DNA from: Gammaproteobacteria bacterium
Lineage (GTDB): Bacteria > Pseudomonadota > Gammaproteobacteria > Thiohalomonadales > Thiohalomonadaceae
NCBI GenBank assembly: GCA_024709225.1
Contig: JANJXC010000038.1
Location: 62,001-126,000 of the forward strand
Length of the DNA stretch: 64,000 bases
Direction: 5' to 3'
The notes beneath the pieces were generated by a model, which saw only the letters and a program-made list of their open reading frames with translations, had not been told where the DNA came from and searched no databases. The first letter of the stretch is position 1; each line of letters opens with the position of its first letter. Positions 1 to 64,000 of the stretch are shown here, in pieces. The translations under genes and the position numbers were made by a program.

Positions 1-292
1 TGGAGGTATTGCCCAGGTGCACTACCCAGTTGCTTTCGCTGCCCGGATTCTCCACCTCGGCCACCCACCAGTAACCGCGGGTGGCGATGTCGACCCCCGG
101 GTGTTGCGGCACTGCGGCCTGCTGCAGCGCCTGTGCCGCATCCCACTCCCGCGTTGGGTCGCTGAGCAGAACGGGGCCGCGCACGATGGGAGAGGGGCTG
201 TCATAAAACGGTGTGGTGCCCAGCCAGGCCACCAGCTGAAACAGCAGCAGCAACAGCACTGCCCGCATGGTCACGCGCGTGGTGGTTTGCAT
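1..292 (-). CDS. N-terminus of a 7TMR-DISM-like sensor protein (partial, runs off window start)
   Basis: Reverse-strand translation from ATG at 292: MQTTTRVTMRAVLLLLLFQLVAWLG...GVDIATRGYWWVAEVENPGSESNWVVHLGNTS; signal peptide then a YWW..ENP....W.V.LGN pattern typical of 7TMR-DISM extracellular domains. Open at window edge, so absent from the ORF track. Confidence 0.55.
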   Translation of the reverse strand, partial: MQTTTRVTMRAVLLLLLFQLVAWLGTTPFYDSPSPIVRGPVLLSDPTREWDAAQALQQAAVPQHPGVDIATRGYWWVAEVENPGSESNWVVHLGNTS

Positions 293-490
293 TCCGTTGC
301 CCTGTGTTCCATCGCATTCATGCCGAATGGCGCTTGCCCACCTCTGACAAGGGGAAACAATCCCGCATATATTGTCGGCTGATTATACGGCGGATTACGC
401 TAAAGGCGAGGACCAGAATTTTGACCGCCTGCACGATTGGGATTTACCCTTACAGCACTTCCCCCTTCTGCGCGCAGATGAGGCACAGGC

Positions 491-1120
491 ATGAGCAGCA
501 CGAATTTCGCAGTAGTCTTCGCCGGCCAGTTGGTCGAGGGCGCCAATGCCGCACAGGTGCAGGCCAATTTTTGCCAATTGTTCAAGGTCGATGCCGCCAA
601 GGTGGCGCCGATGTTCAGCGGCAAGCCGGTAACCATCAAGAAGGGCGTCGACGAGGCGACGGCGAAGAAATATCAGCAGGCGCTGTTGCGGGCCGGCGCG
701 CTGTGCCAGATCGTCGACCTGGCGGCCGCCGCGGCATCTCCCGCCGCGCCGCTGTCATCCCCTGCAGCGAGTCCTGCGGCAGCCCCATCGGTACCCGCGC
801 TCGACGCCAGCCTGGCGGCACCGGGTACGTTGCTTGCGGAGGCGCGGCCGGTGGCGCCCCTGCAGGTGGACACCTCGCACCTGAGCATGGGGGCGGTGGG
901 CGAGACCCTCGTCGAACCGGCCCCGGCCGCCGAGTTCCGCGCCGACCTCAGCGCGCTGTCCATGGCCGAGGTGGGGGCGCAGCTGGTGGCGCCGAGCAGC
1001 GTCGAGGCGCTGCAGATCGATGTCAGTGCCTTGACCATGGCCGAGCCCGGGGTGGTGTTGAAGGAGCCGGAGCCGGTGGCACCGGCGCAGATCGATACCA
1101 GCAAGATCAGTCTGGCCTGA
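491..1120 (+). CDS. Hypothetical protein with C-terminal degenerate ~35-aa repeats
   Basis: ORF with FSGKPVTIKKGVDEATAKKYQQALLRAGA N-terminal domain and repeated ID(V/T)SxLxMAExGxxLxEP units. Confidence 0.7.
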   Translation: MSSTNFAVVFAGQLVEGANAAQVQANFCQLFKVDAAKVAPMFSGKPVTIKKGVDEATAKKYQQALLRAGALCQIVDLAAAAASPAAPLSSPAASPAAAPSVPALDASLAAPGTLLAEARPVAPLQVDTSHLSMGAVGETLVEPAPAAEFRADLSALSMAEVGAQLVAPSSVEALQIDVSALTMAEPGVVLKEPEPVAPAQIDTSKISLA

Positions 1121-1260
1121 AGAGCGATTTCGAATCCATCAGCCGTCACTCGCAGCGGGCACGGTCCGCCCTATGAAGCAGCAGGAGTGAGATGGATAGC
1201 TATGCGGAACACTGACGGGTAAATATTTCTACCCGTGTAAGCCGCTGCTGCCCCCGCGGC

Positions 1261-1911
1261 CTACAGCGTTTCCTTGTAGCGAGCATAGAGCTGGGTCACG
1301 CGGCGCACATAGTTGCGCGTCTCCGCATAGGGCGGGATGCCGCGGTAGCGCTCCACCGCGTCGGGGCCGGCATTGTAGGCGGCGGCGGCCAGGCGGATAT
1401 CGTTGCGGTAGCGTGCCAGCAATTCCTTCAGCAGGCGGCTGCCGCCGTCCAGATTCTGGTGGACATCATAGGGGTTGCGCACGCCCAGTGTGCGCTGGGT
1501 CTTGGGCATGAGCTGCATCAGCCCCTGGGCGCCGGCGCGGGACACTGCCCGGTGATTGAAGTTGGATTCGGCATGCACCACGGCGCGCACCAGGGCCGGC
1601 TCCAGGCCGTGCCGCTCGGCCGCCTGCCGGATCGGGTGGTGATAATCGCGATGGTTCAGCGCCACACGGCTGCTCCAGTCGGAGCCCGACAGCGTGCAGC
1701 CGAGATAGCTCAGCAGACAGTTCGGCTCCAGTTTTTCGTAACGGCCGCTGCGGGGTTTTTCTGCGCTGTAGGTTACCGTGCCGTCGGCGGCGGTGTATTT
1801 GTAGATCTCGGTGGCCACGGCGGTATGGGTCGCGAGCAGCAGCACAGCCCACAGCCCCAGTGGTGAACGCCGGGTGGTAGTGCGCTGGTCTCGGTGTCGC
1901 GATACGTTCAT
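1261..1911 (-). CDS. Lytic transglycosylase (SLT domain) with DUF4124-like N-terminus
   Basis: HAESNFNHRAVSRAGAQGLMQLMPKTQRTLGVRNPYDVHQNLDGGSRLL...AAAYNAGPDAVERY. Confidence 0.88.
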   Translation of the reverse strand: MNVSRHRDQRTTTRRSPLGLWAVLLLATHTAVATEIYKYTAADGTVTYSAEKPRSGRYEKLEPNCLLSYLGCTLSGSDWSSRVALNHRDYHHPIRQAAERHGLEPALVRAVVHAESNFNHRAVSRAGAQGLMQLMPKTQRTLGVRNPYDVHQNLDGGSRLLKELLARYRNDIRLAAAAYNAGPDAVERYRGIPPYAETRNYVRRVTQLYARYKETL

Positions 1912-1963
1912 CTGCTTGCCATTCTGCCGTGTGTCGCTGTCATTCAGTGTATACCGGAGGCGC

Positions 1964-3853
1964 TCAACTGACAGCCTGCACGGTGCCCAATGCGGTCGAT
2001 ATCTCATCCAGGATGGCCGGGTCATCGATGGTGGCAGGCATGGCGTACGGTTGGTGATCGGCAATCTTGCGCATCACACCGCGCAGGATCTTGCCGGAGC
2101 GGGTCTTGGGCAGACGCTTGACCACCACTGCGTGACGGAAACAGGCCACCGGGCCGATGCGTTCACGCACCAGGACGACAAGCTCCCGCTCGATGGCCGC
2201 GGCATCGCGCACCGCACCGGCCTTGAGCACCACCAGGCCCAGCGGCACTTCACCCTTGAGATCATCGGCAACGCCGATCACCGCACATTCGGCCACATCG
2301 GGATGGGCGGCGAGCACCTCTTCCATGGCGCCGGTGGAGAGACGATGGCCGGAGACGTTGATGATGTCGTCGATGCGGCTCATGATCCACAGATAGCCGT
2401 CCTCGTCCTTGTAGCCCGCATCGCCGGTGAGGTAGTAGCCGGGCGCCGCAGAAAGATAGGCGCTCACATAGCGCTGGTCGTTGCCCCACAGGGTCAGCAG
2501 GCCGCTGGGCGGCAGGGGCAGCCTGATCATGATGCGGCCGATGGCGCCGGCCGGCAGCGGCTGGTTGTCGTCGCCCAGCACCTGCACGTCGTAGCCGGGC
2601 ACGGCGCAGGACGGTGAACCCGGCTTCACCGGCAAGGCCTCGATGCCCATGCAGTTGGCGGCGATGGCCCAGCCGGTCTCCGTCTGCCACCAGTGATCGA
2701 TCACCGGAACCTGCAGCTTTTCCTGCGCCCATTGCAGTGTCGGCGGGTCGCAGCGCTCGCCGGCGAGGAACAGGGTGCGGAAGCGCGACAGGTCATAGCG
2801 GGCGAGATGGGTCGCCTCGGGGTCTTCGCGCTTGATGGCGCGGAAGGCGGTGGGCGCGGTGAACATCACGTCGACACCGTGTTCGGCAATGACGCGCCAG
2901 AAGGCTCCGGGGTCCGGAGTGCCCACCGGCTTGCCCTCGTAGAGGACGGTGGTGCAGCCCTGCAGCAGGGGGCCATAGCAGATGTAGGAGTGTCCCACCA
3001 CCCAGCCCACGTCGGAGGCGGCCCAGAACACCTCGCCCGGCTGCACGCCATAGACATTCGCCATGCTCCACTGCATCGCCACCGCATGGCCGCCGGTGTC
3101 GCGCACTACGCCCTTGGGCTGGCCTGTCGTACCGGAGGTATAGAGGATGTAAAGCGGGTGGGAGGACTCCACCGGCACGCAGGCGGCGGGTTCGGCGCTG
3201 TCGACGATGGCGTGCCATTCCACGTCGCGGCCCGCGATGAGCGTGCCGGGCTCCTGCGGCCGCTGCAGGATGATGCAGTGTTCCGGCGTGTGTTCCGCCT
3301 GCTCGATGGCCGCATCCAGCAGCGGCTTGTAGTGCACGATGCGGTTCGGCTCGATGCCGCAGGAACCGGCGACGATGAGCTTCGGTTGGGCGTCGTCGAT
3401 GCGGGTGGCCAGCTCGCGTGCCGAAAAGCCGCCGAACACCACCGAATGGATGGCACCGATACGCGCGCAGCCGAGCATGGCGACGAGCGCCTCCGGCACC
3501 ATGGGCATGTAGATGATCACGCGATCGCCGGTCGTCACGCCGAGCTTGCGCAGGGCGCCGGCGAACTGCGCCACGCGCTGCTGCAACTGGCGGTAGCTGA
3601 TGGTTTCCTGGCTGGCGGTCACCGGACTGTCGTAGATGATCGCCGCCTGTTCGCCGCGGCCGCTCTCCACATGGCGGTCCACGGCGTTGTAGCAGGTATT
3701 GAGGTGGCCACCGGCAAACCAGCGGTAGAAGGGCGGGTTGCTCTGGTCCAGCACCTGCTGCCAGGGACGGTCCCAGTGCAGCGCATTTGCCGCCTCCGCC
3801 CAGAACCCTTGCGGATCCGCCATGGACCGTTGGTAAATTTCCCGATAACTCAT
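1964..3853 (-). CDS. prpE: Propionyl-CoA synthetase / acyl-CoA synthetase (PrpE-like)
   Basis: AMP-binding motif YTSGTTGQPKGVVRDTGGHAVAMQWSM; ACS family C-terminus KTRSGKILRGVMRKIAD. Confidence 0.85.
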   Translation of the reverse strand: MSYREIYQRSMADPQGFWAEAANALHWDRPWQQVLDQSNPPFYRWFAGGHLNTCYNAVDRHVESGRGEQAAIIYDSPVTASQETISYRQLQQRVAQFAGALRKLGVTTGDRVIIYMPMVPEALVAMLGCARIGAIHSVVFGGFSARELATRIDDAQPKLIVAGSCGIEPNRIVHYKPLLDAAIEQAEHTPEHCIILQRPQEPGTLIAGRDVEWHAIVDSAEPAACVPVESSHPLYILYTSGTTGQPKGVVRDTGGHAVAMQWSMANVYGVQPGEVFWAASDVGWVVGHSYICYGPLLQGCTTVLYEGKPVGTPDPGAFWRVIAEHGVDVMFTAPTAFRAIKREDPEATHLARYDLSRFRTLFLAGERCDPPTLQWAQEKLQVPVIDHWWQTETGWAIAANCMGIEALPVKPGSPSCAVPGYDVQVLGDDNQPLPAGAIGRIMIRLPLPPSGLLTLWGNDQRYVSAYLSAAPGYYLTGDAGYKDEDGYLWIMSRIDDIINVSGHRLSTGAMEEVLAAHPDVAECAVIGVADDLKGEVPLGLVVLKAGAVRDAAAIERELVVLVRERIGPVACFRHAVVVKRLPKTRSGKILRGVMRKIADHQPYAMPATIDDPAILDEISTALGTVQAVS

Positions 3854-4363
3854 TGTGCCCCCAACCAGACCTGTCGTTATTGTAGGTACGCCGGCAATAC
3901 CGCTGCTCGCGGCCAGCCCGGCATCGTAAATCACCCCGGCGGGGGCGAAAAGGGTGCGGGCGGACTTTTCCGCCCCGCGCGGTGTTGGCCGCCGGCAGCA
4001 CATGCAGGCTTGCGGCCATGCCGAGGGGCCTTGGGCCGTGGCCGGGAGGAGGGAGGGGGAGCACCTCATCTGCCGGGATGAAATATACACCTGCCCGTGT
4101 ATCGAATTGCGTAATCACATTTATTACAGAATAATCCTCCGGACAGTGTGCTGCGTGGTTTGTCCGGGGGCGGTGTTAACCGCCATCCGGCCTGTGTGGC
4201 GCCGCGGAAACCATCTGACAAACATGTGGCTGTCCAGGCAGGCCGGGCGGCCAGCGGTGTGGGTGCAGCGGACCCCATCGAGTGACTGCCATGCACTTCA
4301 GCCATTCCCCACGGACGCGGTATAGCTGGCTGGAGTCGCCTGAGGCAGCGCAGGGGATAGCAA

Positions 4364-7300
4364 TTGACCGTGTCCAATCAGCATACCCGCAAGAGGATTC
4401 TGGCGGATATCTTCCACAATGAGGTGACTGCCTGGGTCGTCCTGGTGGTGTCGCTCGTCATCACCCTGCTCGGCGCATACATCGCCCAGGTGTATGTGGA
4501 GCAGCGCGCCGTCGATCGGTTCCGTTTCGAGGTGGAGGATGCGCGTCAGCGCATCGCCAAACGCATGCTGGAGTACGAGCAGGTGTTGCGCGGCGCCGTC
4601 GCACTCAATATCACCCATCAGACGCTGGTGAGCCGGCAGCAGTGGCGCGATTACGTCACAGCCCTGGATATCCATACCTACTTCCCCGGCATTCAGGGCA
4701 TCGGCTTTGCACTCATGCTGGGGCCGGAGGCGGTGCCGCCGCATGAGGCCGCGATCCGCGCCGACGGTTTCCCGGATTATCGAATCCGGCCGCCAGGGGC
4801 ACGGGAGCAATACAGTTCGATCATCTATCTGGAACCGTTCGACTGGCGCAACCAGCGTGCCTTTGGCTATGACATGTATTCCGAGCCGGTGCGTCGTGCT
4901 GCCATGGAGCAGGCGCGGGACACCGGCCGGCCGGCGATTTCCGGCCGTGTTGTTCTGGTGCAGGAGACGGCGCAGGATGTGCAGGCCGGATTTCTGATGT
5001 ACCTGCCTTATTACCGCAGCGAGCGGCCGCCGAGCAATGTGGAGGAGCGGCGGCAGGCGCTGATCGGCTATGTCTACAGTCCCTTCCGCATGGCCGATCT
5101 GATGCGGGGCATCCTGGGCAGCACCACGCCGGATCTCGGCTTTGTCCTGTACGACGGTAACGGCGCACTGACGGCCGACACCCTGCTGTACGAGTCCAAT
5201 CCCGAGTCTGCCGCCTACCAGCCGAGCCACAGCCTCACGGTGCCCATCGACTTGAACGGGCGCACCTGGACCGCCACCTTCCACAGCCGGCCGGCCTTCG
5301 ATACGGCCATGGCCTCGAGCCAGCCGCTGCTCATCGGTATCGGCGGCTTCATCGTCGATATCCTCCTGTTCACCATCATCATGTCGCTGGCCGGCGAGCG
5401 GCGGCGGGTACAGGTCAAGGCCGAGCAGATGACGGCCGAGTTGCGCACCTCCACCGAGCGTCTGCATCTGGCGCAGGAGGCGGCCGGCATCGGCACCTGG
5501 GACTACAACATCGCCGACAGCAGTCTGCTCTGGGATGAGCGGATGTGCAGTATTTTCGGCGCCCGCCGCAGCGAACTGAGCGGCACCTACGCCGACTGGG
5601 CCAGCCGGGTGCATCCGGATGACCTGGCACAGGCGAGCCAGGAACTGCAGGCGGCCATTGAGGGAGTGCAGGGCTTCAACACCCAGTTCCGCATCGTCTT
5701 GCCCCGCGGCGAAATACGGATGATCGAGGCCCATGCCGTGGTGCTGCGCGATGATGCCGGACGGCCGCAGCATGTGGTCGGTATCAATCGTGACATCACC
5801 GAACGTGCCCGCACCGAGGAGCGCCTGCGTCTGGCGGCCAGCGTATTTGATCATGCCCATGAAGGTATCATCATCACCGACGCCAGCGAGCGCATCCTCG
5901 AGGTGAACCCTACATTTACCGAACTCACCGGCTATGGTCGTGATGAAGTGATCGGGCAGACTCCGCGCATCCTGCAGTCCGGACAGCAGGAGCGCGCGTT
6001 TTACATCGACCTCTGGGCTCAGCTCGGCGCCAAGGGTTACTGGCGCGGCGAGGTATGGAACCGGCGCAAGAACGGCGAGATTTTCGCCGAGCTGCTCACC
6101 ATCTCGGCCGTATACGGCCAGGAGCGGCAGGTTACGCACTATGTCGCCACCTTTTCCGACATCACCATCATCAAGGAGCAGCAGCACAGCCTGGAGCGCA
6201 TGGCGCTCTACGATGCGCTGACCCAGCTACCCAACCGGGTGCTGTTGTCCGATCGCATGTTGCGGGCCATGGCTCATGCCCGCCGCAATCACAATCTGCT
6301 GGCGGTGTGCTACCTCGACCTCGATGGCTTCAAGCCGGTCAACGACCATTATGGTCACGAGGCTGGTGATCAATTGCTGGTGCAGGTGGCGCAGCGCCTC
6401 AACAGCCACCTGCGCGAAGATGATGGCGTGGCGCGCCTGGGGGGCGATGAATTCGTGCTTCTGCTCGGTGGCATCGACAGCATCATGGAATGCGAACAGG
6501 CACTGGAGCGCCTGCTGCGCACCATCGCCGCCACCTACACCCTAGCCGATGGTCACACCCTGAATATTTCGGCCAGTATCGGCGTCACCCTGTATCCCAC
6601 GGATAATGCCGAGCCCGACGCCCTGTTGCGCCACGCCGACCAGGCCATGTATCAGGCCAAGCAGGGCGGGCGCAACCGCTACCATCTGTTCGACCCCGAA
6701 CGCGATCGCCTGACCCGAGCCCACAGCGAGCAGCTGTCCCGTATCGAGGCCGCGCTGCGCGACGGTGAACTGGAGCTGTACTACCAGCCCAAGGTCGACA
6801 TGCGTGCCGGTCGTGTCACCGGTGCCGAAGCGCTGATCCGCTGGCAGCACCCGGAACATGGCCTGCTGCCACCGGCACAGTTCCTGCCGATTATCGAGGA
6901 CACCCCTTTCGCCATCCGTCTCGGCGAATGGGTGCTGCGTACCGCCCTGGCGCAACTGTCGGACTGGCTCCGCCAGGGCCTGGAGCTCGGCATCAGCATC
7001 AACATCGCGGGCAATCATCTGCAACACAGCGGCTTTGTCGCAGATTTGGCCCGCCTGCTGGCGGAGCATCCCCATGTGCCGCCGCGGCTTGTTGAGCTGG
7101 AGGTGCTGGAGACAGCGGCATTGCAGGACATTGCCCAGGTCTCGTCGATCATTGCGCAGTGCCGCAAATTGGGCGTTACCATCGCCATAGACGATTTCGG
7201 TACCGGCTATTCCTCGCTGACCTACCTCAAGCGCCTGCCGGTCGACACGCTGAAGATAGATCAATCCTTCGTGCGCGACATGCTCGCCGACCCCGAGGAT

Positions 7301-7879
7301 TTCGCCATCATCGAAGGCATCATCGGCCTGACCCAGGCCTTCCGCCGCCAGGTGGTAGCGGAGGGCGTGGAAACTGATGAGCACGGCGCCTTGCTGCTGC
7401 GTCTGGGCTGCGATCTGGCCCAGGGCTACGGCATAGCCCGGCCCATGCCGGCGGCCCAGCTACCCGCCTGGGTCAGGGAATACCGGCAACATCCGGCCTG
7501 GGCGCAGGCCGGCCAGCGGCGCTGGCTGCGGGAGGACATGCCGCTGCTGAGCGCGGCCCTGGAGCATAGTCGCTGGGTGGATGATCTGATTGCGATACTG
7601 GATGTGGACAGTGCGGCGCTGCAGCCACCGGAGCTGGACCAGCACAAATGCCGTTTTGGCCAGTGGTATGATGGTCCCGGTCAGGAGCGCTATGGCCACA
7701 TGGATGCGTTCCGTGCCATCGCTGCCCTGCATGCCGAAACCCATCGACTTGGCGGGCAACTGGTTACGCTGGCCCGTGAGGGGCAGCATGCGGCAGCCCT
7801 GGCGCGTATCGATGAACTCAAGGCCTTGCGCGGCGAAATCCATGTGCGTCTGCACACCTTGCAGAGCGCCCTGGAATGA
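4364..7879 (+). CDS. CHASE-PAS-PAS-GGDEF-EAL protein with C-terminal CZB-like zinc-binding domain
   Basis: N-terminal TM + CHASE-like domain, two PAS/PAC, LGGDEF, EALIRW (EAL), C-terminal HKCRFGQWYDGPG...HAETHRLG; TTG start. Confidence 0.88.
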   Translation: MTVSNQHTRKRILADIFHNEVTAWVVLVVSLVITLLGAYIAQVYVEQRAVDRFRFEVEDARQRIAKRMLEYEQVLRGAVALNITHQTLVSRQQWRDYVTALDIHTYFPGIQGIGFALMLGPEAVPPHEAAIRADGFPDYRIRPPGAREQYSSIIYLEPFDWRNQRAFGYDMYSEPVRRAAMEQARDTGRPAISGRVVLVQETAQDVQAGFLMYLPYYRSERPPSNVEERRQALIGYVYSPFRMADLMRGILGSTTPDLGFVLYDGNGALTADTLLYESNPESAAYQPSHSLTVPIDLNGRTWTATFHSRPAFDTAMASSQPLLIGIGGFIVDILLFTIIMSLAGERRRVQVKAEQMTAELRTSTERLHLAQEAAGIGTWDYNIADSSLLWDERMCSIFGARRSELSGTYADWASRVHPDDLAQASQELQAAIEGVQGFNTQFRIVLPRGEIRMIEAHAVVLRDDAGRPQHVVGINRDITERARTEERLRLAASVFDHAHEGIIITDASERILEVNPTFTELTGYGRDEVIGQTPRILQSGQQERAFYIDLWAQLGAKGYWRGEVWNRRKNGEIFAELLTISAVYGQERQVTHYVATFSDITIIKEQQHSLERMALYDALTQLPNRVLLSDRMLRAMAHARRNHNLLAVCYLDLDGFKPVNDHYGHEAGDQLLVQVAQRLNSHLREDDGVARLGGDEFVLLLGGIDSIMECEQALERLLRTIAATYTLADGHTLNISASIGVTLYPTDNAEPDALLRHADQAMYQAKQGGRNRYHLFDPERDRLTRAHSEQLSRIEAALRDGELELYYQPKVDMRAGRVTGAEALIRWQHPEHGLLPPAQFLPIIEDTPFAIRLGEWVLRTALAQLSDWLRQGLELGISINIAGNHLQHSGFVADLARLLAEHPHVPPRLVELEVLETAALQDIAQVSSIIAQCRKLGVTIAIDDFGTGYSSLTYLKRLPVDTLKIDQSFVRDMLADPEDFAIIEGIIGLTQAFRRQVVAEGVETDEHGALLLRLGCDLAQGYGIARPMPAAQLPAWVREYRQHPAWAQAGQRRWLREDMPLLSAALEHSRWVDDLIAILDVDSAALQPPELDQHKCRFGQWYDGPGQERYGHMDAFRAIAALHAETHRLGGQLVTLAREGQHAAALARIDELKALRGEIHVRLHTLQSALE

Positions 7880-8063
7880 GTGGTGATCTGCCACACTTGC
7901 GGTGCGGGACCACCGTCACCATTTATCGAGCACGGGCTGCACATGCGAATAGCCATGCAAAAACAATGTTAATGACGGACGAGTATTTTGGCTCGCTTAC
8001 ATATCCCGCATGACATAAGATGATTCGCGACAGTCTGTAAGGAACACAGCCGACAGGACGCTA

Positions 8064-9695
8064 GTGATGGCGCATAACTCAACGACCCGGGAACTCCCAG
8101 CCGATTTGCAGCGCATGCTGTTCGAACATGCCAGTGATGCCATGTTTGTGCTCAGCGAGCAGGGCAAGATCATCACCGTCAACCAGACGGCATGCGACTA
8201 TCTGGGGTACAGCAAGGAAGAGTTGCTGAATACACCGCCGCAGAATATCGTCGCCCCTGAATACGCCACCAGTTTTCCTGAACGCATCGTTCGCATCAAG
8301 CGTGAAGGGCAGTGTACCTTCGAGATGGTACATATCCATCGTGATGGCAGACGCATTCCGGTTGAAATGCATTCGCGCCTGGTCAACCATCTTGGCTGCA
8401 ATGTAATCCTCACCATCTGCCGGGATATCAGTGCGCGGAAAAATGTGGAGATGGAATACCGCTCCATAATCCAGGCCGCCGGCGATGGGTACTGGGCCGT
8501 GCGCGCAGCCGATGCGCGCATCGTTGACGTCAACGATACCTTCTGCCGCATGGTCGGCTATTCACGTGATGAATTGCTGTCCATGACCATCTCCGATCTG
8601 GAAGCGCTGGAGTCTCCCGAGGAAACTGCAGCACATATCCACAAGATCATCGCCCAAGGCCATGATCTGTTCGAGACCCGGCAGCGCCGCAAGGATGGCC
8701 GATTGCTCGATCTGGAGATCAGCGTCAGTTATGCCGAGACCGCCGGCGGCATGTTCTTTATATTTGCGCGCGACATCAGCGCACGCAAACAGCAAGAGGC
8801 AGAAGCCAAACTGGCGGCCCTGATCTTCAGCGCCAGCACGGCCTCCATCATGGCGACCGACGCGGACAACCGTATCGTCGCGGTCAACCCGGCCTTCACC
8901 CGCACCACGGGCTATGAACTGCATGAGGTTATCGGCAAAAATCCCCGCCTGCTTCAGTCCGGACGCCAGGACCATGCGTTCTATCAAGCCATGTGGCAAG
9001 CACTGGCGGAGAGCGGGCATTGGGAGGGGGAGTGGTGGAATCTGCGCAAGAATGGCGCCGAGTATGCCGAACAGGTCACGATGAATGTGGTACGCCATCA
9101 TGACGGCAGTGTCTACCGTTATGTAAAGATTTCTTCCGATATCACCGAGAAGAAAAAGCTCGATGACCAGATCTGGCGTCAGGCCCATTATGATACGGTG
9201 ACCAGCCTGCCGAATCGGCGCCTGTTTCACTCGCAGCTCGCCGCTGAAATCAGGCGTTGTCGTGAGCGGCGACAGCTGCTGGCCTTGTACTTCATTGACC
9301 TGGATGGATTCAAGGAAGTGAACGATACCTACGGCCATGATGCGGGCGATCAACTGCTGGTGCAGGCAGCACAGCGTATTGCACGCAGTATCCGCGGCAC
9401 TGATACCGTCGCCCGGCTGGGCGGGGATGAATTTACCGTGATGCTGTCCGGCCTGACCGATGCCCACCGCGTCGAACCGCTCGGTCGCCAGATCCTCGAC
9501 CTGCTGGCGCACCCGTTCACGCTGGATGGTGCCGAGGTATGCATTTCCGCCAGCATCGGCATCGCTCTCTATCCCAATGATGCGGTTGATGTCGATGATC
9601 TGATGAAGCAGGCCGATCAGGCCATGTATGCCGCCAAGAACGGCGGCAAGAATACCTTGCGTTATTTCAATAAGCCCGACTCACTGCGGAAGTGA
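8064..9695 (+). CDS. PAS-domain diguanylate cyclase
   Basis: Three PAS-like segments, then DLDGFKEVNDTYGHDAGDQLL and RLGGDEF. Confidence 0.92.
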   Translation: MMAHNSTTRELPADLQRMLFEHASDAMFVLSEQGKIITVNQTACDYLGYSKEELLNTPPQNIVAPEYATSFPERIVRIKREGQCTFEMVHIHRDGRRIPVEMHSRLVNHLGCNVILTICRDISARKNVEMEYRSIIQAAGDGYWAVRAADARIVDVNDTFCRMVGYSRDELLSMTISDLEALESPEETAAHIHKIIAQGHDLFETRQRRKDGRLLDLEISVSYAETAGGMFFIFARDISARKQQEAEAKLAALIFSASTASIMATDADNRIVAVNPAFTRTTGYELHEVIGKNPRLLQSGRQDHAFYQAMWQALAESGHWEGEWWNLRKNGAEYAEQVTMNVVRHHDGSVYRYVKISSDITEKKKLDDQIWRQAHYDTVTSLPNRRLFHSQLAAEIRRCRERRQLLALYFIDLDGFKEVNDTYGHDAGDQLLVQAAQRIARSIRGTDTVARLGGDEFTVMLSGLTDAHRVEPLGRQILDLLAHPFTLDGAEVCISASIGIALYPNDAVDVDDLMKQADQAMYAAKNGGKNTLRYFNKPDSLRK

Positions 9696-9752
9696 GCTTC
9701 GTGCTGGCGGCAATATGGCCGCACCAGCTTTAGCATTGAGCACGGGGTCGAA

Positions 9753-10238
9753 TTGCGCCGCGACGCGCTGGAGAGGAATCAGTTGCAGATCTGGGTGGAC
9801 GCCGATGCCTGTCCCGTAGTCATCAAAGATATTTTGTTTCGTGCTGCGGAGCGCGTGCAGATTCCGTTGACGCTGGTGGCCAACAAGCCACTGCGCACGC
9901 CGCCATCGCGGGTCGTGCGCTCGATCCAGGTGGCAGCGGGATTTGACGTGGCCGACGACCATATTGTGGCGCAGGTGCAGCCCGGGGATTTGGTGATTAC
10001 GGCCGACATTCCTCTGGCCGCCGGTGCCATCGAGCGCGGCGCCCATGCCTTGAGCCCGCGTGGCGAACTCTACACCCCGGACAATATCCGCGAGCGCCTG
10101 ACGATGCGTGATTTCATGAGCCAGTTGCGTGAAAGCGGTATACAAACCGGCGGTCCGGCAGCCTTGTCGCTGGCCGATCGCCAGTTGTTTGCCAATCAGC
10201 TCGATCGGCTGCTGGTGCAAAGGCAGCGCAGGACCTGA
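9753..10238 (+). CDS. YaiI/YqxD family (DUF188, UPF0178) protein; start probably TTG near 9783
   Basis: [22 protein letters not shown]...[19 protein letters not shown]...[29 protein letters not shown]. Confidence 0.9.
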
Positions 10239-10252
10239 CGGTCGCAACAGCG

Positions 10253-10756
10253 CTATTGCGGAGTGGTGTCTTTCAGACGGAAGTAGTCACCGACCACCTG
10301 ATCAATCTCTTCCAGAGACAGCGGCGGCTCATGGGCGGCGTTGGCGTTCTTGTAGCAGACGAAGGCATAGGCCTGCGGCTCATCACTGCCGTCCAGACGC
10401 CATTGCGTGCGGAATTCCGAGGTGTCGTTCATTACGTAGGTTACATCCCATGTTACATGGGCAAGACGGAATTCGCGCGGGGTCAGCTCCAGATCGGCGT
10501 CAGGTTTCTGCTGCAATTCCAGTGCGCAGTAGGCCCGATAGCGGTTGATGCCGTCGGAGCCAAAAAAGCCGAAACCCCGGTGAATCTGGCCATCCTGAAA
10601 ATACACCCGCAAGACGCCCGCTCGGAACTGCAGCGGGCGCTCAAGCGAGAGTAGGGTGCCTGCGGGGACCTGGTGCAGAAAGCGTGGCGGGTGGTCACTG
10701 GCCGTGGTCGCGCAGCCGGACAGCAGCAGGGGGCATAGTAATAACCAGGTACGCAT
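10253..10756 (-). CDS. Hypothetical lipoprotein
   Basis: Lipobox MRTWLLLCPLLLSGCATT. Confidence 0.7.
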   Translation of the reverse strand: MRTWLLLCPLLLSGCATTASDHPPRFLHQVPAGTLLSLERPLQFRAGVLRVYFQDGQIHRGFGFFGSDGINRYRAYCALELQQKPDADLELTPREFRLAHVTWDVTYVMNDTSEFRTQWRLDGSDEPQAYAFVCYKNANAAHEPPLSLEEIDQVVGDYFRLKDTTPQ

Positions 10757-10883
10757 GATTGCACTGTTCTCCTTCTGGACTCGAGTCGATTATACCGCCG
10801 GTTCGGTACATGGTGGTTGGCAACGGCAGCAGGATGCCGGTATCCTGCTGCCGTATCATTCCACCCGAACGGGGTACGCAACC

Positions 10884-11606
10884 GTGGAATTCTCCGACAG
10901 CAGTCCTCGGAAAGAGCAGGCGCTGATTCAATCGATCGTCAACGCCGAGCTCATCTTTCAGCGCCACCTGCCGTCTGCAGGGAACAGCCCTCCGGTGGTC
11001 GCGTTGTCACGGGACCTCGGTGCCGGCGGTGCGGAAATTGCCCGGTTGCTGGCGGAGCGGCTGGGGGTTGAAATATTCGATCGGCAGATTCTAGAGCGTG
11101 TCGCGGCACAGTCCCATCTGGGTGCCGAACAGTTATCATCCATGGACGACAAGGCCGGCGTCGACAAGGTGACGACCTGGATCCGTGGGCTGTTCAGCAG
11201 CCACACCGCCTATCCAGAATCCTATCGCTATCACCTGGTCAACGTGATCCTCGGTATCTGCCAGAGCGGCGGCGTCATCATGGGCCGCGGGGCTCATGTC
11301 ATTCTGGCGACACGGCCGGCTTTTCGCGTACGCATCGTCGGTGGTGCCGAGAACTGTGCCGAACGCATCGCCAGCCGTGAAGGCCTGAGCCTGAATGAGG
11401 CGCGTGCAAAGGCACACCAAGTGAATACAGAGCGCGAAGACTATCTGTTCAACATGTTCAAGCGCCACCTGCATGATGCCAGCCTGTTCGACCTGGTCAT
11501 CAACACCGACAAGTTTCCCGACATGGAAACGGTCGCCGAGCTGATCCTGGTCGCCATGGCGCAGGCCGGCCATCGGGTTCCTCCGCAGCAGGGAGCGGCG
11601 CCGTGA
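10884..11606 (+). CDS. Cytidylate kinase-like family protein
   Basis: VVALSRDLGAGGAEIARLLAERLGVEIFDRQILERVA...GVIMGRGAHVIL...RVRIVGGAENCAERIASREGLS; in-frame GTG at 10884. Confidence 0.8.
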   Translation: MEFSDSSPRKEQALIQSIVNAELIFQRHLPSAGNSPPVVALSRDLGAGGAEIARLLAERLGVEIFDRQILERVAAQSHLGAEQLSSMDDKAGVDKVTTWIRGLFSSHTAYPESYRYHLVNVILGICQSGGVIMGRGAHVILATRPAFRVRIVGGAENCAERIASREGLSLNEARAKAHQVNTEREDYLFNMFKRHLHDASLFDLVINTDKFPDMETVAELILVAMAQAGHRVPPQQGAAP

Positions 11607-12046
11607 TCAACACCGACAAGACCTTCCTTCTCAATATCGCAAGCCTGGAGCGCGCCATCTATTCCGGCCCGGCTCACAGGGTATCGGTACTGTCGGTCAA
11701 CGGAGAACTGGGCATCCTGCCGCGTCATTCGCCGCTGCTGGCCGGCCTGTTGCCGGGCGAGGTACGCATCATTCAGGCGGACGGCACGGAAGAGTTCGTC
11801 TATGTCTCCGGCGGCCACATCGAAGTCCTGCCGCACATGGTTACTATCCTGGCGGACACTGCATTGCGCGGCGAGGATATTAACGAGGCGGCCGCGCTGG
11901 AAGCCAAGAAACGGGCCGAAAAAACCATCCGTACCAGCCCGCTGTATACCGACCGCGACCAAGCCCAGCTCGAATTGATCAAGGCACTGGCCCAGCTCAA
12001 GGCGCTGGAGCACACCCGACGCAGCAGGAAGCGGGGCGGCATATGA
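11603..12046 (+). CDS. atpC: F0F1 ATP synthase epsilon subunit-like protein (orphan)
   Basis: IYSGPAHRVSVLSVNGELGILPRHSPLLAGLLPGEVRI...YVSGGHIEVLPHMVTILADTALRGEDINEAAALEAKKRAE...ALAQLKALEHTRR; GTGA overlap with upstream gene. Confidence 0.85.
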   Translation: MINTDKTFLLNIASLERAIYSGPAHRVSVLSVNGELGILPRHSPLLAGLLPGEVRIIQADGTEEFVYVSGGHIEVLPHMVTILADTALRGEDINEAAALEAKKRAEKTIRTSPLYTDRDQAQLELIKALAQLKALEHTRRSRKRGGI

Positions 12047-12399
12047 CCCGGCACGGGTTTGTTTCCGCCTATGTGGCGGCGGGACGGGGATTTATACGCT
12101 GGAGCTTGACCACGAATCATGACTATTTCACACGCACATCATATTTAACATAATATACATTATGCGCAATATGTCCCTGTGGCAGAGCGGCTGCCCCAGC
12201 ACGGTTTCTGTCTCGGGTTAGTCAACCATCTGACTGAATCAGAAAGAGATTTGGCATGGAACGGCAAAAGTTAGCTTTGATCCGCAATTACTCTATAATG
12301 CGACCTTCATGCACAACATCGTCCGTGTCATGGCGTTGCATTTGCATAGTGCTGACGTGCGATTGACCTAAACCTGTCCGGAAATCCTGTAGCAACGAC

Positions 12400-13470
12400 A
12401 TGGCTGAAACCAGAACACGGGTCGAGTCCCAATACCTTCGGAATTATGTACCGCTTTCCGAACTGACCCAGGACAACCTGCAGGAACTCTCGCGCGGCAC
12501 CTTCGTGGAGCAGATCGGCGCGGGTCAGACGCTATTCAAAAAAGGCGACACGGATAACCGCTCCTATTACATCCTCGGCGGCGAAATCGAGCTGGATACC
12601 GGCGATGGCTCGCCGCCGCGGGTGGTCGCCGGCGCCACACCGGCCTCCCGTTTCCCGCTGGACCATCACCGGCCGCGCCAGGCCACGGCCAAGGCACGCA
12701 CCCAGGTATTTTATTTTCAGGTCGACAACAATCACCTCGACCTGCTGCTGACCTGGGGCCAGAACGCCGGCTACATGGTGGCCGAGATTGACAACAGCGC
12801 CGAGGAGGCGGATGACGGCGACTGGATGACGCATATGCTGCGCTCCAGCATTTTTCATCGCATCCCCGCCTCGAATATTCAGGCCGTGTTCATCAAGATG
12901 GAGGCGCATCCGGTCCGCGCCGGCGATGTCGTGATCAAGCAGGGTGATGAAGGCGATTATTACTATTACATTAAGCAGGGCCGTGCCGTAGTGACCCGGC
13001 TCACCAAGACTGGCCAGACCATCAAGCTCGCGGAGCTGGAGGCCGGCAGCAGTTTCGGTGAGGAGGCCTTGATCTCGGATACCAAACGCAATGCCAATGT
13101 CACCATGTTGACCAATGGCGTACTGATGCGGCTGGCCAAGGCCGATTTTGCCGCGCTGTTGCAAGGGCCGGTACTGGAAACCGTGACCTATGACGAGGCG
13201 CAGAAGCTGGTGGGCTCCGGTGCGGCGACCTGGCTGGATGTGCGCCTAGAAAGTGAGCACAAAAATGCGGCCTTGCCCGGCAGCATCAATATCCCGTTGT
13301 TCATGCTGCGCCTGAAGACGGCGAGCCTCGACCACAGCAAGAAATACATTGTCTACTGCGATACCGGCCGGCGCAGCTCGTCGGCAGTGTTTCTGCTCAC
13401 CGAGCGCGGCTTCGATGCCTATCTATTGAAAGATGGCCTGATGGCGATCAAGCAGGCTGTGCATCCGTAG
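12400..13470 (+). CDS. Cyclic nucleotide-binding (two cNMP domains) + rhodanese domain protein
   Basis: cNMP motif ELEAGSSFGEEALISDTKRNANVTML; rhodanese ATWLDVRLESEHKNAALPGSINIPLFMLR...YIVYCDTGRRSSSAVFLL. Confidence 0.88.
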   Translation: MAETRTRVESQYLRNYVPLSELTQDNLQELSRGTFVEQIGAGQTLFKKGDTDNRSYYILGGEIELDTGDGSPPRVVAGATPASRFPLDHHRPRQATAKARTQVFYFQVDNNHLDLLLTWGQNAGYMVAEIDNSAEEADDGDWMTHMLRSSIFHRIPASNIQAVFIKMEAHPVRAGDVVIKQGDEGDYYYYIKQGRAVVTRLTKTGQTIKLAELEAGSSFGEEALISDTKRNANVTMLTNGVLMRLAKADFAALLQGPVLETVTYDEAQKLVGSGAATWLDVRLESEHKNAALPGSINIPLFMLRLKTASLDHSKKYIVYCDTGRRSSSAVFLLTERGFDAYLLKDGLMAIKQAVHP

Positions 13471-13481
13471 CAGGACGCGCC

Positions 13482-15707
13482 CTACTTCTCCGTGCGTTCG
13501 TAGACCCCATCCCATTCCGCCGCCGGCGGCGTTTGGCGCAAGGCGGCGATGCGCTCCAGATACAGGCCATATACCGTGACGTCCGGATGGCTGGCCTGCA
13601 GCTCCTGAAACAGCACCTCGGCATGATCCCAGCGCTGTGCGCGATAACTGGCTAGTGCTTCACTAAGTTGCTGTAGTTCAGCCAGCAGCTCCGCAGGGGC
13701 CTCGCCCGGGGTGCACAACGGCTGGAAGACACGGATGGCCTGTGCCTTGCCCTTGACCCGGATCAGGTCCAGTTCCCGGTAGATGAAGTCATGCTCGGCC
13801 AGGCGCTGCGTCCCCTCCCCCACGACCAGACCGACGTGGTAATACTTGGTGGTACCCTCCAGACGCGAGCCGAGATTTACGGTGTCACCGAGTACGGTAT
13901 AGGCGCGACGGTATTCCGAACCCATATCGCCCACATTCATGATGCCGCTGTTGATGCCGATGCCGATCTGAATCAGCGGGAAGCCGGCGGCCTGGAACTC
14001 CGGCCTGAGCCGTTCCACTTCGCGCAGCATCTCCAGCGCCGCAGCAATGGCATGAGTTGCATGCTGCTTGTCCTCCACCGGTGCGCCCCAGAACGCCATC
14101 ACCATGTCACCGACGTATTTGTCGATGGTGCCGCGATTGTCGAAGATGATGCGCGTCATGGGCGTAAAAAAATGATTCAACATCCGTTTCAGGTCGTTGG
14201 CGCTCAGCGCCTCGGAAATGGAGGTGAAGCTGCGGATATCGGCAAACAGTACGGTCATTTCGCGGCTTTCACCCTCGAATCCGTATTGATCGGGGTTTTC
14301 ACTCATTTCCTGCACCAGCTGCGGCGGTACATATTGACCGAACATGCCCTGCAACTGGCGCTTGCTGCGGAACTCGCCGAAAAAACCATAGGCCATGTTG
14401 AACGTGGCCAGCAGCACGACCAGGAGCACCTGAGTGGTCAGCGGCAGCACCACCCCCTCTCCGGCCCACAGCCAGAAATTGAAGACCACCGCGGCGCTCA
14501 ATACCGCCAGCGTCACCAGCACCAATGGCAACGGGGTCAGGCGGGGAAACAGCAGGGCCAGGCTCACGCCGATGAGCAGGGTGAGAACAAGGTCTGCACC
14601 GGCTGCCCAGGCCGGTTCCATGGGAAAGGTGTCATCGAGGATCGCGGTAATGATGTTGGCGTGCACCTCGACGCCGGGATACACCGCCTGCAGCGGCGTG
14701 GCGCGCAAATCGAACAAGCCCTGCGCGGTGGTGCCCACCAGGACAATGGCGTTGTCGAACGTGGCGTCGGCTGTCTGGTCGCGCAGCACGTCAGTGGCCG
14801 GTATGTAGCGGTAGCTGCCCCACGGGCCGTGATAGGGAATGATGATCCGGCCGGCGCTGTCGGTGGGTATGGCGCTCTGCCCCAGGAGAATGCCCTCGAG
14901 GATTTCCGTGTCACCAACCAGAGCCGTCTGCAACGTCACCTCTTCCATGTGCAGAAAGCGTCGCGCCACCTCCAGGCCAAGCGATGGATAGAGCTGATCG
15001 GCATGCCGCACGACCACCGGTGCGCGGCGGATGATGCCGTCCGGGTCGGGATCCAGGCTGAAGAAGCCGCCGTAGCGTGCGGCCTGTTGCAGTACCTCGA
15101 TATTGCCGGTGTAGCTGCTGGCCGTAGGCATGGCCAGGCGTGCTACTCGCCCTGTCGGTTCGATGCGCAGAGCTTGCGGCAGCGCACCCACCGCATCCTC
15201 GGCACGGGAGTGGAAGATATAGCCGAGTACCACGTTGCGCCCCGCCAGCTTGCCGGCAAAGGCGGCATTGTTGTCAAACAGTGGCAGGTAATCGCGTAGC
15301 TGTCGCGCCAGGGCCTGGAGCGCGTTATTGGACTCACCCAGGCGCTGCAGCACGGCCTCGCCGCTGTTACGTTCCGGCTCGGCGAACACGATGTCGAAGC
15401 CCACCACGGCGGCGCCCTGCGCAAACAGCTTGTCGACGAGCCGGCCGAGTTTGTCGCGTGACCAGGGCCAGTGCCCTTCGGTCTGCAGGCTCTTTTCATC
15501 AATATCGACGATGACGATGCGCGGATCGGCGTAGTGCTCCGGCAACATGGCGCGCAGGCGCAGATCATAGACCAGGGAGTCGAGGCGCTGCAGGGTCTGC
15601 TGCAGCAGCGGTACATCGCTGAACTGCAGCCAGAGCATGCCCAGGACCATCAGCAGTCCCGCGGCCGTGGGATAGAGTTTTTTGCGGAAGCGGCTGGCCC
15701 AGGCCAT
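13482..15707 (-). CDS. CHASE2 domain adenylate/guanylate cyclase
   Basis: CHASE2: RLRAMLPEHYADPRIVIVDIDEKSLQTEGHWPWSRDKLG; cyclase: MTVLFADIRSFTSISE...GDMVMAFWGAP...GINSGIMNVGDMGSEYRRAYTVLGDTVNLGSRLE. Confidence 0.92.
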   Translation of the reverse strand: MAWASRFRKKLYPTAAGLLMVLGMLWLQFSDVPLLQQTLQRLDSLVYDLRLRAMLPEHYADPRIVIVDIDEKSLQTEGHWPWSRDKLGRLVDKLFAQGAAVVGFDIVFAEPERNSGEAVLQRLGESNNALQALARQLRDYLPLFDNNAAFAGKLAGRNVVLGYIFHSRAEDAVGALPQALRIEPTGRVARLAMPTASSYTGNIEVLQQAARYGGFFSLDPDPDGIIRRAPVVVRHADQLYPSLGLEVARRFLHMEEVTLQTALVGDTEILEGILLGQSAIPTDSAGRIIIPYHGPWGSYRYIPATDVLRDQTADATFDNAIVLVGTTAQGLFDLRATPLQAVYPGVEVHANIITAILDDTFPMEPAWAAGADLVLTLLIGVSLALLFPRLTPLPLVLVTLAVLSAAVVFNFWLWAGEGVVLPLTTQVLLVVLLATFNMAYGFFGEFRSKRQLQGMFGQYVPPQLVQEMSENPDQYGFEGESREMTVLFADIRSFTSISEALSANDLKRMLNHFFTPMTRIIFDNRGTIDKYVGDMVMAFWGAPVEDKQHATHAIAAALEMLREVERLRPEFQAAGFPLIQIGIGINSGIMNVGDMGSEYRRAYTVLGDTVNLGSRLEGTTKYYHVGLVVGEGTQRLAEHDFIYRELDLIRVKGKAQAIRVFQPLCTPGEAPAELLAELQQLSEALASYRAQRWDHAEVLFQELQASHPDVTVYGLYLERIAALRQTPPAAEWDGVYERTEK

Positions 15708-15718
15708 GGCGGCGTGCG

Positions 15719-16501
15719 CTAGGCGAGACGGAACAGACGCCGGAAATTGGCACTGGTCTGTGCGGCAATATCCTCCAGCGTGGTGCCGCGTACCTGTGCC
15801 AGGCGCTCGGCCACATGGCGGACATAGGCTGGATAATTGGGCTTGCCGCGGTAGGGTACCGGCGCCAGATACGGCGCATCAGTCTCCACCAGCATGCGCT
15901 CTGCCGGCACGCGCACCGCAACCTCGCGCACCTGCACGGCGTTGTTGAAGGTGATGATGCCGGAGAAGGAGATATAGAAGCCGAGTTCCAGCGCCTGCAC
16001 AGCCGTATCCCAGTCGTCGACGAAACAGTGCATGATCCCGCCGACGGCCTCGGCCCCCTCCTCGCGCAGGATGCGTATCGTGTCCGCCTGCGCATCGCGG
16101 CTGTGCACGATCAGCGGCTTGCCGGCCAGGCGTGCTGCCTGGATGTGGCGGCGAAAACGCGCGTGCTGCCAGGCCAGATCGCCTTCACTGCGGAAATAAT
16201 CGAGACCGGTCTCGCCGATGCCGATGACCTTGGGGTGGTGTGCTGCGGCCACCAGTTCGTCTATGGACGGCTCGTGGCCTTCGTTGTCGTTGGGATGCAC
16301 CCCGACAGTGGCGTAGACATGTGCGTGCTGCTGCGCCAGTTGCACGACTGCGGGGAGATTTTCCCAATTGATGCACACGCACAGCACATCACTGACCCCC
16401 TGCTCCCGGGCCTGGGCCAGCACGTCATCAATGCCCTGCGCATAGGGCGCGAGATCGAGGCGATCGAGGTGGCAATGGGAATCGATGAGCGGCGTGGACA
16501 T
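15719..16501 (-). CDS. tatD: TatD family hydrolase
   Basis: LIDSHCHLDRLDL...VGVHPND...VIGIGETGLDYF...ETDAPYLAPVPYRGKPNYPAYV. Confidence 0.93.
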   Translation of the reverse strand: MSTPLIDSHCHLDRLDLAPYAQGIDDVLAQAREQGVSDVLCVCINWENLPAVVQLAQQHAHVYATVGVHPNDNEGHEPSIDELVAAAHHPKVIGIGETGLDYFRSEGDLAWQHARFRRHIQAARLAGKPLIVHSRDAQADTIRILREEGAEAVGGIMHCFVDDWDTAVQALELGFYISFSGIITFNNAVQVREVAVRVPAERMLVETDAPYLAPVPYRGKPNYPAYVRHVAERLAQVRGTTLEDIAAQTSANFRRLFRLA

Positions 16502-16548
16502 GGGAGTTTTTGACATCAAACGACTGGCGCCGCCGCAGCGGCGCCATG

Positions 16549-16908
16549 TTACATGGTGTGGGTCTGGCGATCGGACTTGAGGGCGCCGGCCAGATAGGTC
16601 TCGATCTTATTGCGCACATTACCGCCGTCCTGTTCACTGAACTGGACGCCGATACCGGCGGCGCGGTTGCCCTGGGCCCCTTTCGGCGTGAGCCAGACGA
16701 TCTTGCCGGCCACCGGCAGCTTTTCCTTCTCATCCATCAGGGTGAGCAGCATGAAGACTTCATCACCCAGCGCATAATCCTTGTTGGTGGGGATGAACAG
16801 GCCGCCGTTTTTCACGAACGGCATATAGGCCGCATACAGCGCGCTCTTGTCCTTGATGGTCAGGGACAGGATGCCTTGTTTGGTTATGGGGGGTGCCTTC
16901 GGCTCCAT
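16549..16908 (-). CDS. pilZ: PilZ domain protein
   Basis: YMPFVKNGGLFIPTNKDYALGDEVFMLLTLMDEKEKLPVAGKIVWLTPKGAQGNRAAGIGVQF; tmk-holB-pilZ-tatD order. Confidence 0.92.
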   Translation of the reverse strand: MEPKAPPITKQGILSLTIKDKSALYAAYMPFVKNGGLFIPTNKDYALGDEVFMLLTLMDEKEKLPVAGKIVWLTPKGAQGNRAAGIGVQFSEQDGGNVRNKIETYLAGALKSDRQTHTM

Positions 16909-16915
16909 AATGACC

Positions 16916-19246
<2,331 letters not shown>

Positions 19247-19358
19247 GCCGGATCCTCATCATCTATGTTGCGGTTGGCAGCGGCGGTTTGCCGTGCTAGT
19301 TTTGCCAATACTGAGTATTCTACTCAACATCTGCAGCCAAACCAATCACAGGCCAGCC

Positions 19359-20402
19359 ATGCGCACCGATCTTCACACCCTCACCGCCCAGGTGCAACAC
19401 AACTGCGACATTTCCGATGCGCAGCATGCCCGTAACTATTCGCTGTGCATCTATCTGCTCAAGATGCGCGAATACTTTCGCTGGGAAATGGGCTATGGCT
19501 ATGACGAGCGCCTTCCGGAAAAACAGCTCGGCGACTGGCTGATAGAGCGGGAGCGACTATGGGGCGAACTGGAGGAGCAGGATTATCACCCCATCGAACT
19601 GCATGCCGCACAGTTTGCGCCCTTCGAGCCGGAGGCGCTGAATGATCGGCTGTTGCCCGATGGGCTGGTCTACAGCGGCGGCTACGGCGGTCTGTCCAAG
19701 CCCCACTTTTTCCTCGCCGCACTGCATCGGGTGGAGGAACGCCACGGCCGGCGCATCCTGGTCACCGGCAAGGAATACGCGCGGGACCTCACCGCCCCGC
19801 CGGCGATGACGCTGGGGGGCGAAGTTTACGTCAGGCGCGAATCGCTGCGCCGCATGCTGTGGGAAAAGATCGAGGAGTGGCGCTGGCGGCGGCGGGAGAA
19901 TGCGATGGCACGGGCCATTGCCTTCTACCCGGTGGACAGCGCCCTGGAAAGTGCGCTCGACAGCATGACGGCGACGGAAACCGAGGCGGTGATCCTGCAC
20001 GAACTGGGCGAGGCAGAGGCCGGTGTCCTGTTCGGGCCTGCCTGGGAGCAGATGCTGAATGCCCTGTGGCACACGCGGGCGGAGCTGGCGGCCCGGGCGG
20101 TGCGTGACCATTTGGCCGATTGTCTGGTGACCCTGCCAACCCTCCTGAAGGAGGAGCGTGTCGCCTCCCTGCACTTCTACTTCGCCAATCTGAGCGGTAT
20201 GCGCCAGGTTCTGTTCCCGGCGTTGCAGGAGGCCTATCGGCAGTGGCAGGAGGGAAGCGGTCTTGACGTACTACACGACTGTATCCGTCGCGGCCAGAGC
20301 CATTGGCAGGCAGCCGGCAGCCGCCTGTTGCGGGCCTATGGCGATGACGACAACGGTGCCGCGGAGCGGCTCGATGCACTGCTGGACCAAATCACCCTGT
20401 AA
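19359..20402 (+). CDS. Sfum_1244-like conserved protein associated with sulfur metabolism loci
   Basis: MRTDLHTLTAQVQHNCDISDAQHARNYSLCIYLLKMREYFRWEMGYGYDERLPEKQLGDWL; ATG at 19359. Confidence 0.65.
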   Translation: MRTDLHTLTAQVQHNCDISDAQHARNYSLCIYLLKMREYFRWEMGYGYDERLPEKQLGDWLIERERLWGELEEQDYHPIELHAAQFAPFEPEALNDRLLPDGLVYSGGYGGLSKPHFFLAALHRVEERHGRRILVTGKEYARDLTAPPAMTLGGEVYVRRESLRRMLWEKIEEWRWRRRENAMARAIAFYPVDSALESALDSMTATETEAVILHELGEAEAGVLFGPAWEQMLNALWHTRAELAARAVRDHLADCLVTLPTLLKEERVASLHFYFANLSGMRQVLFPALQEAYRQWQEGSGLDVLHDCIRRGQSHWQAAGSRLLRAYGDDDNGAAERLDALLDQITL

Positions 20403-20404
20403 AA

Positions 20405-20436
20405 ACGACGACGCCCGCAGCAGCGGGCGTCGTTGT
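20405..20436 (-). terminator. Intrinsic terminator for the leftward DsrC-like gene (possibly bidirectional)
   Basis: Perfect stem acgacgcccgc-agca-gcgggcgtcgt; followed by U-rich run in the leftward direction (aaaaa on + at 20401-20405). Confidence 0.7.
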
Positions 20437-20450
20437 GAGGCAGAAGCCGA

Positions 20451-20789
20451 TTAATAGCCGCCCTTGCGCCGCGTCTCCGGCAGGCCGGCGATCTTGGTGG
20501 CCTGCTTGGAGGGCTGCATGGGGAACAGCTCGTACAGGGCCTTGGCCTCGATCTTCTCGCCCCACTTGTCGGACATCGCCTTGACGATGTTGCGATCATT
20601 GGGCTGGTTGCCGCCGTTGTTCAGGTATTCGTCGCGCAGGTAGTTGATCAGGTCCCAGGACTTTTCGGTCAGGGTTACCTTCTCGACCTCGGCGATGGCC
20701 TTGGCCACATCCTCGTTCCAGTCTTCCAGATTTTCCAGATACCCGTTGGCGTTGGCCGCGATGGTCTTGCCGTTTACTTCGTAGGACAT
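20451..20789 (-). CDS. DsrC/TusE-family protein lacking all cysteines
   Basis: MSYEVNGKTIAANANGYLENLEDWNEDVAKAIAEVEKVTLTEKSWDLINYLRDEYL...YELFPMQPSKQATKIAGLPETRRKGGY: DsrC fold signature but no Cys. Confidence 0.9.
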   Translation of the reverse strand: MSYEVNGKTIAANANGYLENLEDWNEDVAKAIAEVEKVTLTEKSWDLINYLRDEYLNNGGNQPNDRNIVKAMSDKWGEKIEAKALYELFPMQPSKQATKIAGLPETRRKGGY

Positions 20790-20834
20790 GCTGCTCTCTC
20801 CTTCAAGTTGTTTCTAGATTTAAGACGTAACTTG

Positions 20835-21512
20835 TTATTCCGAATTAACTTTATTGATAGATTTGTGAGCAATAAACAGCCCGCAGCCGAGGCTGCGATG
20901 CGGTCCCAGCCCCCGCTCCTGCAAGGTCACGGCATCGGGTGGGGACAGGTCCGCCACCATTAGGCTGCGCACATGGATCGGGCCGTCGGGGGTGTCGAAA
21001 TAGTGCGGCTTACCCGCCAGCACCTTCTTGAACTGCACCCCCATGGCGCGCATCTGCTGCACGGCATCGGCAATGAACTGCTCCTCGTCCTGCCCGGCAG
21101 GCACCGCAATGTAGCGCGCGTACAGCGTAGCGACCGGGCTGAGGGGAACCAGCTTTGCCTCGCCTACCACCAGGGTGTTGCCGGCGATGTCGAGGGTCTG
21201 GCCGCTCAGGGCACGTGCATTTTCCACTCTATCCCGGGCCAGACGCAAGACAAGACGCGTACGTCGTGACAGGTGCAACAGCGCGAAGGCATGGGAGGGC
21301 CGCTCCCAGCCATTGCCGGAGTCGGCCACGTGGATCAGGTGCAGGCCGTCGCTGGGCTCGTCGCCGAACCAGGGCAGCACGCCGCGAATGGCGGTGGACA
21401 GGGCGTAGGCATGATCCACCGGCAGGGTGCGGCAGTCGATGTGAAACGACACATCGACCACCGCCTCCGGTACGGTGAAGAATTCCTTTTGTACGTCCTC
21501 TTGCCAAAACAT
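20835..21512 (-). CDS. Cas6/Cmx6-like (type I-MYXAN CRISPR-associated Cas6) protein
   Basis: VDVSFHIDCRTLPVDHAYALSTAIRGVLPWFGDEPSDGLHLIHV...ATLYARYIAV...C-terminal G-loop GLGPHRSLGCGLF (GhGxxxxxGhG). Confidence 0.6.
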   Translation of the reverse strand: MFWQEDVQKEFFTVPEAVVDVSFHIDCRTLPVDHAYALSTAIRGVLPWFGDEPSDGLHLIHVADSGNGWERPSHAFALLHLSRRTRLVLRLARDRVENARALSGQTLDIAGNTLVVGEAKLVPLSPVATLYARYIAVPAGQDEEQFIADAVQQMRAMGVQFKKVLAGKPHYFDTPDGPIHVRSLMVADLSPPDAVTLQERGLGPHRSLGCGLFIAHKSINKVNSE

Positions 21513-21516
21513 GGTT

Positions 21517-22233
21517 TCAGTCCGCCGGCAGCTCGTTGCGCAGGGCGTCGCGATCGTACCACCAGGCATCGGGTACCAGTACATCCAGCAGCTTGCCGAG
21601 GCGCGGCAGGAACTTGGCCGGGTCGTTCAGCTCCAAGCGCTCCACCCAGAAATCGAAGATGTCCTTGTTATCCACCACCTCGCTGTGCTTCTTGGCCACC
21701 TCGGCCAGCATGCCGGCGGTAAAGAACTTCAGGTCCTCGCGCTGTTTGCCGGTGGCACGCAGTTCCACCAGGTAGGCGGCCGTCGCCGCGGGTATGGCGG
21801 CGGCGTCGGCCTTGGGCGGGGTCTCCTCCACCAGGTGCTTGAGCATCAGTACCGACAGCTCCGGGTCGATGGGATAGGTCACCGCCAGCCAGATGCCATG
21901 GGCCAGGGCCTTGATGCCATCATCCCGCTCGGACTGATAGATGATGTCGCAGGCCTGCACCGCCTGTTCCCACAGGCGCGCGCCCAGCGCCTGGCCGAAG
22001 CAGTCATGACCCAGCTGCCAGGCGTCGTCGCGCCGCTCCAGGTCGAGCAGGATATAGCCGATATCGTTGCGCAGGGTCAGCCGCTGTGCCAGCGGGGCAG
22101 CGGCTGGCAATGCGGCCAGCTCGGCCTCCAATTGTGCCAGACGGGCCTCCTCCGCCTGCTTCGGACGGAGGGCGTCGGAGGCGCATTCGGCCTCGCCTTG
22201 CACGGCTTCGTTTTCCAGTTGCAGATATTTCAC
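21517..22233 (-). CDS. Conserved hypothetical protein (helical, dsr-adjacent)
   Basis: ORF of 238 aa; stop lies 4 bp from the start of the Cas6-like gene, suggesting operon. Confidence 0.7.
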   Translation of the reverse strand: MKYLQLENEAVQGEAECASDALRPKQAEEARLAQLEAELAALPAAAPLAQRLTLRNDIGYILLDLERRDDAWQLGHDCFGQALGARLWEQAVQACDIIYQSERDDGIKALAHGIWLAVTYPIDPELSVLMLKHLVEETPPKADAAAIPAATAAYLVELRATGKQREDLKFFTAGMLAEVAKKHSEVVDNKDIFDFWVERLELNDPAKFLPRLGKLLDVLVPDAWWYDRDALRNELPAD

Positions 22234-22264
22234 ATCGCGATCCCGTGGTTGTGCCGAGGCAGTG

Positions 22265-22444
22265 TCAGGAGGTAAAGGCGGCTTCCAGCCGATCTTCCCA
22301 GTTTTCCGGGGTGTTTTCGTAGGTGGGCTTGACGTCGATGCGGAAAAACATCTCCCCCTTGGCGCGCTGGCGAACCACCTCGATGAGGTCTTCGAAGTCG
22401 TCCAGCTGGGGGTTCTGGATCATGATCTCGCTCAGATAAAGCAT
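22265..22444 (-). CDS. Small conserved hypothetical protein (59 aa)
   Basis: MLYLSEIMIQNPQLDDFEDLIEVVRQRAKGEMFFRIDVKPTYENTPENWEDRLEAAFTS; first gene of leftward block. Confidence 0.6.
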   Translation of the reverse strand: MLYLSEIMIQNPQLDDFEDLIEVVRQRAKGEMFFRIDVKPTYENTPENWEDRLEAAFTS

Positions 22445-22471
22445 CGCTTGCCTCGCCAACCGGTTAACTTT

Positions 22472-22489
22472 ATATAGGTGTGCCTATAT
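22472..22489. promoter_or_regulatory. Inverted repeat ATATAGG-tgtg-CCTATAT in the divergent dsr promoter region
   Basis: Perfect 7-bp arms, 4-nt spacer. Confidence 0.4.
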
Positions 22490-22965
22490 GTGTGGCACCT
22501 ACCGCGGTCCTTCAAGGGCCGGATAGTTAAGAGAATCGCTATGTAATGATATTGAACCCCATGCCGGGCACGTGGACAAGCCTGATTTTGTCCTGACACT
22601 CGCACCATGACGGCGCCCGCAACGTTTCCTTATAACTTATATACAACATTAGAAAGAAACCGCATCCAATTGATTATTATCAGTTAATAGCTTAACTTAT
22701 ACCACTATAACCCATACTGCGAAGGCGTTTTGTATATCCCATTCAGGATAGGCATCCCCCACCCCTCCCCCCCATCGGAAGGATACTTCGCTTCATTATG
22801 AACTTCTAAACTTCGCGCCATGTTGGAAAGGACCATCCGGTTTCGTCCTCTTCAGACAGGTAGTTGTGCCCGGTGCCGCCACACGTCGCCGGGCCAGATG
22901 GACGGCCAAGGTACCCTCCTCCGGCCGCCCCGAAACCCCACAGATCTCTGACGGGAGAATGACTA

Positions 22966-24222
22966 ATGGCTACTAAGATGCATAAAACCCCGATGCTGGA
23001 CCAGCTGGAGAGCGGCCCGTGGCCGTCCTTCGTGACCGGCCTGAAGCGCCTGGCTACCGATGAAGGCAAGCCTTACGCCGACATGATGAAGGACCTGCTC
23101 GGTCAGCTGGAAACTTCCTACACCACCCGCAAGGGCTACTGGAAGGGTGGTACCGTAGGTGTGGTCGGTTACGGCGGCGGCGTCATTCCCCGCTTCACCG
23201 AGCTGCACGACGAGAACAAGAAGCCCCTGTTCCCGAAGGCTGCCGAGTTCCATACCCTGCGTATCATGCCGCCGGCCGGCATGCACTACACCACCGACAT
23301 CATGCGCAAGTTCTGCGACGTGTGGGACAAGTACGGCTCCGGCCTGATTGCCTTCCACGGCCAGTCCGGCGACATCATGTTCCAGGGCTGCACCACCGAC
23401 AACGTCCAGCCGGCCTTCGACGAGCTGAACGAGATGGGCTTTGACCTGGGTGGCGCCGGCCCCGCCGTACGCACCGGTATGTCCTGCGTCGGTGCTGCGC
23501 GTTGCGAGCACTCCTGCGCCAACGAGCAGAAGATTCACCGTACCCTGGTGAACCGCTTCCTCGACGACATGCACCGTCCGGCCCTGCCGTACAAGTTCAA
23601 GTTCAAGGTCTCCGGCTGCCCCAACGACTGCATGAACTCCATCCAGCGCGCTGACCTGGCCACCATCGGCACCTGGCGCGACGACATGAAGGTCGACCAG
23701 GCCGAAGTGAAGAACTTCGTCAATGCCAAGGGCCGCAAGTACGTCATCGACAACGTCATCACCCGTTGCCCGACCCAGGCCCTGAGCCTGAACGACGACG
23801 ACACCCTGGCCGTGGACAACAAGAACTGCGTCCGCTGCATGCACTGCATCAACGTCATGACCAAGGCTCTGTCCCCCGGCGATGACAAGGGCGTTACCCT
23901 GCTGGTTGGCGGCAAGCGCACTCTGAAGATCGGCGATCTGATGGGCACCGTGGTGGTTCCCTTCATGAAGCTGGACACCGACGAGGACTACGAGGCCCTG
24001 GAAGAACTGGCCGGCAACATGATCGACTTCTTCGCCGAGAACGCTCTGGAGCACGAGCGTACCGGTGAGATGATCGAGCGTATCGGCCTGGTGAACTTCC
24101 TGGAAGGCATCGGTCTGGAGATCGATCCCAACATGATCACCAACCCGCGCATGAACCCCTATGTCCGCACCGATGGCTGGGACGAAGAGGCCCAGAAGTG
24201 GTTCGAGCGTAAGGCTGGCTAA
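22966..24222 (+). CDS. dsrA: Dissimilatory sulfite reductase alpha subunit (reverse type)
   Basis: Siroheme/4Fe-4S Cys motifs (GMSCVGAARCEHSC, KVSGCPNDCMNS) plus ferredoxin domain NCVRCMHCINVM. Confidence 0.98.
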   Translation: MATKMHKTPMLDQLESGPWPSFVTGLKRLATDEGKPYADMMKDLLGQLETSYTTRKGYWKGGTVGVVGYGGGVIPRFTELHDENKKPLFPKAAEFHTLRIMPPAGMHYTTDIMRKFCDVWDKYGSGLIAFHGQSGDIMFQGCTTDNVQPAFDELNEMGFDLGGAGPAVRTGMSCVGAARCEHSCANEQKIHRTLVNRFLDDMHRPALPYKFKFKVSGCPNDCMNSIQRADLATIGTWRDDMKVDQAEVKNFVNAKGRKYVIDNVITRCPTQALSLNDDDTLAVDNKNCVRCMHCINVMTKALSPGDDKGVTLLVGGKRTLKIGDLMGTVVVPFMKLDTDEDYEALEELAGNMIDFFAENALEHERTGEMIERIGLVNFLEGIGLEIDPNMITNPRMNPYVRTDGWDEEAQKWFERKAG

Positions 24223-24318
24223 GCGGTCGGTCCAACGGCAATCGCGGGGCGTTCCGGGCAACCGGCACGCCCCGCAAACTAAATAACGACGAATTTCTGA
24301 GTGTAATTGGAGGTAATT

Positions 24319-25389
24319 ATGTCTGCACCTCGCATGCCCATCGAGAGTGGTGTACCGGATCCGTTCCCGTATATGCACCCCACGCTGAAGAAGAACTTCG
24401 GCCAGTGGAAGTATCATGACCGTCCGCGCCCGGGCGTCCTGCACCACGTCGCCAAGAGCGGCGAAGAAGTCTGGACCGTGCGTGCCGGTACCCAGCGTCA
24501 GATGGACACCTACACCATCCGCAAGCTGATGGACATCGCCGACCAGTTCGCTGACGGCTATGTGCGCTTCACCATTCGTTCCAACATCGAGTACATGGTC
24601 ACCGACCAGAAGAAGGTCCAGCCGCTGATCGACAAGCTGCAGGCCGAAGGCTTCCCCGTCGGCGGTACCGGTAACTCCGTGTCCATGATCTCCCACACCC
24701 AGGGTTGGCTGCACTGCGACATCCCCGGCACCGACGCTTCCGGCGCCGTGAAGGCCCTGATGGATGAGCTGTACCACGAGTTCACCCACGAAGAGATGCC
24801 GAACCGTGTGCGTATGACCACCTCCTGCTGCCAGATCAACTGCGGCGGCCAGGGTGACATCGCCATCAACATCCAGCACACCAAGCCGCCCAAGATCAAC
24901 CACGATCTGGTCGCCAACGTGTGTGAGCGCCCGTCCGTTGTGGCCCGTTGCCCGGTTGCGGCCATCCGCCCGGCCATGGTCAACGGCAAGCCCTCGCTGG
25001 AAGTCGACGAGAAGAAGTGCATCTGCTGCGGCGCCTGCTTCCCGCCCTGCCCGCCGATGCAGATCAACGATCCGGAGCACTCCAAGCTGGCCATCTGGGT
25101 TGGCGGCAAGAACTCCAACGCCCGTTCCAAGCCGACCTTCCACAAGCTGGTCGCCGCTGGTATCCCGAACAACCCGCCGCGCTGGCCCGAAGCCGCCGCT
25201 GTGGTGAAGAACATCCTGGGTGCCTACAAGAAGGATGCCAAGGACTACGAGCGTATGAACGAGTGGATCGACCGTATCGGTTGGCCGCGCTTCTTCGAGC
25301 TGACCGGCCTGCCGTTCACCAAGTACCACATCGACAACTGGCGTGGTGGCCGCGTGAACCTCAACGCCTCTGCTCACATCCGCTTCTAA
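24319..25389 (+). CDS. dsrB: Dissimilatory sulfite reductase beta subunit
   Basis: RMTTSCCQINCGGQGDIAINIQ, KKCICCGACFPPCPPMQI; ATG at 24319. Confidence 0.98.
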   Translation: MSAPRMPIESGVPDPFPYMHPTLKKNFGQWKYHDRPRPGVLHHVAKSGEEVWTVRAGTQRQMDTYTIRKLMDIADQFADGYVRFTIRSNIEYMVTDQKKVQPLIDKLQAEGFPVGGTGNSVSMISHTQGWLHCDIPGTDASGAVKALMDELYHEFTHEEMPNRVRMTTSCCQINCGGQGDIAINIQHTKPPKINHDLVANVCERPSVVARCPVAAIRPAMVNGKPSLEVDEKKCICCGACFPPCPPMQINDPEHSKLAIWVGGKNSNARSKPTFHKLVAAGIPNNPPRWPEAAAVVKNILGAYKKDAKDYERMNEWIDRIGWPRFFELTGLPFTKYHIDNWRGGRVNLNASAHIRF

Positions 25390-25413
25390 GATACGGATAA
25401 AAGGAAGAGGTCA

Positions 25414-25806
25414 ATGAAGTTTACGATTCAGATCAACGAAGGCCCGTACACTCATCAGGCATCTGATACGGCGTACAACTTCGCCACGGCAGCACTGGCA
25501 GCAGGACACGAGATCTATCGCGTGTTCTTCTATCACGACGGCGTAAACAACGCGACCCGTCTGAGCACTCCGCCGCAGGATGATCGCAACGTGATCAACC
25601 GCTGGAGTGACCTGGCTGCCAAGCACAACCTTGATCTCGTCGTATGCGTAGCCGCGGCCCAGCGCCGCGGCATCGCTGACGCCGATGAGGCCAAGCGCAA
25701 TGGCAAGAACGCTGACAACATCGCTCCCGGCTTCCGGATCTCCGGTCTGGGCCAGCTGATCGAGGGCGGTATTCAGTCCGATCGCCTCGTCGTGTTTGGC
25801 GATTGA
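25414..25806 (+). CDS. dsrE: Sulfurtransferase DsrE
   Basis: MKFTIQINEGPYTHQASDTAYNFATAALAAGHEIYRVFFYHDGV; catalytic-type Cys in LDLVVCVAAAQRRG. Confidence 0.96.
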   Translation: MKFTIQINEGPYTHQASDTAYNFATAALAAGHEIYRVFFYHDGVNNATRLSTPPQDDRNVINRWSDLAAKHNLDLVVCVAAAQRRGIADADEAKRNGKNADNIAPGFRISGLGQLIEGGIQSDRLVVFGD

Positions 25807-25822
25807 TACGGGAGAGAGAGTG

Positions 25823-26212
25823 ATGAGTGACGAAGAAATGATGGAAGGCGGCGTGCAGAAGAAGTTCTGCTATGTAAACCGCACGGCTCCGTACGGCACG
25901 GTTTATGCGCTGGAATCCCTGGAAGTGGTGCTGATCGGTGCCGCCTTCGAGCAGGACGTCTCCGTGATCTTTATGGACGACGGCGTGTTCCAGCTCACCA
26001 AGGGGCAGGATACGGCCGGCATCGGCATGAAGAATTTCTCCCCCACCTACCGTGCGCTCGAGATGTACGACGTTGAAAAACTGTACGTCTCCAAGGAGTC
26101 GCTGGAAGCACGTGGCCTGAGCGAAGACGACCTGCTGGTGGACGTCGAAGTGAAGACTGCGGCTGAAATCCGCGACCTTATGGAAGAGCAGGACGTAATC
26201 CTGACCTTTTAA
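25823..26212 (+). CDS. dsrF: DsrF
   Basis: TusC-like; APYGTVYALESLEVVLIGAAFEQDVSVIFMDDGVFQLTKGQDT. Confidence 0.96.
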   Translation: MSDEEMMEGGVQKKFCYVNRTAPYGTVYALESLEVVLIGAAFEQDVSVIFMDDGVFQLTKGQDTAGIGMKNFSPTYRALEMYDVEKLYVSKESLEARGLSEDDLLVDVEVKTAAEIRDLMEEQDVILTF

Positions 26213-26226
26213 CCGGGGAAAACGAA

Positions 26227-26526
26227 ATGCTGCATACCGTAAACAAGTCGCCGTTTCAGAAGAACACCTTTGAAAGCTGCATCAAGCACGCTGCAAAAGG
26301 CAGCGCCGTCCTGTTGATCGAGGATGGCGTTTACGCTGCACTGAAGGACTCCGCTGTGTCCGCCAAAGTGCAGCAGGCCATGGGTGATATCACCTTTTAT
26401 GCCCTGGAGCCGGACGTCAACGCCCGTGGTCTGAAGGGTAAAGTGATGGATGGTATCAATCTGGTCGATTACGCCGGGTTTGTTGACCTGACCGTCAAGT
26501 TTGATCGTGTTCAATCCTGGCTGTAA
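26227..26526 (+). CDS. dsrH: DsrH
   Basis: TusB-like; MLHTVNKSPFQKNTFESCIKHAAKGSAVLLIEDGVYAAL. Confidence 0.96.
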   Translation: MLHTVNKSPFQKNTFESCIKHAAKGSAVLLIEDGVYAALKDSAVSAKVQQAMGDITFYALEPDVNARGLKGKVMDGINLVDYAGFVDLTVKFDRVQSWL

Positions 26527-26565
26527 GCCTGTTCATTCAATCCAACTGATTGAGGAGATAATGTC

Positions 26566-26901
26566 ATGGGTACTATGACTGCTGGTGGTAAGACTGTAGA
26601 AGTCGATGAGGAAGGTTACCTGGTCAACATCAACGACTGGAACCGCGATATCGCTGTGGAGCTGGCCAAGTCCGAGAACGTCGAGATGACCGACTCCCAC
26701 TGGGAAGTGATCGACTTCCTGCGCGAGTACTACAACGAGTACCAGATCGCTCCGGCCGTTCGCGTTCTGACCAAGGCCATCGGCAAGAAGCTTGGCCCTG
26801 AGAAGGGCAACAGCAAGTACCTGTACGAGCTGTTCCCGTACGGTCCCGCCAAGCAGGCCTGTAAGATCGGTGGCCTGCCGAAGCCGACCGGCTGCATCTA
26901 A
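26566..26901 (+). CDS. dsrC: DsrC
   Basis: C-terminal arm YGPAKQACKIGGLPKPTGCI with both conserved cysteines. Confidence 0.97.
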   Translation: MGTMTAGGKTVEVDEEGYLVNINDWNRDIAVELAKSENVEMTDSHWEVIDFLREYYNEYQIAPAVRVLTKAIGKKLGPEKGNSKYLYELFPYGPAKQACKIGGLPKPTGCI

Positions 26902-26910
26902 AGCTGCGCC

Positions 26911-26936
26911 TGGGGGGCGCTCGCGCCCCCCACCCT
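26911..26936 (+). terminator. Intrinsic terminator after dsrC
   Basis: tggggggcgctcgcgccccccaccctttttc: GC-rich hairpin plus T5. Confidence 0.75.
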
Positions 26937-26966
26937 TTTTCAATTCTCTAGCGAGGGTCGATACGA

Positions 26967-27695
26967 ATGTCGTTCCTGACAGTGCTCTATGCACTCTTGT
27001 TCTATACCGCCACGGCGTTGTTCATCGTCGGCCTGGCCTACAAGATTCGCCAGTACGCCACGACGCCCGCACCGCTCAAGATTCCCACGACACCTGCGCC
27101 TACCACTACCGGCGGCGTGGTGTTCCGCATGGCCCGTGAGGTCGTGCTGTTCGAAAGCCTGTTCAAGTCCAACAAGTGGATCTGGATCTTCGGCTGGATG
27201 TTCCATGTTGCCCTGGCCCTGGTGATCCTGCGCCACTTCCGCTACTTCCAGGAGCCGGTCTGGGGGATCATCACCTTTATCCAGCCCTTCGGCATGTATG
27301 CCGGCTTCTTCATGGTGCTGGGGCTGCTCGGTCTGTGGGCGCGCCGCATCGTTGTCGAGCGCATCCGCTACATCACCGGTCCGTCCGATCACCTGATGCT
27401 GGCCCTGCTGGTGGGCATCGGCTTCAGCGGCCTGATGATGAAATTCGTGAATCACACCGACATCGTCATGGTGAAGGCCTTCTTCCTGGGCCTGCTGCGT
27501 TTCGACCTGCAACCGCTGCCCAGTGACACCCCGCTGCTGGTCCATCTCGGACTGGTCGCCCTGCTGCTGATCATCTTCCCGTTCAGCAAGCTGCTGCATG
27601 CGCCGGGCGTGTTCTTCAGCCCGACCCGCAATCAGGTCGACAACCCGCGCGAGCGTCGCCATCTGGCGCCGTGGGCTGCGGAACTCGACAAGTAA
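26967..27695 (+). CDS. dsrM: DsrM, cytochrome b-type membrane subunit
   Basis: NarI-like multi-TM protein preceding dsrK. Confidence 0.94.
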   Translation: MSFLTVLYALLFYTATALFIVGLAYKIRQYATTPAPLKIPTTPAPTTTGGVVFRMAREVVLFESLFKSNKWIWIFGWMFHVALALVILRHFRYFQEPVWGIITFIQPFGMYAGFFMVLGLLGLWARRIVVERIRYITGPSDHLMLALLVGIGFSGLMMKFVNHTDIVMVKAFFLGLLRFDLQPLPSDTPLLVHLGLVALLLIIFPFSKLLHAPGVFFSPTRNQVDNPRERRHLAPWAAELDK

Positions 27696-27731
27696 CCGAA
27701 CTTTAGCGCTTGAACGTATAAGGAGAAACGC

Positions 27732-29300
27732 GTGGCTGCAGCCAAGTTTGACACGCCGAACATGCGGGAGTACCCGAGCATTCCTGCCCTCCAGCCGGAT
27801 GCGACGGCGCACCTGAAGTCTTTCCTTGCGGCACCGGAGCACAACAGCTTCCTCGGTTTCCCCGATGAACTGGTGGAGAACTGGCAGGAGAAGGCCATCG
27901 AGAAGATGGGCGACCTGCTGGGCAAGTACCGTGGCTTCCGTGTATTCATGGATGCCTGCGTCAAGTGCGGCTCCTGCACCGACAAGTGCCACTACTTCCA
28001 GGGTACTTCCGACCCGAAGAACATGCCGGTGGCGCGCCAGGACCTGCTGCGCAGCGTCTATCGCCGCCACTTTACCCTGGCCGGCAAGTTCTTCCCCTGG
28101 CTGGTCGGCGCCCGTGACCTGACCCGTGAAGTGCTGGACGAGTGGTACAGCTACTTCCATCAGTGCTCGCAGTGCCGCCGCTGCTCGGTGTTCTGCCCCT
28201 ACGGCATCGACACCGCCGAGGTCTCCATGGCCGCCCGCGAGATCATGGATTCCATCGGCTACGGCCAGAAGTACTGCAATGAGATCCTCGGCAAGGTGCA
28301 GAAGGTCGGCAACAACCTGGGCCTGCCCGGCCCGGCGCTGGAAGCCACGCTGGAAGAGTTCGCCGAAGAGATCTCCGACGAAACCGGCTGTGACGTGAAG
28401 ATCCCGCTGGACGTGGAAGGCGCCGACGTGCTGCTGATCACCCCGTCCGCCGACTTCTTCGCCGAACCGCACATCGACGGCCTGATGGGTTACGCCAAGG
28501 TGTTCCACGCCGCCGGCGTCAGCTGGACCCTGTCCACCTATGCCTCGGAAGCAGCCAACTTCTCCATGTTCATCGGTTCCTACTCGAACATGAAGAAGGT
28601 CGCCGAGCGCATCCGCAAGGCCGCCATCGACCTCAAGGTCAAGCGCATCATCGTCGGCGAGTGCGGCCATGCCTGGCGTGTCGCCTACAGCTTCTGGAAC
28701 ACCCTCACCGGTGTGGGTTCCGGCGCGGATGATCCGTACGCCATCCAGCTGCAGAAGCAGCTGGATCACAGCTACCCGATCCCGCAGCACATCTGCGAGT
28801 TCACCTGGGATCAGATCCAGCAGGGCAAGCTCACGTTCGACAAGTCGCAGAACGATCACCGCACGGTGACCTTCCACGACTCATGCAACGTGGCGCGCGC
28901 CACCCGCATGGGCACCGAAGCCGGCGGCCAGTTCGACATCCCGCGCAACGTCATCAAGGCGGTGTGCAACAACTATGTCGACATGGACCCGGACACCATC
29001 CGCGAGGTGACCTACTGCTGCGGCGGTGGCGGCGGCCTGCTGACCGACGACTTGATGGAACTCCGTGTCAAGGGCGCTCTGCCCCGCATGGAGGCGCTGA
29101 AGAAGGTGATCAACGAAGACAAGGTCAACGCCATGGCGGCGATCTGTGCCATCTGCAAGGCGCAGTTCACCAAGGTCATGCCGTATTACGGCATCCCCAT
29201 GGACACCATTGTCAGTCTGCACCAGCTGGTGAAGGACGCGATCATTCTTCCGGGACAGGGAGAAGAAGAGGCGGAGCCGGCAGCAGAGGCCACCGAGTAA
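27732..29300 (+). CDS. dsrK: DsrK, HdrD-like Fe-S subunit
   Basis: CVKCGSCTDKCHYF, CSQCRRCSVFCPYG and CCG motif YCCGGGGGL; GTG start. Confidence 0.95.
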   Translation: MAAAKFDTPNMREYPSIPALQPDATAHLKSFLAAPEHNSFLGFPDELVENWQEKAIEKMGDLLGKYRGFRVFMDACVKCGSCTDKCHYFQGTSDPKNMPVARQDLLRSVYRRHFTLAGKFFPWLVGARDLTREVLDEWYSYFHQCSQCRRCSVFCPYGIDTAEVSMAAREIMDSIGYGQKYCNEILGKVQKVGNNLGLPGPALEATLEEFAEEISDETGCDVKIPLDVEGADVLLITPSADFFAEPHIDGLMGYAKVFHAAGVSWTLSTYASEAANFSMFIGSYSNMKKVAERIRKAAIDLKVKRIIVGECGHAWRVAYSFWNTLTGVGSGADDPYAIQLQKQLDHSYPIPQHICEFTWDQIQQGKLTFDKSQNDHRTVTFHDSCNVARATRMGTEAGGQFDIPRNVIKAVCNNYVDMDPDTIREVTYCCGGGGGLLTDDLMELRVKGALPRMEALKKVINEDKVNAMAAICAICKAQFTKVMPYYGIPMDTIVSLHQLVKDAIILPGQGEEEAEPAAEATE

Positions 29301-29376
29301 CAATAAATAAATTCACATCCCGCGGTGAAACGGTTTCACCGGGGGGAGACAAGGCTACAGGCATAGGAGAGTGAAA

Positions 29377-31365
29377 ATGGCAACTTCTAGCGACGACATG
29401 AAGAAAGGTTTTACGTACCGCCGCTACAAGGACGGCGACAGCAAGAGCCGTCCGTTCTCTCAGGAAATCTGGCAGGCGAGCTGGTCCCACAAGTGCCCGA
29501 CCTACGTGCACCGCACCCCGCCCTGCCAGGGTAGCTGCCCCTCCGGTCACGACATCCGCGGCTGGCTGGACATCGTGCGCGGCATCGAGAAGCCGACCGC
29601 CGGCATGACCATGCAGGAATATGCCTTCCGCCGCAACACCAATGCCAACCCGTTCCCGGCCATCATGGGCCGCGTCTGCCCCGCTCCCTGCGAGGATGGC
29701 TGCAACCGCAACCAGGTGGACGAGCAGGTCGGCATCAACTCCGTCGAGCAGTACATCGGTGACCAGGCCCTGGCCAACGGCTACAAGTTCGAAGCCGGCG
29801 CCGACACCGGCAAGAAGGTTGCCGTCATCGGTGGCGGCCCCGCCGGCCTCGCCGCTGCCTACCAGCTGCGCCGCAAGGGTCACGCCGTGACCGTGTTCGA
29901 GCAGAAGGAACAGCTGGGCGGCATGATGCGCTACGGCATCCCCGGCTACCGTACTCCGCGCGACGTGCTGGACGGCGAAATCAACCGTATCGTCGAGATG
30001 GGCGTCACCATCAAGACCGGCGTGAAGATCGGCAAGGACATCACCGTCGAGCAGCTGGCCAAGGATTTCAATGCCGTGCTGTTCGCCATGGGTGCGTGGT
30101 CCGGCCGCAACCTGCCCGTCCCCGGCGCCGATGCCGTCAACTGCATCACCGGCGTGGCCTTCCTGGCCGCCTTCAATGAAGGCCGTCTGAAGCACGTCAC
30201 CGGCAAGGTGGTGGTCATCGGTGGTGGTGATACCTCCATCGACGTCGCCTCCGTCGCCCGCCGTCTCGGCCACATCACCGTGGAGAACGAGAAGGACCGT
30301 CCGGAGCACGTCATCATCAACCAGACCGCGCACGACGTGGCCATGACCGCCAACCGTCAGGGCGCCGACGTCATGCTGATCTCCCGCTCCCCCATCAGCA
30401 AGATGCCGGCGGCGCAGCATGAAATCGAAGACGCCACCCGTGAAGGTGTGGAGATCGTCGGTCAGCTGAGCCCGGTCGAAGTGATCAAGGGCAAGGATGG
30501 CCGTGCCACCGCCCTGCGCGTAGTCAAGCTGGCGGAAGACGGCAAGACGCCGATCGAAGGTTCCGAGTACAACATCGAGTGCGAGCTGATCGTTGCTGCC
30601 ATCGGCCAGACTGGTGATGTTGCCGGCTTCGAAGGTTTTGCCAATGACAAGGGCCTGGTCGGTGCCGACAAGCACTTCCAGGTTCCCGGCAAGCCGGGCT
30701 TCTTTGCCTGCGGTGACATCGTGCGTCCGCACCTGCTGACCACCGCCATCGGCCAGGCCTCCATCGCCGTGGAGAGCATCGAGCATTACCTGAAGAATGA
30801 AGAGTTCGTGCACCGCCCGAAGGTGGACGTGCACCACTTCAACCTGATGGAAAAGCTGATGGAAACCGGCCTGCAGCCGCAGCATTTCGAGGCCGCAGAC
30901 AAGGATTCCATCGTCAAGGCGGAAGGCTTTGCCAAGGACATCGACCGCGGTCTGCGCGGCACCTCCGAGGCCAAGTTCGCGGTGCACAACTACGAAGACC
31001 GCTCCTTCGCCGAGATCATCCCCGCCGACGAGCTGTTCCTGGGCCACTTCAACTACACCCCGCGCAACAAGCGTGACCACATCATGGTCAATGCCGATGA
31101 GGTGCTGGGCCACTTCCAGGAGCGTCTGGTTGCACTGGATGAGAAGAAGGCGATTGACGAGGCCAAGCGCTGCATGAGCTGCGGCATGTGCTTCGAGTGC
31201 GACAACTGCGTGGTATTCTGCCCGCAGACCGCGGTGAAGCGCGTTCCGGCCAAGGAGAAGACCACCGGCCGTTACGTCTACACCGACTACTCGATGTGCA
31301 TCGGCTGCCATATCTGTGCCGACGTATGTCCGACCGGCTACATCCAGATGGGTATGGGCGACTAA
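29377..31365 (+). CDS. dsrL: DsrL, Fe-S flavoprotein NAD(P)H:acceptor oxidoreductase
   Basis: GltB/NfnB-like; VAVIGGGPAGLAAAYQLRRKGHAVTVFEQ and C-terminal 2x[4Fe-4S] domain. Confidence 0.95.
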   Translation: MATSSDDMKKGFTYRRYKDGDSKSRPFSQEIWQASWSHKCPTYVHRTPPCQGSCPSGHDIRGWLDIVRGIEKPTAGMTMQEYAFRRNTNANPFPAIMGRVCPAPCEDGCNRNQVDEQVGINSVEQYIGDQALANGYKFEAGADTGKKVAVIGGGPAGLAAAYQLRRKGHAVTVFEQKEQLGGMMRYGIPGYRTPRDVLDGEINRIVEMGVTIKTGVKIGKDITVEQLAKDFNAVLFAMGAWSGRNLPVPGADAVNCITGVAFLAAFNEGRLKHVTGKVVVIGGGDTSIDVASVARRLGHITVENEKDRPEHVIINQTAHDVAMTANRQGADVMLISRSPISKMPAAQHEIEDATREGVEIVGQLSPVEVIKGKDGRATALRVVKLAEDGKTPIEGSEYNIECELIVAAIGQTGDVAGFEGFANDKGLVGADKHFQVPGKPGFFACGDIVRPHLLTTAIGQASIAVESIEHYLKNEEFVHRPKVDVHHFNLMEKLMETGLQPQHFEAADKDSIVKAEGFAKDIDRGLRGTSEAKFAVHNYEDRSFAEIIPADELFLGHFNYTPRNKRDHIMVNADEVLGHFQERLVALDEKKAIDEAKRCMSCGMCFECDNCVVFCPQTAVKRVPAKEKTTGRYVYTDYSMCIGCHICADVCPTGYIQMGMGD

Positions 31366-31376
31366 GGGTGATCCCG

Positions 31377-31883
31377 ATGAAGCGTTTACTGCAGCTTCTC
31401 TCCATGGCAGTGCTGGCGCTGACTCTGTCAGCGCCGGCCCTCGCCGGTGAAGGCGGGAGGACTCCCCTGCCCTCCATTCCCGCGGCCAAGGGCGACCAGT
31501 GTGTGGAAGACACGGCGGTAATGCGCCGTGACCACATGAAGTTCCTCAAGCACCACCGTGACGCCACCATGCACCAGGGCATCCGTACCGAAAAGTACAG
31601 CCTGAAGGCCTGTCTGGAATGTCACGCGCCGGTGGAGGGCGCTACGGCAGCCAATGGCAAGACGGAAGAAGGCCACTTCTGCGTCAATTGCCATGTCTAT
31701 GCCGGTGTCACCCTGGACTGCTTCGAGTGTCACGCCACCAAGCCGGAAACTACCGCGCAGTTCCATCCGCTGGTGAGCCCGGCTTCTGCGGCGCTGAAGG
31801 CAACGGAACGTACCGACTCCACCGTGCTGCTCAACCGCCTGGTGGGGGTCTCTGAGAACAAGGCAGGTGTTGCCCATGAGTGA
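31377..31883 (+). CDS. dsrJ: DsrJ, triheme cytochrome c
   Basis: Signal peptide and three CxxCH (CLECH, CVNCH, CFECH). Confidence 0.95.
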   Translation: MKRLLQLLSMAVLALTLSAPALAGEGGRTPLPSIPAAKGDQCVEDTAVMRRDHMKFLKHHRDATMHQGIRTEKYSLKACLECHAPVEGATAANGKTEEGHFCVNCHVYAGVTLDCFECHATKPETTAQFHPLVSPASAALKATERTDSTVLLNRLVGVSENKAGVAHE

Positions 31884-32631
31884 TCACAAGCAACCGGATC
31901 TGGCGCGTCGTGAATTCCTCGGCCGCGGCGCCGCCGCTGCGGCGGCCGGCGTGGTGCTGGCCCCCGGTGTCATGCTGTACGGTGTGGCGCAGGCCAAGCC
32001 GGCGGACGAGCCGGTAAGCAGCAAGGTACGCTGGGGCATGCTGGTGGATACCAGCAAGTGCAGCAATGGCTGCAATGCCTGCGTCGATGCCTGCAACAAG
32101 GAGCACGGCCTGGGCAACGAGACCCACAGCCGCGATACGCAGCGCACCCAGTACATCCGCAAGGTCGAGCTGCGCCACAAGTTCACCGGCGCCACCCACT
32201 CGCTGCCGGTGATGTGCCAGCACTGCGAGACGCCGCCCTGCGTGGACGTCTGCCCCACCGGTGCCTCGTTCAAGCGTGCCGACGGCATCGTGCTGGTGGA
32301 TCGTCACATCTGCATCGGCTGCCGCTACTGCATGATGGCCTGCCCCTACAAGGCACGTTCCTTCGTGCACGAGGCACTGACCGATCAGCGTCCGCACACA
32401 CCGCGCGGCAAGGGCTGCGTCGAGTCCTGCACGATGTGTGTGCATCGCGTCGATGAAGGTCGTCAGCCTGCCTGCGTCGAGGCCTGCGCCGCCGACGGCA
32501 GCCACGCGATCATCTTCGGTGACCTGAACGATCCCAGCAGCGAGATCGCCCAGCGCGTGAAGACCTATGCCAGCAGCGAAATCCGTGCTGACCTCGGTCT
32601 CAACACCGGCGTCCGCTACCAGGGCCTTTAA
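31876..32631 (+). CDS. dsrO: DsrO, periplasmic Fe-S protein
   Basis: Tat signal RREFLGRGAAAAAAG and multiple ferredoxin Cys clusters. Confidence 0.95.
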   Translation: MSDHKQPDLARREFLGRGAAAAAAGVVLAPGVMLYGVAQAKPADEPVSSKVRWGMLVDTSKCSNGCNACVDACNKEHGLGNETHSRDTQRTQYIRKVELRHKFTGATHSLPVMCQHCETPPCVDVCPTGASFKRADGIVLVDRHICIGCRYCMMACPYKARSFVHEALTDQRPHTPRGKGCVESCTMCVHRVDEGRQPACVEACAADGSHAIIFGDLNDPSSEIAQRVKTYASSEIRADLGLNTGVRYQGL

Positions 32632-32651
32632 CGGGAAGGTGAGTTTCCAGC

Positions 32652-33857
32652 ATGAAAAATACTAAGTTCATGGAGATCGGCAGCGGCAAGGGCTTTTACG
32701 GCCTGCTCGCCCTGCTGGGGGTGGCAATCCTCGCCGGCCTGAGTGCGTTCTTCTACATGGAACACACCGGTCACTGGGTCACGGGGATGGACAACCAGAT
32801 CGTGTGGGGCGCCCCGCACGTATTTGCCATTTTCCTCATCGTCGCCGCCTCCGGCGCACTCAACGTGGCCTCCATCGGTACGGTGTTCGGCAAGAAGATC
32901 TACCAGCCGCTGGCGCGCATGTCCGCCCTGCTGGCCGTTGCCCTGCTCATCGGCGGCCTGACCGTGCTGGTGCTGGACCTGGGCCGGCCGGATCGCCTGA
33001 TCGTGGCGATGACCTACTACAACTTCAAGTCCATCTTCGCGTGGAACATCATCCTGTATAACGGCTTCCTTGCCCTGGTGGCCGTATATATCTGGACCAT
33101 GCTCGACCCGACGGTGAAGAAGTTCTACAAGCTGGCTGGCTTCGCCGCCTTCGTCTGGCGCCTGATCCTCACCACCGGTACCGGTTCCATCTTCGGCTGG
33201 CTGGTGGCCAGGCAGGCCTACGACGCGGCGATCTTCGCGCCGATGTTCATCGTCATGTCGTTCTCCTTCGGCCTGGCGGTGTTCATGCTGGTGATGATGG
33301 CTACCTACAGCTGGACCGACCGTCCGCTGGGAGACGCGGTGGTGCGCCGCCTGAAGAACCTGCTGGGCGTGTTCGTCGCCGGCGTGCTGTTCTTCGTGAT
33401 GGTGTATCACCTGACCAATCTGTATGCCACCGAGCACCACGGCGTACAGGCCTTCATCCTGCGCGATGGCGGCGTGTTCACCCAGGCCTTCTGGATTGGC
33501 CAGGTCCTGCTCGGCAGCCTGCTGCCGCTGGCCCTGCTCTATCATCCGGCTACCGGCAACTCGCGGTTCTGGATCGGTATCGCCTCCGCCCTGATCATCC
33601 TTGGCGGCTTCGCCCAGCTGACCGTGATCCTCATCGGTGGCCAGGCCTATCCGCTGGTGCTGTTCCCGGGCTATGAGGTCAGCAGCAGCTTTGCCGACGG
33701 CGTCATCAACAGCTACAGCCCGAGCCTGCCCGAGCTGGTGCTGGGCTTCTCCGGCATCGCCATCGCCATGGCGATGATGGTGGTGGGCATGCGCGTGCTG
33801 CGCATGGCCCCGGCCAGCCTGGCCGACGAAGTGGCTGATCCGCATCACGGCAAGTAG
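32652..33857 (+). CDS. dsrP: DsrP, NrfD-like membrane protein
   Basis: Multi-TM NrfD family directly after dsrO. Confidence 0.95.
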   Translation: MKNTKFMEIGSGKGFYGLLALLGVAILAGLSAFFYMEHTGHWVTGMDNQIVWGAPHVFAIFLIVAASGALNVASIGTVFGKKIYQPLARMSALLAVALLIGGLTVLVLDLGRPDRLIVAMTYYNFKSIFAWNIILYNGFLALVAVYIWTMLDPTVKKFYKLAGFAAFVWRLILTTGTGSIFGWLVARQAYDAAIFAPMFIVMSFSFGLAVFMLVMMATYSWTDRPLGDAVVRRLKNLLGVFVAGVLFFVMVYHLTNLYATEHHGVQAFILRDGGVFTQAFWIGQVLLGSLLPLALLYHPATGNSRFWIGIASALIILGGFAQLTVILIGGQAYPLVLFPGYEVSSSFADGVINSYSPSLPELVLGFSGIAIAMAMMVVGMRVLRMAPASLADEVADPHHGK

Positions 33858-33878
33858 ATAGCACCTCACCGCGGTGAC

Positions 33879-33913
33879 CGCCAATGCCCCGTCGCCGGGG
33901 CATTGGCGTTTTT
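33879..33913 (+). terminator. Strong intrinsic terminator after dsrP
   Basis: 13-bp perfect stem cgccaatgccccg-tcgc-cggggcattggcg plus TTTTT. Confidence 0.9.
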
Positions 33914-34030
33914 GCGAAGGGCAAAACCATGCGTTGCGACAGTAGTAAAATCACCTCCCTGCCCCTATAACGGCTATACCTGGGCCAACTCCGCTTCGGA
34001 GTGGCCAATCCAATTCTGAGGTGTCCGGGC

Positions 34031-35032
34031 ATGGCCCAAGAACATCCGTTTGCGCAATACGTCCGTATTCTCGGCAAGGGCCGCAACGGCTCGCGCGCCC
34101 TGTCGCCCGAAGAGGCCTATGAGGCCTTCCGCCTGATCATGGCCGGACAGGTGGAACCGATCCAGCTCGGCGCCTTCCTGATGCTGATGCGCGTGAAGGA
34201 AGAGAGCCCCGAGGAGGTGGCGGCCGCCGTGCGTGCCATCCGCGAGTCGCTCCAGGTGCCGGCCAATGCACCCAAGGTCGACCTCGACTGGTCCAGCTAT
34301 GCCGGCAAGAAGCGCCAGCTGCCCTGGTATCTGCTGTCCACCCTGCTGCTGGCGGAAAGCGGCGTACGCATCTTCATGCACGGCGCCAGCGGCCACACCG
34401 GCGGCCGCATCTACACCAAGGAGGTGCTGCCGCAGCTGGGGCTTCCCGTGGCGCGCAGCTTCGACGAGGCCTGCCGCCAGATGGAGGCGACCAATTTCGC
34501 CTACCTGGACCTGGAACACCTGAGCCCCAAGCTGCACCAGATCATCGAGATGCGCCCGCTGCTCGGCCTGCGCTCGCCGGTGCATACCATTGCCCGCATG
34601 CTCAACCCCTTCGACGCCCCCTGTGTGATGCAGGGTATCTTCCACCCGGGCTACCGCGACATCCACCAAGAGGCCGGCCAGCTGCTGGGGTTGCCACGCA
34701 TGGCGGTGATCAAGGGTGAAGGCGGCGAGATCGAGCGCAACCCGGATATTGCCTGCCTGGTGCGCCTGGTGCGTGATGGCGCGCTGGCCGAGGAAGAATG
34801 GCCGCCGATGTTCGACAAGCGCCACATCCGCCAGGACGACCTGGATGTTAACCACCTGATGCAGGTATGGGACGACAGCCGCGAGGACGAATATGGTGTC
34901 GGCGCCATCGTCGGCACGGTGGCCGTCACCCTCTACACCATGGGCCGTGCCCAGAGCCGGGAACAGGCCGAGGCCCAGGCCCAGGCCATGTGGCAGGGCC
35001 GCAACAAGAACCGCTTCCGCGCCGCCGCCTGA
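34031..35032 (+). CDS. TrpD2/YbiB-like glycosyl transferase family (anthranilate phosphoribosyltransferase-like)
   Basis: RALSPEEAYEAFRLIMAGQVEPIQLGAFLMLMRVKEESPEE...GHTGGRIYTKEVLPQLG...KGEGGEIERNPD. Confidence 0.85.
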   Translation: MAQEHPFAQYVRILGKGRNGSRALSPEEAYEAFRLIMAGQVEPIQLGAFLMLMRVKEESPEEVAAAVRAIRESLQVPANAPKVDLDWSSYAGKKRQLPWYLLSTLLLAESGVRIFMHGASGHTGGRIYTKEVLPQLGLPVARSFDEACRQMEATNFAYLDLEHLSPKLHQIIEMRPLLGLRSPVHTIARMLNPFDAPCVMQGIFHPGYRDIHQEAGQLLGLPRMAVIKGEGGEIERNPDIACLVRLVRDGALAEEEWPPMFDKRHIRQDDLDVNHLMQVWDDSREDEYGVGAIVGTVAVTLYTMGRAQSREQAEAQAQAMWQGRNKNRFRAAA

Positions 35033-35035
35033 TCC

Positions 35036-36448
35036 ATGGCCCGCCTGCTCATCAGTGCCGCGCACAAGTCCTCGGGCAAGACCACCATCACCCTGGGCCT
35101 GTGCGCGGCCCTGCGCCGGCGCGGCCTCGCCGTGCAGCCGTTCAAGAAGGGGCCGGACTACATCGATCCCATGTGGCTGAGCCGCGCCGCGGCAAACCCC
35201 TGCCACAACCTGGATTTCCAGACCCAGAGCGAGACGGAGATTCACGACACCTTCGCCCGCTATGCCGCCGATGTGCGCATCATCGAAGGCAATATGGGCC
35301 TGTTCGACAGCATCGACGTGGAAGGCCGGCACAGCAATGCCGCCCTTGCCGCCCTGCTGCAGACGCCGGTGATCCTGGTGGTCAACGTGCTGGGCATGAC
35401 GCGCAGCGTGGCCCCGATCATCCTCGGTTACCAGAGTTTCGACCCGTCCATCCGCATTGCCGGCGTGATCCTGAACAGCGTCGCCGGCAAACGTCACGAG
35501 GAGCGTCTGCGCGAGGTGTTCGTGCGCTACATCGATATCCCCCTGCTCGGCTGCATCCACCGCGACCCGGAGCTGGCCATCTCCGAGCGTCATCTCGGCC
35601 TGGTGCCGAGCAACGAGGCGGTGGAGGTGGACGGCAAACTGGACTATATCGCCGACGCCATCGCGCGCCAGGTGGACCTGGAGCAGCTGATGGCCATCGC
35701 GCGCAGTGCGCCGCCCCTGGCCGCAGAGTCATCCGAAGGGAAAGCCACCCTCCCCCCTGCCCCCCGCCCTGGGGGCGGGGGAATGAAGGTGCGCATCGGC
35801 ATTGCCCGCGATGCCGCCTTCGGCTTCTACTACCCGGGTGACCTCGAGCGCCTGGAGGAGGCCGGGGCGGAGTTGGTCCCCTTCGACACCCTGCGCGACC
35901 GCCAGCTTCCCGCTGTGGACGGCCTGTTCATCGGCGGCGGCTTTCCCGAGACCCACATGGAGGCCCTGGAGGCCAACAGCGGCCTGCGCAGCGCCATCCA
36001 TGACGCCATCGAGGGCGGTCTGCCCACCTATGCCGAATGTGGCGGCCTGATGTATCTGGCCCGTTCCATCCGCTGGGGCGAGCGCCGCTGTGCGATGGTC
36101 GGCATCATCCCCGGCGACATCGTCATGTACGAGAAGCCACAGGGCCGCGGCTATGTGCGCCTGCGCGAGTCCGGCCACAACCCCTGGCCCGGCGCGGGGG
36201 CACCGGCCGAGTTCTATGCCCATGAATTTCACTACTCCATGTTGGAAAACCTGAGCAGCGGACTTACTTATGCCTATGATATGGTGCGTGGCACCGGCAT
36301 CGACGGCCGCCACGACGGCATCGTGTACCGCAATCTGGTAGCCAATTACGTTCACCTGCGCGATGTCGACGGCTACCACTGGACGCGGCGTTTCGTGGAT
36401 TTCGTGCGGCAGTGTGCTGCCCGGCCCCGCGAGACGGGCACGGCATAG
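35036..36448 (+). CDS. dsrN: DsrN, siroheme amidase / cobyrinate a,c-diamide synthase-like
   Basis: LLISAAHKSSGKTTITLGLCAALRRRGLAVQPFKKGPDYIDP; glutaminase part FIGGGFPETHMEAL, YAECGGLMYL. Confidence 0.93.
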   Translation: MARLLISAAHKSSGKTTITLGLCAALRRRGLAVQPFKKGPDYIDPMWLSRAAANPCHNLDFQTQSETEIHDTFARYAADVRIIEGNMGLFDSIDVEGRHSNAALAALLQTPVILVVNVLGMTRSVAPIILGYQSFDPSIRIAGVILNSVAGKRHEERLREVFVRYIDIPLLGCIHRDPELAISERHLGLVPSNEAVEVDGKLDYIADAIARQVDLEQLMAIARSAPPLAAESSEGKATLPPAPRPGGGGMKVRIGIARDAAFGFYYPGDLERLEEAGAELVPFDTLRDRQLPAVDGLFIGGGFPETHMEALEANSGLRSAIHDAIEGGLPTYAECGGLMYLARSIRWGERRCAMVGIIPGDIVMYEKPQGRGYVRLRESGHNPWPGAGAPAEFYAHEFHYSMLENLSSGLTYAYDMVRGTGIDGRHDGIVYRNLVANYVHLRDVDGYHWTRRFVDFVRQCAARPRETGTA

Positions 36449-36487
36449 GCCGCGTTATTTAGAACCTCAACTGATAAAGGTCTGCAT

Positions 36488-36856
36488 ATGATTACAGTGA
36501 CTCCGGAAGCTGCCAAACAAATCCAGATGGCCGCCGCCCAGGGGGGTATGGGTAACATGGCCCTGCGCCTGGCTGCCCGTCCCGGTGCCCACGGCGGCCT
36601 GGAATATGGCATGGGCTTCGATGACGCCAACGACGACGACCTGTCCTTCGACTGCGAAGGTGTGCAGGTGGTGCTGGAGCCCCAGTACGGCCCGCTGCTG
36701 CAAGGCACCACCATCGACTATGTCGAGCTGGAGCCGGGCCAGTTCCACTTCATCTTCATGAACCCCAACGACACCGGCGACGGCGGCGGCTGCAGCAGCG
36801 GTTCGGGTGGCGGCTGCAGCTCGGGCGGTTGCGGTTCCGGCGGCGGCTGCAGTTAA
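36488..36856 (+). CDS. dsrR: DsrR, A-type (IscA-like) protein with Gly/Ser/Cys-rich tail
   Basis: MITVTPEAAKQIQMAA...LDYVELEPGQFHFIFMNPND-like A-type fold; follows dsrN; tail GGGCSSGSGGGCSSGGCGSGGGCS. Confidence 0.85.
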   Translation: MITVTPEAAKQIQMAAAQGGMGNMALRLAARPGAHGGLEYGMGFDDANDDDLSFDCEGVQVVLEPQYGPLLQGTTIDYVELEPGQFHFIFMNPNDTGDGGGCSSGSGGGCSSGGCGSGGGCS

Positions 36857-36997
36857 TCCTGCTGTGGAGGGGCCCGGTGCAACGGGCCCCTCGCCCTCTG
36901 CAAGCCAATCCGCACAGCCGGTTCAAGCGCGGGGGGGAGTTGGTGTAATATGTCGCGTCTATGACACGATAAACCGGAGCCGGGGCAGCACCACCTA

Positions 36998-38650
36998 ATG
37001 CGCAAAGCCGAAGACCTCCAGGACGCCGAACGCCTGCAAGGAATTGCAACCTGGATGCTGCCGCCCGCCCCGGACTGGCGCCGCAAACTGGCTGCCTTTC
37101 GTCGTCATCATCTCCTGCCCGCCGTCTCCGGCCTGATCAGCAGTCTGGTCCTTCTCGCCCTCACCAGCTTTCTGGCCTGGCAGCAGCAGGCCTACCCCGC
37201 CTGGGTGGCGGCCGTACAGCTGGTGGCGGTGCTCGGTGCCGGCGCCTCCGGCATCCTGCTGTTGCTGGGGGTGCAGCGCCAGCTGGTGGAACCCTTCGCC
37301 CAGTTGCGCGACTGGGCCACGCGCATGCGCAACGGCAATGTGGCGGCGCGCCTGCCGCAGGACGGCAACGGTGAATTTTCCGAGCTGGCCGACGACCTCA
37401 ACAACCTCGGCAACTCGCTGCAGGCGCTGACGCAGAATCTGGAGGCCGAGGTGCGCCGCCAGACCGAACACATCGCCCAGAAGACCCATTCACTGCAGGT
37501 GCTGTACGACGTCGCCGCCAGCCTCAATGCCTCGCGTGACCTCAAGGATCTGCTCACCCGCTTCCTCTACACCATGCGCGACATCGTCAATGCCAAGGCG
37601 GGTACCGTGCGCCTGCTCATCAACGATGATCAGATGGAACTGGTGGCCAGCATCGGGCTGGATGACGAGGTGGTGTCCCACGAACGCATCGTCCCGGTGA
37701 AGCGCTGCCTGTGCGGCAATGCGGTGGACGAAGGCGAGGTGCTGTTCCAGCAGGACCTGCTGCCCTGCCAGCAGTTCGTCGGCCGCCCCCTGCTGGCCCA
37801 CAGCAATCTCGGCATGATCGCGGTACCGCTGCAGTACCGCGGCAAGAACCTGGGCGTGTACAACCTGTTCATCGACAAATCCGAATTCGAGGCGCGCGAC
37901 GAGGTGAAGGCGCTGTTCACCAGCATCGGCCGCCACCTTGGCATGGCCATCGAAAAGGCCCGTCTCGACTCCGAATCCAAGCGCCTGTCCATCATGCAGG
38001 AGCGCAATACCCTGGCGCATGAACTGCACGACTCGCTGGCGCAGACCCTGGCCTCGCTGCGCTTCCAGGTGAGCATGCTGCCCTCGACCCTGAGCGATGA
38101 AGGCACGGTGGCGGCGAGCCGAGAGATCGAGCAGATCAAGAATGGTCTGGACGAGGCCTATACCGAGCTGCGCGAACTGCTGGCTCACTTCCGCGCCCCC
38201 ATCGACGCCCGCGGCCTGCTGCCTGCCATCGAGGACATGGTGAGCCAGTTCCGCAAACAGACCGCCATCCACACCTTCCTGCAGAAGGAGTGGGACTCCA
38301 CCCGCCTGCCGGCCAACCTGGAGATGCAGGTGCTGCGCATTGTGCAGGAATCCCTCGCCAATATCCGCAAACACAGCCACGCGCAGAACGTGCGGATCAT
38401 GCTGCGCTGCAATGCCGAGGGGCAGTACCGCGTGCTTATCGAGGACGACGGCGTGGGCATGCGCGAGCCGGCCTTCTCCGGCCATCCCGGTGAACATATC
38501 GGCCTGTCCATCATGCAGGAACGTGCGCGCTATCTGGGCGGTGAGTTGCGCATCGAAAGTGAGGAAGGTGAAGGCACCCGCGTGCTGCTCACCTTCCGCT
38601 ATCCCGATCCGAAGCAGAATAAAGAACAACAACGGTTTGCCCTGATATAA
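36998..38650 (+). CDS. NarX-like sensor histidine kinase (TM-HAMP-GAF-HisKA_3)
   Basis: H-box ERNTLAHELHDSLAQTLASLRFQVS, IEDDGVGM ATPase motif, GAF domain with RCLCGNAVDEG. Confidence 0.9.
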   Translation: MRKAEDLQDAERLQGIATWMLPPAPDWRRKLAAFRRHHLLPAVSGLISSLVLLALTSFLAWQQQAYPAWVAAVQLVAVLGAGASGILLLLGVQRQLVEPFAQLRDWATRMRNGNVAARLPQDGNGEFSELADDLNNLGNSLQALTQNLEAEVRRQTEHIAQKTHSLQVLYDVAASLNASRDLKDLLTRFLYTMRDIVNAKAGTVRLLINDDQMELVASIGLDDEVVSHERIVPVKRCLCGNAVDEGEVLFQQDLLPCQQFVGRPLLAHSNLGMIAVPLQYRGKNLGVYNLFIDKSEFEARDEVKALFTSIGRHLGMAIEKARLDSESKRLSIMQERNTLAHELHDSLAQTLASLRFQVSMLPSTLSDEGTVAASREIEQIKNGLDEAYTELRELLAHFRAPIDARGLLPAIEDMVSQFRKQTAIHTFLQKEWDSTRLPANLEMQVLRIVQESLANIRKHSHAQNVRIMLRCNAEGQYRVLIEDDGVGMREPAFSGHPGEHIGLSIMQERARYLGGELRIESEEGEGTRVLLTFRYPDPKQNKEQQRFALI

Positions 38651-38655
38651 CGACC

Positions 38656-39309
38656 ATGCGCGTATTGCTCGTAGACGATCACACCCTGTTCCGCAGCGGC
38701 CTCGAAACCCTGCTGGAGCGTCACAACATCGAAGTGGTGGCGGCCACCGGCGACGGCCGGGACGGTATGCGCCTGGCGCTGGAGATCCAGCCCGACATCG
38801 TCCTGCTCGATATGCGCATGCCGGACATGAATGGTCTGGAGGTATTGCGCGCGCTGCGCAATGGCGGGATGAAAACACCCATCGTCATGCTCACTACCAG
38901 CAACGAAGAGCGCGATCTGGTGGAGTGCCTGCGTAACGGAGCGCAGGGCTACCTGCTCAAGGACATGGAGCCGGCAGAGCTGGTCAACGCCCTGCGCGAC
39001 ATCCAGTCCGGCCGCACCGTGGTGGCACCGGAACTGGCCGGTGTGCTGGCGCGCGTGGTACAGGGCGAAAGCGTCGAGCCGGAGCGGCAGGAAACCCCCT
39101 TCTCCGACCTCACACCGCGCGAACTGGAAATCCTCTGCCTGCTTGCCGAAGGGCAGAGCAACAAGGTCATTGCGCGCAACCTCGGCATCTCCGACGGCAC
39201 CGTCAAGCTGCACGTCAAGGCCGTGCTGCGCAAGCTCAATGTCCATTCCCGCGTCGAGGCCGCGGTGATGGCAGTGGAACAAAATCTTTGTCAGAAGGAA
39301 TTGGGATGA
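38656..39309 (+). CDS. NarL/LuxR-family response regulator
   Basis: MRVLLVDDHTLFRSGLETLLERH...LTPRELEILCLLAEGQSNKVIARNLGISDGTVKLHVKAVLRKL. Confidence 0.94.
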   Translation: MRVLLVDDHTLFRSGLETLLERHNIEVVAATGDGRDGMRLALEIQPDIVLLDMRMPDMNGLEVLRALRNGGMKTPIVMLTTSNEERDLVECLRNGAQGYLLKDMEPAELVNALRDIQSGRTVVAPELAGVLARVVQGESVEPERQETPFSDLTPRELEILCLLAEGQSNKVIARNLGISDGTVKLHVKAVLRKLNVHSRVEAAVMAVEQNLCQKELG

Positions 39310-40058
39310 AACTACGCGGATCGCTTGCGGCGCTGCTGTGCGCCATTGCCGCCCTGCCGGCAATGGCGGCGGAGACCTGGTACGAAGTGGAACTGATCAT
39401 CGTGGCCCAGCGCAAGCCGGATGCCGGCAGCGAGATCTGGCCGGTCAAGGCCCTGCCCCCGGTCACGCAGGAGGCCTCGCTGGCCATCCCTGGCCCCGGA
39501 CAGGCGGGCGTCAGCGGCAAGATTGCCCCGTTGCCGCCGGAAAACCTGCGCCTGCAGGCGGAGGCACAGCGCATCGCCACCGACAACAACTACGAACTGC
39601 TGCTGCATACCGGCTGGCGCCAGCCGGGGCTGCCCCGTGAACAGTCCCTGCCGGTACGCATCCAGGCCGTGGAGGCCGTTCCTGCGGACGGGATGGGCGA
39701 TGCGACGGACGCCGAAGCGGCACCGCGCCTGGACGGTACCGTGCGCCTGATCCTGGCGCGCTATCTGCACCTGGAGGCCGATCTGCGCTACCGCGATGCC
39801 GCGCCGGCGAATGACGCGGGCCTGTTCGACGGATTCGGCGCGCAGGCCGCCGAGGCACCGGTCTATCGCCTGAATGAATCACGCCGCATGCGCAGCCGCG
39901 AAGTGCATTACCTCGACCACCCCATGTTCGGCATCATCGCCACGGTCACCCCGTACGAACTGCCCGCCGCCGCAGCGGCGCCCAAGCCGGCCGCACCGAT
40001 CGCCGTGCCCGCCCCGGGGACAGGCACGGGGACCAGCGGCACCATCAAGCGAAATTAG
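39306..40058 (+). CDS. CsiV-family (peptidoglycan-binding, periplasmic) protein
   Basis: Signal peptide; AETWYEVELIIVAQRKPDAGSEIWP...ESRRMRSREVHYLDHPMFGIIATVTPY. Confidence 0.8.
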   Translation: MKLRGSLAALLCAIAALPAMAAETWYEVELIIVAQRKPDAGSEIWPVKALPPVTQEASLAIPGPGQAGVSGKIAPLPPENLRLQAEAQRIATDNNYELLLHTGWRQPGLPREQSLPVRIQAVEAVPADGMGDATDAEAAPRLDGTVRLILARYLHLEADLRYRDAAPANDAGLFDGFGAQAAEAPVYRLNESRRMRSREVHYLDHPMFGIIATVTPYELPAAAAAPKPAAPIAVPAPGTGTGTSGTIKRN

Positions 40059-40130
40059 ACGAGTTTCGAGTTTCGAGTTTCGGAAAGATCTTGTCGTGGC
40101 TTCCCATAACTCAACACTCGAAGCTGGTTT

Positions 40131-40913
<783 letters not shown>

Positions 40914-41024
40914 CTACATGGATGTAGTCGGTTGGAAATGTCTGGAACATATTTCCCAGACGCAGAGGCGCGAAGCATATTGAATATGACTTCTCTGCAT
41001 CTCGGCGACAGGGTTGTTATATGT

Positions 41025-41576
41025 TTACATGCCCTTGACGGCGTAGATGCCGGGCGCGTTGCGCAGGTAGTCCTTGTAGTCCATGCCGTAGCCGAAGACA
41101 TAGCGGTCCGGCACGGTGAGGCCGACAAAATCGGCCTTCATGCCGTTCTTGCGATCATGTTCCTTTTCCACCAGCACGGCGCTGTAGACCGCACGGGCGC
41201 CCTGGGTACGCAGTTCGTCGATAATGGCCTTCAGCGTCACCCCTTCGTCAAGGATATCGTCCACCACCAGCACTACCCGATCGCGTAGTGGCGTACGTGG
41301 CCGCGCCAGCCAGCACAGTTCACCGCCACAGGTTTCGCCGCGGTAGCGCGTCGCATGGACGTAATCAATCTGCAGCGGGAACTCCATGTGCGTGAGCAGC
41401 TGTCCCATGGGGATCAGGGCGCCGGTCATCACGCACAACACCACCGGATTGGTGGCGCACAACTGCGCACTGATGATGTTGGCCAGATCCGCTATGGCGG
41501 TCTCGACCTCGGCATTGCTGTAGAGGCAATCGGCCTCGCGGTACACCTGCTCGATATGTTGGGGCGTGACTGTCAT
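41025..41576 (-). CDS. hpt: Hypoxanthine-guanine phosphoribosyltransferase
   Basis: PRPP motif VVLVVDDILDEGVTLKAI; VLCVMTGALIPMGQLL. Confidence 0.92.
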   Translation of the reverse strand: MTVTPQHIEQVYREADCLYSNAEVETAIADLANIISAQLCATNPVVLCVMTGALIPMGQLLTHMEFPLQIDYVHATRYRGETCGGELCWLARPRTPLRDRVVLVVDDILDEGVTLKAIIDELRTQGARAVYSAVLVEKEHDRKNGMKADFVGLTVPDRYVFGYGMDYKDYLRNAPGIYAVKGM

Positions 41577-41586
41577 GAAGAGTCCT

Positions 41587-42702
41587 TTACTGTTTTCCGC
41601 CTGCTGCCGCTGGTTGCAGCTGCACACCGTTGGGGATATGCAGCGTCGAGGTGGGAAAGGCAATCTGCGCGCCGTTCCGCTCGATGATACCCACCACCTG
41701 CAGCAGAACGTCCTGCTTCACCTCATGATAACGCACCCAGTTGGTGGTTCTGGTGAAGGTATAGATGAAGAAATCCAGCGACGAGGGCGCAAAGGCGTTG
41801 AAGTTGACGATCAGTGTCTGCGTGGCATCAATGTCGGGATGGCTTTCCAGCATGGCGCGCGCATCCGCCACGATGGCCGCCATCTTGTCCACATCGTTGT
41901 AACGGATGCCGATGGTTTCATAAATGCGCCGATGACTCATGCGCGAGGGATTCTCCACCGCGATGCTGGAGAAGGTGGAATTGGGCACATACAGCGGACG
42001 CTTGTCGAAGGTGCGGATCACCGTGAGGCGCCAGCCGATCTCCTCCACCGTGCCCTCGATATTGCGATCGGGCGAACGCACCCAGTCACCCACGGCGAAG
42101 GGACGATCCAGATAGATCATCAGGCCGCCGAAGAAATTCGCCAGCAAGTCCTTGGCGGCAAAACCGACGGCGATGCCGCCGATACCGCCAAAGGCAAGGA
42201 TGCCGGAGATGTTGAAGCCCAGGGTCTGCAGGGCCATCAGTGCGGCGGTAATGCCCACCGATACGCGCAGCAGCTTGCCCACGGCATCCACCGTGGTGGT
42301 ATCGACGCTGCGCCCCTCGGCGGCGGCCGTGGCGAGGATGTCCTGTTCCATGTTGCGGATGAAGCGGAACAGGAACCAGGCCAGGGCAACGATTATCCCC
42401 AGGCTGCGCAAGGGCGCGGCCGCATCGAATACCACCACATCGGTACGCTTGCCGAGAATTTCGGCGGCAAAGGTGATGCCCGCCACCCAGATGAGCAGCG
42501 TCAGCGGCTGGCGCAGGGATTCGACAAAGATATGATCCCAATGGCGGCGGGTGTGCAGCAGCCTGGCATGCAGGCGTTTCAACAGGCGCTTCTGGAAGAA
42601 ATCCAGCAACAGGGTGGCAAACACCACCACGAACACCTGGGACACGATGAACCAGGTACCGTCGCGCCCCCCCATGCTCTGCCAAATCGTTTCGAGATTC
42701 AC
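41587..42702 (-). CDS. MscS-family mechanosensitive ion channel
   Basis: GFAAKDLLANFFGGLMIYLDRPFAVGDWVRSPDRNIEGTVEEIGWRLTVIRTFDKRPLYVPNSTF. Confidence 0.92.
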   Translation of the reverse strand: MNLETIWQSMGGRDGTWFIVSQVFVVVFATLLLDFFQKRLLKRLHARLLHTRRHWDHIFVESLRQPLTLLIWVAGITFAAEILGKRTDVVVFDAAAPLRSLGIIVALAWFLFRFIRNMEQDILATAAAEGRSVDTTTVDAVGKLLRVSVGITAALMALQTLGFNISGILAFGGIGGIAVGFAAKDLLANFFGGLMIYLDRPFAVGDWVRSPDRNIEGTVEEIGWRLTVIRTFDKRPLYVPNSTFSSIAVENPSRMSHRRIYETIGIRYNDVDKMAAIVADARAMLESHPDIDATQTLIVNFNAFAPSSLDFFIYTFTRTTNWVRYHEVKQDVLLQVVGIIERNGAQIAFPTSTLHIPNGVQLQPAAAGGKQ

Positions 42703-42715
42703 GCCACCTCCGCAA

Positions 42716-43762
42716 TCAGAAATCGAATTCGATGGTCGGATCCTGCGCCAGTCGCTCCACGGCCTGCACCGCCTGCTGCCAGTGCGGGTCGCGGTGCAGT
42801 GACTCCCAGGTCACCGGGTGACGCCCATGCATGCGCGCCAGCCGGGTATGCAGCACCGGATCGTGGCGTGGCTTGAAGCCGTCGAGGACGGCCTCGGCCC
42901 CCGCGCGGTTGTTGCACACCAACACCATATCACAGCCGGCATCCACCGCCGCCGCCGCGCGTGCCGCGTAGTCGCCGCCGCAGGCCGCGCCTTCCATGCT
43001 GAGGTCATCGCTGAAGATCACGCCCTGGAAACCAAGACGACGGCGCAGCACCTCGCCGAGCCAGAAGCGGGAAAAGCCCGCGGGCTGGGCATCGACCTTG
43101 GAATAGACCACATGGGCCGGCATGATGCCGGCAAGGCCATAGGCGATCATGCGCTCGAACGGCACCAGGTCTTCGGTATGGATATCCTCGTAGCGGCGCT
43201 CGTCCACCGGCAGCGCGTGATGGGAATCGGCCTCCACCGCACCATGACCGGGAAAGTGCTTGCCGGTCGCGGTCATGCCGGCCTTGCGCATGCCCAGCAT
43301 ATAGCTGTGCGCCAGTTCGGCCACCACATCGGGGGTGTGGTGAAACGAGCGATCACCGATCACCCGGCTGATGCCGCGATCCACATCCAGCACCGGGGCA
43401 AAACTGAAATCCACGCCGACCGCACGCAATTCGCTCGCCATCACCCAGCCGGTGGCCTCGGCCAGACGGCGGGCGCGGCGCGGGTCACGGGCATGGATGT
43501 CACCGAACACCCGCGCCGGCGGCAGCGCGGAAAAGCCGCTGCGAAAGCGCTGCACGCGCCCGCCCTCGTGATCCACGGCCACCAGCAGGCGCGGCTCGCG
43601 CAGCGCATGCACCTCGCGCAGCAAGGCACTCAGCTGCTCGGGGGATTCGTAGTTGCGCGTAAACAGAATCAGGCCGCCCACCAGCGGATGGCGCAGCAGC
43701 TCGCGCTCTTCCGGCAACAGCGTCGTGCCTTGCAGGTCCAGCATCACCGGGCCTAGCGACAT
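42716..43762 (-). CDS. nagZ: Beta-N-acetylhexosaminidase
   Basis: [13 protein letters not shown]...[14 protein letters not shown]...[22 protein letters not shown]...[13 protein letters not shown]. Confidence 0.94.
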
Positions 43763-43825
43763 GTGGCGAACTCCATCAGTGAAAGACAGGCGGTGTGGCC
43801 GCACAATGCCGCCACACCGATTGAT

Positions 43826-44275
43826 TTACAGCGGCAGATCCTTGACCACATCCACCACGATGCGGGTAGTGCCTTCCATCAGCACCACATCGGCACCCAC
43901 CTCGACACGGACATAGCCCTTGGGCACGGGCGACAACTGGCGCTCCAGTTCCGGCGGCAGGGAGCGGGTTTGCAGCCCCGGCGGCAGCGCGCCGTTCTTC
44001 TCCACCTGCTTCTGCAGACCGGGCGGCAACTGCTCACGTTTGGCCAGTCCCGGCGGCAGGCCGTTCTTGTGCGGGCCATTCCCCGGACGCTGAGACGGCT
44101 GACGCGCATGGTAATAATCGCGGATACGCTGGCGGTCCTGCTCGTTGAAGGCCACCTCGACCCGCACGTTCTCGTCCTGCACCACCACGCGACCGGAGGT
44201 CCGCACCGGCTCCAGCGCACAGCCCGCCAGCGTCAGGGCCGCCAATGCGGCACCCACCAGCCAAAACCTGCTCAT
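43826..44275 (-). CDS. CigR/RcnB-like lipoprotein with LPPGL repeats
   Basis: Lipobox LAGCALEP; GLPPGLAKREQLPPGLQKQVEKNGALPPGLQTRSLPPELERQLSPVPKGYVRVEVGADVVL. Confidence 0.7.
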   Translation of the reverse strand: MSRFWLVGAALAALTLAGCALEPVRTSGRVVVQDENVRVEVAFNEQDRQRIRDYYHARQPSQRPGNGPHKNGLPPGLAKREQLPPGLQKQVEKNGALPPGLQTRSLPPELERQLSPVPKGYVRVEVGADVVLMEGTTRIVVDVVKDLPL

Positions 44276-44772
44276 GCCTTATCTCCTTCAGTGATCAATA
44301 CCCGGGTGCCGGCCGGCACCTGATCGAACAGCGCCATGATATCGGCATTGCGCATGCGGATACAGCCATGGGAGGCCGGCACACCCAGCAGTTCCTCGTC
44401 CGGCGTGCCGTGGATGTAGATATAGCGGCGCATGGTGTCCACCTTGCCGAGGCGATTCCGGCCTCGCTCCAGGCCGGACAGCCACAGGATGCGCGTCAGG
44501 ATCCAGTCGCGTTCCGGTGCGGCGGCGCGCAGTTCCGGGGTGAGGACCTCGCCGGTGGGACGCCGGCCGACGAACACCGTATTGGGTACGCTGCCCGCAC
44601 CGATGCGCGCCCGCACCACATGCCAGCCGCGCGGCGTGCAGCCGCTGCCGTTCTCCTCGCCGGGGCCATTGGCCGCGGTGGACACCGGGGCCTCCAGCAG
44701 CACCGCATCACCCTCGCGCAGGCGCAGGCGCTGTTCGGTCAGGCTGATCTCAATCCAGCGTTCTGCGTTCAT
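44272..44772 (-). CDS. L,D-transpeptidase (YkuD domain)
   Basis: IYIHGTPDEELLGVPASHGCIRMRNADIMALFDQV. Confidence 0.92.
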   Translation of the reverse strand: MNAERWIEISLTEQRLRLREGDAVLLEAPVSTAANGPGEENGSGCTPRGWHVVRARIGAGSVPNTVFVGRRPTGEVLTPELRAAAPERDWILTRILWLSGLERGRNRLGKVDTMRRYIYIHGTPDEELLGVPASHGCIRMRNADIMALFDQVPAGTRVLITEGDKA

Positions 44773-45244
44773 CCGCCGTCCAGTTCTTGTAGGGGTGCTG
44801 CACCAGGCAGACGTTGTAATAGCGCGGCTCGTGCGACACCTCGCGTCCGGCCCAGGGCGGCAACTGCAGCGGCGCATCCTCCGCCTCGAGCTCCACCTCG
44901 GCCACCACCAGACCGGCGTTGTCGCCGGCAAACACGTCCACCTCCCACACCCGACCGCCGAAGTGAACGTGATGGCGCACCTTCTCGATAAGCGGCTTCT
45001 CGCACAAGGTATCGAGCAGCGCAGCGGCATCGGCGAGCGGGATGGCGTATTCGTATTCCTGGCGCGTCACGCCCAGGGTGGCGCTCTTGATGTTGAGCCG
45101 TGCCGCGTCCCCCTCGATGCGCACCCGCACCGAGGCCTGTTTCGCCCCCACCAGATAGCCCTGGCGATAGGCTGTGCCGGCATCGGCCGCCTCCCGCCAG
45201 CTATCGTCCTTTACCAGGAATTTGCGCTCGATTTCCGTCGCCAT
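44750..45244 (-). CDS. CYTH domain protein (adenylate cyclase/triphosphatase-like)
   Basis: MATEIERKFLVKDDSW...VRVRIEGD.ARLNIK...EYEYAIPLADAAALL; overlaps start of L,D-transpeptidase gene. Confidence 0.9.
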   Translation of the reverse strand: MATEIERKFLVKDDSWREAADAGTAYRQGYLVGAKQASVRVRIEGDAARLNIKSATLGVTRQEYEYAIPLADAAALLDTLCEKPLIEKVRHHVHFGGRVWEVDVFAGDNAGLVVAEVELEAEDAPLQLPPWAGREVSHEPRYYNVCLVQHPYKNWTADERRTLD

Positions 45245-45410
45245 GATCATGTCCTTGCACAGTGCCGCCATGGTAGGCCATGGGGCCCGGTTTGTGTATT
45301 CTTGACGGCCACGCATTCCCTTATATTCCCGGAGCAAAGAGCGTGAATAACCAAACCATGACCGCCAGCAGCCGCCCCGACTCAACTACCGGCCCCGGGC
45401 CCCGTGACCG

Positions 45411-45776
45411 ATGATGCCGCTGCGCTCGCACTACGCCGCGGTACCGCCGTACCACACCAAGGACGGCTCCGAAATCCGCGAGCTGCTGCACCCGGTCGTG
45501 CACGGCAACCGCAACCAGAGCCTCGCCGAGGCCATCGTCGCCCCCGGCCAGGCCACGGCTTTGCACCGCCACCACCAGACCGAAGAGCTGTACCACATCA
45601 CCGCCGGCCACGGCCTGATGCAGCTCGACACGGACGAGTTCCCCATCGCCCCCGGTGACAGCATATGCATCCCGCCCGGCACAACGCACGCCGTGCACAA
45701 CACCGGCAGCGAACCGCTGCACATCCTCTGCTGCTGTGCCCCGGCCTACAGCCACGACGACACCGAGTTGCTCTGA
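45411..45776 (+). CDS. Cupin domain protein
   Basis: TALHRHHQTEELYHITAGHGLMQLDTDEFPIAPGDSICIPPGTTHAVHNTGSEPLHILCCC. Confidence 0.85.
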   Translation: MMPLRSHYAAVPPYHTKDGSEIRELLHPVVHGNRNQSLAEAIVAPGQATALHRHHQTEELYHITAGHGLMQLDTDEFPIAPGDSICIPPGTTHAVHNTGSEPLHILCCCAPAYSHDDTELL

Positions 45777-45945
45777 GATACAGGAGCCAAGCGCCTGCGC
45801 AATCTGCGCGTGCCCAGAACCAGACAGCTATCGCGGCTCCGCTCCTGCGTCTCCCTGCATGCAGGAGCGAAGCGCATTCGCGAATGATTTCCCCCCGCAA
45901 GGCGCTGCACTATACTGCGCCCCTGAACCTCAACCCGGAAACACC

Positions 45946-46881
45946 GTGCGCATCCTGCTCGCCCCCATGGAAGGCGTCATCGACGCCCCGATGCGCCGAC
46001 TGCTCACCGGTATCGGCGGCTACGATGCCTGCGTTACCGAATTCCTGCGCCTCAGCGACGGCGAACTGCCCGCACGCAGCTACCACAAACACTGTCCGGA
46101 GCTGGCCCAGGGTAGCCGCACCGCCAGCGGCACGCCGGTGATCCTGCAACTGCTCGGCAGCGATCCGGAACTGTTGGCGGTGAGCGCGCAGCGCGCCGTC
46201 AAACTGGGCGCCACCGCCATCGACCTCAACTTCGGCTGTCCCTCGCGCTTCGTCAACCGCAAGGCCGGCGGTGCCGCCTTGCTGAGGGAACCGCCGCTCA
46301 TGGCGCAGATCGTCAGCAGCGTGCGCCGGGCGCTGCCCGGAGAGATTCCGGTTTCCGCCAAGATGCGCCTCGGCTACGACACCCCGGATAAGGCCATCGA
46401 TATCGCCCTCGCCGTGCAGGAGGCTGGTGCCGATTTCCTCACCGTCCACGCTCGCACCCGCGCTGACGGTTACCGTGCCCCTGCCCGCTGGGAGTGGCTG
46501 CGCCCCATCAATGAGGCATTGAAGATTCCGGTGATTGCCAACGGCGACATCAACAGCGTTGACGACTGGCGCCGCTGCCACGAAACCAGCGGTTGCCGGC
46601 ACGTGATGCTTGGCCGCGGCGCCCTCATGCAGCCTGACCTCGCCCGCCAGCTGCGTGCCTGGCATAGCGGCACCGAGGTCAAGGCCATGCAGTGGCCTGA
46701 TATCCGCACGCTTCTGCCGCATCTCATGACGCACTATGCCCCGGGTACCCGCGGCCTTTGCGCCCGCCTCAAGCAGTGGCTGGGCCTGTTGCGCCAGCGG
46801 CATGGCGAAGCAGAGGTGGCGTTTGCCCGGATTCGGTCCCTGCGGGACATGGACAGCATACTGACGGCGCTGGCTGGATGA
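45946..46881 (+). CDS. dusC: tRNA-dihydrouridine(16) synthase
   Basis: VRILLAPMEGVIDAPMRRLLTGIGG...IDLNFGCPSRFVNRKAGGAALL...VHARTRADGYRAPARWEWL; GTG start. Confidence 0.9.
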   Translation: MRILLAPMEGVIDAPMRRLLTGIGGYDACVTEFLRLSDGELPARSYHKHCPELAQGSRTASGTPVILQLLGSDPELLAVSAQRAVKLGATAIDLNFGCPSRFVNRKAGGAALLREPPLMAQIVSSVRRALPGEIPVSAKMRLGYDTPDKAIDIALAVQEAGADFLTVHARTRADGYRAPARWEWLRPINEALKIPVIANGDINSVDDWRRCHETSGCRHVMLGRGALMQPDLARQLRAWHSGTEVKAMQWPDIRTLLPHLMTHYAPGTRGLCARLKQWLGLLRQRHGEAEVAFARIRSLRDMDSILTALAG

Positions 46882-46931
46882 GTTGCGCCCGCCGTGGTGC
46901 CGCATGGCAGCCACAGCGCAATGCGAAAAAA

Positions 46932-47639
46932 TCAGACCTGCACCGGCAAGCGGGTATCCAGCACCACCGCCTGCGTGGTCACTGTCGCCCGATAGGCAAC
47001 CGCCTCGACCCCGGCAGCCAGCGCCGCACGCAAGGTGCGTCCATAGAGTGGATCGATTTCATCGGCCGGCCGCACAGCAGCCGCATCGGCGCGCTGCACA
47101 CAAAAGAAGATTACGCCGCGCGCCCCCTGCGCCGCCACCTGCATCAGCTCGCGCAGATGCTTGCTGCCGCGGGCGCTGACTGCATCGGGGAAAAAGGCGC
47201 TGCCGCCCGCATCGACGGCCGTGACGTTCTTGATTTCCACATAGCAGGCGGGACGGCCGGCAGCCTCGAGCAACAGATCGATGCGACTGTTTTCGGCGCC
47301 ATAGCGCACCTCTTGTCGCAGCGTAGCGTAGCCCTGCAGCTCCGTTACCACCCCGGCATAGACGGCCTCGCCCACCAGCCGGTTCACCACGCCGGTATTG
47401 ATGCCGATCATCACTCCGGCATGATTCTCCACCAGCTCCCAGGCGTGCGGATATTTTCGCGCGGGGTTGTCTACCGCGCGCAGCCAGACCCGGCTGCCCG
47501 GTTCGGCGCAGCCCAGCATGCTGCCGGTATTGGGGGAGTGGGCGGTGATGACGCTGCCGTCGGCCAGTTCGATATCGGCCAGAAAACGCTTGTAGCGCCG
47601 CAGCAGCGTTCCAGCCAGGAGAGGAGTTTCGAATTCCAC
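46932..47639 (-). CDS. sfsA: DNA/RNA nuclease SfsA (sugar fermentation stimulation protein)
   Basis: GTLLRRYKRFLADIELADGSVITAHSPNTGSMLGCAEPGSRVWL...YVEIKNVT...FPDAVSARGSKHLREL. Confidence 0.93.
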   Translation of the reverse strand: MEFETPLLAGTLLRRYKRFLADIELADGSVITAHSPNTGSMLGCAEPGSRVWLRAVDNPARKYPHAWELVENHAGVMIGINTGVVNRLVGEAVYAGVVTELQGYATLRQEVRYGAENSRIDLLLEAAGRPACYVEIKNVTAVDAGGSAFFPDAVSARGSKHLRELMQVAAQGARGVIFFCVQRADAAAVRPADEIDPLYGRTLRAALAAGVEAVAYRATVTTQAVVLDTRLPVQV

Positions 47640-47678
47640 AATCGGTGTTTACTTGTATCTTGTAACTTGTATCTGCTC

Positions 47679-49904
47679 TTAATGAATCCGCCGCCGCGCC
47701 TCGGTGACATTGGGCAACTGCCCAATGCGTCCCAGCACACGCGACAGTTCGTCGATGTTGGCGATCTCCAGGGTAAGCTGCATGCGCACACTGTAGTCCT
47801 GCTTGTTGGTCTGGGTGTTGACCGACAGCACGTTGATCTTGTCATTGGACAGGATCGAGGTGATGTCGCGCAGGAGTCCCTGGCGGTCGAAGGCGAGAAT
47901 TTCGATGTCCACCGGATAGGTCTGGCGCTGTTTGCTGCTCCACTCCACCTCGATGAGGCGCACGCGCTTGTCCGGCGCCATGTTGAGAATGTTGCGGCAG
48001 TCGCGCCGATGGATGGTGACGCCGCGCCCCTGGGTGATGTAGCCCACCACGGCATCACCCGGCGCCGGCTTGCAGCAGCGCGCCATGGTGGTGAGCAGGT
48101 TGCCGACGCCGAGGATATGGACACCGCCCGCGCCACCGCTCTTGCCGGCCGTGCTCGGCGCACTGATCGGCAATACATCCTCTTCCCCGCTCTCCGGTGG
48201 CGGCACCACCTGTTTCTGCAGCGCGCGCACGATCTGCGTGGTATTGATATCACCGCGGCCAATGGCGAGCAGAAAGGGATCGAGCTGATCGAAACCGAAC
48301 TGCGCGGCCAGCTGTTCCAGCGGCAGGTCGGAGACACTGAAGCGGCGCAGCTCCTTTTCCAGCACCGCGCGACCTTCCGCCAGATTGCGCTCCAGCGCCT
48401 GCTGGGTGAACCAGTGGCGCACCTTGGCGCGGGCGCGCGAGGTCTTGAGATAACCGAGATGGGGATTGAGCCAGTCGCGGCTCGGCTCGCCCTGGCGTGC
48501 GGTGAGGATCTCCACCTGCTCGCCGCTCTTCAGTTCGTAGGTGATGGGCACCATGCGGCCGTCGACACGGGCGCCGCGGGCACGGTTGCCCACCTCGGTG
48601 TGGATGTAATAGGCGAAGTCCAGCGGCGTGGCGCCTTGCGGCATGTCCACCACCTCGCCTTGCGGCGTCAGCACATAAACGCGGTCCTGGAACACCTCGG
48701 ACTTGAAGCGATCGATGAAGTCGCCGGCGCTGTTTTCTTCGTCCTTCCACTCCAGCAGCTGACGCAGCCAGGCCACCTTCTGCTCGAAGTCGCGGTTGCT
48801 CTTGCCGCCCTCCTTGTAGCGCCAGTGCGCGGCCACGCCCAGCTCCGACTCCTTGTCCATCTCGAAGGTGCGGATCTGCACCTCGATGGTCTTGCCCTCC
48901 GGCCCCATTACGGCGGTATGGATGGAGCGGTAGCGGTTTTCCTTCGGCGTGGCGATGTAGTCGTCGAACTCCTTGGCGATGTGCGGCCACAGGGTATGCA
49001 CCACGCCGAGGGCGTGATAGCAGTCGGGAATGGTATCGACCAGGATGCGCAGCGCACGCACGTCGTACAGCTCGTGAAAGCTGAGCCCCTTGCGCTGCAT
49101 CTTCTTCCAGATGCTGTAGATGTGCTTGGGTCGGCCCTTGACGTCGGCCTTGATGCCGGAACGTTCCAGCTCCTCACGCAGGGTGGCGAGCACCTTGTCG
49201 ATATAGCGCTGGCGATCGACGCGGCGCTCGTCGAGGGACTTGGCGATCTCCTTGTAGGCCTGTGGCTCCAGGTAGCGGAAGGCCAGGTCTTCCAGCTCCC
49301 ACTTCACGTGCCAGATGCCGAGGCGGTTGGCCAGCGGGGCGTAGATGTCCAGGGTTTCGCGCGCGATGCGCTGCTGCTTGTAGTCAGGCAGGTGCTGCAG
49401 GGTGCGCATGTTGTGCAGGCGATCGGCCAGCTTGATCAGCACCACGCGCACGTCCTCGGCCATGGCAAGCAGCAGCTTGCGCAGGCTCTCCGCCTTGACC
49501 TGCTCCTTCTTGTTGCCCTGCTCCGTCGCCTGGTACTCGCCGATCACCTTCATCTTGGTGAGGCCGTCCACCAGATGCGCCACCGCCGGGCTGCAGGCCT
49601 GCTCGATGTCCTCCAGCGTGATGGTGGTGTCTTCCACCACGTCGTGCAGGATGGCGGCGGCCAGGGTTTCGTGGTCCATGCGCAGGCCGGCGAGGATGTC
49701 GGCCACGGCGATGGCATGGGCCAGATAGGGCTCGCCGGAGGCACGGGTCTGCTCACGGTGCGCGCGCTCGGCCAGCTCGACGGCACGACGGATCAGCGCG
49801 ACCTCATCGGGCGCGCGTCCTTCCGCCAGGCTGTTCAGCCAGGCGTTGCGGCCGGCAGCTTCCTGCAGCGCGGCATCATGAACGGTGGATTCGACGTAAA
49901 CCAT
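47679..49904 (-). CDS. relA: RelA/SpoT family (p)ppGpp synthetase with intact HD motif
   Basis: ILHDVVEDTTITLEDIE, RVVLIKLADRLHNMRTL, synthetase YRSIHTAVMGPEGKTIEVQIRT, TGS and ACT domains. Confidence 0.92.
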   Translation of the reverse strand: MVYVESTVHDAALQEAAGRNAWLNSLAEGRAPDEVALIRRAVELAERAHREQTRASGEPYLAHAIAVADILAGLRMDHETLAAAILHDVVEDTTITLEDIEQACSPAVAHLVDGLTKMKVIGEYQATEQGNKKEQVKAESLRKLLLAMAEDVRVVLIKLADRLHNMRTLQHLPDYKQQRIARETLDIYAPLANRLGIWHVKWELEDLAFRYLEPQAYKEIAKSLDERRVDRQRYIDKVLATLREELERSGIKADVKGRPKHIYSIWKKMQRKGLSFHELYDVRALRILVDTIPDCYHALGVVHTLWPHIAKEFDDYIATPKENRYRSIHTAVMGPEGKTIEVQIRTFEMDKESELGVAAHWRYKEGGKSNRDFEQKVAWLRQLLEWKDEENSAGDFIDRFKSEVFQDRVYVLTPQGEVVDMPQGATPLDFAYYIHTEVGNRARGARVDGRMVPITYELKSGEQVEILTARQGEPSRDWLNPHLGYLKTSRARAKVRHWFTQQALERNLAEGRAVLEKELRRFSVSDLPLEQLAAQFGFDQLDPFLLAIGRGDINTTQIVRALQKQVVPPPESGEEDVLPISAPSTAGKSGGAGGVHILGVGNLLTTMARCCKPAPGDAVVGYITQGRGVTIHRRDCRNILNMAPDKRVRLIEVEWSSKQRQTYPVDIEILAFDRQGLLRDITSILSNDKINVLSVNTQTNKQDYSVRMQLTLEIANIDELSRVLGRIGQLPNVTEARRRIH

Positions 49905-49949
49905 GCAACTCTCTTCGCCTGCAAACAATGCGCAAAGTTTAGCGCGGCT

Positions 49950-52043
49950 TTAGCGGCGGCGCCGCGATTTGGCCGGCGCGGCACCGTCACGCCGCGCCGG
50001 TGCCGGCTTGCCCTTTTGCGGCGTCACCGGCCGCCCGGTGCCCTCTGGCTGCCAGGCCGGGACCAGGTGGCGCTTGCCGTTGCCGATGAGATCGGTGCGC
50101 CCCATGCGCTTCAGCGCATCGCGCAGCAGCGGCCAGTTTTCCGGGTCGTGGTAGCGCAGGAAGGCCTTGTGCAGGCGGCGCTGACGCAGGCCGCTCGGCA
50201 CCTCGATACCGGTGCTGTCGCGGCGCACCCGCTTCAGCGGATTGTGGCCGGTGTGGTACATGGCGGTGGCGATGGCCAGCGGCGTGGGCAGGAAGGTCTG
50301 TACCTGATCGAGGCGGAAGCCGTTGCGCTTCAGCCACAGCGCCAGCTCCAGCATGTCGGTATCCGAGGTGCCGGGATGGGCGGCAATAAAATACGGGATC
50401 AGGTACTGCTCCTTGCCCGCCTCCTTCGAGGCCTGCTCGAACATCGTCTTGAAGCGGTCATAGGTACCGATGCCCGGCTTCATCATCATGTTGAGCGGCC
50501 CCGCCTCGGTGTGCTCCGGCGCGATCTTGAGATAACCGCCGACGTGATGGGTCACCAGTTCCTTGACGTATTCCGGGGAGCGCACCGCCAGGTCGTAGCG
50601 CAGGCCGGAGGCGATGTGCACACGCTTGATGCCGGGCAACTGGCGCACGCGACGGTAGAGGTGGATCAGCGGCGCGTGATCGGTCTTCATGTTGACGCAG
50701 ATGTCGGGAAAGACGCAGGACAGGCGCCGGCAGGCGGCCTCGATCTGCTCATCCTTGCAGTGCATGCGATACATGTTGGCGGTGGGGCCGCCGAGGTCGG
50801 AGATGACGCCGGTGAAACCGGCGACCTGATCACGGATCGCCTCCACCTCGCGCACGATGGAGTCTTCGGAGCGGTTCTGGATGATGCGCCCTTCGTGCTC
50901 GGTGATGGAGCAGAAGGTGCAGCCGCCGAAACAGCCGCGCATGATGTTGATGGAGAAACGGATCATCTCCCAGGCCGGCAGGCGCGCATTGCCGTAGGAC
51001 GGGTGCGGCGCACGGGCAAAGGGCAGGTCGAAGATGGCATCCATCTCCTTGGTGCTGAGCGGAATCGGCGGCGGGTTGAGCCATACCTCGCGCTCACCGT
51101 GGCGCTGCACCAGGGCGCGGGCGTTGCCGGGATTGGTTTCCAGATGGAAGATGCGCGAGGCATGGGCGTACAGCACCGGGTCATCGCGCACCTGCTCATA
51201 GGATGGCAGGCGCACCACCGCATGCGCGCGATCGATGCGCGGCTTTTTCTGCAGCCGTACCACCTGCGTGGCGCCCGGTGCGCAGGCCGGGGTTTCCGCA
51301 TAGGGATTGACGTGCACCGGCAACGCACCCGGGGTATCGATCTCTCCAGCATCCACCTCATACCAGTCCTGCGGCACGGTCTTGCGCAGAAAGGCGGTGC
51401 CGCGCACGTCGGTGATTTCACTCACTGGCGTGCCCTTGGCCAGGCGGTGCGCCACCTCCACCAGGGCGCGTTCGGCGTTGCCGTACAAAAGCAGATCGGC
51501 CTTGGCGTCCATCACCACCGAGCGGCGCACCTTTTCCGACCAGTAGTCGTAATGGGCGATGCGGCGCAGGCTGGCCTCGATGCCACCAATAATCAAGGGC
51601 ACGTCGTTATACGCCTCGCGACAGCGCTGGCTGTAGACAACCACGGAACGGTCCGGCCGCTTGCCGCCCTCGCCCCCCGGCGTGTAGGCATCATCGCTGC
51701 GGATGCGCCGCTCGGCGGTATAGCGGTTGACCATGGAGTCCATGTTGCCGGCGGTGACGCCGAAGAACAGGTTGGGACGGCCCAGACGTTTGAAATCCTC
51801 CGCCGAGGTCCAGTCCGGCTGGGCGATGATGCCGACGCGAAAGCCCTGCGCCTCCAGCAGGCGCCCGACCATGGCCATGCCGAAGCTGGGGTGATCGATG
51901 TAGGCATCACCTGTGACCAGGATCACATCGCAGGAGTCCCAGCCCAGCCGGTCCATCTCCTCGCGCGACATCGGCAGGAAGGGCGCGGTGCCAAAGCGTT
52001 GCGCCCAGTATTTGCGGTAGGAGAAAAGTTCGCGGACGGACAT
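49950..52043 (-). CDS. ygiQ: YgiQ family radical SAM protein
   Basis: [51 protein letters not shown]-like N-terminus. Confidence 0.95.
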
Positions 52044-52140
52044 GGGTCTGGATACCGATTGGGTTTTACTCGCGTGGAGTCAGTGCAGTATATTGAGCCG
52101 CAAGGGCCATCACCGAAGACGACGATCAAGGAGCCGAATC

Positions 52141-52440
52141 ATGCGTCCCAGCCATATCAGCCTCATCGCCATCCTGCTGGCTGCCGGCAGCACTGCCGCC
52201 AACGGCGATGTGGTGCAGGTTCCGCCTGCCACACCGGAGGATGAGGTCACACAACCGGCGCAACACATGGACCTCCCCGTCCGCGGCATGAACATGCAGC
52301 AGGTCGAGGCCCGCTTCGGTATGCCGCTGGAGAAAATCGCTGCCGTGGGCAAACCGCCCATCAGCCGTTGGGTATACCCGGATTATACCGTCTATTTCGA
52401 ACATCAGTACGTGTTGCACGCCGTACTCAAACGCAAATAA
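52141..52440 (+). CDS. Small secreted SmpA/OmlA-like hypothetical protein
   Basis: Signal peptide; MNMQQVEARFGMPLEKIAAVGKPPISRWVYPDYTVYFEHQYVLHAV. Confidence 0.7.
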   Translation: MRPSHISLIAILLAAGSTAANGDVVQVPPATPEDEVTQPAQHMDLPVRGMNMQQVEARFGMPLEKIAAVGKPPISRWVYPDYTVYFEHQYVLHAVLKRK

Positions 52441-52497
52441 CACCCTTTCAACCACCGCGGTTGCTATCGTGCAACCGCAGCCCCGATCATGGCTCCC

Positions 52498-53526
52498 ATG
52501 CAGATACTGCCCGCAGAATGGTCACCGCAAAGCGCGGTGATGCTCACCTGGCCGCACATGCACGGCCCGCTGGGCCGCATCCTGGCCCAGGTGGAAGAGG
52601 TATTCGTCCACATCGCCCGCGCCGTCACTGCCCATGAGCCGCTGGTCGTCTCCTGCCTGCATGCGGAACACCGCGACCATATCGCGGCGCAACTGCGAGC
52701 GGCCGGCGTGGACCTGGCACGGGTGCGCCTGGCCATCGCGCCCTCCAACGACGTATGGGCACGCGACCACGGCCCCATCACCGTGCTGCGCGACGGCCGG
52801 CCATTGCTACTCGACTTTGCCTTCAACGGCTGGGGCCGCAAGTACGCCTTTGACCTGGATAACGCCCTCACCCGTACCCTGCACGCGCAAGGGATATTCG
52901 GTGTCACGCCACTGGAAGGCATCGACCTGATCCTGGAAGGCGGCAGCATCGAAAGCGACGGCCAGGGGACCCTGCTCACCACCCGCCACTGCCTGCTGAA
53001 TCCGGAGCGCAATCCGCAGTACGACTGCGTTGGCCTGGAGGGCATCTTTGCCCAGGTATTCGGCGCCCGGCGCGTGCTGTGGCTGGACCACGGTGAGCTG
53101 GAAGGCGACGACACCGACGGCCATATCGACACCCTGGCGCGCTTCTGCGATGAACACACCATTGCCTATGTGCGCTGCGACGACCCGCAGGACAGCCACC
53201 ATGCCGAACTCCGGGAAATGGAGCGCGAACTGCAGGCCTTGCGCGACAACGGCGGCCGGCCCTACCGCCTGGTGCCGCTGCCGCTGCCCGCGCCCAAGCG
53301 CGACGAGCACGGCAAGCGCCTGCCCGCCACCTATGCCAACTTCCTCATCATCAACGGCGCGGTGCTGGTGCCGGTATACGACGATGTCCAGGATACCGTG
53401 GCGCTGGAGCGCCTGGCCCCCTGCTTCCCCGGACGCGAGCTCATCGCCATCAACTGCCTGCCCCTGATCCGGCAGTACGGCAGCCTGCACTGCGTCACCA
53501 TGCAGCTGCCGGCGGGGGTTATATGA
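52498..53526 (+). CDS. aguA: Agmatine deiminase
   Basis: LPAEWSPQSAVMLTWPH...NDVWARDHGPITV...LILEGGSIESDGQGTLLTTRHCLLNPERN. Confidence 0.93.
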   Translation: MQILPAEWSPQSAVMLTWPHMHGPLGRILAQVEEVFVHIARAVTAHEPLVVSCLHAEHRDHIAAQLRAAGVDLARVRLAIAPSNDVWARDHGPITVLRDGRPLLLDFAFNGWGRKYAFDLDNALTRTLHAQGIFGVTPLEGIDLILEGGSIESDGQGTLLTTRHCLLNPERNPQYDCVGLEGIFAQVFGARRVLWLDHGELEGDDTDGHIDTLARFCDEHTIAYVRCDDPQDSHHAELREMERELQALRDNGGRPYRLVPLPLPAPKRDEHGKRLPATYANFLIINGAVLVPVYDDVQDTVALERLAPCFPGRELIAINCLPLIRQYGSLHCVTMQLPAGVI

Positions 53527-53531
53527 AAAAT

Positions 53532-53632
53532 CGGGTCCGCAAATGAACGCGAATGTACGCAAATGAAAGCCTGTTTTTCGCCACAAGGTTGCATTCGCGT
53601 TGATTTGCGTTCATTCGCGGATCCAGCCTTTG
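53532..53632. repeat. Intergenic inverted repeat of ~10-bp CGC(A/G)AATGAA units
   Basis: tccgcaaatgaacgcgaatgtacgcaaatgaa ... ttgcattcgcgttgatttgcgttcattcgcggatcc. Confidence 0.7.
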
Positions 53633-53642
53633 GGAGGATGTG

Positions 53643-54533
53643 ATGAAATCACGTACCCTGCGTGTCGGTCTGGTGCAGCAGCCCTGCAGCGATGATCGGG
53701 AGACCAATCTCTACTACAGCTCGCTGGAAATCCGCGCTGCTGCCGCCGACGGCGCCGAGCTGGTGCTGCTGCAGGAACTGCACGGCGGGCTGTATTTCTG
53801 TCAGGCGGAAGACCCGGCGCACTTCGAACAGGCGGAGAGCATCCCCGGCCCCACCACCAACGCCCTCGGCGAACTGGCCCGGGAACTGGGCATCGTCATT
53901 GTCGGCTCGGTCTTCGAGCGGCGCGCCCCCGGCCTGTACCACAACACCGCCGTTGTGCTGGAGAGGGACGGCAGCCTGGCCGGCATCTACCGCAAGATGC
54001 ACATCCCCGACGACCCCGGCTACTACGAAAAATACTACTTCACGCCGGGCGACCTCGGCTTCACCCCCATCGACACCTCGGTGGGACGGCTCGGCGTGCT
54101 GGTGTGCTGGGACCAGTGGTATCCGGAGGCGGCGCGGCTGATGGCCCTGGCCGGCGCCGAGATCCTGCTCTACCCCACCGCCATCGGCTGGGATGAGCGG
54201 GCGGAGCTGGACGAGCAACTGCGCCAGCGCGATGCCTGGGTCACCATCCAGCGCAGCCACGCCATCGCCAACGGCCTCCCCCTCGTCGCCTGCAACCGTG
54301 TCGGCTTCGAGACCGATCCCTCGGGCCAGACCCCGGGCATCAATTTCTGGGGCTACAGCTTCATCTGCGGCCCGCAGGGCGAGATCCTGGCCCAGGCGCC
54401 GGAGGACGACCCCACCTTCCTGGTGGCCGAGGTGGACCTCGGCCGCACCGAGCAGGTGCGCCGCGCCTGGCCCTACCTGCGCGACCGCCGCATCGACGCC
54501 TACGCCGACCTGCTCAAGCGCTACCGTGATTAA
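53643..54533 (+). CDS. aguB: N-carbamoylputrescine amidase
   Basis: Nitrilase family: LVLLQELHGGLYFCQ...YRKMHIPDDPGYYEKYYFTPGD...LGVLVCWDQWYPEAARLMAL. Confidence 0.94.
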   Translation: MKSRTLRVGLVQQPCSDDRETNLYYSSLEIRAAAADGAELVLLQELHGGLYFCQAEDPAHFEQAESIPGPTTNALGELARELGIVIVGSVFERRAPGLYHNTAVVLERDGSLAGIYRKMHIPDDPGYYEKYYFTPGDLGFTPIDTSVGRLGVLVCWDQWYPEAARLMALAGAEILLYPTAIGWDERAELDEQLRQRDAWVTIQRSHAIANGLPLVACNRVGFETDPSGQTPGINFWGYSFICGPQGEILAQAPEDDPTFLVAEVDLGRTEQVRRAWPYLRDRRIDAYADLLKRYRD

Positions 54534-54540
54534 AAATATG

Positions 54541-54670
54541 TCTCGCCGCAGAGACGCAGAGGACGCGGAGTTGATGCCAGTGTGGTTCCCTGCCTCGAAT
54601 CAGGCGGGAACGCATCCCAGCACCTCCCTTGACTCAAGATTTCCCTCTGCGACTTCTGCGTCTCTGCGAC
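54541..54670. repeat. Intergenic inverted repeat of GACGCAGAG-type units
   Basis: tctcgccgcagagacgcagaggacgcggag ... ccctctgcgacttctgcgtctctgcgac. Confidence 0.7.
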
Positions 54671-54709
54671 AATTTTGTTTGGTCGAATCATCATCGAGGT
54701 AACCGAACC

Positions 54710-55822
54710 ATGATCATCATCCTGCAGCCGCACGTCACCACGCAGAGCCCGGAATTCGACGCCCTGCGCAACCACATCGCCAACCTGCCGCGCGTGCAGA
54801 TGCGCGTGCACGAGGAGCGCGGCAGCCAGCAGACGCTGACCGAGATCTATCTCATCGGTGACACCGCCGCGCTGGACAAGGACGACATGGCCAGCCTGCC
54901 CGGTGTGGAGCGCGTGGTGCGCGTATCGCGTGAATATCGCGTGCTCGGCCGCCACCACGACGACCAGCGTCCCAGCTATTTCGAATACAACGGCGTGCGC
55001 TTCGGCCAGGACAATTTCAACGTGTTCGCCGGCCTGTGCGCGGTGGATACGCCGGCGCACGTGGAAGAGATGATGCGCACCCTGCGCGACTATGGCCAGG
55101 TGTGCACGCGCATGGGCGCCTACAAGCCGCGCACCAACCCCTATGCCTTCCAGGGCCACGGCAAGGCCTGCCTGCCCTATGTATTCGAACTGGCCGGCAA
55201 GTACGGCATCAAGGTCATCGCCATGGAGGTAACCCACGACCGCCATGTGGCGGAGATCCACGAGGCGCTGCATGCCGCGGGCAATCCCACCGGCGTGATG
55301 CTGCAGATCGGCACGCGCAACACGCAGAATTTCGAACTGCTGAAGATCGTCGGCCGCCAGCGCGAATTCCCGGTGCTGCTCAAGCGCGGCTTCGGCATCA
55401 CCCTGGAGGAATCGCTCAACGCCGCCGAATACCTGGCCTCGGAGGGCAACCGCAACGTGGTGTTCGGCCTGCGCGGCATGAAGACCAACATGGGCGACCC
55501 GCACCGCAACATGGTGGACTTCGCCCATGTGCCGGTGGTGAAGCGCCTGACGCGCATGCCGGTGTGCATCGATCCGTCGCATTCGGTGGGATCGCGCGAC
55601 CGCGGCCCGGAGGGCCTGCTCGACGTATTTCACGTCACCGCCCAAGGCATCATCGCCGGCGCCAACATGGTGCTGGTGGATTTTCACCCCCAGCCGCCCA
55701 AGGCCCTGGTGGATGGACCGCAGGCCCTGCTATTCAACGAGTTGCCGCACTTCCTGGAGGATGTGGCCATCGCTCGGGAGGCTTACGAAAAGCGGGTGGC
55801 CGCTGCGGCGCGCTATGCATGA
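54710..55822 (+). CDS. 3-deoxy-7-phosphoheptulonate synthase (DAHP synthase)
   Basis: AGLCAVDTPAHVEEMMRTLRDYG...GAYKPRTNPYAFQGHG...GTRNTQNFELLKIVG...PVLLKRGFGITLEE...IDPSHSVGSRD. Confidence 0.9.
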   Translation: MIIILQPHVTTQSPEFDALRNHIANLPRVQMRVHEERGSQQTLTEIYLIGDTAALDKDDMASLPGVERVVRVSREYRVLGRHHDDQRPSYFEYNGVRFGQDNFNVFAGLCAVDTPAHVEEMMRTLRDYGQVCTRMGAYKPRTNPYAFQGHGKACLPYVFELAGKYGIKVIAMEVTHDRHVAEIHEALHAAGNPTGVMLQIGTRNTQNFELLKIVGRQREFPVLLKRGFGITLEESLNAAEYLASEGNRNVVFGLRGMKTNMGDPHRNMVDFAHVPVVKRLTRMPVCIDPSHSVGSRDRGPEGLLDVFHVTAQGIIAGANMVLVDFHPQPPKALVDGPQALLFNELPHFLEDVAIAREAYEKRVAAAARYA

Positions 55823-55874
55823 CAGATACTGTGATACACGTCACACATGACAACTGGCAGTGCATGACATGACA
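55818..55874 (+). promoter_or_regulatory. Candidate upstream activator sites: CATGACA half-sites for the sigma-54 activator
   Basis: CATGACA at 55818, 55846, 55863 and 55868 (the last two as CATGACATGACA), 50-110 bp upstream of the -24 element. Confidence 0.6.
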
Positions 55875-55925
55875 AAAAGGTCAGGGGGATTTATATAACC
55901 ACTTGATTGTAAAGTGTTTAAATTT

Positions 55926-55941
55926 TGGCACGGGTGTTGCT
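55926..55941 (+). promoter_or_regulatory. Sigma-54 (-24/-12) promoter
   Basis: TGGCAC-GGGTG-TTGCT, matching TGGCACRNNNNTTGCW. Confidence 0.88.
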
Positions 55942-55951
55942 AAATTAACCC

Positions 55952-56051
55952 CGTGGAGCAAAGCCACGCATTCTGCGGAATGTGTGGTGGATTCCCCTCC
56001 TTCCACACTGTGGTGTTTTTTTAGCCGCTCCCGCAAGGGCGCGGCTTTTTT
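55952..56051 (+). ncRNA. Predicted ~100-nt sigma-54-dependent small RNA
   Basis: Begins ~12 nt after the -12 GC; hairpins CGTGG/CCACG, CATTC/GAATG, GTGTGG/CCACAC (loop uggauuCCCCUCCUU); U7 tract; terminal GNRA-loop terminator; no credible ORF. Confidence 0.65.
56023..56051 (+). terminator. Intrinsic terminator of the predicted small RNA
   Basis: AGCCGC-T-CCC-GCAA-GGG-C-GCGGCT followed by TTTTT. Confidence 0.85.
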
Positions 56052-56181
56052 CATTCAGGCCCTCCATGGCCATCACCCTGCGGGCGCCTCACGGCGTGCA
56101 AATCGGCCGTCCTGCCGATTTGTCATTCCGGCCGCCTCGAACACTCGCACCCCGCCGGCCTGTCGTCAGGCCCACGCTCGA

Positions 56182-57531
56182 TCAGTTGCCGCGCATGCGC
56201 TCCACGTAGCGATACAGGGTGCGCTCGCTGACCCCCAGCCGCTGCGCCGCGCGCGCGCGGTGACCTTCACAGGTTTCCAGCGCGTGCATCACCTCGTCAT
56301 CGGTCAGGCGGCCATTGCGGCGCTGCAACAGCCTCCTGCCGCCGGCGTGCAGCATCGGGTTGTCGCCGCCGGGCTGCTGCACGTCCTCGCGCCGCGGCCC
56401 CTCAAAGACCAGGTGTTCCGGCCGGATGATGTCCTCGCCATAGGCCAGGATGGCGGCGCGCTCCACGATGTTGCGCAGCTCGCGCACATTGCCCGGATAG
56501 TCATAAGTCATCAGGGCCTCGATCACGTCCGGTGACAGCGGCACAAAGCGGTCGCCATCCTCGTTGCCGGCGAGGAAATACTCCGCCAGTGCGGCGATAT
56601 CGTCGGGGCGGTCGCGCAGCGGCGGGATACGTACCGGGAAGGCGGACAGCCGGTAATAGAGGTCCTGGCGGAACTCGCCGCGCTCCACCATGCGCTGCAG
56701 GTCGCGGTGCGTGGCGGCAACCACGCGCACATCGACGTTGATGTATTCGGTGCCGCCCAGGCGGCGGATGGTGCCGGTCTCCAGCACTCGCAGCAGCTTG
56801 GTCTGCAGGGCCAGGGGCAGCTCGGCGATTTCGTCGATGAACAGGGTGCCGCCGTGCGCCACTTCGAACAGGCCCTTCTTGCGCCCGGCGGCGCCGGTGA
56901 AGGCGCCCTTTTCATGCCCGAACAGCTCGCTCTCGATGAGATTTTCGCCCAGGGTGCCGCAGTCGACGATGACGAAGGGGCCACCGGTGCGGGGAGAATA
57001 TTCGTGCACATATTTGGCGACACACTCCTTGCCCACGCCGCTCTCGCCCAGCAGCAGCACCGTGGTGGTGGTGGGGGCGACGCGCTGCAACAGACTGGTC
57101 ATGCGCACCATCGGCCGTGAGCGGCCGATGAGCAGGGTATCCTGCCGCTTCTGACTGACCGGGAAGATGTATTCGCCCACGTACAGCACCTTGCCTTTGT
57201 CATCAAACAAGGGGGTCGACTGCAGCTGCACGTACTCTTCATGCCCGTTCATGTCGTAATGGATATGCATCACCTGGGTCGACTGCCCGGTGCTGAATAC
57301 CGCCTCCAGGGGACAGTGTTCGCCGTGTTGGCTGCACGGGGTATCCACACGATGCGACACCTCGTAGCAGAAGCGGCCGACCACGTCGTCGCCGTTGGCC
57401 AGGCCGTAGCGCTTACGGTACTGGGTGTTGGCGGCCATGATGCGGTAGTTGCGGTCGATGACCACGAAGGGGTCGGGCAGGATGTTGATGATTTGTTCGC
57501 AGGACGGCTTGGCAATACTGTCGCAACTCAT
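56182..57531 (-). CDS. Sigma-54-dependent transcriptional activator (PAS-AAA+-HTH), FisR-like
   Basis: PAS with [23 protein letters not shown] (C-x10-C-x6-C), Walker [15 protein letters not shown] motif [16 protein letters not shown], Fis-type [27 protein letters not shown] at 57531 with GGAGG SD. Confidence 0.92.
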
Positions 57532-57628
57532 GTTGCACTCCTCCAGACACCGGGTTATCGAAATCCTCTCCTGCCCTTGGCCGAGGCACGACGGGGAGAC
57601 AGTGGGATCTCTGTTATTTATGGCAGCA

Positions 57629-57667
57629 CATGTCATGACATGGTCTGCTTGTCATGCTGTCATGTCA
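57629..57667. promoter_or_regulatory. Activator binding sites in the regulator's own upstream region
   Basis: 14-bp perfect palindrome CATGTCATGACATG at 57629, then TGTCATG at 57650 and TGTCATGTCA at 57658. Confidence 0.6.
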
Positions 57668-57700
57668 AGGTGAATGGGGAGGTTCTGCCCCGTACAGACA

Positions 57701-57732
57701 AAAAAAAGGCGGGGACTTGCCCCGCCTTTTCC
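57701..57732. terminator. Bidirectional intrinsic terminator between sqr and the regulator
   Basis: aaaaaaaggcggggacttgccccgccttttc. Confidence 0.85.
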
Positions 57733-57747
57733 GATCATGGCCAGTGG

Positions 57748-59022
57748 TTATTTCAGGCGTTCAATGCCGAGGGCCTTGAGGACGTATTTCTCGAACAGGG
57801 GCTCGGAAGAGCCCTTCTTCATCTTGTTGATGAAATACTTCTCGAAGGCCACCTTGGCCATGTGCACCCACTTGCCCTTCTTCATCCAGGACACGTTGCG
57901 CGGCGGGATCTGCGGCATGGCGACGAAGGCCACGCCGGTGTCGCCCATGTCGGCCAGGCAGATGGCGTTCCAGGTGCCCTTCTCGTCCGGCTCCTTGCCC
58001 TCCAGGGCGTTCTTGATGTTGTGGGCGGTGGCGGAGACCATGGACTCGATCATGTAACCGGTCTTCGGCGTGCCGGTCGGCACCGGGGTGGTCTCCACCG
58101 GCGGGATGGCGATGCAGACGCCGACCGAATAGATGTTGTGCCACTTCGGGTTGCGCTGGAAGGCGTCGACCTTGACGAAACCGCGCGGGTTGACCAAGTC
58201 CTCGCCCACCTTCATCACCGGGTCGATGCCCTTGAAGGCCGGCAGCATCATGGAGTACTTGAACGGCAGTTCGTGCTCCTTGATCACCTCGCCCTTGTCG
58301 TTGTGCTCGGCGACAAACATCTTGCCGGCCTCGACCTTGGTCACCTTGGCGTTGCACACCCACTTGATGTGATTCTGGCGCAGCTCCGACTCCATCATGC
58401 CCTTGGAATCGCCTACGCCGCCGAGGCCCAGATGGCCGATATAGGGTTCGGAGGTCACGAAGGTCATGGGCACCTTGTCGCGGATCTTGCGCTTGCGCAG
58501 GTCGGTGGCGTAGATCAGCGCGGTTTCATAGGCCGGGCCGAAACAGGAGGCGCCCTGCACCGCACCGACGATCAGCGGACCGGGATCCTTGACGAACTCC
58601 TGCCATGCGGCATAGGCCTTCTCGGCATGGTCGGTGGTGCATACGGAGTGGGTGTGGCCGCCGTGGGGACCGAGGCCCTCGACCTCTTCAAAGGCCAGCT
58701 TGGGGCCGGTGGCGATGACCAGATAGTCGTACTTCACGGCGCTGCCGTCCTGCAGCACCAGGGTGTTCTCATCCGGCTTCATCTCGCTCACCGGCTGGGC
58801 GATGAGCTTGATGTCCTTCTTGGCCAGGTAGCCGGCCATCGGGAAGGTGATGTCCTTGCGCGAACGCCAGCCCACTGCCACCCAGGGATTGGACGGGGTG
58901 AAGCTGAAATGGTCGGAGCTGTTGATCACGGTGATGTCGTGCTCGCGGCCCAGCACGTCGCGGAAATCATATGCTGCGGGCAGGCCGCCGATGCCGGCGC
59001 CCATAATGACGATATGTGCCAT
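57748..59022 (-). CDS. sqr: Sulfide:quinone oxidoreductase (type I-like)
   Basis: MAHIVIMGAGIGGLPAAYDFRD..., conserved Cys in HSVCTTDHAEKA, GASCFGPAYE and WNAICLADMGD. Confidence 0.92.
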   Translation of the reverse strand: MAHIVIMGAGIGGLPAAYDFRDVLGREHDITVINSSDHFSFTPSNPWVAVGWRSRKDITFPMAGYLAKKDIKLIAQPVSEMKPDENTLVLQDGSAVKYDYLVIATGPKLAFEEVEGLGPHGGHTHSVCTTDHAEKAYAAWQEFVKDPGPLIVGAVQGASCFGPAYETALIYATDLRKRKIRDKVPMTFVTSEPYIGHLGLGGVGDSKGMMESELRQNHIKWVCNAKVTKVEAGKMFVAEHNDKGEVIKEHELPFKYSMMLPAFKGIDPVMKVGEDLVNPRGFVKVDAFQRNPKWHNIYSVGVCIAIPPVETTPVPTGTPKTGYMIESMVSATAHNIKNALEGKEPDEKGTWNAICLADMGDTGVAFVAMPQIPPRNVSWMKKGKWVHMAKVAFEKYFINKMKKGSSEPLFEKYVLKALGIERLK

Positions 59023-59218
59023 CTGATCCTCTCCTCGTGTGTACCCAACCGGCTCAAGGAGTATCCCCAAGCCCAATTGTGAAATTGTTGCGCAATCATA
59101 AGGCAATATTTATGCCATATATCACGCCGGCCGGGGCTGGCGCCCGGCGAGCCGGTTTTATTGCCCTCCGCGCCGATGGCTATACAATAGCCGGCTTTTC
59201 CGTTGCCACAGCCTGCCG

Positions 59219-62683
<3,465 letters not shown>

Positions 62684-62696
62684 CCGTCCATCGGTC

Positions 62697-62728
62697 CGTG
62701 TAGGAGCGGCTCCGCCGCGATGTGGCCT
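62697..62728. repeat. REP-like element tgtaggagcggctccgccgcgatg
   Basis: Matches the GTAGGAGCGGCT-N-AGCCGCGA type of short palindromic repeat known from gammaproteobacteria. Confidence 0.6.
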
Positions 62729-62804
62729 GCCCGCTGTATGGCTTGAAGAGTCCCCCCAAAGGGCGCGTAGACAGGACCGCACATGGCCATCGTGCCCGAT
62801 CGAG

Positions 62805-63234
62805 GAAAAGTCGTGTCAATGCTGCACGAGAGAGTGAGCCGTGGCTCCTCGCCACTTCATTGCCGGCTGACGATACCCTCACCGAGTCAGTGATAGCCAC
62901 CTACCGTAAACGTATGCAAATCGAGGAAGGATTTCGTGATGCCAAAGACGAGCGCTATGGATTGGGCTTGGATATGTCGCTGTCGAAATCCAAAGCACGC
63001 TATACGGTACTTCTGCTAATTGCCGCGCTTGCCGTCTTCATTGCATGGCTATTCGGCAAGGTGGCATACCAACGCAAATTGCACCTGAAGTACCAAGCAA
63101 ATACCGTGACGCATCGGCACGTGCTTTCTTTTGTCTATTTCGGCATTCGAATCGCCCGAGGCAGTGGAATACCTGTTGCCGCGCGAGATATTGTTGCGGC
63201 GAGAAACAGCCTTCGTGAGGCGCATACGTTTTGA
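62805..63234 (+). pseudogene. Truncated IS4-family transposase C-terminus
   Basis: YRKRMQIEEGFRDAK fits the IS4 YREK signature Y-x2-R-x3-E-x6-K; no upstream DDE N-terminal half. Confidence 0.8.
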
Positions 63235-63288
63235 ACTGTGGGTAGAGTATTCGTGGGGATCCGTCAGGGTCTGTCCCCGGTCCAGTGC

Positions 63289-63618
63289 TCAGTTGTCTTC
63301 GTCACCAGTAGGTTCGAGCTTCAACAAACGCTCGCCGCGCCATACCCTGACGATCTGGATTTCGACAGGGGATCGGTTCGTGGTGTATCGGTAAACGATC
63401 CGAAACGGTGGGTGAATAAGTTCGCGTACCTGAGGCTGGTTGAACTCCGGAACCACTCGCCCGAGTTCAGGGTGGGCGATCAATGCTTCGATTCGGCCAA
63501 GGATTTCGGCGACCAGGCGCCGACCGACAGCCGGCACACCCTGTTCGGTGTACCACGCAACAACGCCCTCGATGTCCGCGATCGCAGACTCGGTGAGGAC
63601 GATGCTGGGCCGCCTCAT
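63289..63618 (-). CDS. RelE/ParE-family toxin
   Basis: IVLTESAIADIEGVVAWYTEQGVPAVGRRLVAEILGRIEALIAHPELGRVVPEFNQPQVRELIHPPFRIVYRY. Confidence 0.9.
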   Translation of the reverse strand: MRRPSIVLTESAIADIEGVVAWYTEQGVPAVGRRLVAEILGRIEALIAHPELGRVVPEFNQPQVRELIHPPFRIVYRYTTNRSPVEIQIVRVWRGERLLKLEPTGDEDN

Positions 63619-63878
63619 TTCACCCCAAGCCGCGCCTTGGCATCGGCCAGCGACAGGGTCCGTCCTGCCTCCACGTCTGCCAAGCCCGCCACAACCGCGC
63701 GCATGAACGCGCGCTCTTCCTCGCCGCTCTCGTAGTCGGCCACCGATTGCACAACCGCCACCCCTCGCCCACGGCTGGTCAACAGCACTGGCCGGTGCGT
63801 CTCAGTCGTCTGCTTCACGACCCGGCCGGGATTTGCCTTGAGGTCTCCCAAGGGGACCAAATCTTCAGAGAATTTCAT
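63615..63878 (-). CDS. Phd/YefM-family antitoxin
   Basis: VPLGDLKANPGRVVKQTTETHRPVLLTSRGRGVAVVQSVADYES; ATGA overlap with toxin. Confidence 0.9.
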   Translation of the reverse strand: MKFSEDLVPLGDLKANPGRVVKQTTETHRPVLLTSRGRGVAVVQSVADYESGEEERAFMRAVVAGLADVEAGRTLSLADAKARLGVK

Positions 63879-63884
63879 AAATTA

Positions 63885-63914
63885 GGCCCTCTAAACAGGT
63901 CTGTTAACAGGGCC
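63885..63914. promoter_or_regulatory. Candidate toxin-antitoxin operator
   Basis: Nested inverted repeats: GGCCCT...AGGGCC, AACAG-gt-CTGTT and CTGTTAACAG just upstream of the antitoxin start. Confidence 0.5.
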
Positions 63915-64000
63915 GATAATAGCAGCTCGATCATGGGCCGGCCACAGCATGGCCTCCCCGCCGCTGGTGGTCGAACATCACGCCCGGCATGATTCACCAG

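Follow-up and report, generated by a model that had tools for sequence, protein, structure and literature searches.

The window, by which we mean the whole 64-kb stretch of DNA that was analysed, carries a Cas6-like gene within a leftward operon, and the dsr genes lie beside this operon in the divergent orientation. In the window the operon consists of a small ORF, a gene for a 238-aa protein, the Cas6-like gene and a DsrC-like gene, followed by a terminator-like hairpin. An earlier note had described a leftward unit of the Cas6-like gene with a DsrC-like gene next to dsr; both the DsrC-like neighbour and the divergent dsrAB genes are found as described. The comparison set comprised 63 loci: 60 that were fetched, the window itself, and two with names, one of them labelled Thiohalomonas denitrificans. 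The features of the window that are needed for the analysis are as follows.

20408-20433, reverse strand: intrinsic-terminator-like hairpin at the end of the leftward unit (a consensus match only)
20451-20789, reverse strand: cysteine-less DsrC-like protein, 112 aa, with the C-terminus ...GLPETRRKGGY as against ...GLPKPTGCI in DsrC
20835-21512, reverse strand: Cas6-like gene (PF09559 / TIGR02807), 225 aa, His34 and glycine loop intact
21517-22233, reverse strand: 238-aa protein, 4 bases upstream of the Cas6-like gene, with homologues in 29 of 63 loci
22265-22444, reverse strand: small ORF, 59 aa, MLYLSEIMIQ...DVKPTYENTPENWEDRLEAAFTS (also given as ...NTPENWEDRLEAAFTS), with homologues in the corresponding position in 50 of 63 loci
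22734-22751, no strand: conserved palindrome ATATCCCATTCAGGATAG in the divergent dsr promoter region, resembling a DNA operator
22804-22813, forward strand: conserved -10-like element TTCTAAACTT (many relatives have CCTAGACTT), some 150 nt ahead of the dsrA start
22966-24222, forward strand: dsrA, the divergent neighbour of the Cas6-like unit
24244-24275, forward strand: dsrA-dsrB intercistronic RNA hairpin, a candidate substrate (GCGGGGCGTTCCGGGCAACCGGCACGCCCCGC)
24319-25389, forward strand: dsrB

A gene for a DUF6866 two-domain protein (19335-20402, forward strand) is convergent to the Cas6-like operon and has homologues in 19 of the 63 loci. Between dsrC and dsrM there is another terminator-like hairpin with a T5 tail (26911-26932, forward strand), which possibly sets dsrC high relative to the downstream genes. 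No Rfam families were found between positions 15000 and 40000 of the window.

The Cas6-like ORF is uninterrupted and starts at 21512 with the residues MFWQEDV. An alternative in-frame ATG at 21584 would give a longer product, but the family shares a conserved MxWxE N-terminus, with W3 present in 63 of 63 proteins, which makes this upstream start unlikely. The protein matches the Pfam profile PF09559 ('Cas6') with E=1.6e-60, the PADLOC Cas6 models at 1e-57 and the NCBIfam model TIGR02807 ('type I-MYXAN Cas6/Cmx6') with 122 bits against a cut-off of 98.85. These full-domain matches, above the curated cut-off, place the window protein in the Cas6 family. Among solved structures, a single-sequence search gave one clear relative, chain B of 8fcj (a type I-B Cas6), at 4e-13; with a profile of 21 sequences the match extends over positions 15-216 at E=9e-23. 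The earlier note had identified the protein as a Cas6/Cmx6-like endoribonuclease from its LPVDHAYAL...VLPW pattern and a C-terminal glycine loop (GLGPHRSLGCGLF). Both motifs are present, and the family identity agrees with all of these matches. A RAMP fold (tandem RRM/ferredoxin) is predicted from homology to the solved Cas6; the AlphaFold model from a 3-sequence alignment reached a pLDDT of only 38 and was set aside.

We aligned the 63 dsr-linked proteins with nine further Cas6 proteins, the majority CRISPR-associated. Every one of the 63 has His34 of the LPVDHAY motif, as do all seven plasmid Cas6 proteins that reach this position, whereas 8fcj has Asn there. Judged by its position, His34 is the candidate catalytic histidine. 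The glycine loop (GhGxxxxxGhG) is likewise kept, with G201, G203, G209 and G211 present in 61-63 of the 63 proteins. The dsr group has additional features of its own: W3, G68-W69 (within an inserted SGNGW motif) and G167 are invariant, position 163 is Lys in 58 proteins and Arg in five, and the C-terminal tail reads PHKG.

The closest known counterparts are the type I-MYXAN Cas6/Cmx6 proteins of cyanobacterial plasmid CRISPR systems, which belong to the same family as the window protein and share 20-29% identity with it. They have in common the DH motif at the candidate catalytic histidine and the glycine loop. However, no cas3, cas8, cas7 or cas5 gene and no array adjoin the window gene, and the dsr-linked proteins differ in the N-terminal MxWxE, the SGNGW insertion, K163/G167, the PHKG tail and dsr synteny. 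The type I-B Cas6 of 8fcj, although the nearest solved structure over the full length, differs not only at the His34 position but also in that it works within a CRISPR complex. The plasmids from which the comparison proteins were taken carry cas3, cas8/cmx8, cas7 or cas5 beside cas6. The exception is plasmid pGMOR1 of Gloeobacter morelensis, whose Cas6/Cmx6 gene (locus L115, 4974-5765) has no other annotated cas genes within 5 kb and sits among unknown genes and one for a PAPS-reductase-family protein; it is possibly another CRISPR-free Cas6.

In a maximum-likelihood tree all 63 dsr-linked proteins fall into one group apart from the CRISPR-linked Cas6 proteins (support 100/99), which, as the tree is midpoint-rooted, represents a split rather than a proven clade. 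Distances between the Cas6-like proteins correlate with those between the DsrA proteins (r=0.42, exceeding all 999 permutations). Most estimates of dN/dS among close relatives are near 0.1 (range 0.07-0.22), and the gene is under purifying selection. No viral carriers were confirmed in IMG/VR.

As the earlier note had stated, there is no repeat-spacer array in the 64-kb window; the only repeats found are two-copy and 77-82% identical. PF09559 is present in a single copy in the organism's own genome. The same note had held that a type I-MYXAN locus elsewhere in this genome, served by the protein, would speak against a repurposed role. Such a locus was not found: searches for Cas1 and for DevR/Cas7 gave nothing, and the search for Cas3 gave only helicase-type matches below the cut-off. 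With no array in the window, no Cas1 or DevR and no Cas3 above the cut-off in the genome, the parts of a type I-MYXAN system that were looked for are absent. DevR/Cas7 is the effector of I-MYXAN and I-B systems. It was found in none of 369 Gammaproteobacteria genomes, so that the class sample yielded no I-MYXAN system which the Cas6-like proteins could serve.

The Cas6-like gene itself is widespread in the class. It occurs in 118 of the 369 genomes, spanning 86 of 271 genera, with one match each apart from a single case in which the gene is split on a contig. In the organism's own order the gene was seen as a single copy in 17 of 20 genomes. A phylum-wide draw of 229 genomes contained only two carriers, both of them Gammaproteobacteria. 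DsrA (at E<1e-30) and Cas1 were searched in the same 369 genomes. Both the Cas6-like gene and DsrA are present in 111 genomes, the Cas6-like gene alone in 7, DsrA alone in 8 and neither in 243 (Fisher p=7e-75; since each genome was counted as independent, kinship inflates this value). Better grounds for the tie to dsr than the p-value are the spread across genera and the co-losses. Co-losses are seen in G287 (same genus as G020), G301 (family f33) and G152 (family f134), all of which lack both the Cas6-like gene and DsrA while their kin have both. Five of the seven genomes with the Cas6-like gene alone (G112, G204, G316, G334 and G335) have concordant genomes in their own genus or family, so the dsr contig is likely to be missing from several of these five. 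Cas1 shows no association with the Cas6-like gene, whether any match (OR 1.44, p=0.13) or only strong matches (OR 1.11, p=0.78) are counted. Small genomes of 1.0-1.1 Mb (families f40 and f142) keep the Cas6-like gene and have no Cas1 match. The comparison of dsr with CRISPR that the earlier note had proposed thus comes out in favour of dsrA.

Gene order points in the same direction. Wherever a locus contains both genes (52 of 52), the Cas6-like gene and dsrA are transcribed divergently. At its most complete, and starting from the dsrA side, the operon runs: a TauD-like dioxygenase (PF02668), an ORF of about 60 aa, the 238-aa protein, the Cas6-like gene and the DsrC-like gene. Among the 63 loci the TauD-like gene was found in 42, the small ORF in 50, the 238-aa protein in 29 and a same-strand downstream DsrC-like gene in 48; the window lacks the TauD-like gene. 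The Cas6-like gene is retained even at a distance from dsrA, as in two genomes of family f110 (42 kb in G128 and 518 kb in G342). By co-occurrence and linkage with dsrAB, the Cas6-like gene is a member of the dsr gene set. Of its operon partners, the 238-aa protein matched nothing in Pfam, NCBIfam or PADLOC, nor did the small ORF in a Pfam search with two relatives or in a PADLOC search with the window copy. The conserved gap of about 200 nt between the TauD-like gene and cas6 had been a candidate noncoding RNA; this was ruled out, as the gap corresponds to the small ORF. The downstream partner belongs to the DsrC/TusE family, yet in the window it lacks both C-terminal cysteines of true DsrC (compared with the dsrC gene at 26566-26901), and all 48 same-strand downstream partners end in KGGY.

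The region between the two divergent units has a recurrent layout. In about 43 of 51 loci (22734-22813 in the window) the palindrome ATATCCC-N4-GGGATAT is followed some 18 nt on by the block CACCCCATnGGTAGG and then, at near-fixed spacing, by the -10-like element CCTAGACTTC. These blocks resemble activator sites in tandem for some dsr regulator. The palindrome, which has the look of a CRISPR-repeat hairpin, was rejected as an RNA target of Cas6 because its near-fixed distance upstream of the conserved -10-like element puts it outside the dsrA transcript. Its single mismatches, counted by eye, are A-C as frequently as G-U, which is the symmetry expected for a DNA operator. A structured 5' leader of dsrA is a weak candidate as well (mean z -0.9, with 3 of 23 leaders below -1.5).

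A more suitable element lies between dsrA and dsrB. The gap between these genes is mostly 45-110 nt and contains a strong hairpin in most linked operons. In the window the whole gap has z=-3.35, no T-run follows the hairpin, and the outer stem pattern occurs only once in the genome. The hairpin is present in 34 of 50 cas6-linked operons as against 2 of 18 control operons that do not adjoin the Cas6-like gene (p=5e-5), a contrast confounded by phylogeny, as the controls, taken as second copies or from genomes without the gene, are mostly second dsr copies. The sequence of the hairpin is not conserved across genera and varies freely between families while the pairing is kept, with at least four standard pair types at each of nine stem positions; CRISPR repeats likewise diverge fast. 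The arms of a hairpin pair with each other at 95%, compared with 44% for arms swapped between loci, a difference biased upward since the hairpins were picked for stability (the shuffle z-scores were not so picked).

Genomes with two dsr copies provide a more direct comparison. The informative ones, G174, G074 and G366, have the hairpin in the linked copy and not in the second one, whereas G328 has it in both and G165 in neither. More generally, second dsrA copies away from the Cas6-like operon were seen in G328, G101, G174, G165, G074, G351, G236, G212, G214, G366 and G336 (loci L127-L138). These usually lack the dsrA-dsrB hairpin; the second copy at L127 has it. The hairpin is also absent from 16 of the 50 linked operons, including two genomes of about 1 Mb (L079 and L081) that keep the Cas6-like protein, and therefore it cannot be the sole target of this protein. 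On present correlative support, it is the best candidate site.

Taken together, the co-occurrence with dsrA rather than cas1, the divergent synteny, the separate group, the retained His34 and the purifying selection make us highly confident that this is a dsr-dedicated, exapted Cas6 and a standard member of the reverse-dsr gene set in sulfur-oxidising Gammaproteobacteria. The earlier note had suggested a repurposed role in sulfur metabolism, for example on dsr mRNA. Its first part, a Cas6 outside CRISPR and tied to dsr, stands on the same evidence, and as regards the second we infer, with a slight leaning in its favour, that the protein acts on dsr RNA by binding or cleaving dsr mRNA. In mechanistic terms, a Cas6-family protein would have left CRISPR and joined the reverse-dissimilatory-sulfite-reductase (dsr) gene set. 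Like other Cas6 proteins, it would recognise RNA stem-loops, and what it binds or cleaves would be a structured part of the polycistronic dsr transcript, most likely the dsrA-dsrB hairpin. Several Cas6 enzymes are single-turnover and stay bound to their product. Binding or cleavage would then set the stability or expression of the dsr segments, and the cysteine-less DsrC-like protein would couple this action to the status of the sulfur relay. That the protein cuts the dsrA-dsrB hairpin is a tentative proposal, which we rate well below even. So is the complete scheme, in which an ancestor of the sulfur-oxidising Gammaproteobacteria would have captured from CRISPR a Cas6 that may now cut dsr mRNA at this hairpin and, together with a cysteine-less DsrC-like sensor, tune a central energy pathway.

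It might be argued that RNase E or RNase III handles the hairpin as an ordinary element of mRNA stability, and that the Cas6-like protein targets a small RNA, its own operon or another site in the dsr transcript. Hairpins between cistrons occur commonly in bacterial operons, and the 16 linked operons without one fit this explanation; however, the hairpin is largely restricted to cas6-linked operons (34/50 versus 2/18). We give this alternative a considerable chance, somewhat short of even. The protein could instead bind RNA or act as a scaffold without cutting, in a regulatory complex for dsr that also includes the cysteine-less DsrC-like, small and 238-aa proteins. The conservation of these operon partners, as well as the dsr-specific invariants outside the Cas6 core (W3, G68-W69, K163, G167 and the PHKG C-terminus), which suggest protein contacts, speak for such a complex. 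Yet the candidate catalytic histidine, present in 63 of 63 proteins, is kept more strictly than expected if cleavage were dispensable, and we consider a purely non-cutting role unlikely. Less probable still is that the protein and its DsrC/TusE-like partner bind tRNA anticodon arms or balance the flow of sulfur to tRNA thiolation. The proteins TusBCD and TusE are akin to DsrEFH and DsrC, and the partner is of the DsrC/TusE family, but it is without the conserved C-terminal cysteines needed for sulfur relay, the linkage is to dsrAB, and the window contains no tRNA genes. Finally, an orphan Cas6 that processes crRNA in trans for other CRISPR types of its carriers is very improbable: although NCBIfam, Pfam and PADLOC all call the protein Cas6 and 25 of the 118 carriers have a strong Cas1 match, Cas1 is unassociated (p 0.13-0.78), the window's own genome lacks Cas1, DevR and above-cut-off Cas3, the I-MYXAN Cas7 is found in 0/369 genomes, and the neighbourhoods read are those of dsr.

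Returning to the Cas6-like gene as a dedicated part of the dsr gene set, other accessory members of this set are DsrR and DsrS of the Allochromatium vinosum dsr cluster. They have a role in dsr expression and to our knowledge are not Cas6 homologues; they also differ from the Cas6-like gene in being located inside the dsr operon itself. DsrS has been described as non-essential for sulfur oxidation (PMC5944118), and for A. vinosum there is a report of DsrC binding to DNA upstream of dsr (PMC5944118). A search of the open PMC papers found none that connects Cas6/Cmx6 to dsr; an earlier notice in subscription papers is possible. In a 2024 study of the evolution of rDsr, cas6 and CRISPR do not come up in the main text (PMC11406059). 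The family itself is an established one, but its regular membership in the dsr gene set seems not to have been reported before.

Homologues are present in about a third of the sampled Gammaproteobacteria genomes (118/369). The name 'type I-MYXAN CRISPR-associated Cas6' is misleading for both CRISPR surveys and sulfur-cycle annotation, since the window copy passes the NCBIfam cut-off and yet the class sample gave no I-MYXAN effector. The analysis also exposes an overlooked operon, with the TauD-like, small, 238-aa and cysteine-less DsrC-like proteins, and a specific RNA hairpin. The oxidation of sulfur by purple sulfur bacteria, and by many further sulfur oxidisers, is driven by the rDsr pathway. 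If the proposed function is true, the protein would offer a missing regulator for this pathway and would clearly exemplify how a CRISPR enzyme of RNA processing can be exapted into core energy metabolism. Should the hairpin indeed be what it cuts, a Cas protein would have become a permanent regulator of core metabolism that works by processing mRNA.

Follow-up and report, generated by a model that had tools for sequence, protein, structure and literature searches.

A predicted sigma-54-dependent small RNA with a conserved anti-Shine-Dalgarno stretch, probably controlled by a FisR-like activator, in the Thiohalomonas group

Positions 55,952 to 56,051 of the window, which is the whole 64-kb stretch of DNA analysed here, raise the question of whether a small RNA (sRNA) is encoded there, how such an RNA would expose its anti-Shine-Dalgarno (anti-SD) letters and what would switch it on. 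A preliminary description of the site had proposed an sRNA with a hairpin, at 55982-56008, presenting CCUCCUU in its loop. We found the presence of an sRNA at the site very probable, and its most likely function is that of a sulfur-inducible anti-SD sRNA. The features of the locus are listed in Table 1.

Table 1. Features of the predicted sRNA locus and its surroundings (window positions)
Feature	Position	Strand	Remarks
TGACA repeats at 55820, 55848, 55865 and 55870	55820..55874	+	candidate FisR upstream activating sequence
Sigma-54 promoter TGGCACGGGTGTTGCT (-24/-12)	55926..55941	+	best score of any such site on either strand of the window
Predicted sRNA, about 100 nt	55952..56051	+	homologues by DNA, pattern and covariance model
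5' hairpin CCACGCATTC-TGCG-GAATGTGTGG	55964..55987	+	pair probability about 0.99; two-sided changes keep pairing
C/U-rich anti-SD core CCCCTCCTT	55994..56002	+	proposed target-pairing seed; CUCC-type core in 12/12 homologues
Mini-hairpin CCAC-ACT-GTGG	56003..56013	+	CCAC arm is part of the 3' arm first proposed
U7 run	56016..56022	+	possible Hfq site; most homologues have 4-7 U
GC-rich terminator hairpin with U6	56023..56051	+	
FisR-like activator, PAS - sigma-54 AAA+ - Fis-HTH	56182..57531	-	Pfam; start placed by conservation; open frame extends to 57636
Second TGACA/TGTCA cluster, upstream of fisR	57631..57667		similar repeats upstream of fisR in orthologues
SQR/FCSD-like flavoprotein (sulfide:quinone reductase), upstream of fisR	57748..59106	-	Pyr_redox_2; likely start 59021
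Sigma-54-like promoter of SQR-like gene, TGGCATAAATATTGCC	59102..59117	-	

Twelve genomes of the family (the Thiohalomonas group) carry the conserved sRNA. A DNA search of relatives detected the region in the genus's other four genomes and, with weaker matches, in two more genera; the covariance model added G005, G010, G017 and G018, all of which retain the promoter, the CUCC-rich strand, a mini-hairpin and the terminator. The block TCCACACTGTGGTGTT occurs once each in 8 of the 20 family genomes, with no match to the reversed-pattern control; a named record carrying it is Thiohalomonas denitrificans isolate BE2011_63_42. Scanning GTDB genomes for the exact pattern hit this bacterial group and, beyond it, only three actinobacterial contigs; these were discarded, all three carrying the same unrelated stretch. 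Also set aside were the match in G015, which is a sigma-70 relative and was left out of the 12, and L008, which matches the terminator only. Rfam at the gathering threshold gave no match in the window, and the scanned members of both sRNA families, the sigma-54 type and the sigma-70 type described below, all score below the Rfam 15 thresholds, so that neither family would be picked up by annotation pipelines.

The predicted RNA starts about 12 nt after the -12 element, by position within a few bases of a GUGG-type 5' end in most members, and ends at the terminator. Fold z-scores of the 12 homologues range from -2.0 to -5.3, and the conservation of the C/U-rich core plus the next 20 nt is far beyond chance. 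In the 5' hairpin, several pairs differ on both sides between the window genome (G000) and G001 with pairing kept. The mini-hairpin has C-G changed to U-G in G005 and G010, and CTCC..GGAG takes its place in G018. For the terminator, two-sided changes were seen in 6 of 8 counted pairs, a count that includes G015 and comes from an alignment fitted to the model, so that it leans toward structure. This terminator probably also ends the convergent fisR transcript. Helix 1 of the covariance-model structure lies in the promoter and was rejected as spurious.

The letters of the hairpin first proposed are as claimed: GTGTGG at 55982-55987, TGGATTCCCCTCCTT at 55988-56002, CCACAC at 56003-56008 and T7 at 56016-56022, with CCTCCTT identical to the 16S anti-SD core. 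As a structure of the 100-nt transcript 55952-56051 it did not hold. The perfect 6-bp GTGTGG/CCACAC stem has a pair probability of about 0.01, and GTGTGG is instead the 3' arm of the conserved 5' hairpin (55964-55973/55978-55987, about 0.99). Forcing the first stem gave -38.0 versus -41.3 kcal/mol and broke the terminator. Within the genus, G002 and G003 lack this stem, G001 has a reduced form and G004 keeps it almost whole. Perfect 6-bp stems with CCTCC in a loop of 8-20 nt occur five times on the plus and three times on the minus strand of the window, so that one such hairpin by itself is no more than chance would give. A related sRNA encoded elsewhere in this genome does show CUCCUUU in its loop; at this locus, given the pairing and the lack of stem conservation, we consider loop presentation in the 55982-56008 hairpin highly improbable.

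The C-tract, stretch CCCCUCCUU in the window RNA, lies instead between the 5' hairpin and the mini-hairpin. The description had staked its claim on conservation of this tract, and the C/U-rich stretch that characterizes anti-SD sRNAs is indeed kept in all 12 sigma-54-type homologues. It is only partly accessible: about half of the core is paired in the predicted fold, where GGAG or GUGGAG near the RNA 5' end is able to pair with the CUCC core in several members. According to this model, the CUCC seed may stay partly closed and open only on meeting a target. As for the U7 tract suggested to serve Hfq or early termination, it is present, its length varying from 4 to 7 U, and the strong terminator proved to be the next hairpin.

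Two other functions for the transcript were weighed. It might encode a small protein, as in the window genome a 14-codon frame runs from the ATG at 55980 across the conserved block; the matching start codon is missing in other members, the frame end is not conserved because the number of U residues varies, and the conservation has no codon pattern. We rejected this ORF and regard a coding function as scarcely credible. The RNA might mainly titrate a protein (Hfq, or CsrA/RsmA via loop GGA), like CrcZ or RsmZ, in line with a GGA in or near the 5' hairpin loop of G009, G013, G017 and G018 and with the U run adjoining the terminator. The predicted loops in the window's genus (UGCG, GACG) lack GGA, however, and the best conserved part is C/U-rich, unlike a CsrA site or an A-rich Hfq site, which makes titration distinctly unlikely. 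The loci with the loop GGA (L061, L062, L063 and L065), outside the genus, have a possible CsrA/RsmA site there.

The preliminary description did not include the sigma-54 promoter, the upstream repeats or the link to FisR. A sigma-54 promoter lies just upstream of the RNA in all 12 homologues (weakest in G010), each having TGGCA[CT] and a -12 element, and its distance is right for a sigma-54-dependent sRNA. Clusters of at least four TGACA/TGTCA within 90 bp are found at only two places in the window, upstream of the sRNA and upstream of fisR. The offsets of the TGACA repeats from the -24 box recur within the genus. Upstream of the sRNA these repeats are enriched in 10 of the 12 homologues, enrichment being weak in G002 and G003, and upstream of fisR they are present in 12 of 12 genomes with 2 to 8 copies per 250 bp. 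The two genes share the repeats also when they are on different contigs (G005, G009, G013, G018). A near-perfect CRP-like palindrome, TGTGATACACGTCACA, occupies 55830-55845 between the DAHP synthase gene and the sRNA promoter, and is not evident at the matching place in the other members shown.

The fisR-like gene is located downstream of the sRNA and convergent with it. According to Pfam, its product combines a sensor domain, a sigma-54 AAA+ domain and a Fis HTH, as expected of the FisR class, and the gene adjoins an SQR-like gene behind a sigma-54-like promoter, in keeping with the sulfide-oxidation neighbourhood of FisR. The best NCBIfam match of the SQR-like protein is SQR type III, below the cut-off. 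Cysteines 55, 66 and 73 of the sensor domain are invariant in 12 aligned sequences; their spacing of 11 and 7 is presumably that of C53, C64 and C71 in Cupriavidus FisR. The regulatory-domain cysteines of Cupriavidus FisR contribute to the sulfide response and are not conserved in A. baumannii (PMC7315123). A second PAS-sigma-54 activator, about 47% identical to FisR, was seen at L045-L054, with the same three PAS cysteines in the two copies aligned.

Of the 20 family genomes, 13 carry a close fisR orthologue (at least 66% identity), and the sRNA was found in 12 of these; it was found in none of the other 7. The sole genome with fisR and no sRNA, G006, presents a contig-end fragment in an 82% complete genome. 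The chance of such co-occurrence by random draw is about 1 in 10,000, a figure that relatedness makes less strict, since 5 of the 12 sRNA genomes belong to one genus and the 20 genomes are not independent trials. Promoter, conservation and co-occurrence with fisR can all be read from the genomes themselves. Genomes of the genus have many sigma-54 activators (7-13 matches per genome), and with the CRP-like site in the window genome this leaves some room for control of the sigma-54 sRNA by another of them; co-occurrence, neighbourhood and shared repeats all favour FisR, and we judge a different activator unlikely. In G011, a second sigma-54-like promoter (L013:991-1006) lies between the sRNA and two rhodanese-domain genes preceding fisR; it is possibly a further FisR target.

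RF02278 was the recurrent sub-threshold Rfam match on the sigma-54-type RNAs. The window RNA shares its plan of CUCC-rich strand, small hairpin, U run and GC-rich terminator. The first hairpin behind the CUCC single strand has an anti-SD loop in RF02278 and an ACU loop here, and in L063 four of the pairs in the RF02278 hairpin are non-standard. With scores of only 15.6 bits for the window RNA and 21-26 bits for the homologues, against a gathering threshold of 50, we call the window RNA a probable diverged sibling of RF02278 and not a member.

Model R2 included G015, and its class-wide matches were therefore mostly of a sigma-70-type relative, to which all 16 inspected class-wide loci outside the family belong. 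In this relative a sigma-70-type promoter is followed by ACTCCTCCATCCTCCTTTGGTGG, a run of U and a strong terminator. At the three loci whose genes were listed, it lies between a [2Fe-2S] ferredoxin-like gene on its upstream side and rplM or purH on its downstream side. With up to 3 mismatches it is present in 16 of 16 complete family genomes, and with up to 1 mismatch in 79 of 369 class genomes, from 60 of 270 genera; the reversed control gave none among the genomes listed. The window genome's copy (G000:C40:7179-7197, L159; 1 mismatch) shows CUCCUUU in the loop of CCACC-CUCCUUU-GGUGG, and in the window's genus the stem is CCACC/GGUGG in place of CCAUC/GGUGG. The Rfam family closest to this relative is RF02278, with 45.1 bits in the window genome (threshold 50). 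Bordetella S17 resembles RF02278 and adjoins coq7 (PMC11722255), and a coq7-like gene is also near the sigma-70 relative in G141. Loci of this relative were recorded in Gammaproteobacteria as L078-L093, L143, L144 and L145-L161, with tandem copies in G195 (two) and G301 (three).

The sRNA core in the genus is complementary to AGGAGGGG, which stands 3-11 nt before an ATG 8-18 times per genome. The only gene with this motif near its ATG in more than one genus genome is dsrE2 (5 of 5; identified by NCBIfam SulfCarrDsrE2), and since several matches of the control 8-mer AGGAGGTG, which is commoner with 26-47 gene-start matches per genome, apparently recur between genomes too (by matched strings), descent alone can explain this conservation. 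The rhodanese-tusA-dsrE2 cluster of the window genome is at L166:1498-2760 (G000:C56). Several apparent target-pattern matches were internal to longer ORFs and were dropped. The dsrE2 SD, GAGGAGGGGGCTC, is the same in five genomes though the flanks differ; judging from its letters, the region could fold on itself (GGAG-GGGG-CUCC) and hide the SD. The predicted duplex of the sRNA with the fisR SD (GGAGGAG or GGAGGGG) has -15.6 to -19.9 kcal/mol in the genus, compared with -8 to -18 kcal/mol for five neighbouring genes. On these data, fisR and dsrE2 are weak candidates for targets; feedback on fisR would have parallels in S17/BP2158 and NfeR1/ntrB and is plausible.

Taken jointly, we favour, with a probability of roughly 0.6, a FisR-switched, sigma-54-dependent anti-SD sRNA that is induced by sulfur, blocks ribosome binding sites and is a sibling of the RF02278-like sRNA. 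We infer its transcription, its control by FisR, the sulfur signal and the repression of targets. Rising reactive (sulfane) sulfur would lead the convergent FisR-like activator to turn on the sRNA gene from its sigma-54 promoter. The RNA of about 100 nt is predicted to fold into the 5' hairpin, the C/U-rich anti-SD stretch, the mini-hairpin with U residues and the terminator, and the C/U stretch would block translation of a set of mRNAs by pairing with their purine-rich ribosome binding sites; these mRNAs might include fisR, giving negative feedback, and dsrE2. The RNA would be the conditional sibling of the housekeeping-type RF02278-like anti-SD sRNA elsewhere in the genome. The 3' tail of 16S rRNA is GGAUCACCUCCUU; GGAUUCCCCUCCUU in the sRNA of this genus resembles it, and the RNA could act as a decoy of the ribosomal anti-SD. 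A more specific version, in which FisR acts on translation too by inducing the sigma-54 sibling to repress dsrE2 and fisR mRNAs, perhaps with such a decoy effect, is tentative and rather doubtful.

The regulators known for reactive sulfur species are transcription factors, and in the literature searched we found no sRNA under a reactive-sulfur sensor. If FisR does drive an anti-SD sRNA, sulfur homeostasis would reach translation as well, and the kinship of a conditional sigma-54 RNA with a housekeeping-type anti-SD RNA that is widespread would illustrate the recruitment of such RNAs to new signals. What is new is the sigma-54/FisR wiring and the relation to the housekeeping-type RNA; the mode of action is explained by known sRNAs.

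RF02278-type sRNAs repress via anti-SD sites (PMC11722255, PMC5362039). RF02278 (Betaproteobacteria toxic sRNA; bdhR1; Bordetella S17) and the window RNA both have a C/U-rich anti-SD before or around a small hairpin and then a U run and a GC-rich terminator, whereas the hairpin loop, which holds an anti-SD in RF02278, is ACU only in the window RNA. S17 represses a sigma-54 activator gene (PMC11722255) but has a sigma-A promoter. Neisseria NmsRA and NmsRB are likewise a sibling pair, with an anti-SD between stem-loops 1 and 2 (PMC5362039); they are tandem copies under RelA/stringent control with a second anti-SD in the SL2 loop, whereas the siblings here are unlinked and the window RNA is sigma-54-type with one anti-SD stretch. 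NfeR1/alpha-r14 also uses anti-SD seeds, and NfeR1 represses the mRNA of the transcriptional system controlling it (ntrBC; PMC10746234); it differs in its three anti-SD motifs and sigma-70/LsrB promoter, and its model scored only 12.6 bits on the window. Xanthomonas sX13 has C-rich motifs that base-pair with G-rich ones, frequently at ribosome-binding sites; it has three C-rich loops and another structure, and the portions of the source consulted report no sigma-54 promoter (PMC3771888). Finally, the FisR regulons of Cupriavidus and Acinetobacter resemble this locus in having a FisR-type sigma-54 activator with SQR that responds to sulfide or reactive sulfur species, and differ in that their known targets are sulfide oxidation operons, with no mention of an sRNA (PMC7315123).
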